Source: an uncultured Eubacteriales bacterium (GTDB taxonomy: Bacteria; Bacillota; Clostridia; Peptostreptococcales; Anaerovoracaceae). Taken from it: a DNA stretch of 46,415 nucleotides. Location of the stretch: NCBI GenBank assembly GCA_902801255.1, contig CADCHO010000024.1, positions 1 to 46,415 of the forward strand, in the 5' to 3' direction. The notes below the pieces were generated by a model. The model was not told the origin of the DNA and ran no database searches. It saw only the letters and a list, made by a program, of their open reading frames with translations. The position numbers were made by a program, and so were the translations under genes. Each line of letters opens with the position of its first letter. The stretch's first letter is position 1. This document shows positions 1 through 46,415 of this stretch, one piece after another.

Positions 1-1
1 A

Positions 2-1153
2 CAGGCTTTCAAATATGCAGAGGTTACTGACGATGAGATCGTTGTTGCAAAGTCTCTCGAAGAAGCAAACGCAGGAATCGCAGCCGGCAAGTACGTAGCT
101 TGCGGCGATGCAGCATTCGTTTCCGCAGCAGATGGCGTCGACGCCGTTATCGACTGCACAGGAGTTCCTGATGTAGGCGCAAAGGTTGCTACAGACGCTA
201 TGACAAATGGTAAGCATGTAGTAATGCTCAACGTTGAGACAGACGTTGTTATCGGACCTTACCTCGACAAGTTTGCTAAGGATCACGGCGTAATCTACAC
301 AGGTTCCGCTGGTGATGAGCCGGGCGCTGTTATGGAACTCTACTGCTTCGCAAAGGCTATGGGCCTCAACGTAGAAGTTATGGGCAAGGGCAAAAACAAC
401 AAGCTCGACTATGAGTGCAACCCTGACACAGTTCTCGAAGAGGCTACACGCCGCAAGATGAGCCCAAGAATGCTCTGCGCTTTCAAGGACGGCACAAAGA
501 CAATGGTAGAGATGACTGCTATGTGCAACTACACAGGTCTTATTCCTGATGTAATTGGCGGACACGGCCCTGCAACAGCTCCTGGAACAGAGGGCGTTAA
601 GCAGCTCAACGAGATCTTCAAGTTGAAGAAAGACGGCGGAATCCTCGACAAGCACGGCGTAGTTGAGTACGTAAACGGAATCGCTCCTGGCGTATTCGTA
701 ACAGTTTCGACAGACAATGCCGAGATCGCTTATCAGCTTCAGTACCACAGCATGGGTCCTGGACCACTCTGGACACTCTACAGACCATATCACCTCTGCA
801 ACCTCGAGACTCCGCTCACAGTTGCTAAGGCTGTTATCGATGGCGAGAAGACTTGCGTAGCTAAGGACGGACTCGTAGCAGAGTGCATCACAAGAGCTAA
901 GATCGACCTCAAGGCTGGTCAGAACCTCGACGGAATCGGCGGATACACAACACTCGGTTCAATCTGCACAGAGGCAGAGGCTACAGAGAAGGGTTATGTA
1001 CCATTCGGCCTGATCAACAAGAACGCTGTTATGAAGGTTGACTGCAAGAAGGGCGACCTCATCACATACGATATGGTTGAGCTCGACAAGAACACTCTGA
1101 TCTACAAGCTCAGAAAAGAGCAGGATGCTATGTACGGAAAGCACGTTCTGTAA
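2..1153 (+). CDS. NAD(P)-dependent oxidoreductase with C-terminal SAF domain (5' partial)
   Basis: The reading frame is open from the left edge, so the gene starts outside the window; the ATG at 200 is internal because the upstream codons encode conserved Rossmann sequence (VDAVIDCTGVPDVGAKVA). The visible part shows the end of a homoserine-dehydrogenase-type NAD-binding fold followed by a middle catalytic-like region and a SAF domain (roughly the last 110 residues, around KDGLVAECI and KKGDLITYDMVEL). Proteins of this build are often annotated as homoserine-dehydrogenase-like or FlgA-like oxidoreductases of sugar-acid or amino-acid metabolism. The substrate cannot be told from the sequence and I assign no symbol. 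Codon use is strongly biased (AAC, CTC, GAC), as in highly expressed genes. A strong terminator follows 40 bp after the stop. Confidence 0.75.
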   Translation, partial: QAFKYAEVTDDEIVVAKSLEEANAGIAAGKYVACGDAAFVSAADGVDAVIDCTGVPDVGAKVATDAMTNGKHVVMLNVETDVVIGPYLDKFAKDHGVIYTGSAGDEPGAVMELYCFAKAMGLNVEVMGKGKNNKLDYECNPDTVLEEATRRKMSPRMLCAFKDGTKTMVEMTAMCNYTGLIPDVIGGHGPATAPGTEGVKQLNEIFKLKKDGGILDKHGVVEYVNGIAPGVFVTVSTDNAEIAYQLQYHSMGPGPLWTLYRPYHLCNLETPLTVAKAVIDGEKTCVAKDGLVAECITRAKIDLKAGQNLDGIGGYTTLGSICTEAEATEKGYVPFGLINKNAVMKVDCKKGDLITYDMVELDKNTLIYKLRKEQDAMYGKHVL

Positions 1154-1193
1154 TAATAGAAACTACTTTATAACAAAATCTCCTTTAAAAAAG

Positions 1194-1221
1194 AATTGCT
1201 GGATCTACAGATCCAGCAATT
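1194..1221. terminator. Bidirectional terminator embedding a stop codon
   Basis: A 13-bp perfect inverted repeat (1194-1206 and 1209-1221) is followed on the plus strand by a long T-rich run and on the minus strand by TTCTTTTTT. It ends the plus-strand oxidoreductase and, in the other direction, the SHOCT gene, whose last codons and TAG (1205-1207) lie inside the hairpin. Confidence 0.8.
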
Positions 1222-1609
1222 TTTTCTTCTTTTTTTCGAATTCTTCTTTTGTGATGATATCCAGATCCAGCAGTTCCTTAAGCTTTTTCAGCTCTTCATA
1301 TGGATCCATGGCTGCAGGAGGCCTGTCCTGCATAACATTCGCAGAGTCCTGTCCCCCGCCTTCGCGCATTTTCTTAAAATCTCTCAGCGCCAATTCCAGC
1401 TTTCCCTTCCTTGAGCGGGCAAAAGGAATGGGGATATCCCTGCCCTTCGTCCGCAGAGTCAGGATCCCGTATGGAGAAAAGAGCTGCGAACTGGTTATTT
1501 CCAGAGACTCGATCTCCTCATAAGGGTAATGCTTTCCACGTGCGATCAGCTCACTATCATCAAAAATAATAGGTTCTATGCTGAGCTGTCCTTCTATTTC
1601 ATGATACAT
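1205..1609 (-). CDS. SHOCT-domain protein
   Basis: A 134-residue soluble protein. The N-terminal ~85 residues are a beta-rich module resembling a small PH-like or DUF4429-type domain (segments LSIEPIIFDDSELIARG and YGILTLRTKGRDIPIPF). The last ~32 residues form a SHOCT module (PYEELKKLKELLDLDIITKEEF), a short helical hairpin commonly found at C-termini and thought to mediate oligomerisation or binding. The ATG at 1609 follows AGGGGG with 8-nt spacing. It stands alone between a convergent oxidoreductase and the downstream end of the penicillin-binding protein gene, 34 bp from that gene's stop and in the same direction, so it may be read from the PBP transcript. The precise function is unknown. 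Confidence 0.7.
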   Translation of the reverse strand: MYHEIEGQLSIEPIIFDDSELIARGKHYPYEEIESLEITSSQLFSPYGILTLRTKGRDIPIPFARSRKGKLELALRDFKKMREGGGQDSANVMQDRPPAAMDPYEELKKLKELLDLDIITKEEFEKKKKKLLDL

Positions 1610-1643
1610 GAACAGATCCCCCTTTTACCGACCCTGATGTTAA

Positions 1644-4253
1644 CTAGTTGCCGCCTTCAGAAGGAGTTTCTCCTCCTGTGCCACCTGAATCGCTGCCGCC
1701 GGAGCCACCGCCGTCAGTACTGCCTCCGCCGTCACCGCCGCCGGAGCCGCCGCTGTCTGGAGGAGTTATGCTTCCGCCGCCATCACCGCCGGAGCCGCCG
1801 CTGTCTGGAGGAGTTACGCTTCCGCCGCCATCACCGCCGGAGCCGCCGCTGTCTGGAGGAGTTACGCTTCCGCCGCCATCACCGCCGGAGCCACCGCTGT
1901 CAGTGCTTCCCCCTGGAGTCGGAACAGGAATTACGGTATCATTTTCCGATTCGCCGTTGTCACTATCATCGGCTTCGTCATCTTTATTATTGTTTTTATT
2001 TGAATCGCCATGGTACTGGCCCGGATTCTTTTCTGTACCTTTGGTATAATACTCGCCGTTTTCCTTCACCACGTTTGAAGGCATCTCCAGATATTCACCA
2101 TCCCTGATATCGCTTACCTGTCTCATTATCCTGCTCCACAGGGCTGCTGCCTGCGCTGATGAACCGTTCATCTCTACATTAAGGTCGGTGCCTATCCACA
2201 GAGCAGCTGCATAGTCAGGAGTGAATCCGTCAAACCATACATCGAACGTATCATTGGTCGTTCCGGTCTTGCCGCCGACCTCAACTCCCGAAATGGCGGC
2301 ATTGCCTGCAATTCCCCTTGAGACGACAGACTTGAGCAGGTCAGTCATGATCCACGCAACGCCTTCATCAAGCACCTTGGTGGATTTGGATTCACCCTTT
2401 AACAGTTCTTTGCCGTTTGAATCATCTACAGTCGTATAGCAAACCGCTGTGTTGACTATTCCGCCGTTAGGGAAAGCTGCATATGCAAGCGACATTTCAA
2501 GAGGCGTCACTCCATATGTCATGGCTCCGAGTCCGAGCGCAGCAGGATTCACGTCGTTAGCCTTGACGCTGGTATCAGTCTCAAGTGTTGTGAGTCCGTA
2601 CTTTTCGAGCATCTCAATGGAGTAATCGAGCCCCACCTGCCAAAGTATCTTTACGGCACAGGTGTTTATAGACTGCTGAAGAGCTGTTCTCAGCGAATTT
2701 CTGCCTGAATATGACTTGGAGAAATTCTGAGGCCATTCTTCTCCATTTATCTTGAGCGGCTCATCCACTACGACAGAACTTGCTGTGATGTAATCACCCC
2801 AGTATTTTGTTCCCTGATTGTCGAATCCGTAGTCGGTGAACTGGAATGTCTGATTCTTTGCCGCGTAGTCGAAGCTCCTCTGAAGAGCAGCGCCATAAAC
2901 CGCAAGCGGTTTTATCGATGATCCCGGCTGTCTCGGGCTTATGGCTCTGTTAAAGAGATTTGAACCTTCGGCATCACGCCCTCCTACAAATCCGCTTATA
3001 TATCCGGTGCCTACCTCCGTAACGACCATGCTTGCCTGGACTTTGCTGCCGTCTACCGCCGTAGGGAAATTCGAATCATTCTGGAATTCTTCATAAATCG
3101 CATTCTGAAGGTCACTTCTGAGAGTTGTATGTATCTGCAGCCCGCTTGTATATACCATGCGCTGGGCATCCTCTTCGCTCATCTTATACTTTTCCATGAG
3201 GTCATTGATGACTACACCCGCAACATAATCGGTAAAGTACGTATATGCCGACTCTTTCTCTTCGAAGCTCGGTGAAAGGATATCTATGATATCCACTTCT
3301 GCGCTTTTGGCATCAGAAGATGATATATATCCCTGATCTGCCATGAGTTCCAGAACCAGATCACGCCTGTCCTTGGATATATCATTCGCATAATAACCCG
3401 TGCCCCCTGACGCCTCGTCTTCTGTATCCGTACTTCCGTAGTAGTTATCTTCGGATTCAGTTTCCGAGTCCTTATCTACGACTTCGTCAAGCGAATAATA
3501 ATTGATGTTTTCGATCTCTTCGTTGCCTTCCGGATCTTCGGTGATAAGCGCATAGCTGTCAGGTGCCTGCGGCAGTGCAGCGAGAGCTGCGCACTCAGCA
3601 AGAGTCAGCTCATCGACATCCTTTGAAAAGTACGTTCTTGCGGCCGCACTCACGCCGTAGTTTCCATATCCCAGGTATATAGTGTTCAGATACGCTTCAA
3701 GGATCTCATCTTTAGTCAGCTTGTGCTCGAGCCGCCATGCAATAAACATCTCTGACAGCTTTCTGCTTATGCTTCGCTGGCTCTTGATCTCAGCCAGGTA
3801 TGCGTTTCTGGCAAGCTGCTGGGTAATGGTGGATGTGCCGCTGATAGCTGCGGATCTTCCTGTAAGCTTTGACAGCACGGCACCAAACATTCTCCGCCAG
3901 TTAAAGCCGTGATGCTTATAGAACGTTTTATCTTCTATAGCAATAAATGCGTTCTTGAGATCATCCGGCATTTCGCTTATAGGCACTATTGTCCTGTCCT
4001 CAGTGTAATGCAGGGTATCGATCTCGGTGCCGTCTATATCATAGAGAATAGACGAGCGTTCGATATTGGCATAAAGGCTTTCCTGATTGATTCCTCCCAC
4101 TTTGACAGCAGTTATGACTACTGTAAGAAGGACAACCGCAACACCCAGTACGAACAATCCGCCGATCACAGTCAGCAGTTTACGTCCTTTTGATGCGCTG
4201 GCGAATTTTTCCCAATATGTATTTTTCTTTGCGTGTCTTTTTTTATTTTTCAT
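1644..4253 (-). CDS. Class A penicillin-binding protein (PBP1A-type)
   Basis: A bifunctional peptidoglycan synthase of about 869 residues acting on the outer face of the membrane. The order is a short basic cytoplasmic tail, one membrane helix (about residues 25-50, LLTVIGGLFVLGVAVVLLTVV), a GT51 glycosyltransferase with EDKTFYKHHGFNWRR, then a transpeptidase with SxxK (PGSSIKP), SxN (SINTC) and KTG (GGKTGTTN). All catalytic motifs are present. An acidic insertion rich in D, E and S lies between the GT51 core and the transpeptidase. The C-terminus is a long low-complexity tail of Gly, Ser and Asp with three 16-residue repeats. The ATG at 4253 is chosen because GAAGGA lies 9 nt upstream; the TTG at 4286 has no such site. 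An extended -10 promoter precedes it. Confidence 0.93.
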   Translation of the reverse strand: MKNKKRHAKKNTYWEKFASASKGRKLLTVIGGLFVLGVAVVLLTVVITAVKVGGINQESLYANIERSSILYDIDGTEIDTLHYTEDRTIVPISEMPDDLKNAFIAIEDKTFYKHHGFNWRRMFGAVLSKLTGRSAAISGTSTITQQLARNAYLAEIKSQRSISRKLSEMFIAWRLEHKLTKDEILEAYLNTIYLGYGNYGVSAAARTYFSKDVDELTLAECAALAALPQAPDSYALITEDPEGNEEIENINYYSLDEVVDKDSETESEDNYYGSTDTEDEASGGTGYYANDISKDRRDLVLELMADQGYISSSDAKSAEVDIIDILSPSFEEKESAYTYFTDYVAGVVINDLMEKYKMSEEDAQRMVYTSGLQIHTTLRSDLQNAIYEEFQNDSNFPTAVDGSKVQASMVVTEVGTGYISGFVGGRDAEGSNLFNRAISPRQPGSSIKPLAVYGAALQRSFDYAAKNQTFQFTDYGFDNQGTKYWGDYITASSVVVDEPLKINGEEWPQNFSKSYSGRNSLRTALQQSINTCAVKILWQVGLDYSIEMLEKYGLTTLETDTSVKANDVNPAALGLGAMTYGVTPLEMSLAYAAFPNGGIVNTAVCYTTVDDSNGKELLKGESKSTKVLDEGVAWIMTDLLKSVVSRGIAGNAAISGVEVGGKTGTTNDTFDVWFDGFTPDYAAALWIGTDLNVEMNGSSAQAAALWSRIMRQVSDIRDGEYLEMPSNVVKENGEYYTKGTEKNPGQYHGDSNKNNNKDDEADDSDNGESENDTVIPVPTPGGSTDSGGSGGDGGGSVTPPDSGGSGGDGGGSVTPPDSGGSGGDGGGSITPPDSGGSGGGDGGGSTDGGGSGGSDSGGTGGETPSEGGN
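1756..1899. repeat. Three 48-bp tandem repeats in the PBP tail
   Basis: Three near-identical 48-bp units (1756-1803, 1804-1851, 1852-1899) encode a 16-residue motif of the form DSGGSGGDGGGSVTPP in the minus-strand penicillin-binding protein. The period is a multiple of three, so copy number can change without breaking the frame. Shorter Gly/Ser-rich degenerate copies continue towards the stop codon. Confidence 0.9.
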
Positions 4254-4296
4254 ATGATTATGTCCTTCGATATCACATGGTTTCAATAACTTATTT

Positions 4297-4305
4297 ATTA
4301 TACCA
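4297..4305 (-). promoter_or_regulatory. Extended -10 promoter for the PBP gene
   Basis: On the minus strand ATATGGTATAAT gives a perfect -10 with an upstream TGn; the -35 is weak. It lies about 45 bp before the ATG at 4253. Confidence 0.5.
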
Positions 4306-4332
4306 TATCGGAGTTCACAGGAACTAATTTAA

Positions 4333-4354
4333 AAAGCTCCGGAATCGGAGCTTT
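4333..4354 (-). terminator. Terminator after rpiB
   Basis: A 9-bp stem (AAAGCTCCG / CGGAGCTTT) with a 4-nt loop is followed on the minus strand by CTTTTTAAATT. It lies 45 bp after the rpiB stop and just upstream of the PBP promoter. Confidence 0.8.
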
Positions 4355-4398
4355 GCAGCCGGAGCTGTACACTTTCTGATAACGATTTACAGTGATGG

Positions 4399-4860
4399 TT
4401 ATTTAACCGGAACGCAGTGTTTATCGTTGATTTCACAGACTTTGTTTACTCTTCTGCGGTATTTTTCTTCCATGAGAGGATCTGTCGTAAGCCAGGTCTT
4501 TACTATCTCCATCGACATAAGGCCGCCGATGATCTTTGCACCAAGGCACAGGATATTTGAATCGGTATGCTCCCTGGCAAGAGCAGCACATACAGGATCC
4601 TGGCAGACCGCTGCATAGCAGCCATTTATTTTATTTGCGATCAGAGCACTGCCATAACCGACTCCATCGCAGAAGATTCCCCTGTCACATTCCCCTTTGG
4701 CAACCGCCAGAGCGGCAGGATATACAAAATCGGACAGATCGCAGGATGCTCCATCATAAGTTCCGAAGTCCTCCACCTCATAGTCCTGCGAAATGAGATA
4801 AGCTTTTATCTCTTCCTTCATCTGTGTTCCGGCATGATCATTTGCCATAGCAATTTTCAT
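4399..4860 (-). CDS. rpiB: RpiB/LacAB-family sugar-phosphate isomerase
   Basis: A 153-residue protein of normal length for ribose-5-phosphate isomerase B, which interconverts ribose 5-phosphate and ribulose 5-phosphate in the cytoplasm. The N-terminus MKIAMANDHAG is the family signature. The active-site cysteine region reads RGIFCDGVGYGSALIANK and is followed by the ARxHxxxNILCLGA segment (AREHTDSNILCLGAK). The usual loop after the cysteine is GTGIGMSIAANK-like; here it is DGVGYGSALIANK, so the substrate could be another aldose phosphate of the LacAB/RpiB group. The ATG at 4860 has GGAGGG upstream. It has its own near-consensus promoter and its own terminator, so it is probably monocistronic. 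Confidence 0.85.
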   Translation of the reverse strand: MKIAMANDHAGTQMKEEIKAYLISQDYEVEDFGTYDGASCDLSDFVYPAALAVAKGECDRGIFCDGVGYGSALIANKINGCYAAVCQDPVCAALAREHTDSNILCLGAKIIGGLMSMEIVKTWLTTDPLMEEKYRRRVNKVCEINDKHCVPVK

Positions 4861-4883
4861 AGCGTGCCCTCCTTTTTTATTTG

Positions 4884-4912
4884 ACTATAACTGACTCTTC
4901 GCTCCTAGTCAA
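4884..4912 (-). promoter_or_regulatory. Sigma-A promoter of rpiB within an inverted repeat
   Basis: TTGACT-N17-TATAGT on the minus strand (-35 at 4907-4912, -10 at 4884-4889) matches the consensus at 10 of 12 positions. The two boxes fall in the arms of an 8-bp inverted repeat, TTTGACTA...TAGTCAAA (4880-4887 and 4906-4913), which could be an operator. The 5' leader would be only about 17 nt. Confidence 0.65.
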
Positions 4913-4925
4913 ACAGATAATATAA

Positions 4926-6095
4926 CTAATTGTTTCTGATCCAGCCTGAAACGGCTTCCGCTGTTTCCCTCTGCTGTACGACTTCATCTATCTGAGGTTT
5001 GCCGTCGCCTTTCTGTACACCGTAGTTGCCAAACTGAGCGTGGTTCCCTCCTTCTATGATCACTTCGGTGAAATCGTCAGGCCAAAGGCCGTCAGTCTTT
5101 GTTTTATTGTACTTGTCAGTATTAAGGACCTGATCCTCTGAGCCATATATCGAAATCACCGGTGTGCTGAGTTCTCCGGTCGGATACGCAGCGAGCAGGA
5201 TCAGTCCGTTCCATGACGATGTGTCATCTGCCTCCTCTGCATCATCCGCGGCCATTGCTGCCGCCGCACCTCCAAGCGAATGCCCTCCGACATACCACTT
5301 CTCATAGTTCTTTATATTGTCAGCTCGTATGTCTTCTGCCGCGTCTTTGCCCAAAAGCGCAAAATTCAGCGGCATTTTACAAAGATAGCAATCGACACCG
5401 CTCTGAGAGATCTGTCTCATAAGCGGTGCATATGCAGCCGCTTCGACCTTGGCCCCCGGATAAAACACCAGCGCGGAATCTGTGCCCGGACCGTCAAAGA
5501 GCCATCCGTTTGCTGCATCATCTTCCTTTGTGATCTCATAGACGCCGACATCTTCCGTACTTTCCAGCGCTGCAAGCGCAGTGATATCCGCGTGATAAAA
5601 TGTTCCGAAATATACAGCAATCACACCGGCCAGAACAGCCAGCTGAGCAAGCGTATTGACCAGCTCTTCTATCCAGTTCGACCTGGCACTGTTGTCCATA
5701 TGTGAGCCGAGATATCCCATAAAACACATCAGGGCGAAACCCGCAATGAACAGGATAGCCGCAGGCATCATGGTCAGCGATCGCCATAGTCCGGAAATTG
5801 CAGTCCTGCCTCCTGCAGGCACAGAAAGGATCATCAGTGCAAACCCGGCAGGCATAAGGATATGGAACATCCGGGTCAGGCCTGAGAGGTCCTTTTTGCT
5901 GACCACTACTATCATTTTCCATATGGCTTTGCACAGGCCGCCCGTGAAGCAGGCCAGTACTCCTGCAAGCAGCAGCGGACTTCCGTACATGCTGTACATG
6001 ATAAGCCCGCTCGCAAGGAACAGCAAAACTGGCATTATGTCCAATAATGCCAGTCCCATGGTGTATTCTTTGTATTCGTCTGAATATGCTGACAT
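4926..6095 (-). CDS. Membrane-anchored alpha/beta hydrolase
   Basis: A 389-residue protein with two parts. The first ~165 residues carry about five hydrophobic helices (for example DIMPVLLFLASGLIMYSMYG and LAQLAVLAGVIAVYFGTFY). The rest is an alpha/beta hydrolase fold with the nucleophile elbow GGHSLGGAA, a late aspartate (IYGSEDQVL) and a late histidine (EGGNHAQFG), which complete the catalytic triad. The fold resembles the hydrolase family around PF12695. The natural substrate is unknown. The ATG at 6095 lies 5 bp after the stop of the purine permease gene, so the two are probably co-transcribed. No strong ribosome-binding site is visible, which makes the exact start uncertain; a TTG at 6110 is the alternative. 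Confidence 0.75.
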   Translation of the reverse strand: MSAYSDEYKEYTMGLALLDIMPVLLFLASGLIMYSMYGSPLLLAGVLACFTGGLCKAIWKMIVVVSKKDLSGLTRMFHILMPAGFALMILSVPAGGRTAISGLWRSLTMMPAAILFIAGFALMCFMGYLGSHMDNSARSNWIEELVNTLAQLAVLAGVIAVYFGTFYHADITALAALESTEDVGVYEITKEDDAANGWLFDGPGTDSALVFYPGAKVEAAAYAPLMRQISQSGVDCYLCKMPLNFALLGKDAAEDIRADNIKNYEKWYVGGHSLGGAAAAMAADDAEEADDTSSWNGLILLAAYPTGELSTPVISIYGSEDQVLNTDKYNKTKTDGLWPDDFTEVIIEGGNHAQFGNYGVQKGDGKPQIDEVVQQRETAEAVSGWIRNN

Positions 6096-6100
6096 AAAGA

Positions 6101-7525
6101 TTAATCCCAAAGAGGTTCGACTTCCTTACCGTCAGGTTCCTTCTTAAGAACAATGTTGAGAATGATCGCGCAGATAGCAGCAGGAACGATTCCGGAACCA
6201 CCGAAGATGTAGCTTATGAATGCAGGCATCTGAGCCAGTACGTTCGCTGTCGAACCGAGGCCGTAACCAAGGCCGAGAGATACCGCAACGATCGTGACTT
6301 CGCGGGTGGTGATCGGTTCTCTGGTGATCAGCTGTATACCGCTGACTACGATAGACGCGAACATGAATACAGCTGCTCCGCCGAGTACTGACTGAGGCAT
6401 CAGCTGAACTATAGCGGCCAGCTTAGGGCAGAAGCCGCAGAGTACCAGGAAGATGGCTCCCATAGTGATGGCAAACAGGTTGACTATCTTGGTCATTCCT
6501 ACGAGTCCTACGTTCTGGCTGAACGATGTGTTAGGCAGTACGCCGAACAAAGTGGCGAATGTTGAGCCGATACCATCGCAGGCTACTCCGCCGGAAAGCT
6601 CCTTATCTGTTGCTTCACGTCCGAGGCCTCCCTCAGTGATGCCCGAAAGGTCTCCGATCGTCTCTACAGCTGTTACGACAAACATGATCATGATAGGGAT
6701 GATAGCACGTGCATCGAATACGAACTTGACCGGCATTATCTTAGGCAGCGATATCCATGATGCGGATGCTACCTTGGCCCACTGCAGTACCCATGAGCAT
6801 GTATATGTTTCTCCGTCTACGACGTATGTAGTATCGAGGAACATTGCCAGGATCGCACAGAGGATATATCCGAAGATGATCCCGAACAGGATCGATGCGG
6901 CAGACCAGATGCCCTTTGTAAAATGTTTGAGTACAATGATGAATATCAGCACCGCAAGACCGATCAGCAGGTTTGTCGGCGAACCGAAGTCCTTGTTGTT
7001 GTTACCGCCTCCAAATGAGTTGATACCGACACTGATAAGTGACAGACCGATCGCAGTTACGACTGTACCGGTTACTACGCTCGGGAAGAACTTACGAAGC
7101 GGTTTAAGCATGAATCCGAGTATCATTTCAAATATACCGCCTATGAAGCAGGCTCCGAGAATAGCGCCATACGCGACTACTCCTCCTCCCATAGATCCTG
7201 CTACACCGCTCATTACTCCTATGAAGCCTGAGCTGGTTCCCATTACACACGGCAGTCTCGCACCGATTGGCCCGATAGTCCATAGCTGCACCAGTGTGAC
7301 GAGTCCGGCTACCAGCATCGCATTCTGGATGACCGGAACCATAAGTCCCGCATCGCCGAGCGAGCATGCTCCGCCGATGACCAGGATAGGTGTCAGGTTT
7401 CCAACGAACATGGCCAGAACGTGCTGCATTCCGAGTATGATAGCTTTACCTGTAGGGATACGCCCTTCCAGCTCATACTCGGAGGTCATAACGCTCAGGC
7501 CTTTTACTTTCTTTTCATCAGCCAT
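6101..7525 (-). CDS. NCS2-family nucleobase (purine/xanthine-like) permease
   Basis: A 474-residue integral membrane protein with about 12-14 helices, a normal size for the family. Family hallmarks are LGMQHVLAMFVGNLTPILV near the N-terminus, the LPCVMGTSSGFI segment, TAVETIGDLSGITE, and the NCS2 signature region with LFGVLPNTSFSQNVGLV. These proteins import uracil, xanthine or uric acid with protons or sodium; the QN..L.A.GL..L pattern favours the xanthine/urate side, but this is inference. The ATG at 7525 has GAGAGG 8 nt upstream and is preferred over a TTG at 7531. It lies between a CPBP protease and an alpha/beta hydrolase on the same strand. The 84-bp upstream gap is too short for a full purine riboswitch plus expression platform, and none is visible. 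Confidence 0.88.
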   Translation of the reverse strand: MADEKKVKGLSVMTSEYELEGRIPTGKAIILGMQHVLAMFVGNLTPILVIGGACSLGDAGLMVPVIQNAMLVAGLVTLVQLWTIGPIGARLPCVMGTSSGFIGVMSGVAGSMGGGVVAYGAILGACFIGGIFEMILGFMLKPLRKFFPSVVTGTVVTAIGLSLISVGINSFGGGNNNKDFGSPTNLLIGLAVLIFIIVLKHFTKGIWSAASILFGIIFGYILCAILAMFLDTTYVVDGETYTCSWVLQWAKVASASWISLPKIMPVKFVFDARAIIPIMIMFVVTAVETIGDLSGITEGGLGREATDKELSGGVACDGIGSTFATLFGVLPNTSFSQNVGLVGMTKIVNLFAITMGAIFLVLCGFCPKLAAIVQLMPQSVLGGAAVFMFASIVVSGIQLITREPITTREVTIVAVSLGLGYGLGSTANVLAQMPAFISYIFGGSGIVPAAICAIILNIVLKKEPDGKEVEPLWD

Positions 7526-7609
7526 TAACAATACCTCTCTTTCTCCACAAAATACCTTTTTAATAATTATTCATTATGCCACATGTTTATTAGTTTTAAA
7601 AGTGTTATA

Positions 7610-8485
7610 TCAGGCTTCTGCAGAAACCGTTTCTGTGTCCGGTTCCTTATTCCACTTTCTGTTCCATACATCCATGATCTCATCATAGTATTTTGCGTTT
7701 ATCAGGCGAAGTCCCCAGATCGCACCGAAGGCTCCTGCGACGATCGTGATCCAGTCTCCTATGCCCATGCCCGTCATGACACCGCCGCTTTCGTATAAAT
7801 CGACACGTGCCAGCTCAAAAAAGTCAACACTCCAGTGGCCTAATATCGTCGGCCACAGATTTCCTGTCCGCAGATAGACCGCACCGAACAGCATTCCTAC
7901 TCCTATGGCATAGAAGGCCTGTATGACTACTGCCTTCGGATCTCCTCCCTGCAGGATATTTCCCAGGTGTATCAGGCCAAAAACTATAGAAGACAGCCAG
8001 AATATGACTTTGATCTGTCCCCCTGATTTTATCTTTCTCATGTAGTTGGCAACGCCCAGGCCGCGATACATTACCTCTTCGCCGAAGCCCGGCGCCATAG
8101 CTCTGATCAGGGCTATGGCCATACTGCCTGTGCCGAGTGTTATCCAGCTTACTATGCTGCCAGTATAGTGAATAACCAGAAACGGCAGAAGCATCAGAAG
8201 ACCTTCCTTGAGGCCGTCTTTCTGAAGACAGCCGTTAAAATCCGGTCTGAACCACAGTTTGAATAATAATGCAGCCAAAAGTGCTGCAGCCGCTACTCCT
8301 ATGCCCATGGTTATGTCGGCTGTTCCCGCAAAGGTCTGTGTTTCAAAAGTGTAGCCCGGAATATAGTTGCCGATCAGTCTGTCTACTTTGATACCCAGAC
8401 CTTCATCAATCAGCTGAACAAAAAAAGCCAGCAGAAAGTAGCCTATAATTGTGTGATCAAGTATCTTGTGTTCTCTCTTTTTCAT
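7610..8485 (-). CDS. CPBP-family intramembrane protease
   Basis: A 291-residue polytopic membrane protein of the CAAX/bacteriocin-processing (CPBP, ABI) family. The catalytic motif EExxxR is seen in APGFGEEVMYRGLG, followed by the FxxxH motif in IVFGLIHLGN and a third conserved region in LRTGNLWPTILGHWSVDF. Such proteins act as glutamic intramembrane peptidases, often in bacteriocin maturation or self-immunity, but no peptide gene is seen nearby. The ATG at 8485 has an AAAGGAG site upstream. It lies 47 bp after the glycerophosphodiesterase gene and probably belongs to the same operon. A related CPBP gene is at 43835-44695. Confidence 0.85.
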   Translation of the reverse strand: MKKREHKILDHTIIGYFLLAFFVQLIDEGLGIKVDRLIGNYIPGYTFETQTFAGTADITMGIGVAAAALLAALLFKLWFRPDFNGCLQKDGLKEGLLMLLPFLVIHYTGSIVSWITLGTGSMAIALIRAMAPGFGEEVMYRGLGVANYMRKIKSGGQIKVIFWLSSIVFGLIHLGNILQGGDPKAVVIQAFYAIGVGMLFGAVYLRTGNLWPTILGHWSVDFFELARVDLYESGGVMTGMGIGDWITIVAGAFGAIWGLRLINAKYYDEIMDVWNRKWNKEPDTETVSAEA

Positions 8486-8532
8486 TTCCTCATTACTCCT
8501 TTAACGTTCTTATCCCTCATACCCTCTAACTG

Positions 8533-10398
8533 TTATAAGAATGAAAATGCCGAATGTATCCTTTGTACTATGTTCATAATATTTGAATCATACTGATCTA
8601 TGACTGCTCTGCACAGGGCAGGATCGTTGGTAAGTATTGCATCGACATTGAGACTTACAAGTTTTTTCATCGTATCTTCTTCGTTGACAGTCCAGACGAA
8701 AACGCGCTTTCCGGCCCGATGTATACGGTCGATATTCTCATATGTTGCGAAGGTCTCCTGTATGCTGATGATGTCTGCCGCCTCGAGGGACTCCAGGTTG
8801 CCGATCCCGATCGCTGATGTGTAAGCCGTCAGGACTTCCGGATCTGCTTGCCTCACTTCCTCGAGAGTCTCATAATCCTGAGACGTCACATCGCAGTAAT
8901 CCATATAGTTATTATCCTTGATGATTTCAACGACCTTCTCTACGATCCCATCATCATGTCCGTTGCGCTTGATCTCGATGTTCAGGTAGAGCTTGTCTTT
9001 TTTGTTTCCTGAAAGCTTTATTACATCGTCAAGAGTCGGGATCGCAGTCCCCGCAAAGGACTCATTAAAGAAGGATCCGTTATCAAGATCTTTTATTTCG
9101 TCATACGTGACTTCCCAGACATTTTTATCCACGCCTGTGGTTCTTTTAAGATTGTCATCATGGAGAACTACCACCGTTCCGTCAGCCAGCATCTGAACGT
9201 CAAGCTCTGCTGCGGAGAATCTGTTATCTATACACATCTGAAAAGCCGGTATGGTATTTTCAGGAGCCTGCGCGGAATAGCCTCTGTGTGCCATGATAAG
9301 CGATGTGCCGTAATCAGTATTCAGCATCCAGCTTATCTGCTCAAACCTCTGCGGGCTGGAGAAAAATACGCTGACCGCGCACACTGCTATCAGCCACCAT
9401 TTCAGTACAGGATACCTCTTGAAGTACTGCGGAGGTTCAGTGTATGGCTGCAGTTCTTCGCCCAGCCGCTCTTTCCTCCTGCAGTAGGCACACTGAAAAG
9501 CAGCGATTATCAGCGGAGTTGCTATCCATAATATGAAAAGATAGAAAATCAGGCTGACAGGTACGAAACGTGTGGCAAAAAACTCATTGAAAGGGCTGAC
9601 TGCTCCGCGCTTCAGCCATAATGACAAAAGATACCATTCACCTATGATCACTGCGGTCCCCGCATAGTAGAAGAACACGATAAGCAGGCTCCATTCAATT
9701 AAAAGCAGGCCTACCTTAATCAGATGTTTTCCCTTTGTCATGGCTGCGCTTTTTCTGCAGGCAGCCGGGAAGCTTATTTCATCCTCCTCGATCATGACCG
9801 GAACTGCGTAGATCCAGCGAAGATAAAGATAAATAGCGATCACCTGAAAACACGCAAATGCGATGCCTTCCCATGGACGTTTGCCGAAATCTTCCAGGAT
9901 GAACCCCGGGATTTTGATCACAGAGATCACGCTGGATATGTCGCCTGTCAGAGTCCCGAATCTGAGTACCAGAAATACATATGGTATGAATAACCAGTTT
10001 CCGGCTTTATACCTCTCAAAACAGCGTCCGAATCCGGCAGAGATTATCTGCTTTATATTTCGCTTCAGGCCGGCTTTTGACGCATACATAGCGTCATACA
10101 GTGAAAACTGTTCGACCATCGTGCCCCAGGTAAGCACTGCGATCATGAAGATCAGCACGATCCACGAAATCGGGTTTTTGATAAACGACCCCACATTGTA
10201 CCAGGCAATGACATTTGTTTTGTTTCCGACCAGCCATAATTTCTCAGCCCACGCAATGATAGGAAACAGCACCAGAAAAGCCAGGACCCTGAATAACACC
10301 TCATAGGCAACAAGGCTCCCGAAGTTGTCCTTTATCAATTCAAAGGGCTCCACTATTGATTCATACCAGCTCTTTGCAAGGACAGTGATTTTTTTCAT
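8533..10398 (-). CDS. Membrane-anchored glycerophosphodiester phosphodiesterase
   Basis: A 621-residue protein. The first ~330 residues form a multi-helix membrane domain like the GPDPase membrane domain (PF10110), and the last ~270 are a GDPD catalytic domain. The catalytic motif AHRGYSAQAPENTIPAF has the HR and E...N pattern, followed by AAELDVQMLADGTVVVLHDDNLKRTTG with the metal-binding ExD and the second histidine. It should hydrolyse glycerophosphodiesters, possibly from lipid or teichoic-acid turnover, to glycerol 3-phosphate and an alcohol. The start at 10398 overlaps the stop of the preceding gene by ATGA, showing translational coupling. Confidence 0.9.
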   Translation of the reverse strand: MKKITVLAKSWYESIVEPFELIKDNFGSLVAYEVLFRVLAFLVLFPIIAWAEKLWLVGNKTNVIAWYNVGSFIKNPISWIVLIFMIAVLTWGTMVEQFSLYDAMYASKAGLKRNIKQIISAGFGRCFERYKAGNWLFIPYVFLVLRFGTLTGDISSVISVIKIPGFILEDFGKRPWEGIAFACFQVIAIYLYLRWIYAVPVMIEEDEISFPAACRKSAAMTKGKHLIKVGLLLIEWSLLIVFFYYAGTAVIIGEWYLLSLWLKRGAVSPFNEFFATRFVPVSLIFYLFILWIATPLIIAAFQCAYCRRKERLGEELQPYTEPPQYFKRYPVLKWWLIAVCAVSVFFSSPQRFEQISWMLNTDYGTSLIMAHRGYSAQAPENTIPAFQMCIDNRFSAAELDVQMLADGTVVVLHDDNLKRTTGVDKNVWEVTYDEIKDLDNGSFFNESFAGTAIPTLDDVIKLSGNKKDKLYLNIEIKRNGHDDGIVEKVVEIIKDNNYMDYCDVTSQDYETLEEVRQADPEVLTAYTSAIGIGNLESLEAADIISIQETFATYENIDRIHRAGKRVFVWTVNEEDTMKKLVSLNVDAILTNDPALCRAVIDQYDSNIMNIVQRIHSAFSFL

Positions 10399-10907
10399 AC
10401 ACTTTCAATTCCGTGGTTTTCGTACTCAAATGTTATTACTTTTCTTTTTTCCATTTCGTTGAGCATCCATCTCTGTGCCCTGATAGCCGGCATATCCAGT
10501 ACCAGGATACTCGCAGCTCTGCTCAGAGCAAGCGAGCCCATTATCGGCAACAGCGAATACTTCAGAACATCGATCCTTTTCTCAAGAAACAGGCATATTA
10601 GAATCATTATGGATCCGAAGATCAGCAGTCCGAAAAGCCTGTGGATCGTATTTTTTTCAGTTACCTTAAAGGAGATTTTTTCGTCTCTGATCCAGTTCGC
10701 CACTGCAGTCCGGAATCTTTCTTCATCCAAAGGCTTCTGCGAAATAACAGTCAGACTGATCTCCTTAGCGGAGTCCTTATTTGTTATTTTCGATCTGATG
10801 TATGATTTTACCGACTCGTTGAATTCATCTTCAGGACTGAACTTCGAGTACAGAGTCTGTTCGTCATCAACAATAAGTCTGATTTGAGCCTGATCTGTAT
10901 TGTTCAT
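10395..10907 (-). CDS. Small membrane protein of unknown function
   Basis: A 170-residue protein not recognised by family. The first ~85 residues are soluble and charged, the middle has two hydrophobic helices (LFGLLIFGSIMILICLFL and LKYSLLPIMGSLALSRAAS), and the C-terminus is a short charged tail. It overlaps the phosphodiesterase gene by 4 bp (ATGA) and is the first gene of a likely five-gene operon, so it may partner with the membrane domain of that enzyme. The ribosome-binding site is weak (GAGAG). A TGATACAAT promoter element lies about 36 bp upstream. Confidence 0.65.
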   Translation of the reverse strand: MNNTDQAQIRLIVDDEQTLYSKFSPEDEFNESVKSYIRSKITNKDSAKEISLTVISQKPLDEERFRTAVANWIRDEKISFKVTEKNTIHRLFGLLIFGSIMILICLFLEKRIDVLKYSLLPIMGSLALSRAASILVLDMPAIRAQRWMLNEMEKRKVITFEYENHGIESV

Positions 10908-10942
10908 TTCACTCTCTCTTGTCCGTGCTGCAATTTATTGTT

Positions 10943-10951
10943 ATTGTATCA
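10943..10951 (-). promoter_or_regulatory. Extended -10 element before the small membrane protein
   Basis: TGATACAAT on the minus strand gives a TGn plus a 5-of-6 -10 box. The same GTGATACAAT pattern precedes the glycerate kinase gene. No clear -35 is seen. Confidence 0.35.
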
Positions 10952-10961
10952 TAATAAAACG

Positions 10962-10990
10962 AAAGGCACCTATTTTTGGGAGGTGTCTTT
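10962..10990 (-). terminator. Terminator after the MATE gene
   Basis: A 10-bp stem (10962-10971 with 10981-10990, one G-U pair) is followed on the minus strand by TCGTTTTATT, 11 bp after the MATE stop. Confidence 0.75.
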
Positions 10991-11001
10991 ATCTGAAGCT
11001 G

Positions 11002-12369
11002 TTACTGAAGAAGCATATGACTGCCTTTATTCTCTATCTTTCGTATAGTGTAGATATAGCTGAATATGAGGACGATGACTGCACCGCCCCACGCTGCTAC
11101 CTCAGCAATAAAAAGGCCGTCCTCTCCTATGATTCTTGCCAGTATAAGTGCAGAAGCTATCCGCATGATCAGCTCCGCAAATGCGGATACCATTGGCAGG
11201 AACGTATTGCCCAGGCCCTGAGTTGATGACCGGAAAATGTACAGGAGATACAGTACCGGCAGGCACACACACATTATAGCAAGATATCTGTATGCCACAT
11301 CCACTGTAGCCTGTATCTCTTCTGGGGTACCGGATACAAAGCCCGACAGTATCATCCTCCCCGTGAGCAGCATGACAGCAGCTATGACACATGCAGTTGC
11401 GATCGCCGCCCAAAATGCAGACCTTACACCTTCATGTATACGGTCGATCCGCCCTGCTCCGAGATTCTGCGCGACATAGGTTGTCATGGCAAAGCCGAAC
11501 GACGACGTAGCTATCTCCAGCACGCCATGCATCTTGGCGCCCGCTGTGAAACCTGCTATGAATATAACACTGAATGTGTTCACTACAGATTGCACGACCA
11601 TCCCGCCTATGACGATAAAGAAATTCTGCAGCATCATAGGAGCGCTCAGTATCGCGATCGACCGAAGCAGCAGGATATCCGGAAGAAGGTCAGTTTTCCT
11701 GATATGGAGCTGCCTTATCCTGAGTATCGCCGGCAGACAAAATGCGGCAGAAAAGAACTGTGCAATTATTGTAGCCCAGGCTGCACCGCCTATCCCCCAT
11801 TTGAAATAGCATACAAAAAGTAAATCAAGAGCTATGTTAATCACAGATGCGGCGATCATCGAATAAAGCGGAGTTCTGCTGTCGCCCAGTGCTCTGAGTG
11901 TTGATGCCAGAAGATTATATGCAGTTATGACCGGTATCCCGGCATAAGAGATCTTCAGATATACCAGTGCCTGCGGCATCAGTTCTTCCGGAGTACCCAG
12001 AAAAGTCAGCATTTCAGGAGCCAGCATTTCACCGGTCACCAGCAGGCAGACTGCAAAAACTGCCGTCAGGACTATGGCATTGCCAAAGCCTCTGCGAAGC
12101 ATGCCTTCATCACCGCGTCCGAAGGAGTGTGCAAGGGTAATCGATATACCTTGTGACAGTCCCATTACCACTCCCAGGAATATCCAGTTTGGCCATGTAG
12201 ATGCACCCAGCGCTGCCAGAGCTGCAACACCAAGGGTCTTCCCCACTATCATGCTGTCAGCTACTGAATACAGCTGCTGAAAGATATTCCCTATCATGAG
12301 AGGAAATGCAAAGGTTACGATAAGCCTTACAGGTTTCCCCTCAGTCATCAGTGTAACGTGTGACTTCAT
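11002..12369 (-). CDS. MATE-family multidrug/cation antiporter
   Basis: A 455-residue, roughly 12-helix exporter of normal family length. The N-terminal MTEGKPVRLIVTFAFPLMIGNIFQQLYSVADSM segment is typical of DinF/NorM-like clostridial MATE proteins, with internal duplication between the two halves (ALGASTWPNWIFLGVVMGLSQG versus VVNTFSVIFIAGFTAGAK). It should use a sodium or proton gradient to export cationic drugs or a metabolite. It is transcribed divergently from an MFS exporter across 88 bp that contain a promoter and small inverted repeats. The AGGGG ribosome-binding site supports the ATG at 12369. Confidence 0.9.
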   Translation of the reverse strand: MKSHVTLMTEGKPVRLIVTFAFPLMIGNIFQQLYSVADSMIVGKTLGVAALAALGASTWPNWIFLGVVMGLSQGISITLAHSFGRGDEGMLRRGFGNAIVLTAVFAVCLLVTGEMLAPEMLTFLGTPEELMPQALVYLKISYAGIPVITAYNLLASTLRALGDSRTPLYSMIAASVINIALDLLFVCYFKWGIGGAAWATIIAQFFSAAFCLPAILRIRQLHIRKTDLLPDILLLRSIAILSAPMMLQNFFIVIGGMVVQSVVNTFSVIFIAGFTAGAKMHGVLEIATSSFGFAMTTYVAQNLGAGRIDRIHEGVRSAFWAAIATACVIAAVMLLTGRMILSGFVSGTPEEIQATVDVAYRYLAIMCVCLPVLYLLYIFRSSTQGLGNTFLPMVSAFAELIMRIASALILARIIGEDGLFIAEVAAWGGAVIVLIFSYIYTIRKIENKGSHMLLQ

Positions 12370-12398
12370 ATGCCCCTGCCTTCAGGTATTTCTGTTTA

Positions 12399-12421
12399 TG
12401 ATATAATCTGTGATATCAGAT
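12399..12421 (+). promoter_or_regulatory. Extended -10 promoter and operator-like repeat for the MFS gene
   Basis: TGATATAAT (perfect TATAAT at 12402-12407) lies 50 bp upstream of the MFS start. An inverted repeat ATCTG-N6-CAGAT (12406-12421) overlaps its downstream edge and could bind a repressor controlling the divergent exporter pair. Confidence 0.45.
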
Positions 12422-12457
12422 AACAGTAGTTGCAGACTATAGTTAATTTCATTATTT

Positions 12458-13846
12458 ATGACTGAAAAAAAATCTTCCGTTGGAAACTTTCAGATACTGG
12501 CCGCAGCCATGATAACTTCCTTCATGACTACTTTTATGTCGAGCGCACTTAACCTTTCGGTGCCATCGCTTGAGAGTTATTTTGGTGTAAATGCTGCTTA
12601 TGTCAGCTGGATCGTCAGTTCATACACCATTGCGGTAGCAGCTATGAGCCTTCCGATGGGCAAGGTATCAGATGTCACCAGCCGCAGGACAGTATTTCTC
12701 ACCGGAATAGCCGGTTTCGGCATTTTATCGGCAATCAGTATCTTTGCCCCGTCGATCGGAGTCCTTATGCTTCTCCGTGCACTGTCGGGAACATGTGCAG
12801 CCATGATATTCGCCACTAACAACGCGATACTGATAAGTGCCTTTCCCCATAGTGTTCAGGGAAAAATGCTCGGGTACTCTGTTGCAGCTACATATATAGG
12901 TCTTACAGCCGGTCCTGTAGCGGGCGGTCTTCTGAACAGCACTTTCGGATGGAGATCGATCTTTGCCGTATCAGCCGCTATTTCTGCCGCGGCTTTCCTC
13001 GCAGCATTCAAAGCTGTTCCGAAGGATGCCCCTGCATCGCATGTATCCGGAGTTGATACAGCCGGTATCGCTCTTTATATATCTTCTATAGTTTTAAGTC
13101 TGTTCGGTATGACCGGTCTGGGAAGCGGTAATACTGCACCATACATGCTTTCTGCCGGTATTATTATCCTTGCAGTATTTTTCCTGCATGAGGACAGACG
13201 GGAGAAGACAGAAAAAAACACCATCATGCGGGTAAGCATGTTCAGGCAAAGCCGCACTTTCACATTCTCATGCCTTGCTGCCCTCCTGAATTACGGAGCG
13301 ACTTTTGCTATCAGCTATGAGATGAGTATATATCTGCAGGTTATCCTCGGCATTCCATCAGGAAAAGCCGGCCTTATGCTCATCACTATGCCTGCAGCGC
13401 AGGCTTTGCTTTCTCCTTTTACAGGCAGCCTGTCTGACCGCATCAGGCCCTCTGTGCTTGCAAGCATCGGTATGGGAGTCTGTGCCGTCACTCTGATGTT
13501 ATACTCCCGCATAGACGGTGATTCTTCTGTTTTCTACGTTATGACCGTGATGGGAATAACCGGCATGGGTTTCGCTTTATTCTCGTCTCCTAACACCAAC
13601 GCCATTCTCAGCTGCGTAAGCAAGAAAGACTATGGTGTCGCAAATTCCATAATCGCTACCATGCGCACTTACGGCCAGTCATCCGGCATGGCGATCCTCA
13701 GTTCCATAACCGCAGCCGTACTCGGGACCGGAACACTCGAGACATCTCCTCACGCTGACATACTTCATATGATGCATGTATCGTTCATTACTTTTGCCTG
13801 CATCTGTATTCTCGGCCTCTTTTTTTCGCTGGCCCGGGACCGTTAA
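12458..13846 (+). CDS. MFS multidrug exporter (DHA2/EmrB-like)
   Basis: A 462-residue transporter with about 14 hydrophobic helices, the layout of the DHA2 drug:H+ antiporter group. Motif-A-like loop residues are in PMGKVSDVTSRRTVFL, and a motif-C-like segment is in YIGLTAGPVAGGLL. The last helix ends just before the stop. No Shine-Dalgarno site is visible before the ATG at 12458, so expression may be low or the start slightly downstream. It runs convergently into the glycerate kinase gene with only 19 bp between stops and no recognisable terminator. The divergent MATE partner suggests a shared detoxification role. Confidence 0.88.
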   Translation: MTEKKSSVGNFQILAAAMITSFMTTFMSSALNLSVPSLESYFGVNAAYVSWIVSSYTIAVAAMSLPMGKVSDVTSRRTVFLTGIAGFGILSAISIFAPSIGVLMLLRALSGTCAAMIFATNNAILISAFPHSVQGKMLGYSVAATYIGLTAGPVAGGLLNSTFGWRSIFAVSAAISAAAFLAAFKAVPKDAPASHVSGVDTAGIALYISSIVLSLFGMTGLGSGNTAPYMLSAGIIILAVFFLHEDRREKTEKNTIMRVSMFRQSRTFTFSCLAALLNYGATFAISYEMSIYLQVILGIPSGKAGLMLITMPAAQALLSPFTGSLSDRIRPSVLASIGMGVCAVTLMLYSRIDGDSSVFYVMTVMGITGMGFALFSSPNTNAILSCVSKKDYGVANSIIATMRTYGQSSGMAILSSITAAVLGTGTLETSPHADILHMMHVSFITFACICILGLFFSLARDR

Positions 13847-13865
13847 AATCTGTTTACTGTATTTT

Positions 13866-15005
13866 CTATCGCATTTCCATCCCTGTTCTGACAAAGCGGA
13901 ACATACGGAGAGCCCCCTCATAATAGAGCTCTTCTGCCCGTTCCAGAGCCTTACTGAGAGGCATCGGCGCGTTCACCGTTGTCATGAGGGAGGATATGCC
14001 GCAGTCGCATATATCCATCGCTTTTTTCCCCAGCGAACCGGAGAGTCCCAGAACAGGGATGCCTTTTGCCTTAGCCCGCATTCCAACACCCTGCATTACT
14101 TTTCCGAAACAGCTTTGCCAGTCGGTACGTCCTTCTCCTGTTACGACGAGATCAACACCCTCGAGTCGCTCGTCAAACCGGATCAGATCCAGTACAGTCT
14201 CGATCCCGGATTTCATTTCTCCTCCAAGGAATACCATGAGTGCTGCACCGAGCCCGCCTGCAGCTCCTGTACCCGGGATCCCGTCACAGTCTATGCCAAA
14301 TGTTTCCCTGATAACATCGCGATAGATGCACATGCCCTTTTCGAGCTCTTCCAGGATCTCCGGAGTTGCGCCTTTCTGCTTTCCAAAGGTCCGGGTAGCT
14401 CCGTCCTTTCCGCAGAGAGGATTGGTTACATCGCACATTACAGTGATTTTAGAGTCTTTTACGCGCTCATCCAGACCGGAAATATCGATTGCTGCCACTT
14501 TGGCGAGATCACGTCCGAAACCTTCGAGTTCATTTCCGTACTGATCCAGAAATTTTACTCCAAGCGCTCTGGCACAGCCCATACCGCCGTCATTGGTCGC
14601 GGAACCGCCGATGGCGATCGAGATGTTGCGGTAGCCGCGTTTCAATGCATCCAGTATCAGCTCGCCGGTACCGAATGTTGTAGTATTCAATGGATTCCGC
14701 AGTTCTTCAGGCACCATAGGAAGTCCGGAAGCAGCGGCCATCTCTATGACAGCCTTGTCTCCGTCAAAGATTCCATAAAAGCTTTCCGTTTCCTCCATGA
14801 GCGGGCCATGGACTTTCAAAGTAATCTGTTCGCCCTGTTCCGCGGCAATCACAGCCTCAACAGTCCCTTCGCCGCCGTCGGCTACCGGAACACCGGAGCA
14901 TTCACACTCGCCAAATACTTCTTTGGCAGCCCTGCTGAGCAACTCTACTGTTTTTTCGCTTGTAAGGCTTCCCTTAAATGAGTCAGATGCAAATAAGAGC
15001 TTCAT
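13866..15005 (-). CDS. Glycerate kinase (GlxK/GarK family)
   Basis: A 379-residue cytoplasmic enzyme that phosphorylates glycerate with ATP, of normal length for type I glycerate kinases. The N-terminus MKLLFASDSFKGSLTS and the segments VADGGEGTVEA, IGGSATNDGGMGCARALG and DLVVTGEGRTDWQSCFGK are family hallmarks covering substrate and nucleotide binding. The ATG at 15005 has AAGGAG upstream. It is alone: the preceding terminator separates it from the histidine kinases and it has its own TGATACAAT promoter. No glyoxylate or tartronate genes are nearby, so its pathway is not revealed by context. Confidence 0.9.
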   Translation of the reverse strand: MKLLFASDSFKGSLTSEKTVELLSRAAKEVFGECECSGVPVADGGEGTVEAVIAAEQGEQITLKVHGPLMEETESFYGIFDGDKAVIEMAAASGLPMVPEELRNPLNTTTFGTGELILDALKRGYRNISIAIGGSATNDGGMGCARALGVKFLDQYGNELEGFGRDLAKVAAIDISGLDERVKDSKITVMCDVTNPLCGKDGATRTFGKQKGATPEILEELEKGMCIYRDVIRETFGIDCDGIPGTGAAGGLGAALMVFLGGEMKSGIETVLDLIRFDERLEGVDLVVTGEGRTDWQSCFGKVMQGVGMRAKAKGIPVLGLSGSLGKKAMDICDCGISSLMTTVNAPMPLSKALERAEELYYEGALRMFRFVRTGMEMR

Positions 15006-15057
15006 ATGGTTTTCTCCTTAAGTCTGGTTCAAAATTCTGCATATCCTGCTTATTGTC

Positions 15058-15066
15058 ATTGTATCA
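15058..15066 (-). promoter_or_regulatory. Extended -10 promoter for glycerate kinase
   Basis: GTGATACAAT on the minus strand sits between the kinase-operon terminator and the glycerate kinase start, about 52 bp before the ATG. Confidence 0.4.
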
Positions 15067-15086
15067 CATTGAGACAAAATAAAACT

Positions 15087-15117
15087 CCGGAGTCAGAGCA
15101 CTTTGCACTGTCTCCGG
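15087..15117 (-). terminator. Terminator of the twin hybrid-kinase operon
   Basis: On the minus strand CCGGAG-CAG-GC pairs with GC-CTG-CTCCGG with two single mismatches and is followed by TTTTATTTTG. It lies about 100 bp after the kinase stop at 15220. Confidence 0.75.
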
Positions 15118-15219
15118 ATGTGATTTACACAGATCTCGATTTTGTCCCACATGCTTATGCGGCCGAATTTTCCGTTATTTGTAAGTTCTTTCTCATAGTT
15201 ATTCCACTTCTCATACTCT

Positions 15220-18200
15220 TTATGATTTTATCAGGCTCTCCAAAGTCTCATAAAGAGCTTCCGGCTGTACAGGCTTGGTGAGATGTGCATTGAGTCCTGC
15301 CTGCAGGCTGCGCTGAACGTCTTCGTCAAACGCGTTCGCTGTCAGAGCTATGATAGGGATCTCCTTTGAGTCAGTTCTGTTCATGGCACGTATCCTGCGT
15401 GTGGCTTCAAGTCCGTCCATCTCAGGCATGCGCATGTCCATAAGGACAGCGTCATAGTGCCCCGGCTCGCTCGCAGCGAACTTCTCTACAGCTATCAGCC
15501 CGTTTTCCGCCAGATCTGCTTCGATGCCGCGAACCGCAAGCACCATCATCATGATCTCGGCGTTAATCTGTACGTCCTCGGCGAGGAGCACATGGCGTCC
15601 CTCAAGGTCGGCTTTGTTCTTTTCCGGAGATATCACGCCCTTGCGCTTCATCGCACTTCTGAATTCCTCGACCACCGAGTTCGCGAACAGCGGCTTAGGC
15701 AGGAAACTGTCCACTCCCGCCTCGATCGCTTCATCCTGAACGTCGTCCCAACGATATGCGGTGAGTATGATTATCGCGGATTCGTGGCCGATTATCTCCC
15801 TCATCCTGCGTGTCGTTTCAATGCCGTCCATTTCAGGCATCTTCCAGTCGACGAGTATCAGATTGTAAGGGTCGCGTCTTGCATGGCGGAGCTTCACCTT
15901 TTCTATAGCTTCAGGTCCGGAATACGCGATCTCAGCAGCGATTCCGGCTTTTTCGAGTATCAGCTTGGCATGTTCACAGGCGACGGAATCATCATCGACC
16001 ACCAGTACGGTCATCTCATCAGGACGTACGGTGATTTCAGATTCCGCTTCTTTATGCTCGGCGGCATTGAGCAGTGTGACCGTAACATAGAATGTAGAGC
16101 CGACGCCTTTCTCGCTTTCTACCTCGATACTGCCGTTCATCATCTCGACAATGCTCTTGGTGATAGCCATGCCGAGACCTGAACTGCCGTATTTATTCGT
16201 CATCGATGAGTCTTCCTGGGTGAACGTTTCAAACAGCTTAGGCAGGTACTCTTTGCTCATTCCTATGCCTGTATCGGCTATGGTGAAGCGCAGAGTCGAC
16301 TGCTTCTCAAACTTCGCGATCCTTTCTACCGTAAGATCCACCTTGCCTCCCTCAGGCGTGAACTTGACAGCATTGCCGAGTATGTTGATAAGTACCTGGC
16401 GCAGTTTCATCTTATCGCCGACGTAGTAGTTGTCAACATCCCCGATTATATGACATTGATAGTCGAGTCCCTTGTCGGAGCACTGGCCGCTGAACATCGT
16501 ATTTACCATCTCGAGGAGTTCCGAGAACGGGAACTCTTCGTTTTTAAGTATCATGCGTCCTGATTCGATGCGTGACATGTCGAGAATATCGTTGATGAGG
16601 TGCAGCAGGTGCTCTGCCGACGCTCCAATCTTCTCAAGATACTCTCTTGTCTTTTCCGGAGTCTCCGGATCGTTCAGAGCTATATTGTCAAGACCGATGA
16701 TTGCGTTCATCGGGGTTCTTATCTCATGGCTCATGTTGGAAAGGAATGCCGTCTTGGCTTTGTTGGCCTGCTCGGCGTTCTCAAGAGCGTCCGTCAGCAG
16801 TTGTCTCTGCTCGAGTTCGTTCCTTGCTTCATCATCGATATCAGCGAAGCACGCTCCGACCGTATGTACAAGATGGTCGTCACGCTGATCCGGATGACGG
16901 ACGCCGGCAAACTTGACGGCCTCCCATGATTCCTTTCCGTTCACATTGATCATGTAGCGGTACGAAATGATCAGATGATCCTCCAGACCTTTCCGGATGT
17001 TGTCAGGCTGTATGAAATTCAGAAATTCCTCCCTGTAAGGCTCGGCGATGTAATTGTTGCAGTAAGCAGTGACCGCCTCAAGGTATTTGAATTTATCTCC
17101 CTCCTTGAATCCCGGCATATCGGAACGCGCCTGATAGCAGATCCCTTCATCCTTATCCAGTTCCAGATAGTAAACGCTTCTGTAATCTGAAGCCAGGGCT
17201 TTTATCATGCGGTCCTGCTGCTCAGCCTGTTCTCTTTCCGCAAGGAGTTCCTCCTGAAGAGCAAGTCTCTGCTCCATCTCCTCCTGCTTGACCCTTGCTT
17301 CAGTCTCAGAGGCCTCATATTCCGCCATTATTTTCGCGTTCCTGCGGCTCTGCCCCAGTATGTAGCCGAAGATCGCGAGAAGTGCGAGAATCATCAGTAC
17401 CGACTGTACCGTGCTTCTCACTATGATACCGCTGGTGATATCGCTTATCATGTCGCTGATAAGCGATTCTCTGACCAGATAGGTAAGAAGCCAGTCGGTT
17501 CCTGCAACAGGCACATAGGTCAGCGTCTCGCTCCTGTCGCCGTAAATGAATGAAGCCTCCCCTTCTTTCGCAGATTCAAAATCTGAAATAACCTTTTCGC
17601 GGGAATATCCCGGATCGAATTCGGCATGCTCCAAAGCATCGAAGAGATTGGCTTCGACAGCAAAACCTCCGAGGACCGCGTTGCTCAGCGGATATCCATC
17701 ACTCGTATACAGGTTGCAGAATGTAGCGTCATCCTCGCTTGAGTCCATCGACACGCCGTGAAGCATCTGTTCCATGGACATCTCCATAAAGCAGACAACA
17801 AGCCTATCGTCTTTGAACTTTCTGGGTTCTATAGGAACCGCGATGACGACCTTTTTATCTGTGCCGTCCATGTTGAGAATGGATATATCCGGCTCCATCA
17901 TCGTTTTATAGTCGAAAGAATAATTGCCTATCTCGTCCGACGGACCTGTGGAAAGATAGACCGTGCCGCTCTCTCCGACAAAAGCGAATTTGTCCAGATG
18001 ATAAAGAGCCTTCATCCTTTTCTGGTAAGCCTGGCGGTGTTCCTCGTCGCTGAGGTCCTCATCAGTCATCAGGTCAACGGCTATCTGTATTGTTTCTATC
18101 CTGTTCTCGAGATTGGATTCAACTACCTGCTCGCGCCTTCCGGCAAGTTCATCAAGATACAGCAGGCTTACAGTGTGGACAGCCTTGTCAGTATCCTGCC

Positions 18201-18303
18201 TGGCGGCATGCCCCATCCAGAACGTTCCGGCAACCAGTATGAGAAGCACGATGACGGCGCCGGTGATTGCCATAGCCCTCGTTTGTTTCTTTCTATCGTT
18301 CAT
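15220..18303 (-). CDS. Membrane hybrid histidine kinase with two receiver domains
   Basis: A 1027-residue sensor. Order: membrane helix (residues 13-30, ITGAVIVLLILVAGTFWMG), an extracytoplasmic Cache-like sensor of about 260 residues, a second helix (about 295-315, SVLMILALLAIFGYILGQ), a coiled coil rich in E, Q and R, a PAS-like region beginning ALASDYRSVYYLELD (near 371), then HisKA with SHEIRTPMNA (near 526), HATPase (NILGNAVKFTPEGG, DTGIGM, SSGLGMAI), and two receiver domains with LVDWKMPEMDG (near 815) and LMDMRMPEMDG (near 955). No HPt or DNA-binding output domain is present, so phosphate must pass to an unlinked partner. It starts inside the end of the upstream kinase gene (11-bp overlap, GGAGG 9 nt before the ATG), so the two are coupled. 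Confidence 0.92.
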   Translation of the reverse strand: MNDRKKQTRAMAITGAVIVLLILVAGTFWMGHAARQDTDKAVHTVSLLYLDELAGRREQVVESNLENRIETIQIAVDLMTDEDLSDEEHRQAYQKRMKALYHLDKFAFVGESGTVYLSTGPSDEIGNYSFDYKTMMEPDISILNMDGTDKKVVIAVPIEPRKFKDDRLVVCFMEMSMEQMLHGVSMDSSEDDATFCNLYTSDGYPLSNAVLGGFAVEANLFDALEHAEFDPGYSREKVISDFESAKEGEASFIYGDRSETLTYVPVAGTDWLLTYLVRESLISDMISDITSGIIVRSTVQSVLMILALLAIFGYILGQSRRNAKIMAEYEASETEARVKQEEMEQRLALQEELLAEREQAEQQDRMIKALASDYRSVYYLELDKDEGICYQARSDMPGFKEGDKFKYLEAVTAYCNNYIAEPYREEFLNFIQPDNIRKGLEDHLIISYRYMINVNGKESWEAVKFAGVRHPDQRDDHLVHTVGACFADIDDEARNELEQRQLLTDALENAEQANKAKTAFLSNMSHEIRTPMNAIIGLDNIALNDPETPEKTREYLEKIGASAEHLLHLINDILDMSRIESGRMILKNEEFPFSELLEMVNTMFSGQCSDKGLDYQCHIIGDVDNYYVGDKMKLRQVLINILGNAVKFTPEGGKVDLTVERIAKFEKQSTLRFTIADTGIGMSKEYLPKLFETFTQEDSSMTNKYGSSGLGMAITKSIVEMMNGSIEVESEKGVGSTFYVTVTLLNAAEHKEAESEITVRPDEMTVLVVDDDSVACEHAKLILEKAGIAAEIAYSGPEAIEKVKLRHARRDPYNLILVDWKMPEMDGIETTRRMREIIGHESAIIILTAYRWDDVQDEAIEAGVDSFLPKPLFANSVVEEFRSAMKRKGVISPEKNKADLEGRHVLLAEDVQINAEIMMMVLAVRGIEADLAENGLIAVEKFAASEPGHYDAVLMDMRMPEMDGLEATRRIRAMNRTDSKEIPIIALTANAFDEDVQRSLQAGLNAHLTKPVQPEALYETLESLIKS

Positions 18304-21295
18304 GCTTCATATCCTCCCGCTGCGAGCTCTCTATAAGGTTCTCAAGTGTATCGAAAAGCGCTTCCGGTTCCACCGGCTTTGACAGGTGCGCGTTGAGCCC
18401 TGCCTGCATGCTGCGCTGTACGTCTTCATCGAACGCGTTTGCAGTCAGAGCGATCACCGGGATTGACTTCGCGTCAGCCCTGCCCGAAGCGCGTATCGCT
18501 CTGGTTGCTTCGAGGCCGTCCATTACCGGCATTCTCATATCCATCAGGATCGCATCGTAATATCCCGGCTCTTTAGCCATATACATATCAACGGCTATCT
18601 GACCGTTGCCAGCGTGATCGGCTGTCATTTCACGCATTCCAAGCACCATCATCATTATTTCCGCATTTATTGCCACGTCTTCAGCGAGGAGTATCCTGCG
18701 TCCCTTAAGGTCGATTTCCTGTTTGAGCAGTGCGCTTCTCTTTCTGCGGAAAGCCTCTCTGAATTCATCAATTACGCTGTCTGCGAGCAGAGGCTTCGGT
18801 ACGAAAGTATCCACTCCCGCCGATCTTGCTTCATCAGCGACATCTTCCCAGTCATATGATGTCAGTATGATGATCGCCGATTCATGGCCGATGGCGCTTC
18901 TTATCCGGCGCGTTGTCTCTACACCATCCATATCCGGCATTTTCCAGTCAACAAGAATCAGATCGTACGGATCCTGTCTTGCGTGCCGGAGTTTGACCAT
19001 TTCAACACCGTCCTCGCCGCATGTTGCCGTATCACATCTGACGCCGACCTGACCCAGAATCAGGCTGGCATGATCACAGGCAACCGGATCGTCATCTATG
19101 ACCAGCACGATCATCTCATGAGGTGCTATATCACCGTCATCCCCGTCTGCTTCGATGTGTTCGCATTCCTTGAGGGATATGGTCACCGTAAATGTGGTGC
19201 CCTTGCCTTTCACGCTCTCGACATCTATGCTGCCGTTCATAAGTTCAACAAAGTTCTTGGTGATAGGCATCCCAAGGCCGGTGCTTCCGAACTTACTTGA
19301 GGCCGATGCGTTCGCGTCTTCCTGACTGAAAGTATCGAACAGCTTCGGAAGATACTCCTCGCTCATGCCTATACCCGTATCACTCATGATAAAGCGGAAT
19401 GTCGCATTTTCGCCAATCCTCGACAGTTCCCTGACTGTGAAAGTGATCTTTCCGCCTTCAGGTGTAAATTTGACAGCATTGCCGAGTATGTTTACCATTA
19501 TCTGTTTCAGTTTCATGTCATCGCCGAAATAGAAGCCTTCGAGCTTTCCGTCAGCAATGAATTCATAAGTCAGCCCCTCATCGCGGCACTGACTGCCTAT
19601 CATGGTATTCACCTGTTCAATCAGCTTGACCAGTGAGAATTCTTCCGGATTCACGGTCATTCGTCCTGACTCTATCCTTGACATATCAAGAATGTCGTTA
19701 ATGAGGCTCAGAAGATGCTGAGCGGAAGCTCCTATCTTGTTGAGCTGATCCCTGGTCACGTCAGGCAGTTCAGGATTATTAAGAGCTATATTGTTAAGGC
19801 CGATAATGGCGTTCATCGGCGTTCTTATCTCATGGCTCATATTGGACAGGAACACTGTCTTGGCCTTATTGGCCTGCTCTGCGACGGTAAGTGCCTCCTG
19901 AAGTGCGCGGTTTTTCTCGATGGACTCACGCATCTCTTCATCAATGACTGTGAACCCTACGCCCACAGCATGGACTATGTTATCGTCCCTGTCAGCAGGA
20001 TGACGGACGCCGGCCATACGGAGCATCTCATAATACTCAACACCGTTGCGCCTTGCCAGATACCTGTATGCAATGATGTTTTCCGTTGAAAGAGCCCACC
20101 TTATGTTGTCAGGGTCTACGAAATCAAGAAAACCCTTCCTGTACTCATCATCGACACACTGATTGCCATATTCGACAAAGCGATCATGGAACGGAAAGTG
20201 TACTCCTTCAGGCGTCTGTCCGGGATCATCAGGATCTGCACGGTAGCAGACAGCATCGTCGGCATCCAGATCCACATGATATACGCTGCGGTAATCCGAA
20301 GCCATGGCTGTTATCATGCTGTCGAGCTCTGCGCGCTGCTTCTCCTGTTCGAGAAGCTTTTCCTGCAAGGCTAACTGGTGTTCCAGATCGGCCTGTTTAG
20401 CCCTTATTTCAGCCTGCTCGGCTTCTCTCAATGCTTTCTGTATGTCCTCAGCCTGGCGCACCTCAGAATCGACATCCTTAAAGCCGCAGACCAGCCCCGT
20501 TCTGCCGCCCGGCATGTTCACTTTAGCGAACTCGATGCGGAAGTATCTTTCGCTTCCATCGTCCATGGTTCGGAGATAGTTAACGTTAAACTGCGGACGC
20601 TCCTTAAGGATATCAGCTATCTTCTTGAGATTCAGGATATCGCGCATCATCTCACGGTCACACTCCGCTACACGAGTCATTATGTATTCTTCTTTTGCCT
20701 GCGAAAACTTCGCGTGACCGAGGGCATTATGGATCGGAGCAGCATGAATGGTATTGCCGTCCGTATCCCCGCGGTAAAGAGAGAAGCTTTCTGTCTCTAT
20801 ATCATTGATGACCCACATGGTATGGTACGCTTCACTGAGCGCTTCTATGACAGCCTGACGGACAGCCATATCTGTCTCCAGCCGCTCCCTGTCTTCTGTT
20901 ATGTCAGAGATAAAGACATAATAAATACCGCCGTACGTGTCGGTCTCGGTGTAATGGCCGTAATCTTCCACCCACCTGACAGCGCCGTCCTTCCGTACGA
21001 TGCGGTATTCAACATAATCGATATTATCATCTTTCGATTCGATCTGATTATCGATCGATGTCGCAATCGAATCATAATCTTCGTGATACACCATCCCCCT
21101 GAAGGTATATCCCGTCAGTTCCTTAAATTCGTCAAGATCCGCACAGCCGTAAATATCCATCGCCGCGCGGTTAACATAAAGCAGTTTTCCATCGCCGGCG
21201 GCTTCGTAAATGAAAAATCCTCCGGGCATATGGCTTCCGATCTGTTCTATTACCGGAAGTGTTTCATCATTTAGCAGAAAACGTTTGCCGAACAT
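18293..21295 (-). CDS. Soluble PAS hybrid histidine kinase with two receiver domains
   Basis: A 1000-residue kinase without membrane helices, hence cytoplasmic. It opens with a PAS domain (GGFFIYEAAGDGKLLYVN..AMDIYG, with a PAC-like YRIVRKDGAVRWVEDYG), continues with a second sensory region and a coiled coil, then the same module as its neighbour (AMASDYRSVYHVDLD near 332). HisKA carries SHEIRTPMNA (near 487), HATPase has NILGNAVKFTPEGG and DTGIGM, and two receivers have LVDWKMPDMDG (near 783) and LMDMRMPVMDG (near 921). From the HisKA domain onward it is a close paralogue of the downstream kinase, pointing to a tandem duplication with sensor swapping. The start at 21295 has AGGGTG 5 nt upstream and an extended -10 promoter. 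Confidence 0.92.
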   Translation of the reverse strand: MFGKRFLLNDETLPVIEQIGSHMPGGFFIYEAAGDGKLLYVNRAAMDIYGCADLDEFKELTGYTFRGMVYHEDYDSIATSIDNQIESKDDNIDYVEYRIVRKDGAVRWVEDYGHYTETDTYGGIYYVFISDITEDRERLETDMAVRQAVIEALSEAYHTMWVINDIETESFSLYRGDTDGNTIHAAPIHNALGHAKFSQAKEEYIMTRVAECDREMMRDILNLKKIADILKERPQFNVNYLRTMDDGSERYFRIEFAKVNMPGGRTGLVCGFKDVDSEVRQAEDIQKALREAEQAEIRAKQADLEHQLALQEKLLEQEKQRAELDSMITAMASDYRSVYHVDLDADDAVCYRADPDDPGQTPEGVHFPFHDRFVEYGNQCVDDEYRKGFLDFVDPDNIRWALSTENIIAYRYLARRNGVEYYEMLRMAGVRHPADRDDNIVHAVGVGFTVIDEEMRESIEKNRALQEALTVAEQANKAKTVFLSNMSHEIRTPMNAIIGLNNIALNNPELPDVTRDQLNKIGASAQHLLSLINDILDMSRIESGRMTVNPEEFSLVKLIEQVNTMIGSQCRDEGLTYEFIADGKLEGFYFGDDMKLKQIMVNILGNAVKFTPEGGKITFTVRELSRIGENATFRFIMSDTGIGMSEEYLPKLFDTFSQEDANASASSKFGSTGLGMPITKNFVELMNGSIDVESVKGKGTTFTVTISLKECEHIEADGDDGDIAPHEMIVLVIDDDPVACDHASLILGQVGVRCDTATCGEDGVEMVKLRHARQDPYDLILVDWKMPDMDGVETTRRIRSAIGHESAIIILTSYDWEDVADEARSAGVDTFVPKPLLADSVIDEFREAFRRKRSALLKQEIDLKGRRILLAEDVAINAEIMMMVLGMREMTADHAGNGQIAVDMYMAKEPGYYDAILMDMRMPVMDGLEATRAIRASGRADAKSIPVIALTANAFDEDVQRSMQAGLNAHLSKPVEPEALFDTLENLIESSQREDMKHER

Positions 21296-21334
21296 AGTAC
21301 ACCCTCATATTATGTCTGCATAAACATTCATAAT

Positions 21335-21343
21335 ATTATACCA
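21335..21343 (-). promoter_or_regulatory. Extended -10 promoter of the hybrid-kinase operon
   Basis: ATATGGTATAAT on the minus strand, about 40 bp before the kinase start, is the same 12-mer seen before the PBP gene. No good -35 is visible. Confidence 0.5.
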
Positions 21344-21403
21344 TATAGTTCGTGGGTATTGGTTATGTCCTGCATTTTCTCTTAATGCAATTTCACTCAG
21401 CTG

Positions 21404-22321
21404 TTATTGTACCTGCTGCTCCGGCAGATCCGGTATGAATTCGACATACAGCTGGTCAAATTCATCCTGAAGATCCGCGGTGACCCTGCCTTTCAGCTCC
21501 ATCAGATGACTGATATCTATCATCTGAGTGTTTTCGGTTCCCTTTAAATATACTTCTATCCAGGTCTTGCGCCCTGTCTGTATCACATCGATAAAAGCCG
21601 CTTCGTACGGAAAATCCTCTAGAGCATTGTTTACCACCATGCGGACTTTGTCCATGACATCTTCCGGAGGCGAAAACAGCATCATCTGTCTGAACCCTCT
21701 GACAAGTTCCTTTACCGGCTCAGCGATGAGGAAAAGCGACATGATTATAGCCACGCCGGAGTCCATGTACGGAGTGATTGGCTTCAGGACCGTATCTCCA
21801 AGGAAAAAATTGGCCAGAAACGCTGCCGCAACTCCGCAGCTGCCGATAATGTCCGTCTTCCACATGTATATCTCTGCATGGATGGTGGGCGATTCGTATT
21901 TTCTGCTCATGTGCAGCATGAATAAATACATTATGATACTCGCGACGGCGAGGCAGATCTCGAACACTGCGATCCCGCCGGAGCTGACCTGATGTCCTCC
22001 GCTGAGGATACCGCGCAGGTTTTCTATGATCATCACTATGATCAGCGAAAGCAGGGTCATGTATTTTATTATGAGGAAAAGAGATTCGACCTGAGCATAT
22101 CCGTAAGGATGTCTCTCATTTACCGGGCGGTAGAGCAGCGGGACGAGGACCAGAAAAGGTCCCATCATGATCAGTTCAGCAGAATCAAAAATCGCATCCA
22201 TCAGGACTGTCTGCGAACGAAAAGCGATCGCAGCAGCGACCTCCACTACCGAAAGCATGCAGCTCATCGCAAAAGATATGCGCAGTATACGTTTTTCAAG
22301 TTGTTCACGTGAGGATTCCAT
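21404..22321 (-). CDS. Cation diffusion facilitator-like transporter
   Basis: A 305-residue membrane protein with about six helices and a C-terminal soluble domain of about 90 residues (DKVRMVVNNALEDFPYEAAFIDVIQ). CDF features are the helix-2 aspartates (LMDAIFDSAE), the HPYGYAQVES loop that corresponds to the usual HPFGHGRAE, and a helix-5 aspartate (WKTDIIG). It likely exports a divalent metal such as zinc, manganese or iron(II). The metal-site residues deviate from the classic HxxxD pairs, so specificity is open. I prefer the ATG at 22321, 47 bp after the PhlG-like gene, over an upstream start that would overlap it; the site GGAAAG is modest. Confidence 0.75.
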   Translation of the reverse strand: MESSREQLEKRILRISFAMSCMLSVVEVAAAIAFRSQTVLMDAIFDSAELIMMGPFLVLVPLLYRPVNERHPYGYAQVESLFLIIKYMTLLSLIIVMIIENLRGILSGGHQVSSGGIAVFEICLAVASIIMYLFMLHMSRKYESPTIHAEIYMWKTDIIGSCGVAAAFLANFFLGDTVLKPITPYMDSGVAIIMSLFLIAEPVKELVRGFRQMMLFSPPEDVMDKVRMVVNNALEDFPYEAAFIDVIQTGRKTWIEVYLKGTENTQMIDISHLMELKGRVTADLQDEFDQLYVEFIPDLPEQQVQ

Positions 22322-22368
22322 TTTTTCTTTCCACCCACAGCATGTTCTCTTTGGACTCAAGGCCTTGA

Positions 22369-23154
22369 TCACATATTTATATAGTGCAGTCTGCCGTCGC
22401 TGCCCCATTCAACGGACAGATCGCAGTGAACGTTCTGAGAAGGATCCGGATGGTCCTTCCACAGCTCATACAGTTTCGGCAGGAACACCGGCCACTGACT
22501 GGCCTCATAGTCTTCATGATCAGTCGCGTAATTCGGTACCAGCTTCGCGTCCGGATCCTTCTTAAGTATATCCAGTATGAAGCCCGGCGGCATTGAAGCT
22601 CTGGTGTTTGTCACTGTTGCGGTAATATGCACTATTCCGCCCGGAACATCATCCCACTCGTGAACTGTCGAGTCCACCAGCTCTCCCGCATCGTTGAAAA
22701 CGCTTTCGCATATGACATGGCTGAGAGCTGTCGTGAAAGGATAGAAGTCCGCAAGATGCAGCCTATGTATCTCTACGCCTTCTCCCCCGAATACAGGCAG
22801 CGCCGGATCGGTCGTTTCAGCTATAATGTGGACTGAATCCTCAAAACCGTACTCATACGGAGTTTTGAGCCAGTTGAATCTCTTGTGTGAGCCCGGCGCC
22901 CACAGATAATAGCCCTTCTCCATATTGGCCCAGAACCAGTCGAGCATCTCCGAAGTAAGACCCGGCAGGAAGTGATGCCTCTGTGAAGGCAGATCATATC
23001 CCTTTTCAATGGCCTCCTGTGTCAGCTCGAGCGGAGCCAGAGGCGGTTCAGGTTTTGCCGGCCTCTCAAAAGGCACGAACGGAACCCCTTCATTTTCCTG
23101 AAAAGGGATGTGAGTCTGCCCCGCGCTTGCTACATATAATGTCTTATCTGTCAT
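22369..23154 (-). CDS. PhlG/phloretin-hydrolase-like C-C bond hydrolase
   Basis: A 261-residue protein resembling the DAPG hydrolase PhiG domain family, which includes 2,4-diacetylphloroglucinol hydrolase (PhlG) and phloretin hydrolase of Eubacterium ramulus. Candidate metal-binding residues are H213 and E217 in an HxxxE motif (DHEDYEAS), like the late H/E pair of PhlG, with H90, H109 and E150 upstream as possible further ligands. Family members cut a carbon-carbon bond between an acyl chain and a phloroglucinol-type ring in a zinc-dependent way. It overlaps the upstream alpha/beta hydrolase by 4 bp, so the two hydrolases are coupled. The exact substrate is not established by sequence; the family call is from memory of the motifs. 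Confidence 0.65.
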   Translation of the reverse strand: MTDKTLYVASAGQTHIPFQENEGVPFVPFERPAKPEPPLAPLELTQEAIEKGYDLPSQRHHFLPGLTSEMLDWFWANMEKGYYLWAPGSHKRFNWLKTPYEYGFEDSVHIIAETTDPALPVFGGEGVEIHRLHLADFYPFTTALSHVICESVFNDAGELVDSTVHEWDDVPGGIVHITATVTNTRASMPPGFILDILKKDPDAKLVPNYATDHEDYEASQWPVFLPKLYELWKDHPDPSQNVHCDLSVEWGSDGRLHYINM

Positions 23155-23957
23155 TTTTTCTCCTTTTCCCTGTCACGTCTCTGTCTCAGCAGACTCAGCT
23201 CAGCCAGAAATACTATCATTTTCTGTATCGCTCTGTTCTTGACCCACGGCTGCCAGAATATATGGCCTGCGTGAGGTATCCTTACAAAGCGGACATTTTC
23301 ATAAACACTCGCTGCCATTTCGGAGTATATGATCGGAACGACCCGGTCGTTCTCTCCGTGAATGATCAAAACCGGTCCCTTGTACGCTCCGATGCGATCC
23401 AGCCAGTTTTCTACGGCAAAAGCATCATCGATGAACTTACGTCCGAGAGTCACCGGCGGCTTCTTAGTGCTGAACTCTTCAGGTGGGTCGTGAGGATCGA
23501 AACGGGCTCCGAGCGCCTTGCCGCTTCTCGCGTCATCCGAGGCGGAAAGAGCCGGGTAAACAAGGATAAGGCCGGCGATTTCTTCTCTCAGCTCAGCGGC
23601 TGCCAGCGCGGAGACCATGCCTCCCATAGAGAAGCCGCACAGTACAAGATCCTTATCTCCGAGCCTTTTACGCAGATATCCGACTACCGCCTTCAGGTCT
23701 CCCACTTCAGTCAGGATGCTCATTTCCCTGGTATCTCTTCCCGTGCTGCACCCGTTGCCGGAGCCCGGAAAATCATATGTAAAAACCGGGTACGACCTTC
23801 TGGCGAGCTCTATAGCATACTTTGTCTCCCAGTTCTGGTCCACTCCGAATTCATGGCTTATGACGATGCACGGACGGTCGGATTCCTCATCCGGTATATA
23901 CAGATGCCCGACGATTATCGCTTCACCATCCCTGATCTCAACTCTGTGCTTGTACAT
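23151..23957 (-). CDS. Alpha/beta hydrolase, esterase-like
   Basis: A 268-residue soluble hydrolase. The nucleophile elbow is CGFSMGGMV, the acid residue is in IHGENDRVVP, and the histidine in PHAGHIFW, giving a complete Ser-Asp-His triad. An early HEFGVDQNW segment forms the oxyanion region. The closest general resemblance is to feruloyl-esterase/BAAT-like hydrolases of gut clostridia (cinnamoyl ester hydrolases). Coupled by ATGA to a PhlG-like hydrolase, it could release or process an aromatic ester, but that is inference from neighbourhood. The ATG at 23957 has GGAGG upstream, and a promoter overlapping the had-operon terminator could drive both genes. Confidence 0.8.
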   Translation of the reverse strand: MYKHRVEIRDGEAIIVGHLYIPDEESDRPCIVISHEFGVDQNWETKYAIELARRSYPVFTYDFPGSGNGCSTGRDTREMSILTEVGDLKAVVGYLRKRLGDKDLVLCGFSMGGMVSALAAAELREEIAGLILVYPALSASDDARSGKALGARFDPHDPPEEFSTKKPPVTLGRKFIDDAFAVENWLDRIGAYKGPVLIIHGENDRVVPIIYSEMAASVYENVRFVRIPHAGHIFWQPWVKNRAIQKMIVFLAELSLLRQRRDREKEKK

Positions 23958-23975
23958 CGTTTTCCTCCGGCCTTA

Positions 23976-24004
23976 ATGATACAACACGAAAAAGAAGCTG
24001 TCAC
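23976..24004 (-). promoter_or_regulatory. Promoter embedded in the had-operon terminator
   Basis: GTGACA-N17-TATCAT on the minus strand (-35 at 23999-24004, -10 at 23976-23981) matches 10 of 12 consensus bases. Its -35 is part of the 3' arm of the terminator hairpin. It would give a leader of only about 12 nt containing the GGAGG site of the alpha/beta hydrolase. Confidence 0.4.
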
Positions 24005-24024
24005 ACCTTTTAGTGTGACAGCTT
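23995..24024 (-). terminator. Terminator of the had-buk operon
   Basis: A perfect 12-bp stem (AAGCTGTCACAC / GTGTGACAGCTT, 6-nt loop) is followed on the minus strand by CTTTTTCG, 12 bp after the butyrate kinase stop. Confidence 0.88.
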
Positions 24025-24036
24025 TTCAAAGCATAC

Positions 24037-25149
24037 TTACTGCTTTGGTGCAAAATCGAATCCGGTGAATACAGGATCACCCGTGTATTCCTTTGGTTCT
24101 TCTTCCCCTCGAAGGACTCTGAGTGCGCCTTCCGCCAGGGCTTCCATTTCGAAGTCTCCGCCATAGGATTTGACCGGAGCGATCCAGCCGCAGTACTTAT
24201 TGATGCCTGCGACCATCTCCTCGTCATTGCTGACTCCTCCCGTCAGAATAATGCCGTCCACCTTGCCCTCAAGCACGCAGGCATAAGACCCGATATACTT
24301 GGCAAGATTGTACGTGAACGCATCGTATACCAGCGCTGCCCATCTGTCTCCGCCTTCTCTCTGCTTCTTGATCTCCAGGATGTCATCGGTTCCGGTCAGC
24401 GACTTCAGTCCGCCTGTCTTGCTTACGATCGCCTTGACATCATCAAAGCTGTACTCTCCGGAGGTGCAGAGTCTGGCAAACGGTATCAGCGGAACATATC
24501 CGGATCTGTTAGGTGCCATAGGACCGTCACCGTTTACTACATCGTTGGCATCTACCATTCTGCCCTGCTTGTGGGCTGCGATGGAAAGTCCGCCGCCAAT
24601 GTGGCATACGATGAAGTTGCATTCCTCATATTTCTTTCCGAGTTCCGCAGCCATTCTCCTGGCTACTTCCTTCTGGTTCAGAACATGCACGTGAGACTCG
24701 CGGTATATGCCCCTGATCCCGGATATCCTGGCTATGTCATCGAACTCATCTACATCAGGCGGATCTATGACATACGCAGGTTTGCCCAGTGCGGTTGCGA
24801 ACTCGCCTATTATCTGCGAGCCGAGCACCGCCGGATGATCTGCGATCCTTCCGGACATCGCGTCAACCAGCATCTTCTGGTTGACCGGGAATATACCTCC
24901 CGATGTTGACTCCAGTCCGCCGGAGTAGGCCGCGAAAGCATCCATATCTCTCAGCTGGAAGCCATGGCTGTGAAGCACCGCCATGACCACGCCTACTCTG
25001 AACGGGCGCTGTGAATTTACCGTCGGGAACTGGTTCAGTACCTCCGGCTCATGCGAGATGTTCTCTCTGAACAGGCATTTGCTGTCTTCGAAGACTGCGC
25101 ACTTAGTGGATGTTGAACCGGGACTTATAGTAAAAATCTTGTAACTCAT
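24037..25149 (-). CDS. buk: Butyrate kinase / branched-chain acyl kinase
   Basis: A 370-residue ASKHA-fold acyl kinase that converts acyl phosphate and ADP to acid and ATP. Diagnostic parts are the phosphate-binding N-terminus ISPGSTSTKCAVF (usually NPGSTSTK), the YSGGLESTSGGIF region, FIVCHIGGGLSIAAHKQGRMVD, and GIILTGGVSNDEE. Length is slightly above the usual ~355. It is the last gene before the operon terminator, 21 bp after etfA. Its presence in a 2-hydroxyacyl-CoA dehydratase operon is unusual and implies ATP formation from a branched or aromatic acyl-CoA, with PduL at 34873-35454 as the likely phosphotransacylase. Actual acyl specificity is inferred. Confidence 0.9.
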   Translation of the reverse strand: MSYKIFTISPGSTSTKCAVFEDSKCLFRENISHEPEVLNQFPTVNSQRPFRVGVVMAVLHSHGFQLRDMDAFAAYSGGLESTSGGIFPVNQKMLVDAMSGRIADHPAVLGSQIIGEFATALGKPAYVIDPPDVDEFDDIARISGIRGIYRESHVHVLNQKEVARRMAAELGKKYEECNFIVCHIGGGLSIAAHKQGRMVDANDVVNGDGPMAPNRSGYVPLIPFARLCTSGEYSFDDVKAIVSKTGGLKSLTGTDDILEIKKQREGGDRWAALVYDAFTYNLAKYIGSYACVLEGKVDGIILTGGVSNDEEMVAGINKYCGWIAPVKSYGGDFEMEALAEGALRVLRGEEEPKEYTGDPVFTGFDFAPKQ

Positions 25150-25170
25150 TGCTGTTATCCGAATATTTGA

Positions 25171-26265
25171 TTACGCTTCTGCTTTGGCGTCCTTGATCGA
25201 CTGGATCAGAAGAGGTACTACCTTGAACAGATCTCCTACGATACCGTAGTTTGCGATCTCGAACATAGGAGCGTTCTCATCCTTGTTGATCGCGATGATG
25301 TATTCGGACTCCTGCATTCCGGCCTTGTGCTGAATAGCTCCGGAGATACCGAGAGCGATGTAAACCTTAGGATGTACAGTCTTTCCTGTCTGTCCTACCT
25401 GGTGATCTGCTGTCATCCATCCTGCGTCAACTACGGCACGGGATGCGCCGACTACGCCGCCGAGTACGTCAGCAAGCTCTTCCGCCAGAGCGATACCGCC
25501 CTCAACGTCCTTAGCGATACCGCGGCCTACGGAGACGATGTACTCAGCTCCGATAAGGTCTACCAGCTTCTTTGCTGCCTTGACTACCTCGACTACCTCA
25601 GTCTGTACGTCAGCCTCAGTAAGTTCGAAATCAGGATGTACTATCTCGACCTTCTTAACGCCTTCTTCATCAAAAGGTCTTCTCTTCATTACGCCCGGAC
25701 GGACTGTTGCCATTGCAGGACGGAATCTCGGGCACACGATAGTAGCCATGAGGTGTCCGCCGAATGCAGGACGGGTCATCTTGAGGTTCGTATTTACATC
25801 AAACATCTTTGTCGCGAAGTTTGTGTTGTCAACGTCTACGTTGGATCCTGTTCTGAGGAACTCAACGTAACCGTTCAGGTCTACGTCAAGATGTGTGCAG
25901 TCTGCGCAAAGACCTGTGTGAAGTCTTGCAGCGCATCTAGGAGCGAGGTCTCTTCCGATGTGGGAAGCACCATAGATCATGATCTCAGGCTTGAATTCCT
26001 CTACTGCGTCTACGATCACCTTTGTATAAGCGTCTGTTGTGTAATGTTTGAGGAGCGGGCTGTTGTAAACATATACTCTGTCAGCTCCGTATCCGCCGAG
26101 TTCTGCTGCGATGCCGTCTACGTCATCACCAAGCAGGATGCCGCACAGCTCAACGCCGAGCTCGTCAGCAAGCTTTCTTCCCTCGGAGATAAGTTCAAAT
26201 GTTGTAGGCATCATTTTGCCCTGACGCTGCTCACAGAAAACCCATACGTTCTTGAAAGCAGCTAT
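25171..26265 (-). CDS. etfA: Electron transfer flavoprotein alpha subunit (start codon unusual)
   Basis: EtfA carries FAD and, with EtfB, passes electrons between NADH, ferredoxin and an acyl-CoA dehydrogenase. The FAD-binding C-terminus is clear (SVGRGIAKDVEGG, GASRAVVDAGWM, HQVGQTGKTVHPKVYIALGISGAIQHKAGM, IIAINKDENAPMFEIANYGIVGD). The first in-frame ATG (26214) would give 347 residues but lacks the family's first beta strand; upstream in-frame codons do encode it (AAFKNVWVFCEQRQGK). No ATG, GTG or TTG exists in that frame back to the preceding stop. I place the start at an ATA codon (26263-26265) that overlaps the etfB TAG as ATAG; a G-to-A change or sequence error is the alternative. No Shine-Dalgarno site is visible. 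Confidence 0.85.
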   Translation of the reverse strand: MAAFKNVWVFCEQRQGKMMPTTFELISEGRKLADELGVELCGILLGDDVDGIAAELGGYGADRVYVYNSPLLKHYTTDAYTKVIVDAVEEFKPEIMIYGASHIGRDLAPRCAARLHTGLCADCTHLDVDLNGYVEFLRTGSNVDVDNTNFATKMFDVNTNLKMTRPAFGGHLMATIVCPRFRPAMATVRPGVMKRRPFDEEGVKKVEIVHPDFELTEADVQTEVVEVVKAAKKLVDLIGAEYIVSVGRGIAKDVEGGIALAEELADVLGGVVGASRAVVDAGWMTADHQVGQTGKTVHPKVYIALGISGAIQHKAGMQESEYIIAINKDENAPMFEIANYGIVGDLFKVVPLLIQSIKDAKAEA

Positions 26266-27047
26266 ATCTGCACTGTTGTAAGCTTGTCTGTGGTTTCCTT
26301 GCCGGAGCCTTCAAGTATCATGCCAGGCTCCTTAATAGGAGGTGCGAATGACTTATAAATGTTTGTCGGGGATCCCTTGAGGCCGATAGTTGAAGCATCG
26401 ATCAGCTCGTGATCCTTGAGTGCATTGTAGTCCATGATGGTAAGAGGCTTGTCCCAGCACTCGATAGTGCCGCGGAAGTTCATGTATCTAGGGTTATTGA
26501 GCTCCTTGATGCATGTGATCATGCAAGGAGTATGTACCTTTACTGTCATGTAGCCGTCTTCCAGCATTCTCATGATAGTGAGTTCATTGCCGTTCTTCTT
26601 CACTTCGCCTGCATATGTTACCTGAGGGAGGTGAAGCTTCTCAGCGATCTGCGGACCTACCTGTGCAGTATCTCCGTCGATAGCCTGACGTCCTGCGATG
26701 ATGATGTCGTCATCATCGATTCCGTAAGTATCGATAGCTGCAGCTATGATCTGCGATGTAGCGTATGTATCGGATCCTCCGAATTCTCTTCCGGAGATCA
26801 GGACCGTCTCATCAACTCCCATAGCCAGGAGCTCTCTGAGCATCGGCTCTGCCTGCATAGGTCCCATTGTGAATGCAACTACCTTGCATCCGTATTCGTC
26901 CTTGAGGCTGAGTGCCTCTTCTACTGCGTTGAGGTCATCAGGATTGATGATCGTCTGCATGCTTGCGCGGTTCAGTGTACCATCATCGTTTACAGCGACC
27001 TTGCCGGAGGTATCAGGAACCTGCTTTACTGTTACCATTATTTTCAT
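26262..27047 (-). CDS. etfB: Electron transfer flavoprotein beta subunit
   Basis: A 261-residue EtfB of normal length. It begins MKIMVTVKQVPDTSGKV, has the NPDDLNAVEEALSLKDEYGCKVVAFTMGP segment, DTYATSQIIAAAI, the AGRQAIDGDTAQVGPQIAE loop and the EtfB signature-like region around VKKNGNELTIMRMLEDG. With EtfA it forms the electron carrier for the acyl-CoA dehydrogenase encoded 17 bp upstream; the acdB-etfB-etfA order is that of bifurcating clostridial complexes, which couple enoyl-CoA reduction to ferredoxin reduction. Whether this pair bifurcates cannot be settled from sequence alone. GGAGG precedes the ATG. Confidence 0.93.
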   Translation of the reverse strand: MKIMVTVKQVPDTSGKVAVNDDGTLNRASMQTIINPDDLNAVEEALSLKDEYGCKVVAFTMGPMQAEPMLRELLAMGVDETVLISGREFGGSDTYATSQIIAAAIDTYGIDDDDIIIAGRQAIDGDTAQVGPQIAEKLHLPQVTYAGEVKKNGNELTIMRMLEDGYMTVKVHTPCMITCIKELNNPRYMNFRGTIECWDKPLTIMDYNALKDHELIDASTIGLKGSPTNIYKSFAPPIKEPGMILEGSGKETTDKLTTVQI

Positions 27048-27064
27048 TGTCCTTGCCTCCTTTA

Positions 27065-28207
27065 CTACCTCAGCAGACTGTTAGCGATAACGAGCTGCTG
27101 GATCTGTGTTGTTCCTTCGAAGATCGAGAGGATACGTGCATCTCTGTAGAGTCTTTCTACCTTGTACTCCTGGATGTATCCGTATCCGCCGTGGATCTGT
27201 ACTGCCTTGTATGCGCATCTGTTTGCAGCTTCCGCAGCGAAGTACTTGGCCTTTGCGCACGCAACTCCTGCTTCAGGATCATTTGCATCCTTGAGCTCTG
27301 CCGCGTGATATGTCATCTGTCTTGCAGCTTCAACGTCTGCAGCCATCTCAGCGATCATGAAGCTGACTCCCTGAAAGTCTGCGATCCTGCGTCCGAACTG
27401 CTTTCTTTCCTTTGCATACTTGACAGCTTCGTCGAGAGCGCACTGTGCAAGTCCTACCGACATTGCAGCAACTCCGAGACGTCCGCCGTCAAGAGTCTTC
27501 ATCGCTACAGGGAATCCCTTGTTGAGAGGTCCGATGAGGCATTCCTTGCCAACGCGTACATCTTCAAATACTACGTCGCTGGTCGGATAACCCTTGATTC
27601 CCATCTTCTTCTCGTCTGCACCGAGGGATACTCCAGGAAGGTGCATGTCTACGATGAACATCGAGATGCCTCTTGAGCCCTTCTGCGAGAGATCTGTCTT
27701 TGCAAAGATGATGATCCAGTCAGCCATAGGAGCTCCGGAGATGAAGCACTTACGGCCATTGATGATGAAATCGTCTCCATCAGGAATAGCTGTGGTATTG
27801 GTTCCGCCTGCATCTGATCCTGCGCCCGGCTCAGTAAGTCCGAATACGAGGATCTTCTCTCCTCTTGCTACAGGAGGCAGATACTCTTTTTTCTGCTCTT
27901 CGCTTCCTGCAAGCAGCAGCGGGCCGCCGCCGAGAGAGTTCGATGTATTTGCGTAGATCGACAGTACGAGATCCTGGCGCGAAAGCTCCTCATTCATAAT
28001 GACATATGACAGATAGTCTCCGCCTGCTCCGCCGTACTCTACAGGGATCTTGACTCCCATGAATCCGTACTTTGCCATCTTGTTGTGGATATCCCAGTTA
28101 AAAGCACCGGTTGTATCCAGTTCTTCCTGCAGCTCTTTTGTGAACTCTGTCTCAGCGAACTGACGGAAGAGTTTCTGCTGCATGGCATGTTTCTTATCAA
28201 GAATCAT
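27065..28207 (-). CDS. acdB: Acyl-CoA dehydrogenase (enoyl-CoA reductase of the had pathway)
   Basis: A 380-residue FAD enzyme of the short/branched-chain acyl-CoA dehydrogenase family, full length. Seen are the FAD/substrate segment FGLTEPGAGSDAGGTNTTA, the R-rich KFGRRIADFQGVSFMIAEMA, IHGGYGYIQEYKVERLYRDARI, and the catalytic glutamate in SIFEGTTQIQQ. In this operon it should reduce the 2-enoyl-CoA made by HadBC (4-methylpent-2-enoyl-CoA or an arylacryloyl-CoA) using electrons from EtfAB. The strong AAGGAGG site lies upstream of the ATG, and the gap to ldhA is 10 bp. The symbol follows the C. difficile leucine pathway. Confidence 0.9.
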   Translation of the reverse strand: MILDKKHAMQQKLFRQFAETEFTKELQEELDTTGAFNWDIHNKMAKYGFMGVKIPVEYGGAGGDYLSYVIMNEELSRQDLVLSIYANTSNSLGGGPLLLAGSEEQKKEYLPPVARGEKILVFGLTEPGAGSDAGGTNTTAIPDGDDFIINGRKCFISGAPMADWIIIFAKTDLSQKGSRGISMFIVDMHLPGVSLGADEKKMGIKGYPTSDVVFEDVRVGKECLIGPLNKGFPVAMKTLDGGRLGVAAMSVGLAQCALDEAVKYAKERKQFGRRIADFQGVSFMIAEMAADVEAARQMTYHAAELKDANDPEAGVACAKAKYFAAEAANRCAYKAVQIHGGYGYIQEYKVERLYRDARILSIFEGTTQIQQLVIANSLLR

Positions 28208-28217
28208 TTTTTCCTCC

Positions 28218-29225
28218 TTAAATGTTCTTAGGAACTTCGTGCTGTGTTTCGCCCTTGGTCATGAGTTCATAGATAGCATCTACTCCGCATCTTGCCATGG
28301 ACTCTCCGGCTTCCTGTGTGAAGAAAGCCATATGTGGTGTGTGATATACGTTTACGAATGAACGCAGATATTTGAGTTTGAAATAAGGCATTCCGGCTGT
28401 TCTGATGATGTCAGCATCGTGTCCGATGTGAATGATTCCGACTTCGCCAGGGAAAGCGTCCATGAAGAGCGCTCCGATCTTCTCAGTCTCAACGCCTTCG
28501 ATCAGAGCGTCAACATCGCAGAGCTCACCTCTTGCGTTGTTGATCAGCACTACGCCGTCCTTCATCTTTCTTACGTTCTCCTTGTTGATTATGCCCTTTG
28601 TGTCTTCAAGCAGAGGCATGTGGAGCGTGATGACATCAGATTCTGAGAGAACAGTATCAAGATCTACATAAGTAGCGTACTTCTTGACCTCTTCATTCTG
28701 ATATACGTCATAAGCAAGTATCTTGCATCCGAAGCTTGAAAGAAGCTGAATAACGGTGCGTCCGATCTTGCCTGTTCCCATGACACCGACAGTAAGTGAG
28801 CGGAGCTCTCTTCCCATCTTGCCCTTCAGTGTGAAGTCGTTGTCATCAGTATTAGCCTGAGCTTTCTTGTAGTTTCTGATGCACATGAGGATAGCCATTA
28901 CGGTATACTCAGCAACGCCGTTGGCAGCATATGAACCGTGGCATACATGCATTCCCTTGGATCTTGCATAATGTCTATTCATGTGGTCGAATCCGACGCA
29001 GCGTGCAGCCAGGACCTTGCATCCGAAGTCAGCGAGCTTGTCGATGATAGGGTCTGACAGATCGCTCTGTCCGAGCATTGTTACACCGTCGCAGCCTTCA
29101 GCCATGTCGACTGTGGAAGCGTCAAGGTTTGCAGGTGTCGAAACGAGCTCGATCCCGTATTCCTTGCAAAGTCCTTCGATAATCGGTTTTTCATCAGGTC
29201 TTACTTCATAAGCAGCAATTTTCAT
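28218..29225 (-). CDS. ldhA: D-2-hydroxyacid dehydrogenase ((R)-2-hydroxyisocaproate type)
   Basis: A 335-residue NAD-dependent D-2-hydroxyacid dehydrogenase. The Rossmann motif is GVMGTGKIGRTVIQLL, the catalytic arginine is in INNARGELCD, and the catalytic histidine in YHTPHMAFF, with an acidic residue in FPGEVG. In the Stickland reductive branch this enzyme reduces the 2-oxo acid from transamination (2-oxoisocaproate or phenylpyruvate) to the (R)-2-hydroxy acid that HadA activates. The ATG at 29225 (MKIAAYEVRPDEKP) has GGAGG upstream; an earlier start in frame would add 19 unlike residues. An 87-bp gap to hadA is the longest inside the operon and might hold an internal promoter, though none is clear. 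Confidence 0.9.
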   Translation of the reverse strand: MKIAAYEVRPDEKPIIEGLCKEYGIELVSTPANLDASTVDMAEGCDGVTMLGQSDLSDPIIDKLADFGCKVLAARCVGFDHMNRHYARSKGMHVCHGSYAANGVAEYTVMAILMCIRNYKKAQANTDDNDFTLKGKMGRELRSLTVGVMGTGKIGRTVIQLLSSFGCKILAYDVYQNEEVKKYATYVDLDTVLSESDVITLHMPLLEDTKGIINKENVRKMKDGVVLINNARGELCDVDALIEGVETEKIGALFMDAFPGEVGIIHIGHDADIIRTAGMPYFKLKYLRSFVNVYHTPHMAFFTQEAGESMARCGVDAIYELMTKGETQHEVPKNI

Positions 29226-29312
29226 TTTTTTATTCCTCCGTGTTGGTTTTTTTACCCTCGAAATAGATCTCTGATCCCGCAAATAATATGTATTGGTTTG
29301 TTTTATTCCGGA

Positions 29313-30557
29313 TCAGTCTCTGAGAGCAGGATCCATCGATTTTACTGCTCCGTCTGCGAGCATCTTTGAGATCTCCTCGTCGGTGTATCCGTACTGTCCG
29401 AGGATTTCTTCTGTATGTTCGGCAAGATAAGGTCCTCTGTTGTATTCAGGCAGTCCGTTTTCCTTGAACATTACCGGCGGTCTTACCAGAGTACGTTTGT
29501 TTCCGTTGCTGTACTGCATCTCATAGAAGATATCCGATGCCCATGCCTGCTCGTCCACGAGGAGCGTATCCCAGTTCTGAGCTACTGCGTAAGGGATATC
29601 TGCAGCGTCGAGCAGCTTGCACCACTCATCGCAGTCCTTTGTAAGGAACAGTGCGGAGATCCACTCGGAGAACTCTTTCCTGTTAGGATAGAGGTTCTTC
29701 TGCGGATAGAACTTAGGATCATCGATCATCTCAGGATGTCCGGCAGCCTGCATGAATACAGGATAGTGTCTGTCATACTGAGGCATTGCGATCTGCAGCC
29801 ACTGCTCGTCTTTTGTCTTGTAGACCATTGTGAGCGGGTTGCCGTTTTCCCATCTTTCCATAGGGAACTTGCAGCTGTCTGCGCCATACTGGCTGGACTG
29901 GAGCATGAGGGAAACGTCCCACACAGCGCTGTGGAAGAGAGATACTACTACCTGATCTCCCTCGCCTGTCATCTTTGCTTTGAACAGAGAAGCCAGGATT
30001 CCTGCTGCGAGGTTCATAGCGACCTGATGGTCTCCGAAGCCCTGGACTGTCAGCATCGGTGTGCTGGTCTTGTCTCTCAGCGGTCCGAGGATTCCGCCTC
30101 TTGCATAGAATGCCGTGAAATCGAATCCCGGAAGGTCCTTGTCAGGTCCCTTCTCGCCGTATCCGGAGATGAATCCGTATACGAGTGCAGGATACTTTGC
30201 ATGAAGAGTGTCATAGTCAAGCTTGTTCTTGATAAGCGATGGCTGACGGTTGTTTGTGATGAATACGTCTGCATCCGCAATCAGCTTCTCAAGTACTTCA
30301 CGTCCTTCAGGCGACTTGATATTAAGTGCGATACATCTTTTGCCGGCGTTCTCCAGATCGTAGGAAGTGTTTTCCTTCTGATCGAGCGGACGTCCTTCAT
30401 TGGCTGCTGTGTATCTCAGCGGGTCTCCCATAGGAGCCTCTACCTTGATGACGTCGGCTCCGAGGTCGGCGAGGAATCTTGCTGTGCATGGAGCAGCGAT
30501 AAATGTCGCAAGCTCAACGACCTTGATTCCTTCAAGAGGTCTTCTTACTTCACTCAT
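29313..30557 (-). CDS. hadA: Family III CoA-transferase, 2-hydroxyacyl-CoA forming
   Basis: A 414-residue CaiB/BaiF-type (family III) CoA-transferase. The N-terminus has the family pattern (GIKVVELATFIAAPCTARFLADLGADVIKVEAPMGDP), and the catalytic aspartate is expected in LPGFDFTAFYARGGILG. HadA/FldA enzymes move CoA from the end-product acyl-CoA to the (R)-2-hydroxy acid, feeding the dehydratase. It lies immediately after hadC. The ATG at 30557 with AAGGAGG 6 nt upstream is the better start; an ATG at 30572 overlaps the hadC stop but sits at the ribosome-binding site. Substrate (2-hydroxyisocaproate versus phenyllactate) is not decidable here. Confidence 0.92.
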   Translation of the reverse strand: MSEVRRPLEGIKVVELATFIAAPCTARFLADLGADVIKVEAPMGDPLRYTAANEGRPLDQKENTSYDLENAGKRCIALNIKSPEGREVLEKLIADADVFITNNRQPSLIKNKLDYDTLHAKYPALVYGFISGYGEKGPDKDLPGFDFTAFYARGGILGPLRDKTSTPMLTVQGFGDHQVAMNLAAGILASLFKAKMTGEGDQVVVSLFHSAVWDVSLMLQSSQYGADSCKFPMERWENGNPLTMVYKTKDEQWLQIAMPQYDRHYPVFMQAAGHPEMIDDPKFYPQKNLYPNRKEFSEWISALFLTKDCDEWCKLLDAADIPYAVAQNWDTLLVDEQAWASDIFYEMQYSNGNKRTLVRPPVMFKENGLPEYNRGPYLAEHTEEILGQYGYTDEEISKMLADGAVKSMDPALRD

Positions 30558-30571
30558 TTTTTCCTCCTTCA

Positions 30572-31684
30572 TTACATCGTCAGCATGTCGCGGAAGGTCT
30601 CGAGGTTAGTGCGAACCTGCTCGAAGTGCACCATCTGTCTGTCGACTTCCACAAGTGCGAGAGGCAGATCTGCTGCTTCGCACGCCCTTTTGATCATTAC
30701 GTAATCGAACTCTTCAGGATCGCAGAACTTGGTCATTACCACTACGACACCCTTAGCGTTTCTTTCTTTAGCTGTATCGACGATCCACTGTACTCTCGGC
30801 TTCTTTACATTGTAGAGAACCGAGCAGTTGTCCATGTTCGCGAACTTGACTGCGAGTGCCTGGAGCGGATCATCCATCTCAGGAACATCTGTCCTGTACT
30901 GGCGGGACTGAGCTGCAACATCATCTGCTACGATGTGCATGCCCATGTCGTCGAAGATACCGTTAAGCTGAGGAGCATCTGTAAGGATACCGCTTACTAC
31001 GATAGCGAGCTTGTCTTCAGCACCGGCTTCTCCGAGTTCTGCAAGGAACTCTTCGCAGAGAGCAGTGTGCTCTTCCTTTGTCATGAAGTATGCGCTTTTG
31101 AAGATGTCGCTTCTTTCAGCAGCAGTGATCTCAGGGTGAGCTGCGAGTGCCTCGTCAACTCTTCTCATCACTGCATTATGAGCATTGTATACCTTGTTTG
31201 ATTCCTTCAGAGCTTCCGGATCGAACTTTCCGCCGAGCTCCTCGAGGTCTCTGATAACTCTTTCATATCCTGCCTTAGTGAAAGCGATGCCGTAGTCAGG
31301 CTTTCTGTTCTGCGGATATGTCATAGGGATAAACTTTATATCGTCTACCGCATATTTCCAGTTCTCTCCGAGGGTCTTCAGAGTGTCGCAGAGTGAAGGA
31401 ATGACAATTGCGCTTGCGCCCTTGTATGCGTCTCTGATGCCGAGCTCGAGGATCGACTGAACGATGGAGCAGAGAAATGCAGGGAAGTATTCCTTTGCCC
31501 TGTTGAGCTCCATGTCAGCTCCCCATGCTCCCATTGGTACGAATCCCATGGAGTGGATGATTTCTTCCGGTGTGTATACAGGAGCAGTGAGAACGATCTT
31601 CTTTCCCTCTGCCATGTATTTTTCCATCTGTGCGCGAGGAGATGCTGCTGCCTCGTGGAATTTTCTGATTGTATCCTGGATCAT
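30572..31684 (-). CDS. hadC: 2-hydroxyacyl-CoA dehydratase, beta subunit
   Basis: A 370-residue HgdB/FldC/HadC-family subunit, close to the C. difficile HadC length. Cysteines in the positions expected for [4Fe-4S] coordination are present in AFLCSIVQS, IPSLCDTLKTLGENW and MTKFCDPEEFDY. Other conserved segments are VYTPEEIIHSMGFVPMGAWG and ADDVAAQSRQYRTDVP. With HadB it removes water from (R)-2-hydroxyacyl-CoA through a ketyl radical. Only 2 bp separate it from hadB, so synthesis of the two subunits is linked; its GGAGG lies within the end of hadB. Confidence 0.95.
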   Translation of the reverse strand: MIQDTIRKFHEAAASPRAQMEKYMAEGKKIVLTAPVYTPEEIIHSMGFVPMGAWGADMELNRAKEYFPAFLCSIVQSILELGIRDAYKGASAIVIPSLCDTLKTLGENWKYAVDDIKFIPMTYPQNRKPDYGIAFTKAGYERVIRDLEELGGKFDPEALKESNKVYNAHNAVMRRVDEALAAHPEITAAERSDIFKSAYFMTKEEHTALCEEFLAELGEAGAEDKLAIVVSGILTDAPQLNGIFDDMGMHIVADDVAAQSRQYRTDVPEMDDPLQALAVKFANMDNCSVLYNVKKPRVQWIVDTAKERNAKGVVVVMTKFCDPEEFDYVMIKRACEAADLPLALVEVDRQMVHFEQVRTNLETFRDMLTM

Positions 31685-31686
31685 CT

Positions 31687-32946
31687 CTACGCCTCCTTCG
31701 CTTCCTTGTTTGCTTCCATGATCTCGCAGAGACCCTGGACTCTGGTGTCATACTGTGCTTCTGAGAAGTTTCTCGGGTCAGCCTGGTCACCGTCGAATGA
31801 TGTAACAGGAATGTTGCATTCCTTGCCGATCTGACGGCTCATCTCTGCCATGAATCCGCTCCAGAGCTTGCACGATCTGTTGGTATGAACGAGGAGTCCT
31901 TCAACATTGTTGTCCTTGCAGAGTTTGATTCTCTTGTCTCTGGACTTCTCAAGGTTGATGGCATTCGGTACGCTGCAGTAAGCTCTGATCATCTCATCGA
32001 ACGAGTTGTAGTCGAAACCGAAAGCGTCAGCGTAGATAGTAGTTACCATGTTGATGCCGCGGTCCTTGAGGCCTCTTGATGTTGCTCTGAGGTATGGCCA
32101 GCAGGCGATACCTTCGAACATGATCCTGTGCTTCTCCTCTACGCGGAAAGTGCTCTCGCCCTTTTCATGGTTTTCTTTGTATTCCTTCAGGAGGGTCTCC
32201 ATTGCCTCACCGGCCTCTTCCTTTCCGCGTGCTGTGACCATGACAGCCATGTGGTTGAGAAGATCAAATCCGTTGAACGGAGACGGAGTGTACTTAGCCT
32301 GAGCTGTTGCTTCGAGCCATGCACGACTTGCGCGGCAGCTGAATCCTGTTACCTGTTCAAACTTGTCATCATCCCACTTGAGTCCGAAGAGATCCTCGAG
32401 CTGATGAACGGCATCCCAGAACTGTCCGCTTACATAAGCTACTTCTGCGTCCGAAACCTCATAATCAGGGTTGAACGGGATATCCAGCATGATCATCGGA
32501 ATACCGAGCTCCTGGGAGAGATTCTCATACCACTTGATCATGCAGTTGCAGATGTTGTTGCAGCAGAGCAGTACGTCCGGCATAGCTACGTCCTGTTCAG
32601 GACACTCCTTAAGTTTTGCGTATGCCAGGCTGATCCTTGCATATGCGCAGATATCGTTTGAATATCCTTCTGCCTCAGCTACTTCACACATGCGCTCGCC
32701 TGCGCCTCTTGCTGCGATTCCTGCAGCCTGATTCTCAGGGTAAGCAGTTGCCAGACCGAGTGTTTCAGGGATCTCAACAGGGAAATTGCTGGATACCCAG
32801 GCTACAGGTCTGCCCTGTTTCTTAGCCTCGATAGCTGTTGCAAAAGCATCCGATGCGATCTTACCGAGCTTGTACTTTGCCGAATTAGGATCGAGCGGCT
32901 TGCGAGGCTTTTTGACTTCCTCAGGCTTTTTGACTTCTTCTGCCAT
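31687..32946 (-). CDS. hadB: 2-hydroxyacyl-CoA dehydratase, alpha subunit
   Basis: A 419-residue HadB/FldB-family subunit. Family segments are AYPENQAAG, DVLLCCNNICNCMIKWYE (cluster cysteine), FNGFDLLNHMAVMVTARGK, HTNRSCKLW (cluster cysteine) and FDGDQADPRNFSEAQYDTRVQGL. The N-terminus has an extra Lys/Pro/Glu-rich stretch with a short repeat (KKPEEVKKPRKP) that I do not recall in characterised HadB proteins. The ATG at 32946 is preferred because GGAGGA lies 5 nt upstream; the TTG at 32961 is inside that site. It forms the active heterodimer with HadC and is reduced once by HadI. Confidence 0.95.
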   Translation of the reverse strand: MAEEVKKPEEVKKPRKPLDPNSAKYKLGKIASDAFATAIEAKKQGRPVAWVSSNFPVEIPETLGLATAYPENQAAGIAARGAGERMCEVAEAEGYSNDICAYARISLAYAKLKECPEQDVAMPDVLLCCNNICNCMIKWYENLSQELGIPMIMLDIPFNPDYEVSDAEVAYVSGQFWDAVHQLEDLFGLKWDDDKFEQVTGFSCRASRAWLEATAQAKYTPSPFNGFDLLNHMAVMVTARGKEEAGEAMETLLKEYKENHEKGESTFRVEEKHRIMFEGIACWPYLRATSRGLKDRGINMVTTIYADAFGFDYNSFDEMIRAYCSVPNAINLEKSRDKRIKLCKDNNVEGLLVHTNRSCKLWSGFMAEMSRQIGKECNIPVTSFDGDQADPRNFSEAQYDTRVQGLCEIMEANKEAKEA

Positions 32947-32976
32947 TTCTTCCTCCTTCAATATCTATGTAATTAA

Positions 32977-33753
32977 TTATTTGCTGAGCTGCCTGTATGC
33001 ATACAGCGCTGCTCCGATTGCACCGAAATACTGTGCCATAGGGTCGAAATCGATGTCTGTTCCCAGGCTTTTTGCAAGCGCCCTTCTGACGGCTCCGTTT
33101 TTTGCGACTCCGCCTGACATGCAGACCTTAGGAACTACCCCGGCTCTTCTTGCAAGCGCACTGACTCTTGATGCTACGCTCTCGCATATGCCTGCTACAA
33201 GATCAGGTCTCTCGACTCCGTTTGCAAGCTGACTGATGACTTCAGACTCCGCGAACACAGTGCAGGTACTGGAAATGGAAGCCGGCTTAACTGACTTTGA
33301 TGCGCATTCTTCGAGCTCATCGACATCCATTCTCAGGATATTTGCCATAACATCCAGAAACCTTCCGGTACCGGCTGCGCACTTGTCGTTCATGACAAAG
33401 TTGGACATTCTGCCGCTCTCGCTGAGAGATATGATCTTGGCATCCTGTCCGCCTATATCTATCAGTGTTCTGAGTCCGGGAAAGACCCATCTTCCGCCGA
33501 GTGCATGGCATGTCAGTTCGCTTACTTCACCGTCCGCACCTTCGTACTTATTGCGTCCGTATCCGGTAACAATAGTGCGGTCAACGTTGTCAGCAGTGAG
33601 TCCTGATTTTTCCCACAGTTCAGCAAGTGCTTCAGCCGGGCCTTCGGTTCCGAGGCCGCCGACTCTGAGACTGGCGGCGATGATCTCCTGCCCGTCTTTC
33701 ATAAGCACACACTTTGAAGTTGTCGATCCTATATCGATTCCAAGGGTAATCAT
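32977..33753 (-). CDS. hadI: 2-hydroxyacyl-CoA dehydratase activator (ATP-dependent archerase)
   Basis: A 258-residue ASKHA-fold ATPase of the HgdC/FldI/HadI type. It shows GIDIGSTTSKCVLM (phosphate 1), LIDIGGQDAKII (phosphate 2), and the two cysteines that would hold the bridging [4Fe-4S] cluster of the homodimer: C125 in NDKCAAGTGRF and C164 in SSTCTVFAESE. It injects one low-potential electron into HadBC using ATP hydrolysis and is extremely oxygen-sensitive in known cases. It is first in this operon, whereas in C. difficile it lies between hadA and hadB. AGGAGG precedes the ATG, and a candidate promoter lies 37 bp upstream. Confidence 0.95.
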   Translation of the reverse strand: MITLGIDIGSTTSKCVLMKDGQEIIAASLRVGGLGTEGPAEALAELWEKSGLTADNVDRTIVTGYGRNKYEGADGEVSELTCHALGGRWVFPGLRTLIDIGGQDAKIISLSESGRMSNFVMNDKCAAGTGRFLDVMANILRMDVDELEECASKSVKPASISSTCTVFAESEVISQLANGVERPDLVAGICESVASRVSALARRAGVVPKVCMSGGVAKNGAVRRALAKSLGTDIDFDPMAQYFGAIGAALYAYRQLSK

Positions 33754-33789
33754 TTCCGCAGTCCTCCTTGTTAATTTTTTATCAGTTTA

Positions 33790-33818
33790 ATTTTTCCATA
33801 TTTCTCCCGATGTTTCAA
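33790..33818 (-). promoter_or_regulatory. Candidate promoter of the had operon
   Basis: TTGAAA-N17-AAAAAT on the minus strand (-35 at 33813-33818, -10 at 33790-33795) with an extended TGG. The spacing is ideal but the -10 matches only 4 of 6, consistent with a promoter that needs an activator. Confidence 0.45.
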
Positions 33819-33848
33819 TCATCTGAGAAGCCTCTGCAAGGAAACTTC

Positions 33849-33875
33849 TTGGTTAATAGTTTTTATCTATTCCAA
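33849..33875. promoter_or_regulatory. Imperfect palindrome, possible LysR-type site
   Basis: TTGGttAATAG (33849-33859) faces CTATTCCAA (33867-33875), an inverted repeat with a 2-nt insertion in one arm. Its centre lies about 80 bp upstream of the presumed had transcription start, near the usual position of LysR recognition sites. This is a weak call. Confidence 0.3.
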
Positions 33876-33891
33876 ATCGTGCTGACTGCGC

Positions 33892-33920
33892 TTTACATTG
33901 TATTTACTTCAATGTAAACT
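33892..33920 (+). promoter_or_regulatory. Perfect 9-9-9 palindrome covering the lysR promoter
   Basis: TTTACATTG (33892-33900), a 9-nt spacer and CAATGTAAA (33910-33918) form a perfect inverted repeat. The same bases give TTTACA-N17-TAAACT (-35 at 33892-33897, -10 at 33915-33920), a sigma-A promoter for the LysR gene. A regulator bound here would block its own transcription, as is typical for LysR autorepression, and could activate the divergent had operon. Confidence 0.65.
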
Positions 33921-33940
33921 CTTTTTGGAGGTGATTCTGT

Positions 33941-34810
33941 ATGGATCTAAGCAAGCTTGATCTTTTCTTTGCAGCTGCCAACAGCAGGAGTTTTACTCAG
34001 GCAGCTGAGAAGTGCAATGTAGCTCAGACAACTGTCAGCAAATACATCGCTCAGCTGGAAGAGGAGCTCGGAATGAAGCTCTTTTACCGAACAACAAGAG
34101 AGTGTTTTCTGACTGAAGCCGGGCACACGTTCTACAATGGCGCCAAGGATCTGGTTAAGGATTATGACGACCTCAGAAAGCAGCTTCAGCAGGTAAACGA
34201 AAACGAACTAAGGATCGGGATCTACGGAGAATTCTTTGATCTGTCCATACTCGGCAATTTCAGTAAGACCTATCCCGATATAGAGCTCAAAGTCTCCTTC
34301 GACAGCCGCGCCAATCTTTACGACCAGCTCAAACGGCGTAAGATCCACGCAGTGCTGATACCGAACATACTGGTTGCAGAAGCTCTCAAGGATCATTCCC
34401 TGAGAATGGTCAATGTGCTTTCAGGCGATGCTTTTCTTTACTGCTCTGAATCAGCAGCAAAGAAATACGGCAGCATTCAGGGAGTGATACGCAATCTGCC
34501 GTTTGTCACAAAATCGCAGGAGCTCTCCTATCACGAATACTGCCGAAGGATACTGCAGCGCACCTTCGATGCGTCATTTGATAAAGTCACCGTCGTAGAG
34601 TCTCAGGCCAAGCAGTCACTGCTTACGAAGCTCTCACAGGGGTTTTCCATAATGCTCGAAAAAGAAGCGACCGACACCGAGGGCCTGTATGCATACTCGC
34701 TTCAGGACGTCTTCAACGAGACGCTGCAGCTCTATTACTCCATAAAACATGTCCCGGCAAGCCTGTGGGCATTCATAAACTATATAAACAGCTCTCTTTA
34801 CAAAAAATAA
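33941..34810 (+). CDS. LysR-family transcriptional regulator
   Basis: A 289-residue LTTR. Residues 1-60 are the winged helix-turn-helix (LDLFFAAANSRSFTQAAEKCNVAQTTVSKYIAQLEEELG), followed by the linker helix and a periplasmic-binding-protein-like effector domain (ELRIGIYGEFFDLSILGNFSKTYPDIELKVSF). It is divergent from hadI across 187 bp and has a perfect palindrome over its promoter, so it is the prime candidate regulator of the had operon; the effector could be a 2-oxo or 2-hydroxy acid or acyl-CoA. GGAGGTG precedes the ATG at 33941. It converges on pduL with a shared terminator. Confidence 0.9.
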   Translation: MDLSKLDLFFAAANSRSFTQAAEKCNVAQTTVSKYIAQLEEELGMKLFYRTTRECFLTEAGHTFYNGAKDLVKDYDDLRKQLQQVNENELRIGIYGEFFDLSILGNFSKTYPDIELKVSFDSRANLYDQLKRRKIHAVLIPNILVAEALKDHSLRMVNVLSGDAFLYCSESAAKKYGSIQGVIRNLPFVTKSQELSYHEYCRRILQRTFDASFDKVTVVESQAKQSLLTKLSQGFSIMLEKEATDTEGLYAYSLQDVFNETLQLYYSIKHVPASLWAFINYINSSLYKK

Positions 34811-34816
34811 AAGATC

Positions 34817-34838
34817 AGCCGCCGGTTCTCCGGCGGCT
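34817..34838. terminator. Bidirectional terminator between lysR and pduL
   Basis: A 9-bp GC-rich perfect stem (AGCCGCCGG / CCGGCGGCT, loop TTCT) is followed on the minus strand by GATCTTTTATTTTTTG; the plus-strand side is weaker (GTCGTATTT). Confidence 0.75.
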
Positions 34839-34872
34839 GTCGTATTTACAAATGCTTTATGTGTGTGGCTGA

Positions 34873-35454
34873 TCAGAACTCCACGATGTAAGCTTTCATA
34901 GGTCTCATTCCTGCAGCATTGGCCTCATCAGTATCTATATGCATCAGGGCAAGATCATCTTCGTCCTGAACTCTGACCTCTGTATCGCCAAAGATGAGCG
35001 ACCTGTCAGGAGTATCTATTCTTACAGCTACGATGTCCCCGGTTTTGAGGCCCCACTCTTCTACCTGTTTTTTCCCGATGTGTACGTGTCTCTTTGCGAC
35101 GATGACGCCCTGCTTAAGTTCCAGCTCTCCAGCCGGGCCGACCAGCTTGATCCCCGGAGTTCCTTCAAGATCGCCTGAGAGTCTGACAGGAGCGTCTACG
35201 CCCAGTGCTCTCGCATCTGTCTTGGACAGCTCTACCTGTGACTGCTTCCTGCACGGTCCGAGTATTCTGACTTTAGGGAATGTGCTTCTTGGTCCCACGA
35301 CAGCGATCTGCTCAACACTTGCGAAGCCCCCACCGCCTGCCAGTTCCTTATATTCCTCCAGTTCATACCCCTTTCCAAACAGCACATCCTGATCTTCTCT
35401 GGTCAGATGGACATGCCTTGCGGAAATGTCAACGAACACTTCTCTCTTTTCCAT
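34873..35454 (-). CDS. pduL: PduL-family phosphate acyltransferase
   Basis: A 193-residue PduL-type phosphotransacylase that converts acyl-CoA and phosphate to acyl phosphate. Two similar beta-barrel halves carry the metal-binding histidines: SARHVHLTREDQDVLFGKGY near the N-terminus and VAKRHVHIGKKQVEEWGL in the second half. There is no encapsulation-peptide-like extension, so it is probably cytosolic rather than microcompartment-bound. The ATG at 35454 has GGAGAG upstream; it starts 19 bp after the solute-binding protein gene and may be in its transcript. Together with the butyrate kinase of the had operon it could complete substrate-level phosphorylation from a branched or aromatic acyl-CoA. 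Confidence 0.9.
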   Translation of the reverse strand: MEKREVFVDISARHVHLTREDQDVLFGKGYELEEYKELAGGGGFASVEQIAVVGPRSTFPKVRILGPCRKQSQVELSKTDARALGVDAPVRLSGDLEGTPGIKLVGPAGELELKQGVIVAKRHVHIGKKQVEEWGLKTGDIVAVRIDTPDRSLIFGDTEVRVQDEDDLALMHIDTDEANAAGMRPMKAYIVEF

Positions 35455-35473
35455 GATGTATAACTCTCCTTTT

Positions 35474-36769
35474 TTATTTTGTAAAAGTACCATAGCGGCC
35501 TATGGCCTCATCTATAGTCATTTCCCCTGTTCCGACACCATAATTTGCCTGTCTCATCTGCAGGACCGCATCATCTGTCAACCCTATCACTTCCGGAGAC
35601 AGGATGCGGGATTCCGGAACATCCCCAAACGCGGCATACATGCTGTTAAATGACAGGTCTTTAGTCGGCGACATAATGCCCTTGCTCTGTGCCATATTGT
35701 TCAGTTCCTGTGATGTGATCAGGAAACGCATGAATTCGTTTGCCATGTCCAGATTCGCGCTGTCCTTGTTTACAGAGAACTGCAGATTCGGCATGTCAAG
35801 GAAGATAGCTCCATCGTCCGATACAGGTACCGGAGCAAAGGTGTATGTAAATGGGCTGGCGATAAATGCCTCGGAACGGCTCTCACGTTTCTTTGTTCCC
35901 GATACAGTATCTCCGGAGCAGAACATCATCGGCACGTCGCCTTCAAAGAAGCGAAGGATCACGGCCTCATAGTTATCTTCGATCTTCGCACAGTTATCAA
36001 TGTCAACACATCCGTCATTCAGGAACTGCAACATCCTCTCCAGCGCAGGTCTCATATACTCACCGGCGGAAGCATCAAGTGCATTGAGTTTTTTGACAGC
36101 CTCCGCATCATCTGCCACAGTCTCGCAGAAGATCGGATAAGCCGTCAGCGTATAGAGTGAGGTAGTTTCTTCTTTAGAGAAACCCATCATCGGGTTTTCA
36201 TATCCCTTTTCACGGAACGCAGCACACACATCCACCAGTTCCTTATAGGTCTTAGGAACGCTCAGACCTTCTTTTTCAAACAGATCGTTGTTTACAAGCA
36301 TGCCGTAGGTGTTGGCGAAAACCGGGACCATCGGAAGTGAACCATCTTCCGTATTCAGAATGATATTGCTGCGGATGCAGTCCAGATCAAGTCCAAGCGC
36401 AGTATCGGCCAGATCTTCGGCATGGTCGATTGAGGACTTGTACTGATCACGGCCGTACATCCAGGAGTAATTGACGTAGATGTCAGGGGCATCGTTTCCG
36501 TCAAGAACCATGCCTATCATGTTGTTATAGTCATCGACCTTTGTAAACGTCAATTCCACATTTGGATAAAATTCGTTAAAGCTGTCAAATTCAGCTTCAA
36601 GCGCCTCAAAGTTATCGTAGCCGCCGGCTACGGTGATATGGCAGTCGGTGGAGGTATCCAGAGACGGGCTGAAGCCTTCCTCCGCTGTTGATTCCTGCTT
36701 CTCTGAGCCGCACGCAGCCAGACTCAGGATCATCAGCACCGCTAAAAACATGCACATTATCTTTTTCAT
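35474..36769 (-). CDS. Extracellular solute-binding lipoprotein (CUT1-like)
   Basis: A 431-residue secreted lipoprotein. It has a signal peptide with lipobox (MFLAVLMILSLAACGSEK) and a family-1 extracellular binding-protein body (ITVAGGYDNFEALEAEFDSFNEFYPNVELTF, GNDAPDIYVNYSWMYG, PMMGFSKEETTSLYTLTAYPIF). Such proteins usually feed sugar or peptide ABC importers, but no permease or ATPase gene is adjacent. Instead the ATG at 36769 overlaps the stop of a hybrid histidine kinase by ATGA, with a GGAGGAGG site. It is therefore more likely a ligand-binding partner of that kinase, as LuxP is to LuxQ; this role is inference. Confidence 0.88.
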   Translation of the reverse strand: MKKIMCMFLAVLMILSLAACGSEKQESTAEEGFSPSLDTSTDCHITVAGGYDNFEALEAEFDSFNEFYPNVELTFTKVDDYNNMIGMVLDGNDAPDIYVNYSWMYGRDQYKSSIDHAEDLADTALGLDLDCIRSNIILNTEDGSLPMVPVFANTYGMLVNNDLFEKEGLSVPKTYKELVDVCAAFREKGYENPMMGFSKEETTSLYTLTAYPIFCETVADDAEAVKKLNALDASAGEYMRPALERMLQFLNDGCVDIDNCAKIEDNYEAVILRFFEGDVPMMFCSGDTVSGTKKRESRSEAFIASPFTYTFAPVPVSDDGAIFLDMPNLQFSVNKDSANLDMANEFMRFLITSQELNNMAQSKGIMSPTKDLSFNSMYAAFGDVPESRILSPEVIGLTDDAVLQMRQANYGVGTGEMTIDEAIGRYGTFTK

Positions 36770-39306
36770 AATTGTCCTCCTCCGTCCTTGATTCTTCGGA
36801 TCTCTTTTATAACTAATTTTATATCTACAGGCTTCGCTATATGTCCGTTCATTCCCGCATCCAGACATTCCATGACGTTTTCGGAGAATGCGTCTGCCGT
36901 CATCGCAACGATCGGGATGGATGATGCCCAAGAATCCTCCAGTTTCCGGATCGCCCTGGTTGCGTCAAGACCATTCATCTCCGGCATCTGTACGTCCATG
37001 AATATCAGTTCATAACTGCCCTTCGCAGCCTCGCGCATCATGTCCACGCAGATCCGTCCGTTTTCTGCACGGTCGGTAGTAATGCCGTACATGGCAAGTA
37101 TGGCGGATATGATTTCCCAGTTGACATCATTATCCTCGGCGATAAGGATGTGCAGTCCTTCCAGATCGGAATAATCATCCTCCGGCTCAATGGACCTGGA
37201 CTCTTTCCCGATCAGATCGTTGATCTTATCATAGAGTGTAGAGCGGAAGAGCGGTTTGCTGACAAAGGCATTCGCTCCGGCTTCTTTTGCCTTCTCCTCT
37301 ATATCCGACCAGTCATATGCGGAGATCAGTAAAATCGGAATATCTGCGTCTATCTCTGCGCGGATGCGCCTGATCGTTTCAAGGCCGTCTATTTCAGGCA
37401 TTCTCCAGTCAATGATGACAGCATCGTAATCTCTCCCGGAAAGATGTCTGTGCTCGATCATGCCGAGCGCCTCCAGTCCGTTCTGTGCCTGCTCCGCTGA
37501 TGCACCGAGAGACTCAATAATGTCAACAGTGGTCTGAAGCATATATTCATCGTCATCAACGATCAGAACGTCTACGGAATCAAGCTGCATGTCTTCACGC
37601 TGCCTGTCAGCTTCAGGAATATCCAGCACGACGGTGAAGGTTGTTCCCTTGCCCAGCTCACTCTGGCATTCAATCGTTCCGCCAAGCAGATCAACCATCT
37701 GCTTTGTAATGGCCAGACCAAGGCCGGTTCCCTGAATGCTGTTGACTCGGCTGTCTATCTGTCTTGAGAACGGCTGATACATGTTTTCCATGTATTCCGG
37801 ACTCATACCGATACCAGTATCTGCCACGGTATATGTCAGCTTTACGCAGCCAGGCTTGTCGCTCTTTTCCTGATGCATATCTACACTGACACGCCCGCCG
37901 GGTTCTGTGTATTTGATTGCATTAGAGAGGATATTGATATAAATCTGATTCAGACGAAGCTGGTCTGTATACAGATATTCCTTTTCCATCTGATTGGTGT
38001 TGAAACTGAATTCAATATTCTTTTCTTTGATCATCGGCTGTGAAACCGTTACAAGGTTCTCTACCGTTTCTACAATTGAGAAGGTCAGCGGACTCAGTTT
38101 CAGTTTTCCGCTTTCCACCTTCGAAATATCCAGAATGTCGTTGATCAGTGTCAGCAGATGATTGCTGGCAAGACTGATCTTCCGGAGGCTTTCTCCGGTT
38201 GCCTCAACATCCCCGAGATTCTTCTCGGCAATCGTCGTAAGGCCAATGATGGCATTCATAGGAGTACGGATATCGTGCGACATGGTGGAGAGGAAGTCGG
38301 TCTTTGCCTTATTTGCGGACTCCGCTTCTTTGGCTGCAATCTGAAGGCGCTTATTAAAGTAAAGTATATACAGCAGATCAGCGAGGAACAGAATCAGTAA
38401 ACCTGCAGAAACAACTCCTACCAGCAGCCAGTTTTCGGTTCCTGTGTTGAGGTCTTTCGCCGGCACAAGCCCCAGCATTGTCCAGCCAACTGTAGCCGAG
38501 ACCGGGGTAAAGGCAAGGATGCACTCCTGTTTGTGCGAATTGATCATTGAAACGGAACCTGTAGAGGATGTGATCCTGTCGAACAATTTACCCGATGATT
38601 CAGGATCCGTTGGATTATATGATTTGTAGAATTCAAAGAAGCTGGCGTTCTTAAAGTTGTCTCCTTTAAGGATATAATCTCCGTTGGAATCGATCATGGA
38701 CAGTTCCGCATTAACCAGCTCTGTCTGCGGAAAGACCCATTTCTGTTCCAGCACCGAGATAGGAATGACCCGAAGCAGGACAGCCTCCCGGGAAGCATCG
38801 CTTTCCTGATCACGCAGCTTAACAATATTGCAGAAAGCCAGTGACTGCTCGCCATTCATAGGGTTGGTGTAAGCACGGGTTATGTTGATCGACTTCCCGA
38901 TCTCATCGATCCAGTCCACTTTCTTCAGAAGCTCTACCCGTTCATAGGAAACAGCATAGTCATCGTCCGTACCCTGTTTCGGACGCGTGGAAAGTCCGGT
39001 GAGCGTGTCAAGGGAAATCAGATGCGCTGAAGTATTCTCAAGCACATGAGAGGAACGGATATAAGCGGCGGCCTCTTCCATAGTCATGGTCTTATTATTG
39101 ATATAGTGCGCCCAGATATCGCAGATCCTCTGCTCGCTTTCCAGATAATTCCCTGTCACACGTTCCATGGTGACCGTTGTGTCTTCAAAGTGTTCTATCT
39201 GGCTCCGGTATGAATCCCTGCTTTCCGCTCTTGAGTAAAGCACAACAAAGATCAGTATGGACGCCATTATGACCACATTGATTACGATAATAAACGTCTT
39301 TTTCAT
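36766..39306 (-). CDS. Membrane hybrid histidine kinase with two receiver domains
   Basis: An 846-residue sensor. It has an N-terminal helix (IIVINVVIMASILIFVVLY), a ~290-residue extracytoplasmic dCache-like domain, a second helix (LLVGVVSAGLLILFLADLLY), HisKA with SHDIRTPMNA (near 343), HATPase (NILSNAIKYTEPGG, DTGIGM, GTGLGLAI), and two receivers with IIDWRMPEIDG (near 632) and FMDVQMPEMNG (near 772). There is no HPt or output domain. It is translationally coupled to a solute-binding lipoprotein gene. Compared with the two kinases at 15-21 kb it shares the kinase-receiver-receiver plan but lacks their ASDYRSVY module. The ATG at 39306 has GGAG 8 nt upstream; earlier in-frame starts are less supported. 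Confidence 0.92.
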   Translation of the reverse strand: MKKTFIIVINVVIMASILIFVVLYSRAESRDSYRSQIEHFEDTTVTMERVTGNYLESEQRICDIWAHYINNKTMTMEEAAAYIRSSHVLENTSAHLISLDTLTGLSTRPKQGTDDDYAVSYERVELLKKVDWIDEIGKSINITRAYTNPMNGEQSLAFCNIVKLRDQESDASREAVLLRVIPISVLEQKWVFPQTELVNAELSMIDSNGDYILKGDNFKNASFFEFYKSYNPTDPESSGKLFDRITSSTGSVSMINSHKQECILAFTPVSATVGWTMLGLVPAKDLNTGTENWLLVGVVSAGLLILFLADLLYILYFNKRLQIAAKEAESANKAKTDFLSTMSHDIRTPMNAIIGLTTIAEKNLGDVEATGESLRKISLASNHLLTLINDILDISKVESGKLKLSPLTFSIVETVENLVTVSQPMIKEKNIEFSFNTNQMEKEYLYTDQLRLNQIYINILSNAIKYTEPGGRVSVDMHQEKSDKPGCVKLTYTVADTGIGMSPEYMENMYQPFSRQIDSRVNSIQGTGLGLAITKQMVDLLGGTIECQSELGKGTTFTVVLDIPEADRQREDMQLDSVDVLIVDDDEYMLQTTVDIIESLGASAEQAQNGLEALGMIEHRHLSGRDYDAVIIDWRMPEIDGLETIRRIRAEIDADIPILLISAYDWSDIEEKAKEAGANAFVSKPLFRSTLYDKINDLIGKESRSIEPEDDYSDLEGLHILIAEDNDVNWEIISAILAMYGITTDRAENGRICVDMMREAAKGSYELIFMDVQMPEMNGLDATRAIRKLEDSWASSIPIVAMTADAFSENVMECLDAGMNGHIAKPVDIKLVIKEIRRIKDGGGQL

Positions 39307-39378
39307 ACTATGATCTCCTGCAAAACAAGTCGCGGTTCCGGCATTCAATCATCCCGGTCAGCATAAGTATACAAATAC

Positions 39379-39387
39379 ATTATAACA
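39379..39387 (-). promoter_or_regulatory. Extended -10 promoter of the kinase/binding-protein operon
   Basis: CATGTTATAAT on the minus strand gives TGn plus a perfect TATAAT, about 73 bp before the kinase ATG at 39306. The -35 is not evident. Confidence 0.5.
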
Positions 39388-39442
39388 TGAGGATGCGAAA
39401 TAAAAAGGTGGACAATCAGTCGCAAGTAAAAAAAGAAGACAG

Positions 39443-39483
39443 AGGACGGTTCTCAGGAGACAGGGGACGGTTCTCTGTCTCCT
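39443..39483. repeat. REP-like palindromic element
   Basis: AGGACGGTTCTC (39443-39454) is followed by AGGAGACAG-N11-CTGTCTCCT (39455-39483), whose loop again contains GGGACGGTTCT. The GGGACGGTTCT...GTC style is familiar from dispersed palindromes linked to RAYT/IS200-like transposases in clostridia. No transposase is adjacent. It overlaps the start of the flavin-reductase promoter region. Confidence 0.55.
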
Positions 39484-39486
39484 CTG

Positions 39487-39515
39487 TTGCTGAAACCCCT
39501 GTGCTTCTTTATAAC
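39487..39515 (+). promoter_or_regulatory. Candidate promoter of the flavin reductase gene
   Basis: TTGCTG-N17-TATAAC (-35 at 39487-39492, -10 at 39510-39515), about 50 bp before the ATG at 39564 and directly after the REP-like element. Confidence 0.4.
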
Positions 39516-39563
39516 TAAGAGTATAAATAGCAGACAAAGATGGGACAATTCAGGAGGTATATT

Positions 39564-40043
39564 ATGGAATTCAATGCTGATGTTTTTTCTCAGTTTGATA
39601 AAAAATGGGCACTGCTCAGTGCCGGACCAAAGGATGATCACAACACGATGACGATCAGCTGGGGCAGCATGGGAACTCTCTGGAACAAGCCGACTGTGAC
39701 AGTGTATGTAAGGCCTACCAGATTCACACATAAGTTTATGAACGAATACGAGTATTTCACTGTCAGCTTCTTCCCGGAAGACAAGCGCGAAGCACTCGAG
39801 AAGATGGGTACAATTACCGGCAGACATAAAACTGATAAAGATGCTTTAGCCGGTTTGACGGTCAGGGATCTCGGAGAAGCTGTTACTTATGAGGAAGCAG
39901 AATTAACATTCCTCTGCCGCAGGATCTATCGTGCAGATATGTTGACCAGCCATATGCCGGTGGATGTAGTAGAGGATTTCTACACTCCTGAGGAGCCTCA
40001 TACGCTATACATCGGAGAGGTAATTGAAATAATTGAAGAATAA
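39564..40043 (+). CDS. Flavin reductase-like FMN-binding protein
   Basis: A 159-residue protein of the flavin reductase/FMN-binding split-barrel family. The pattern WALLSAGPKDDHNTMTISWGSMGTLWNKPTVTVYVRPTRFTHKFM corresponds to the FMN-binding strand-loop region, followed by YFTVSFFPED. It likely binds FMN and reduces a flavin or small substrate with NAD(P)H; the partner is unknown. The ATG at 39564 is chosen for AGGAGG 6 nt upstream; an ATG at 39540 lacks such a site. It is a single-gene unit closed by a very strong terminator. Confidence 0.85.
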   Translation: MEFNADVFSQFDKKWALLSAGPKDDHNTMTISWGSMGTLWNKPTVTVYVRPTRFTHKFMNEYEYFTVSFFPEDKREALEKMGTITGRHKTDKDALAGLTVRDLGEAVTYEEAELTFLCRRIYRADMLTSHMPVDVVEDFYTPEEPHTLYIGEVIEIIEE

Positions 40044-40080
40044 ACCTGCATATATTTTTAATAGGCAAGCAAGCCCAAAC

Positions 40081-40114
40081 AAACCGGCTCCGGAAGATTT
40101 TCCGGAGCCGGTTT
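40081..40114. terminator. Strong bidirectional terminator
   Basis: A 15-bp perfect stem (40081-40095 and 40100-40114, loop GATT) with A-rich and T-rich flanks serves the convergent flavin reductase and SGNH hydrolase genes. Confidence 0.85.
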
Positions 40115-40148
40115 TGAAAATGACGGATTTTACCCTCTCAGGTTCGTT

Positions 40149-40832
40149 TTATAAACTTTTTTGTTCCTGCATGAACCGTATCATTTCAGATTCCATCTTA
40201 GGCATCCACCATTCAGTATATCCCTCTTTAGTTGGGTGAATAGGGTCAGACATATAGCATTTGTATTCATCCTCGCTGATATTGTTGAACTCCTTATCAT
40301 TATAGAGGTCTATCAAACCGATCCCCCATTTGTCCCTGAGCTCCAGCAGTCGTCCAACCATTGCAGAATATTCTTTACTGTCATAATACGATCCGGTGTA
40401 GAAAATGACCGGACATCCCCAGGTTTCCCGGGAGTAAGCAATAATATACTCCATAGCTCCTGTAACAGTATGCGTATCAAATGATTCCGGAGCAGTTCCG
40501 TCTCCGGTCTCCCCCAGAGGCAGCTTCAGAGTAGCATCATTCGTCGAGAGCTGGCATAGAACACAGTCAATATGTGCAGCAACGTCAACCTTTTTAAGGC
40601 GTTCGATATAACTGTCACCTTCTTCAAAAATGGCAGGAGCAAGAGGAGACGTTTTATCAACCAGCGTGGTTCCGTTTTTGGCTTCCTTAATTGCATTGAC
40701 CCCATCAAGAGTTTCAAACAGCTCTACGAACGATTGTCCTTCCGCTGCAGATCCATAAGTGACACTGCTTCCCAGGAAGAGTATGGTCTTCCCGCACAGC
40801 GGTGATTCCGATTGTTTTTCCATTTTTATCAC
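40149..40832 (-). CDS. SGNH/GDSL-family hydrolase
   Basis: A 227-residue cytoplasmic esterase-like protein without a signal peptide. SGNH blocks are visible: block I ILFLGSSVTYGSAAEG with the nucleophile serine, block III QLSTNDA with the asparagine, and block V SDPIHPTKEGY with the Asp-His pair. Substrates of the family include acetylated carbohydrates and acyl esters; none is indicated here. A GTG start at 40832 has AAGG with 6-nt spacing and is slightly favoured over the ATG at 40823. The inverted-repeat array lies about 115 bp upstream of its start. Confidence 0.82.
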   Translation of the reverse strand: MIKMEKQSESPLCGKTILFLGSSVTYGSAAEGQSFVELFETLDGVNAIKEAKNGTTLVDKTSPLAPAIFEEGDSYIERLKKVDVAAHIDCVLCQLSTNDATLKLPLGETGDGTAPESFDTHTVTGAMEYIIAYSRETWGCPVIFYTGSYYDSKEYSAMVGRLLELRDKWGIGLIDLYNDKEFNNISEDEYKCYMSDPIHPTKEGYTEWWMPKMESEMIRFMQEQKSL

Positions 40833-40948
40833 ATCAGACCTTTCATCATTTCAATGCATATCAGAATGTTTCTGTTATTTTATCATACGTAATAAGATTT
40901 ACCTTTTTACTGTTTTTTAGACAGCGGAGTTTTCCATAGTGATTCTCT

Positions 40949-41317
40949 GACTTCCGTCCTTGAAGCCAGTTTTCACCATTTGGGACGGAAGTTTCATTCC
41001 ATGCGCTCTCACAGACTTCCGTCCTCAAGGCATGTTTTCGGCATTTGGGACGGAAGTTTCATTCCCTGCACTCTCACGGACTTCCGTCCCTGTGGCCCGT
41101 TTTCATAATTTGGAACGGAAGTTTCATTCCCTGCACTCTCATGGACTTCCGTCCTCAAGGCATGTTTTCGGCATTTAGGACGGAAGTTTCACTCCCTGCA
41201 CTCTCACGGACTTCCGTCCCAGGCACCCGTTTTCAGCATTTGGGACGGAAGTTTCACTCCCTGCACCTTAACAGACTTCCGTCCCAGGCGCCCGTTTTCA
41301 GCATTTGGGACGGAAGT
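40949..41317. repeat. Tandem array of six 65-bp inverted-repeat units
   Basis: The 627-bp gene-free stretch 40833-41459 holds this array. Forward arms GACTTCCGTCC start at 40949, 41014, 41079, 41144, 41209 and 41274, exactly 65 bp apart; each is followed after about 22 nt by the reverse arm (G)GGACGGAAGT (first 40982-40992, last 41307-41317). The loops keep a core GTTTTC...ATTT; the segments between units are like TTCATTCCCTGCACTCTCAC. Units 2 and 4 have identical loops, and units 5 and 6 nearly so. A degenerate reverse arm (GACAGCGGAGT) precedes the first unit. As 65 is not a multiple of three, no protein repeat is encoded. The rest of the gap shows nothing recognisable. Confidence 0.93.
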
Positions 41318-41459
41318 CGATCTGCGCAATTAATGTTATTGTGCCCATTTTATCTTGCATTTTATTATTTTTTAGGGCAGCCTCAAAAATAGTGCTTTTA
41401 CCGTTGAATTTAGTGCGTTTTCGGTTCGACATTTTTTTATATTTCATTATCATTATCAT

Positions 41460-42404
41460 ATGAATACCAGTCTGATACATGAAGCAAAAACAATATTGGC
41501 AGATCTCAGGAATACAAAACTCAGAATGGATAATCAGCTGTCTTCTCTTGACTCCTTTGCTGCCTGGAGACTCAAAAGGAACAGTGCTAAAAAATCGAAG
41601 CACTGCTATTACGATGCAATCCTTCCCGGCTCAAAGAAGAGTAAGTATCTGGGGAATGAATTAAATGAAGCGGTCCTGAATGTAAAAAGATATCGCTATG
41701 CTCAAAAGGCAGTTGAGATAATCGAAGCAGATATTGAGGTGCTGGAGCGCCTGATAAGCAACTACATCAGTCCGGACTATAACAATATTAACAGCCGTTT
41801 GCCCGCAACCTACCGGACAAGTCTGACCGCTGATAATTCAGACGAAGCTTTCAGCACTGTCCTTCCTCCGGATGCAGTCAAGTGGATACAGTATCTCAAA
41901 AAAGAGAAGGAAAAATACCCTCCTTATAAGCCAGAACAGCTCAAGTATGAAGCCCTGGATGGAACCAGAATGCGCTCCCTGGGAGAGGTAGTCATTGCAA
42001 ATTTTCTCCTGATGGCAGGAATCCCTTTTGTATATGAAGTGCCAATGAAAATCAACGGAGAGCTCGTGCTACCTGATTTCAGAATTCTGTCTTTGATAGA
42101 TTTGAAAACAGTGATAATCATTGAACACCAGGGAATGATTTTCTCTGAAGAATATCCATATAAATATATTCGCTCACTGAGACTTTATCTGCAAAGCGAC
42201 CTGGTCATTAATCAGAATCTGTTCTTTACTTTTACCGATGAAAAAGGAAGGTTTGATATCCGGCAACTAACAAGCATAATAAAGCAATTTGTGAAACCGT
42301 CTATTGACACGGAGATGGCGTGTTATTTGCAGGACATACCGGTCCATGACCGCATGACTGCCGGTACCTCTGACCTCGATTTTGATTCTTATGGAACCGC
42401 ATGA
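41460..42404 (+). CDS. PD-(D/E)XK nuclease-like protein
   Basis: A 314-residue soluble protein. The first ~110 residues are basic and helical with coiled-coil character (MNTSLIHEAKTILADL and KAVEIIEADIEVLERLISNY). The C-terminal half has the layout of a PD-(D/E)XK nuclease: E176 in RSLGEVVIANFLLMAGIPFVYE, D206 in VLPDFRIL, and E222-H-Q224 in VIIIEHQGM, where Q replaces the usual lysine. No helicase, methylase or specificity gene is adjacent. The ATG at 41460 has no Shine-Dalgarno site and lies 142 bp after the inverted-repeat array. The nuclease call rests on motif pattern only; the function is unknown. Confidence 0.6.
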   Translation: MNTSLIHEAKTILADLRNTKLRMDNQLSSLDSFAAWRLKRNSAKKSKHCYYDAILPGSKKSKYLGNELNEAVLNVKRYRYAQKAVEIIEADIEVLERLISNYISPDYNNINSRLPATYRTSLTADNSDEAFSTVLPPDAVKWIQYLKKEKEKYPPYKPEQLKYEALDGTRMRSLGEVVIANFLLMAGIPFVYEVPMKINGELVLPDFRILSLIDLKTVIIIEHQGMIFSEEYPYKYIRSLRLYLQSDLVINQNLFFTFTDEKGRFDIRQLTSIIKQFVKPSIDTEMACYLQDIPVHDRMTAGTSDLDFDSYGTA

Positions 42405-42458
42405 GAAATTTTGACGCAAATACATTCAATGCATTGATTGGAAGCCAAAGGAGTATGG

Positions 42459-42464
42459 TATTAT
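42459..42464 (+). promoter_or_regulatory. Extended -10 element for the GH32 gene
   Basis: TATGGTATTAT lies 39 bp before the GH32 start, resembling the TATGGTATAAT elements elsewhere in the window. Confidence 0.35.
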
Positions 42465-42502
42465 TGAGAAGGAATGTCTACATGTATTAACAGGAGTGGT
42501 TT

Positions 42503-43775
42503 ATGGACACATTACATTTAAAAGCACCGGGAAGCTGGCTGAATGACCCGAATGGATTCATATATTATAAAGGTCAGTATCACCTGTTTTATCAGCACTT
42601 TCCGTTCTCAACACGCTGGGGGACCATGCACTGGGGACATGCGGTCAGTAAGGATCTGGTTGGGAAGTACATTTGAATTGAATGGCGAGATGCTGATCTA
42701 TTATACAGGCGTCCGTTATTATGCTTTCGAGCGCGAAAACAGTCACGTTTCCCTCAACGATGTTTACGAATGCACGCAGGTCATGATGATATCTCCGGAT
42801 GGCATGACTTTTGATAACTACGACGGCAAAAGGATCATACTTCCTGTCATTTACGATGATGATGTGGCGTACTTCAACCATACCAGGGATCCGAAGGTAT
42901 GGGAGGAAAACGGCAAGTACTACATGGCGCTGGGAAGCACATACAAAATGAAAAAAGGCCGTGTGATAATCCTGCAGAGTGACGACGCAAAGAACTGGGA
43001 GATCAGATCTGTTCTGGCGGATAAAAAGTTCGGCCGTATCCTGGAGTGCCCGGATTTATTTAAGATAGGCGATCAGCACATATTCCTGATTTCTCCGATG
43101 TATATCGTTCCAAAGTCTGAGGGATATACAGCTCAGTCCATGATAGGTACCGTGGATTTTGATCCGGAGACCTGTCAGCTGAGCAATCTCGGCGAATTTG
43201 AATTCATAGACCACGGAAAAGATCTTTACGCAACCCAGTCCTGCGTCGATGAGGAAGGCCGTCGTGTAATGGTGGTATGGCTTCGCATGCCTGAGGAGGC
43301 AAAAATGCCGTCGGACAAGAAGCCGTGGAACGGAATGATGTGCGTGCCTCGTGTAATTGATTATGTTGATGGCTGCTTCTATTACAGGATCCACCCGAAC
43401 GTGCTGAAATACTTTGATAAGAAGCTTTCAGATGAGGAAATGAGCTCTTTTAAGGCCGGCCGGGAAAAGCCATGGTTCATGGAGACGAAGATCACCAACG
43501 GTGATTCCATTGATATCGGCGGCTACAAAATCTGGATGGAGAATGATACCATTCACACAAATCGCGATAAAGTATTTGTCAAGGGCGCCAAGCTTCCAAC
43601 CAGCTTCACCTTGCCGGCATACAGCAGCGAATATAAGCTTTCCATCATTGTAGAGCCAAATATCATTGAGATATACGTGGATGACGGCAAATACTGTCTG
43701 ACAAATACAGTCTACAACCTTCAGGATCAGCTGACCGGAAAAGTAGGAGCTGTCTACGAATCATCAGAAGAGTAA
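42503..43775 (+). pseudogene. GH32 beta-fructosidase (sucrose-6-phosphate hydrolase-like), internal deletion and frameshift
   Basis: The true start is the ATG at 42503 with AGGAG 6 nt upstream. Its frame encodes the GH32 beginning [21 protein letters not shown] and [11 protein letters not shown], including the nucleophile aspartate, then stops at 42674-42676. The second frame resumes at about 42660 with [19 protein letters not shown] and runs to 43775 with the RDP (TRDPKVWEENGKYYMALGS) and EC (RILECPDLF) catalytic motifs and the C-terminal beta-sandwich. Compared with intact GH32 proteins, roughly 20-23 residues of the form WxxLPxAL...GCFS are missing at the junction, and the frame is shifted. 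No sucrose transporter or regulator is adjacent. Enzyme activity is not expected unless the sequence is wrong. Confidence 0.85.
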
Positions 43776-43804
43776 CTAAATCATTAACGATAAACAGCAC
43801 AGAA

Positions 43805-43830
43805 AAAGGACCGGATGTTTCCGGTCCTTT
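43805..43830. terminator. Bidirectional terminator
   Basis: An 11-bp perfect stem (AAAGGACCGGA / TCCGGTCCTTT, loop TGTT) lies between the convergent GH32 pseudogene and CPBP gene. Confidence 0.82.
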
Positions 43831-43834
43831 CAGT

Positions 43835-44695
43835 TTATGCCTCTTCGGTTACGCCGGTATCGCGGCTCCACCTGCGGTTCCAAAGTTCGATAATCTCACC
43901 CCGCTTGGATTTGCGCAGCATGTAGAGCCCGCAAACAAGCAATAATCCTTCTACTACACCTAAAGCCGGGATGAACCAATCCGGGAACTGCACTCCCAGG
44001 GCTGTCTCTTTTTCACTTACGCTGGATAGCAGAATATCATGCAGCGAGTGGCACAGTATGAGCGGCCAGATATTACCGGTCCTTATATAAACAGCTGCGA
44101 AAAATACTCCCAAAAAGAAAGTCAGCAGCATTTGTTCCAGAACGCCCACAACGTCCATGTCCGTAACAGAATTCGTCAGGTGTATCAATGAAAATGCCGC
44201 TGCAGGGATTATTGCCATAAGGATGATCTTATTTTCGTCCTTCCACTGCCTTGCCAAATACGAGATGCCGACTTCGCGGAAAGCGACTTCCTCACCGGCT
44301 CCTGCCATTATTGAGGTAAGGAGTGCCGAGATGCTGATAGCTCCGAACGGAAGGCCTTTGGCATAGACCCCGAAAGCACTGAATAAAATCACCCAGTATA
44401 TGAAGAACGGTATAAGCAATTTGAAGGATTTACCCCAGCTGCCGCTTTCCGGTTTCCACTTGTACTCAGGAGAGAAGAAGCGGAACCATATCATCAGCGC
44501 CAGTAAGCTTCCGATAATGGCTCCTGCGGCTAATCCGGTTGTTTTATCAATGCCGGCATGCCCGCAAATAATCCCGGCAATAGTTCCTACAAAAAATTCG
44601 ATGAACACAAAATTGAAAAACATCAGCAGTAAAGCTCCCGGTACGGTATGCTTGTTTAGAAACTTGTGCTCCTTAGTCTTTTTTGTTCTGGCCAT
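43835..44695 (-). CDS. CPBP-family intramembrane protease
   Basis: A 286-residue polytopic membrane protein, paralogous in layout to the CPBP protein at 7610-8485. It has the EExxxR motif (AGAGEEVAFREVG), the FxxxH motif (AFSLIHLTN) and the third motif (IRTGNIWPLILCHSLHDI). Both end in a similar soluble tail ending in LWNRRW, which supports recent common ancestry. The N-terminus is basic (MARTKKTKEHKFLNKH). GGGAGG precedes the ATG at 44695. No associated peptide substrate or transporter gene is seen; a role in envelope processing or self-protection is only a family-level guess. Confidence 0.85.
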   Translation of the reverse strand: MARTKKTKEHKFLNKHTVPGALLLMFFNFVFIEFFVGTIAGIICGHAGIDKTTGLAAGAIIGSLLALMIWFRFFSPEYKWKPESGSWGKSFKLLIPFFIYWVILFSAFGVYAKGLPFGAISISALLTSIMAGAGEEVAFREVGISYLARQWKDENKIILMAIIPAAAFSLIHLTNSVTDMDVVGVLEQMLLTFFLGVFFAAVYIRTGNIWPLILCHSLHDILLSSVSEKETALGVQFPDWFIPALGVVEGLLLVCGLYMLRKSKRGEIIELWNRRWSRDTGVTEEA

Positions 44696-44793
44696 ATAGT
44701 TAATCCTCCCAAACTAATATTGCTATTGCAATTTTAGCTAGAGAAGTATGTGAATTCAAGAGACGGTACAGGAGATGCGTTAATTACATTTAA

Positions 44794-44822
44794 TTAAAAG
44801 CACAACAAGCGTAAAATATACT
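44794..44822 (+). promoter_or_regulatory. Candidate promoter of the metallopeptidase gene
   Basis: TTAAAA-N17-TATACT (-35 at 44794-44799, -10 at 44817-44822), 29 bp before the ATG; the -35 is weak. Confidence 0.35.
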
Positions 44823-44851
44823 CATCACAGAATCCTGAAGGAGAAGTAACT

Positions 44852-45841
44852 ATGAAGAAAGTATTATTGACTCTTCTGATCAGCCTTTGCTTTGTGCCGG
44901 CACTGGCAGCCTGCGGAGCGGAGAACAGCGGAGCAGATAGCAGCAGCCGGATCCCGTACAGGTTCGCAGACAAGGCCGAAGGACAGGAACTGCTCCTGTC
45001 CAACACGGAATACTTCGATGGATTGACCGAGAACGATCTTCAGTTCAGACTGCAGAGCAAGGATGCCACTTTAGAGGAGCAGATGGCTTTCTCGAAAGAC
45101 CAGGTCATGGATTTCAGCGACGAGCAGAAAACCATGCTCAGCAAGATCATGGACCGGCTCGAAGGGATCATTGAGGAAAAGGGATATCAGCTTCCGCCTT
45201 TAGATGAGATAACCTTCATATGTACGACGATGAAAGACGAATGTGACGCATCGGCCTATACCCATGGAACGCAGATCTATCTGAACGGAAACTACATCGA
45301 CTCCTGTAATGAAGACAGCGAGAAAGAGACCGTGTTTCTGTACATAATGGCGCATGAGCTGTTCCATTGCCTGACAAGATGCAATCAGGATTTTCGCGCG
45401 GATATGTATCAGCTGATCCATTTCACTGTGCAGGATAAAGAATACGAGCTGCCTCCATCACTGCTGGAGTATTATATAAGCAACCCGGATGTGGAGCATC
45501 ACGACGCCTATGCAGCGTTTGATATTGATGGAGAAATGATCGACTGCTATCTGGCTTTTGCCACAAGAGAGCATTTCAAAAACAAAGGCGACAGCTTCTT
45601 TGATACAGGGACCGCTGTGCTGGTACCTGCCGATGGAACCGATACATACTATTATCCGGAAGAGGCAGCCAACTACAATGAGGTGTTGGGTGAAAATACC
45701 GACTACACGATCGATCCGGAAGAATGCATGGCGGACAACTTCGGTTACCTGCTGGCCTACGATGCAGAAGGCCCTGAGGGGAAGGGATACAAGACACCGG
45801 AAATCATCGACGGAATACGGGATTATCTGACGGAGAAATAG
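44852..45841 (+). CDS. Lipoprotein with HExxH zinc-peptidase motif
   Basis: A 329-residue exported lipoprotein. The signal peptide ends in a lipobox (VPALAACGAE, C21), so it should be anchored outside the membrane. The zincin motif is H168-E-L-F-H172 (YIMAHELFHCLTR), and a downstream acidic segment DPEECMADNFGYLL (around 289-302) fits the third zinc ligand of gluzincin-type peptidases (ExxxD pattern). I do not recognise a named family. It is monocistronic: AAGGAG precedes the ATG and a strong terminator follows. It could cleave peptidoglycan peptides or host/extracellular proteins; that is speculation. Confidence 0.8.
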   Translation: MKKVLLTLLISLCFVPALAACGAENSGADSSSRIPYRFADKAEGQELLLSNTEYFDGLTENDLQFRLQSKDATLEEQMAFSKDQVMDFSDEQKTMLSKIMDRLEGIIEEKGYQLPPLDEITFICTTMKDECDASAYTHGTQIYLNGNYIDSCNEDSEKETVFLYIMAHELFHCLTRCNQDFRADMYQLIHFTVQDKEYELPPSLLEYYISNPDVEHHDAYAAFDIDGEMIDCYLAFATREHFKNKGDSFFDTGTAVLVPADGTDTYYYPEEAANYNEVLGENTDYTIDPEECMADNFGYLLAYDAEGPEGKGYKTPEIIDGIRDYLTEK

Positions 45842-45871
45842 GCCGTGGTTCGGTATTTAAACGATGATCAG

Positions 45872-45904
45872 AAGCTTGCGCAACCAAATGAATAGCGCAA
45901 GCTT
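45872..45904 (+). terminator. Terminator after the metallopeptidase gene
   Basis: A 10-bp perfect stem (AAGCTTGCGC / GCGCAAGCTT, 13-nt loop) is followed by TTTTATTTTG. Confidence 0.85.
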
Positions 45905-45919
45905 TTTTATTTTGCCTGT

Positions 45920-46415
45920 CTAGTTCGCTGAATCGGGAATCATCTCCGGAAGTTCTTCCGTAACTTTTTCAAGTTCTGCTTCCGGGACCATTTCCGGAAG
46001 CGCATCCGGAGCTGGTTCAGGTTCGCTTTCTGCAGGCGTTTCGGTGGCTTCTTCTAAAGGGATCTCTGCGGCTCTGGCAGCAGCTTCTTCTTCCGCGGCC
46101 TTTTCTCTGTTCTTCTCAAAATGCTCATCCATCGCATTGCCTGCTTTGACGATAGCTTCCTTTCCTGCCTTGAGCAGGTTAGCTGCTATCGATGTCGACT
46201 CACCTCTTTCCCTGGCTTCAGACTCCTTCTTCAGATCATCCTGCAGTCCTGCAAGCGCCATCATAAGGAGCGCGCAGTGCTTCTCAAACTTCTCCTCAAT
46301 GATCTCCAGACCGAGACCTCCGTCAACGCAAATTGAAGTTGCTATATCTCCTTTCGGATACACGATCCTGAAGTTCCAGCCATATACATCACCACTCACC
46401 ATCCAGTCCCTGTAG
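45920..46415 (-). CDS. Acidic-tailed protein of unknown function (5' partial)
   Basis: The frame stays open to the right edge (YRDW precedes the ATG at 46402), so the gene probably begins outside the window. About 164 residues are visible. The first part is a compact segment (GWNFRIVYPKGDIATSICVDGGLGLEIIEEKFEKH), the middle is helical and charged, and the last ~60 residues are a Pro/Glu-rich tail with degenerate repeats of the type LPEMVPEAE and LPEMIPDSAN. No family is recognised. Confidence 0.6.
   Translation of the reverse strand, partial: YRDWMVSGDVYGWNFRIVYPKGDIATSICVDGGLGLEIIEEKFEKHCALLMMALAGLQDDLKKESEARERGESTSIAANLLKAGKEAIVKAGNAMDEHFEKNREKAAEEEAAARAAEIPLEEATETPAESEPEPAPDALPEMVPEAELEKVTEELPEMIPDSAN

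Follow-up and report, generated by a model that had tools for sequence, protein, structure and literature searches.

The array of 65-bp repeats at positions 40949 to 41317 of the window (the whole 46,415-nucleotide stretch analysed, from an uncultured Eubacteriales bacterium) is probably the cognate recognition array of the nuclease-like protein encoded beside it, in a partnership that would work like that of RAYT transposases and REPINs with an unrelated enzyme. The pairing of gene and array is well supported by the comparison of homologous loci, and we infer that the predicted nuclease may bind the arms, cut the hairpins and spread the arrays. These findings suggest a protein-repeat partnership without earlier description, which would also exist in sister gut bacteria and is perhaps linked to DNA uptake. 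The array by itself would belong with the REP/BOX repeats; the paired nuclease would be the new part. A preliminary description of the same sequence overlooked the adjoining gene, most relatives of which are likewise accompanied by a hairpin array.

To our knowledge, RAYT transposases are the sole known dedicated enzyme partners of bacterial REP-type hairpins, and natural transformation has received little attention in the gut Clostridia concerned. An unrelated protein as second partner, with a separate arm at each locus, would offer natural protein-arm pairs for testing recognition, and the link to yraN-comM-dprA described below would tie repeat arrays to natural transformation. Literature searches, mostly without subscription papers, returned no description that we recognised of this repeat or of a PD-(D/E)XK-repeat pairing. 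The arm letters occur as text in 49 papers, and among the ten titles listed none concerned bacterial repeats. A Neisseria nuclease is said to occur with repeated hairpins and would be a possible parallel; a literature search for it returned nothing.

Structure of the array

The following elements were delimited in the array:

40949..41317, + strand: whole array (6 hairpin units, 5 linkers, period 65 bp)
40950..40992, + strand: hairpin unit 1 (43 bp)
41015..41057, + strand: hairpin unit 2 (core one base off unit 4)
41080..41122, + strand: hairpin unit 3
41145..41187, + strand: hairpin unit 4
41210..41252, + strand: hairpin unit 5 (core one base off unit 6)
41275..41317, + strand: hairpin unit 6
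40993..41014, + strand: 22-bp linker 1 of 5
41058-41079, 41123-41144, 41188-41209 and 41253-41274, + strand: remaining four 22-bp linkers

Tandem Repeats Finder (TRF) reported the array at 40949-41317 with a period of 65 and 5.7 copies, the units being non-identical (83-86% matches). Each unit consists of a 43-bp hairpin, ACTTCCGT-N27-ACGGAAGT, followed by a 22-bp linker, and the units are arranged head-to-tail at exactly 65 bp. Six exact matches to the hairpin pattern were present in the window, compared with a mean of 0 in 100 shuffled windows, and a chance origin was rejected. The six-fold 65-bp array and the alternating inverted arms of the preliminary description are thus real, as are the nearly shared loops that it noted between units 2/4 and 5/6; its near-even arm spacing of about 32.5 bp has to be corrected, since the arm starts step alternately by 36 and 29. 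It had also proposed two hairpin registers, and both are possible because unit 2 alone (-13.0 kcal/mol) and a single linker hairpin alone (-10.2 kcal/mol) each fold as single-stranded DNA. Its reading of the repeat as non-coding was judged right. An assembly artefact is unlikely, since identical unit geometry was found at six other loci of the same genome and in other assemblies. Elsewhere in the window, a 48-bp repeat (1725-1901, 3.7 copies) lies inside a minus-strand ORF of 880 aa whose product resembles a penicillin-binding protein and has a glycine-rich tail.

Distribution of the arm family

The source genome (G000, 2.24 Mb, 78.5% complete) contains seven loci with 8, 6, 5, 4, 3, 1 and 1 units, and all 20 exact matches to GACTTCCGTCC in this genome fall within five of them. 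A covariance model built from 53 units matched 16 of the 47 genomes of the genus; one of these, G002, holds a variant with arms GTTCCGTCA and was removed, leaving 15 genomes that carry the ACTTCCGT family. The array is thus not confined to a single assembly. In an order-wide sample of 198 genomes, three had a match, including the source genome and two weak cases. At least 114 contig pattern matches were obtained; most of them seem to be isolated and due to chance, for which a calculation predicts about 180.

Reading of 56 places yielded 31 arrays and 25 singletons, with 1-8 units each; the array counts leave out three weak single hits (own_C9a.1, G006_C45a.1 and G006_C57.1), and the flank consensus leaves out three orthologues (G065_C22, G004_C9b and G068_C30). 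Across the 56 places, the linker measured 22 bp in 93/96 cases and the hairpin 43 bp in 146/152, with a modal linker length of 22 bp in 30 of the 31 arrays. Array-consensus linkers differed by 47% between 30 arrays, compared with 73% when shuffled. Mismatches to the consensus affected 1.2% of positions in the arms and 22.8% in the cores, the arm rate being biased toward good arms by a unit finder that tolerated at most three arm mismatches. No overlap with any called ORF of at least 90 aa was found at 50 of the 56 places, and dispersed, short, intergenic palindromes, a feature of the REP/REPIN-RAYT kind, are therefore present here. Among the 48 places with both neighbours called, 10 lie between convergent genes.

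Left and right ends are weakly conserved in a subset of loci. Inspection of 50 left and 51 right flanks gave no consensus GTAG or CGTC end tag, and no general terminal inverted repeat was found (4 of 46 loci at p<0.05). At empty sites, the flanks are too diverged for a target duplication to be visible, which leaves an inserted element with a definable empty site unsupported. No Rfam family matched the array at its gathering score, and a scan of six loci with Rfam returned a tRNA and a SAM riboswitch and nothing else. A plasmid or phage element was rejected, there being no plasmid or phage match; as the preliminary description had supposed, the array matches no catalogued element in these collections. 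Viral copies of the repeat were likewise discounted: the 14 matches were single, and the family core occurred in none.

Several related observations were made. Genome G014 contains variant arrays (G014:C38, 43924-44102, locus L117; G014:C25, 16145-16248) with arms near TTCCGTCAT, the 27-nt spacing of the arm family, mostly a 65-bp step and unrelated cores. At L046 and L109, GGTTCGATCC-like fragments of tRNA 3' ends lie to the right of the hairpins, coming after the right end at some loci. In Rufibacter and Sabulibacter (L037, L038, L049, L052, L055, L057, L066, L067 and others), dispersed hairpins of the form CTATGGCGCGGAAGTTACTTCCGTGAC...GTCACGGAAGTAACTTCCGCGCCATAG with a variable loop share only arm letters with the window array.

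Evolution of the arrays

Cores in the same array differed by a distance of 0.18, compared with 0.33 for different arrays in a genome and 0.34 for different genomes, indicating that homogenisation is local; linkers differed by 0.19 within arrays. Imperfect arms made up 10 of 62 at array edges and 10 of 192 inside. At one orthologous site with both flanks alike, the source genome has 3 units, G065 has 6 and G006 has 5, and the site is empty in G003 and G004; two other sites differ between 1 and 7 units (source genome and G006; G017 and G065). The local expansion and contraction suggested in the preliminary description are borne out by these differences and by the core distances. The orthologue of the window array in G025 has 5 units and a truncated unit, with the same gene adjoining. 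At a single-unit locus compared between G003 and G004, the core differs at 8/27 positions and the arms at 0/16, while the 898-bp flank differs by about 1.4%; the simplest account is differential loss from an older array.

The nuclease-like gene

The gene lies 142 bp beyond the array:

41460..42404, + strand: nuclease-like gene, 314 aa (variable N-terminal half; C-terminal half read as PD-(D/E)XK-like)

Searches of Pfam and NCBIfam gave no match to the protein at the limits used, and no PDB entry matched it by sequence. Ten homologous genes, 28-81% identical, were obtained by comparing the 1,061 bp 3' of the array with the 47 genus genomes at the DNA level, where the best nine candidates at most were scored per genome, followed by tblastn. 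The family proteins are 261-314 aa long, and all 11 match the C-terminal end of the PADLOC PDC-S68 models (best 1.8e-24). Weak matches were found to a PHROG endonuclease (3 of 11 proteins, best 8e-4) and to HEAT_CxxC_PD-DEXK (2 of 11), and E176, D206, D214, K216 and E222 are invariant among the 11 aligned proteins. The C-terminal half is read as PD-(D/E)XK-like, with the motif assigned by eye and the PADLOC match in agreement. No viral relatives were found; among plasmids and phages, two records each matched the C-terminal half, weakly and in part.

The two halves of the protein diverge at different rates. In the three G070 paralogues, which have different arms, the C-terminal halves are 88-91% identical and the N-terminal halves 55-62%; the corresponding values for G002:C8 and G003:C17 are 83% and 63%. 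This pattern suggests that the N-terminal half may be the DNA reader of the arm.

Pairing of arrays with homologous genes

Arrays beside the homologues were sought with a strict detector, which required exact alternating 7-mers with at least four alternations within 600 bp of the gene. An array was detected beside 9 of 11 genes (that of the window and ten homologues; 12.9 kb searched), or 9 of 12 with a twelfth homologue. The background amounted to 5 arrays per 967 kb. Two of these lay in the remaining 109.6 kb of the same segments (one continuing the L349 array, the other resembling the G070:C3 family), two came from 98 other loci totalling 747 kb (128 minus 30 members or variants of the arm family, with L139 among those excluded), and one, adjoining a RAYT-like gene, came from 26 genus loci totalling 110 kb. 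In a separate control, 11 of 255 pieces contained an array, comprising nine arm-family loci, the G014 variant (L117) and another 7-mer (L139). The arms were as follows:

ACTTCCG: window, G025
TTCCGTC: G002:C142
ATAGTCC: G002:C8
TTGGTCCG: G003:C17
TGATTCC: G032
TTATATGG: G070:C19
TTGAGTG: G070:C3
GAGTGAC: G014

Eight different arms thus accompany the nine array-bearing genes. Hairpin spans at the nine loci were 43, 43, 40-41, 40, 38, 36-37, 39, 37 and 50; the span is steady to 1 bp at each locus, at 36-43 bp in 9 of 10 loci and 50 in one. Linkers are regular at seven of the nine loci and irregular at G032 and G070:C3, as also at G021. The detector failed at three of the 12 homologues (L341, L347 and L358); by eye, L341 has degenerate arms and L347 none. 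The twelfth homologue, G021:C43, was encountered incidentally, in a locus retrieved because of a chance pattern hit with no relation to it; over 252 residues it shares 25% identity with the G002:C8 protein. It was negative by the strict detector, but reading of the sequence shows three exact GTGTAC-N24-GTACAC hairpins, the last of which ends 16 bp before the gene; the pattern, chosen after this reading, occurs exactly three times in 11 kb and 0 times in 300 shuffles. The array lies downstream of the gene at four homologues, and about 140 bp upstream of it, ahead of a promoter-like box, in the window and G025.

Arm letters are shared by related proteins in two comparisons made by eye, ACTTCCGT/GTTCCGTC at 55% identity and AATAGTCC/TTGGTCCG at 73%. 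On the other hand, G070:C3 (TTGAGTG) and G070:C19 (TTATATGG) have unlike arms with proteins 70% identical, whereas G070:C3 and G014 (GAGTGAC) have GAGTG in common with proteins 33% identical, so that arm likeness, as judged from these sequences, does not always track protein likeness. The 12 loci are not independent draws, because the window and G025 as well as G002:C8 and G003:C17 are related and G070 contributes three paralogues. A close copy of the gene was found in two of the 15 genomes with ACTTCCGT hairpins (the source genome and G025) and not in the other 13, several of the 15 being more than 90% complete (DNA search, best nine candidates at most in each), and the gene occurs in the examined flank at 2 of the 56 arm-family places. 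In those 13 genomes, the arrays would therefore have persisted after loss of the gene or depend on a diverged copy of it.

Two further features were seen in G070. The paralogous loci L341, L342 and L343 (G070:C7, C3 and C19) have in common a region, within about 600 bp upstream of the nuclease genes, with many paired palindromes of the TGTGGATAA/TTATCCACA type, which may constitute another structured element. In addition, G070:C19 has a further array far from the first one (L343:440-696), whose arms are GTTGAGTGGA/TCCACTCAAC; it is similar to the array of the G070:C3 paralogue and is perhaps a dispersed copy of another arm family.

A promoter-like box upstream of the gene

Two elements were noted between array and gene:

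41403..41430, + strand: promoter-like box GTTGAATTTAGTGCGTTTTCGGTTCGAC, common to yraN-comM-dprA and PC4-type genes of sister genomes
beginning near 41383: upstream half copy of box GTTGAATTTAGTGCGTTTTCGGTTCGAC

The region preceding the window gene gave seven short matches, all of which are located upstream of PC4-type genes (four: G003:C19, G066, G012 and G002:C73), yraN-comM (two: G016 and G032) or a nuclease homologue (one: G003:C30). Pfam searches identified UPF0102, Mg_chelatase and DprA in the G016 operon (yraN, comM and dprA), DprA in the G032 operon and PC4 in two of the four PC4-type genes. With a matrix trained on the six non-nuclease sites alone, the stretch upstream of the window gene scored 38.0, at -57; among the 11 nuclease genes, eight had upstream scores of 16.2-38.3 and the other three had scores below 0. 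In 4,000 random 300-nt stretches, from a pool that includes boxes, the median was -1.1, the 95% point 6.0 and the 99% point 22.3, and four of the eight box scores (16.2-22.3) lie at or under this 99% point. The genes comM and dprA are natural-transformation genes. Because the box is common to their operon, we infer a competence-type regulon, to which the nuclease-like gene would belong.

Proposed mechanism and alternatives

In the proposed mechanism, arm binding would fall to the variable N-terminal half, while the PD-(D/E)XK-like C-terminal half would cleave the hairpin or cruciform DNA. As units are broken and the gaps between them repaired, arrays would grow, shrink and seed new sites, so that only units with intact arms would persist. 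Through the box common to yraN-comM-dprA, the protein would be made alongside natural-transformation proteins and thus be present when single-stranded DNA able to fold into hairpins is in the cell. A more specific version is tentative: array and gene may form a two-part element, in which a transformation-regulated PD-(D/E)XK nuclease with a fast-changing N-terminal domain would read its own arms in incoming or chromosomal single-stranded DNA and spread or police the arrays during uptake, in parallel to RAYT-REPIN.

An operator array, in which the protein or another regulator binds the arms and controls transcription of its own and other loci with no cutting or mobility, is unlikely. The position of the array upstream of gene and box in the window and G025, the G021 hairpins that stop just before the gene and the conservation of arms and spacing would suit such a function. 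It fits poorly with the downstream arrays at four homologues, the 10 of 48 places between convergent genes, the catalytic-type residues that are invariant in the 11 aligned proteins and the change from 1 to 7 units at orthologous sites.

It is rather improbable that the array acts at the RNA level, its transcribed hairpins serving as antitoxin, in the style of type III toxin-antitoxin systems, or as guide for the nuclease. The layout resembles such loci, in which a nuclease gene adjoins tandem RNA repeats; the complete array, as RNA, is predicted to fold much more stably than shuffled versions (z -9.25), hairpins oppose co-directional neighbours at 21 of 29 places (p 0.024, orthologues included), the covariation score was higher than in 500 of 500 shuffles, and wobbles at positions 12-14 favour the + strand. 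However, wobbles at positions 17-18 favour the other strand and those at position 10 neither (9 vs 11), changes on both sides of a pair are rarer than in shuffles (3 vs 5.4), and the strands fold about equally (-19.6 and -18.4). Wobbles, covariation and strand folding thus gave no consistent signal of strand-specific RNA selection; arrays occur on both sides of the gene, and the cores are not unique spacers.

A passive hairpin minisatellite near the gene by coincidence is very improbable. Slippage and unequal exchange would produce the local concerted evolution and the decayed outer arms, but would leave unexplained the nearly invariant arms across loci, the fixed lengths with diverged linkers and the arrays with other arms beside homologues.

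Mobilisation of REP/BIME repeats by a RAYT (Y1) transposase is hardly credible: the palindromes are dispersed, intergenic and alternating and Y1_Tnp occurs in 24 of the 47 genus genomes, but no Y1/HUH transposase was found in the source genome (78.5% complete), the hairpin-rich G006, G033 and G065 lack Y1_Tnp, 18 Y1 segments (19 of the 40 Y1 places listed) gave one model match, at the single-unit G004 locus, and it is the nuclease that accompanies the arrays with other arms. That locus lies about 1.3 kb from a short Y1 gene and is also present in G003, G065 and G068. The BIME-like look mentioned in the preliminary description therefore holds, while membership in REP/BIME does not, as no Y1/RAYT gene was found in the source genome. 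Separately, L176 (G025:C60, 2767-2816 and 3827-3851) has a RAYT-like gene with TAACGGGG...CCCCGTTA hairpins nearby and is a candidate REPtron of its own.

Comparison with known systems

The recognition array proposed here differs from guide arrays of the CRISPR/TIGR type, which have unique spacers, in its low within-array distances for cores (0.18) and linkers (0.19); the preliminary description was right to set CRISPR aside. Type III toxin-antitoxin loci are similar in that tandem repeats adjoin a nuclease gene, but in the present arrays the RNA signal is not consistently specific to one strand, the repeats may precede or follow the gene, and dispersed copies occur without it. The PDC-S68 candidate defence proteins of PADLOC share their C-terminal end with all 11 proteins; the two best models have 1,221 and 1,202 positions, and the family proteins, at 261-314 aa, match that end only.

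CGTC-tagged REPs (PMC3733652) are palindromic repeats without a dedicated transposase, as here, that end with CGTC and mostly form head-to-head dimers; in the present family, CGTC, if present, lies inside the arm and the units are head-to-tail. The pneumococcal BOX element (boxA-boxB(n)-boxC; PMC3049150) is a composite intergenic element with a variable count of tandem middle units, comparable to the 1-8 units of the window family. Here, the middle unit is an inverted-arm hairpin, a general terminal inverted repeat was not found and a candidate partner gene is present. REPIN/BIME elements with their RAYT (TnpA-REP; PMC3116915, PMC2817692) are short dispersed intergenic hairpins with conserved arms that also form tandem clusters and clusters beside the cognate gene, and the window family resembles them in each of these respects. 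It differs in that the GTAG tag was not seen, the unit is strictly 65 bp and the partner is a PD-(D/E)XK-like protein without a Y1 match.
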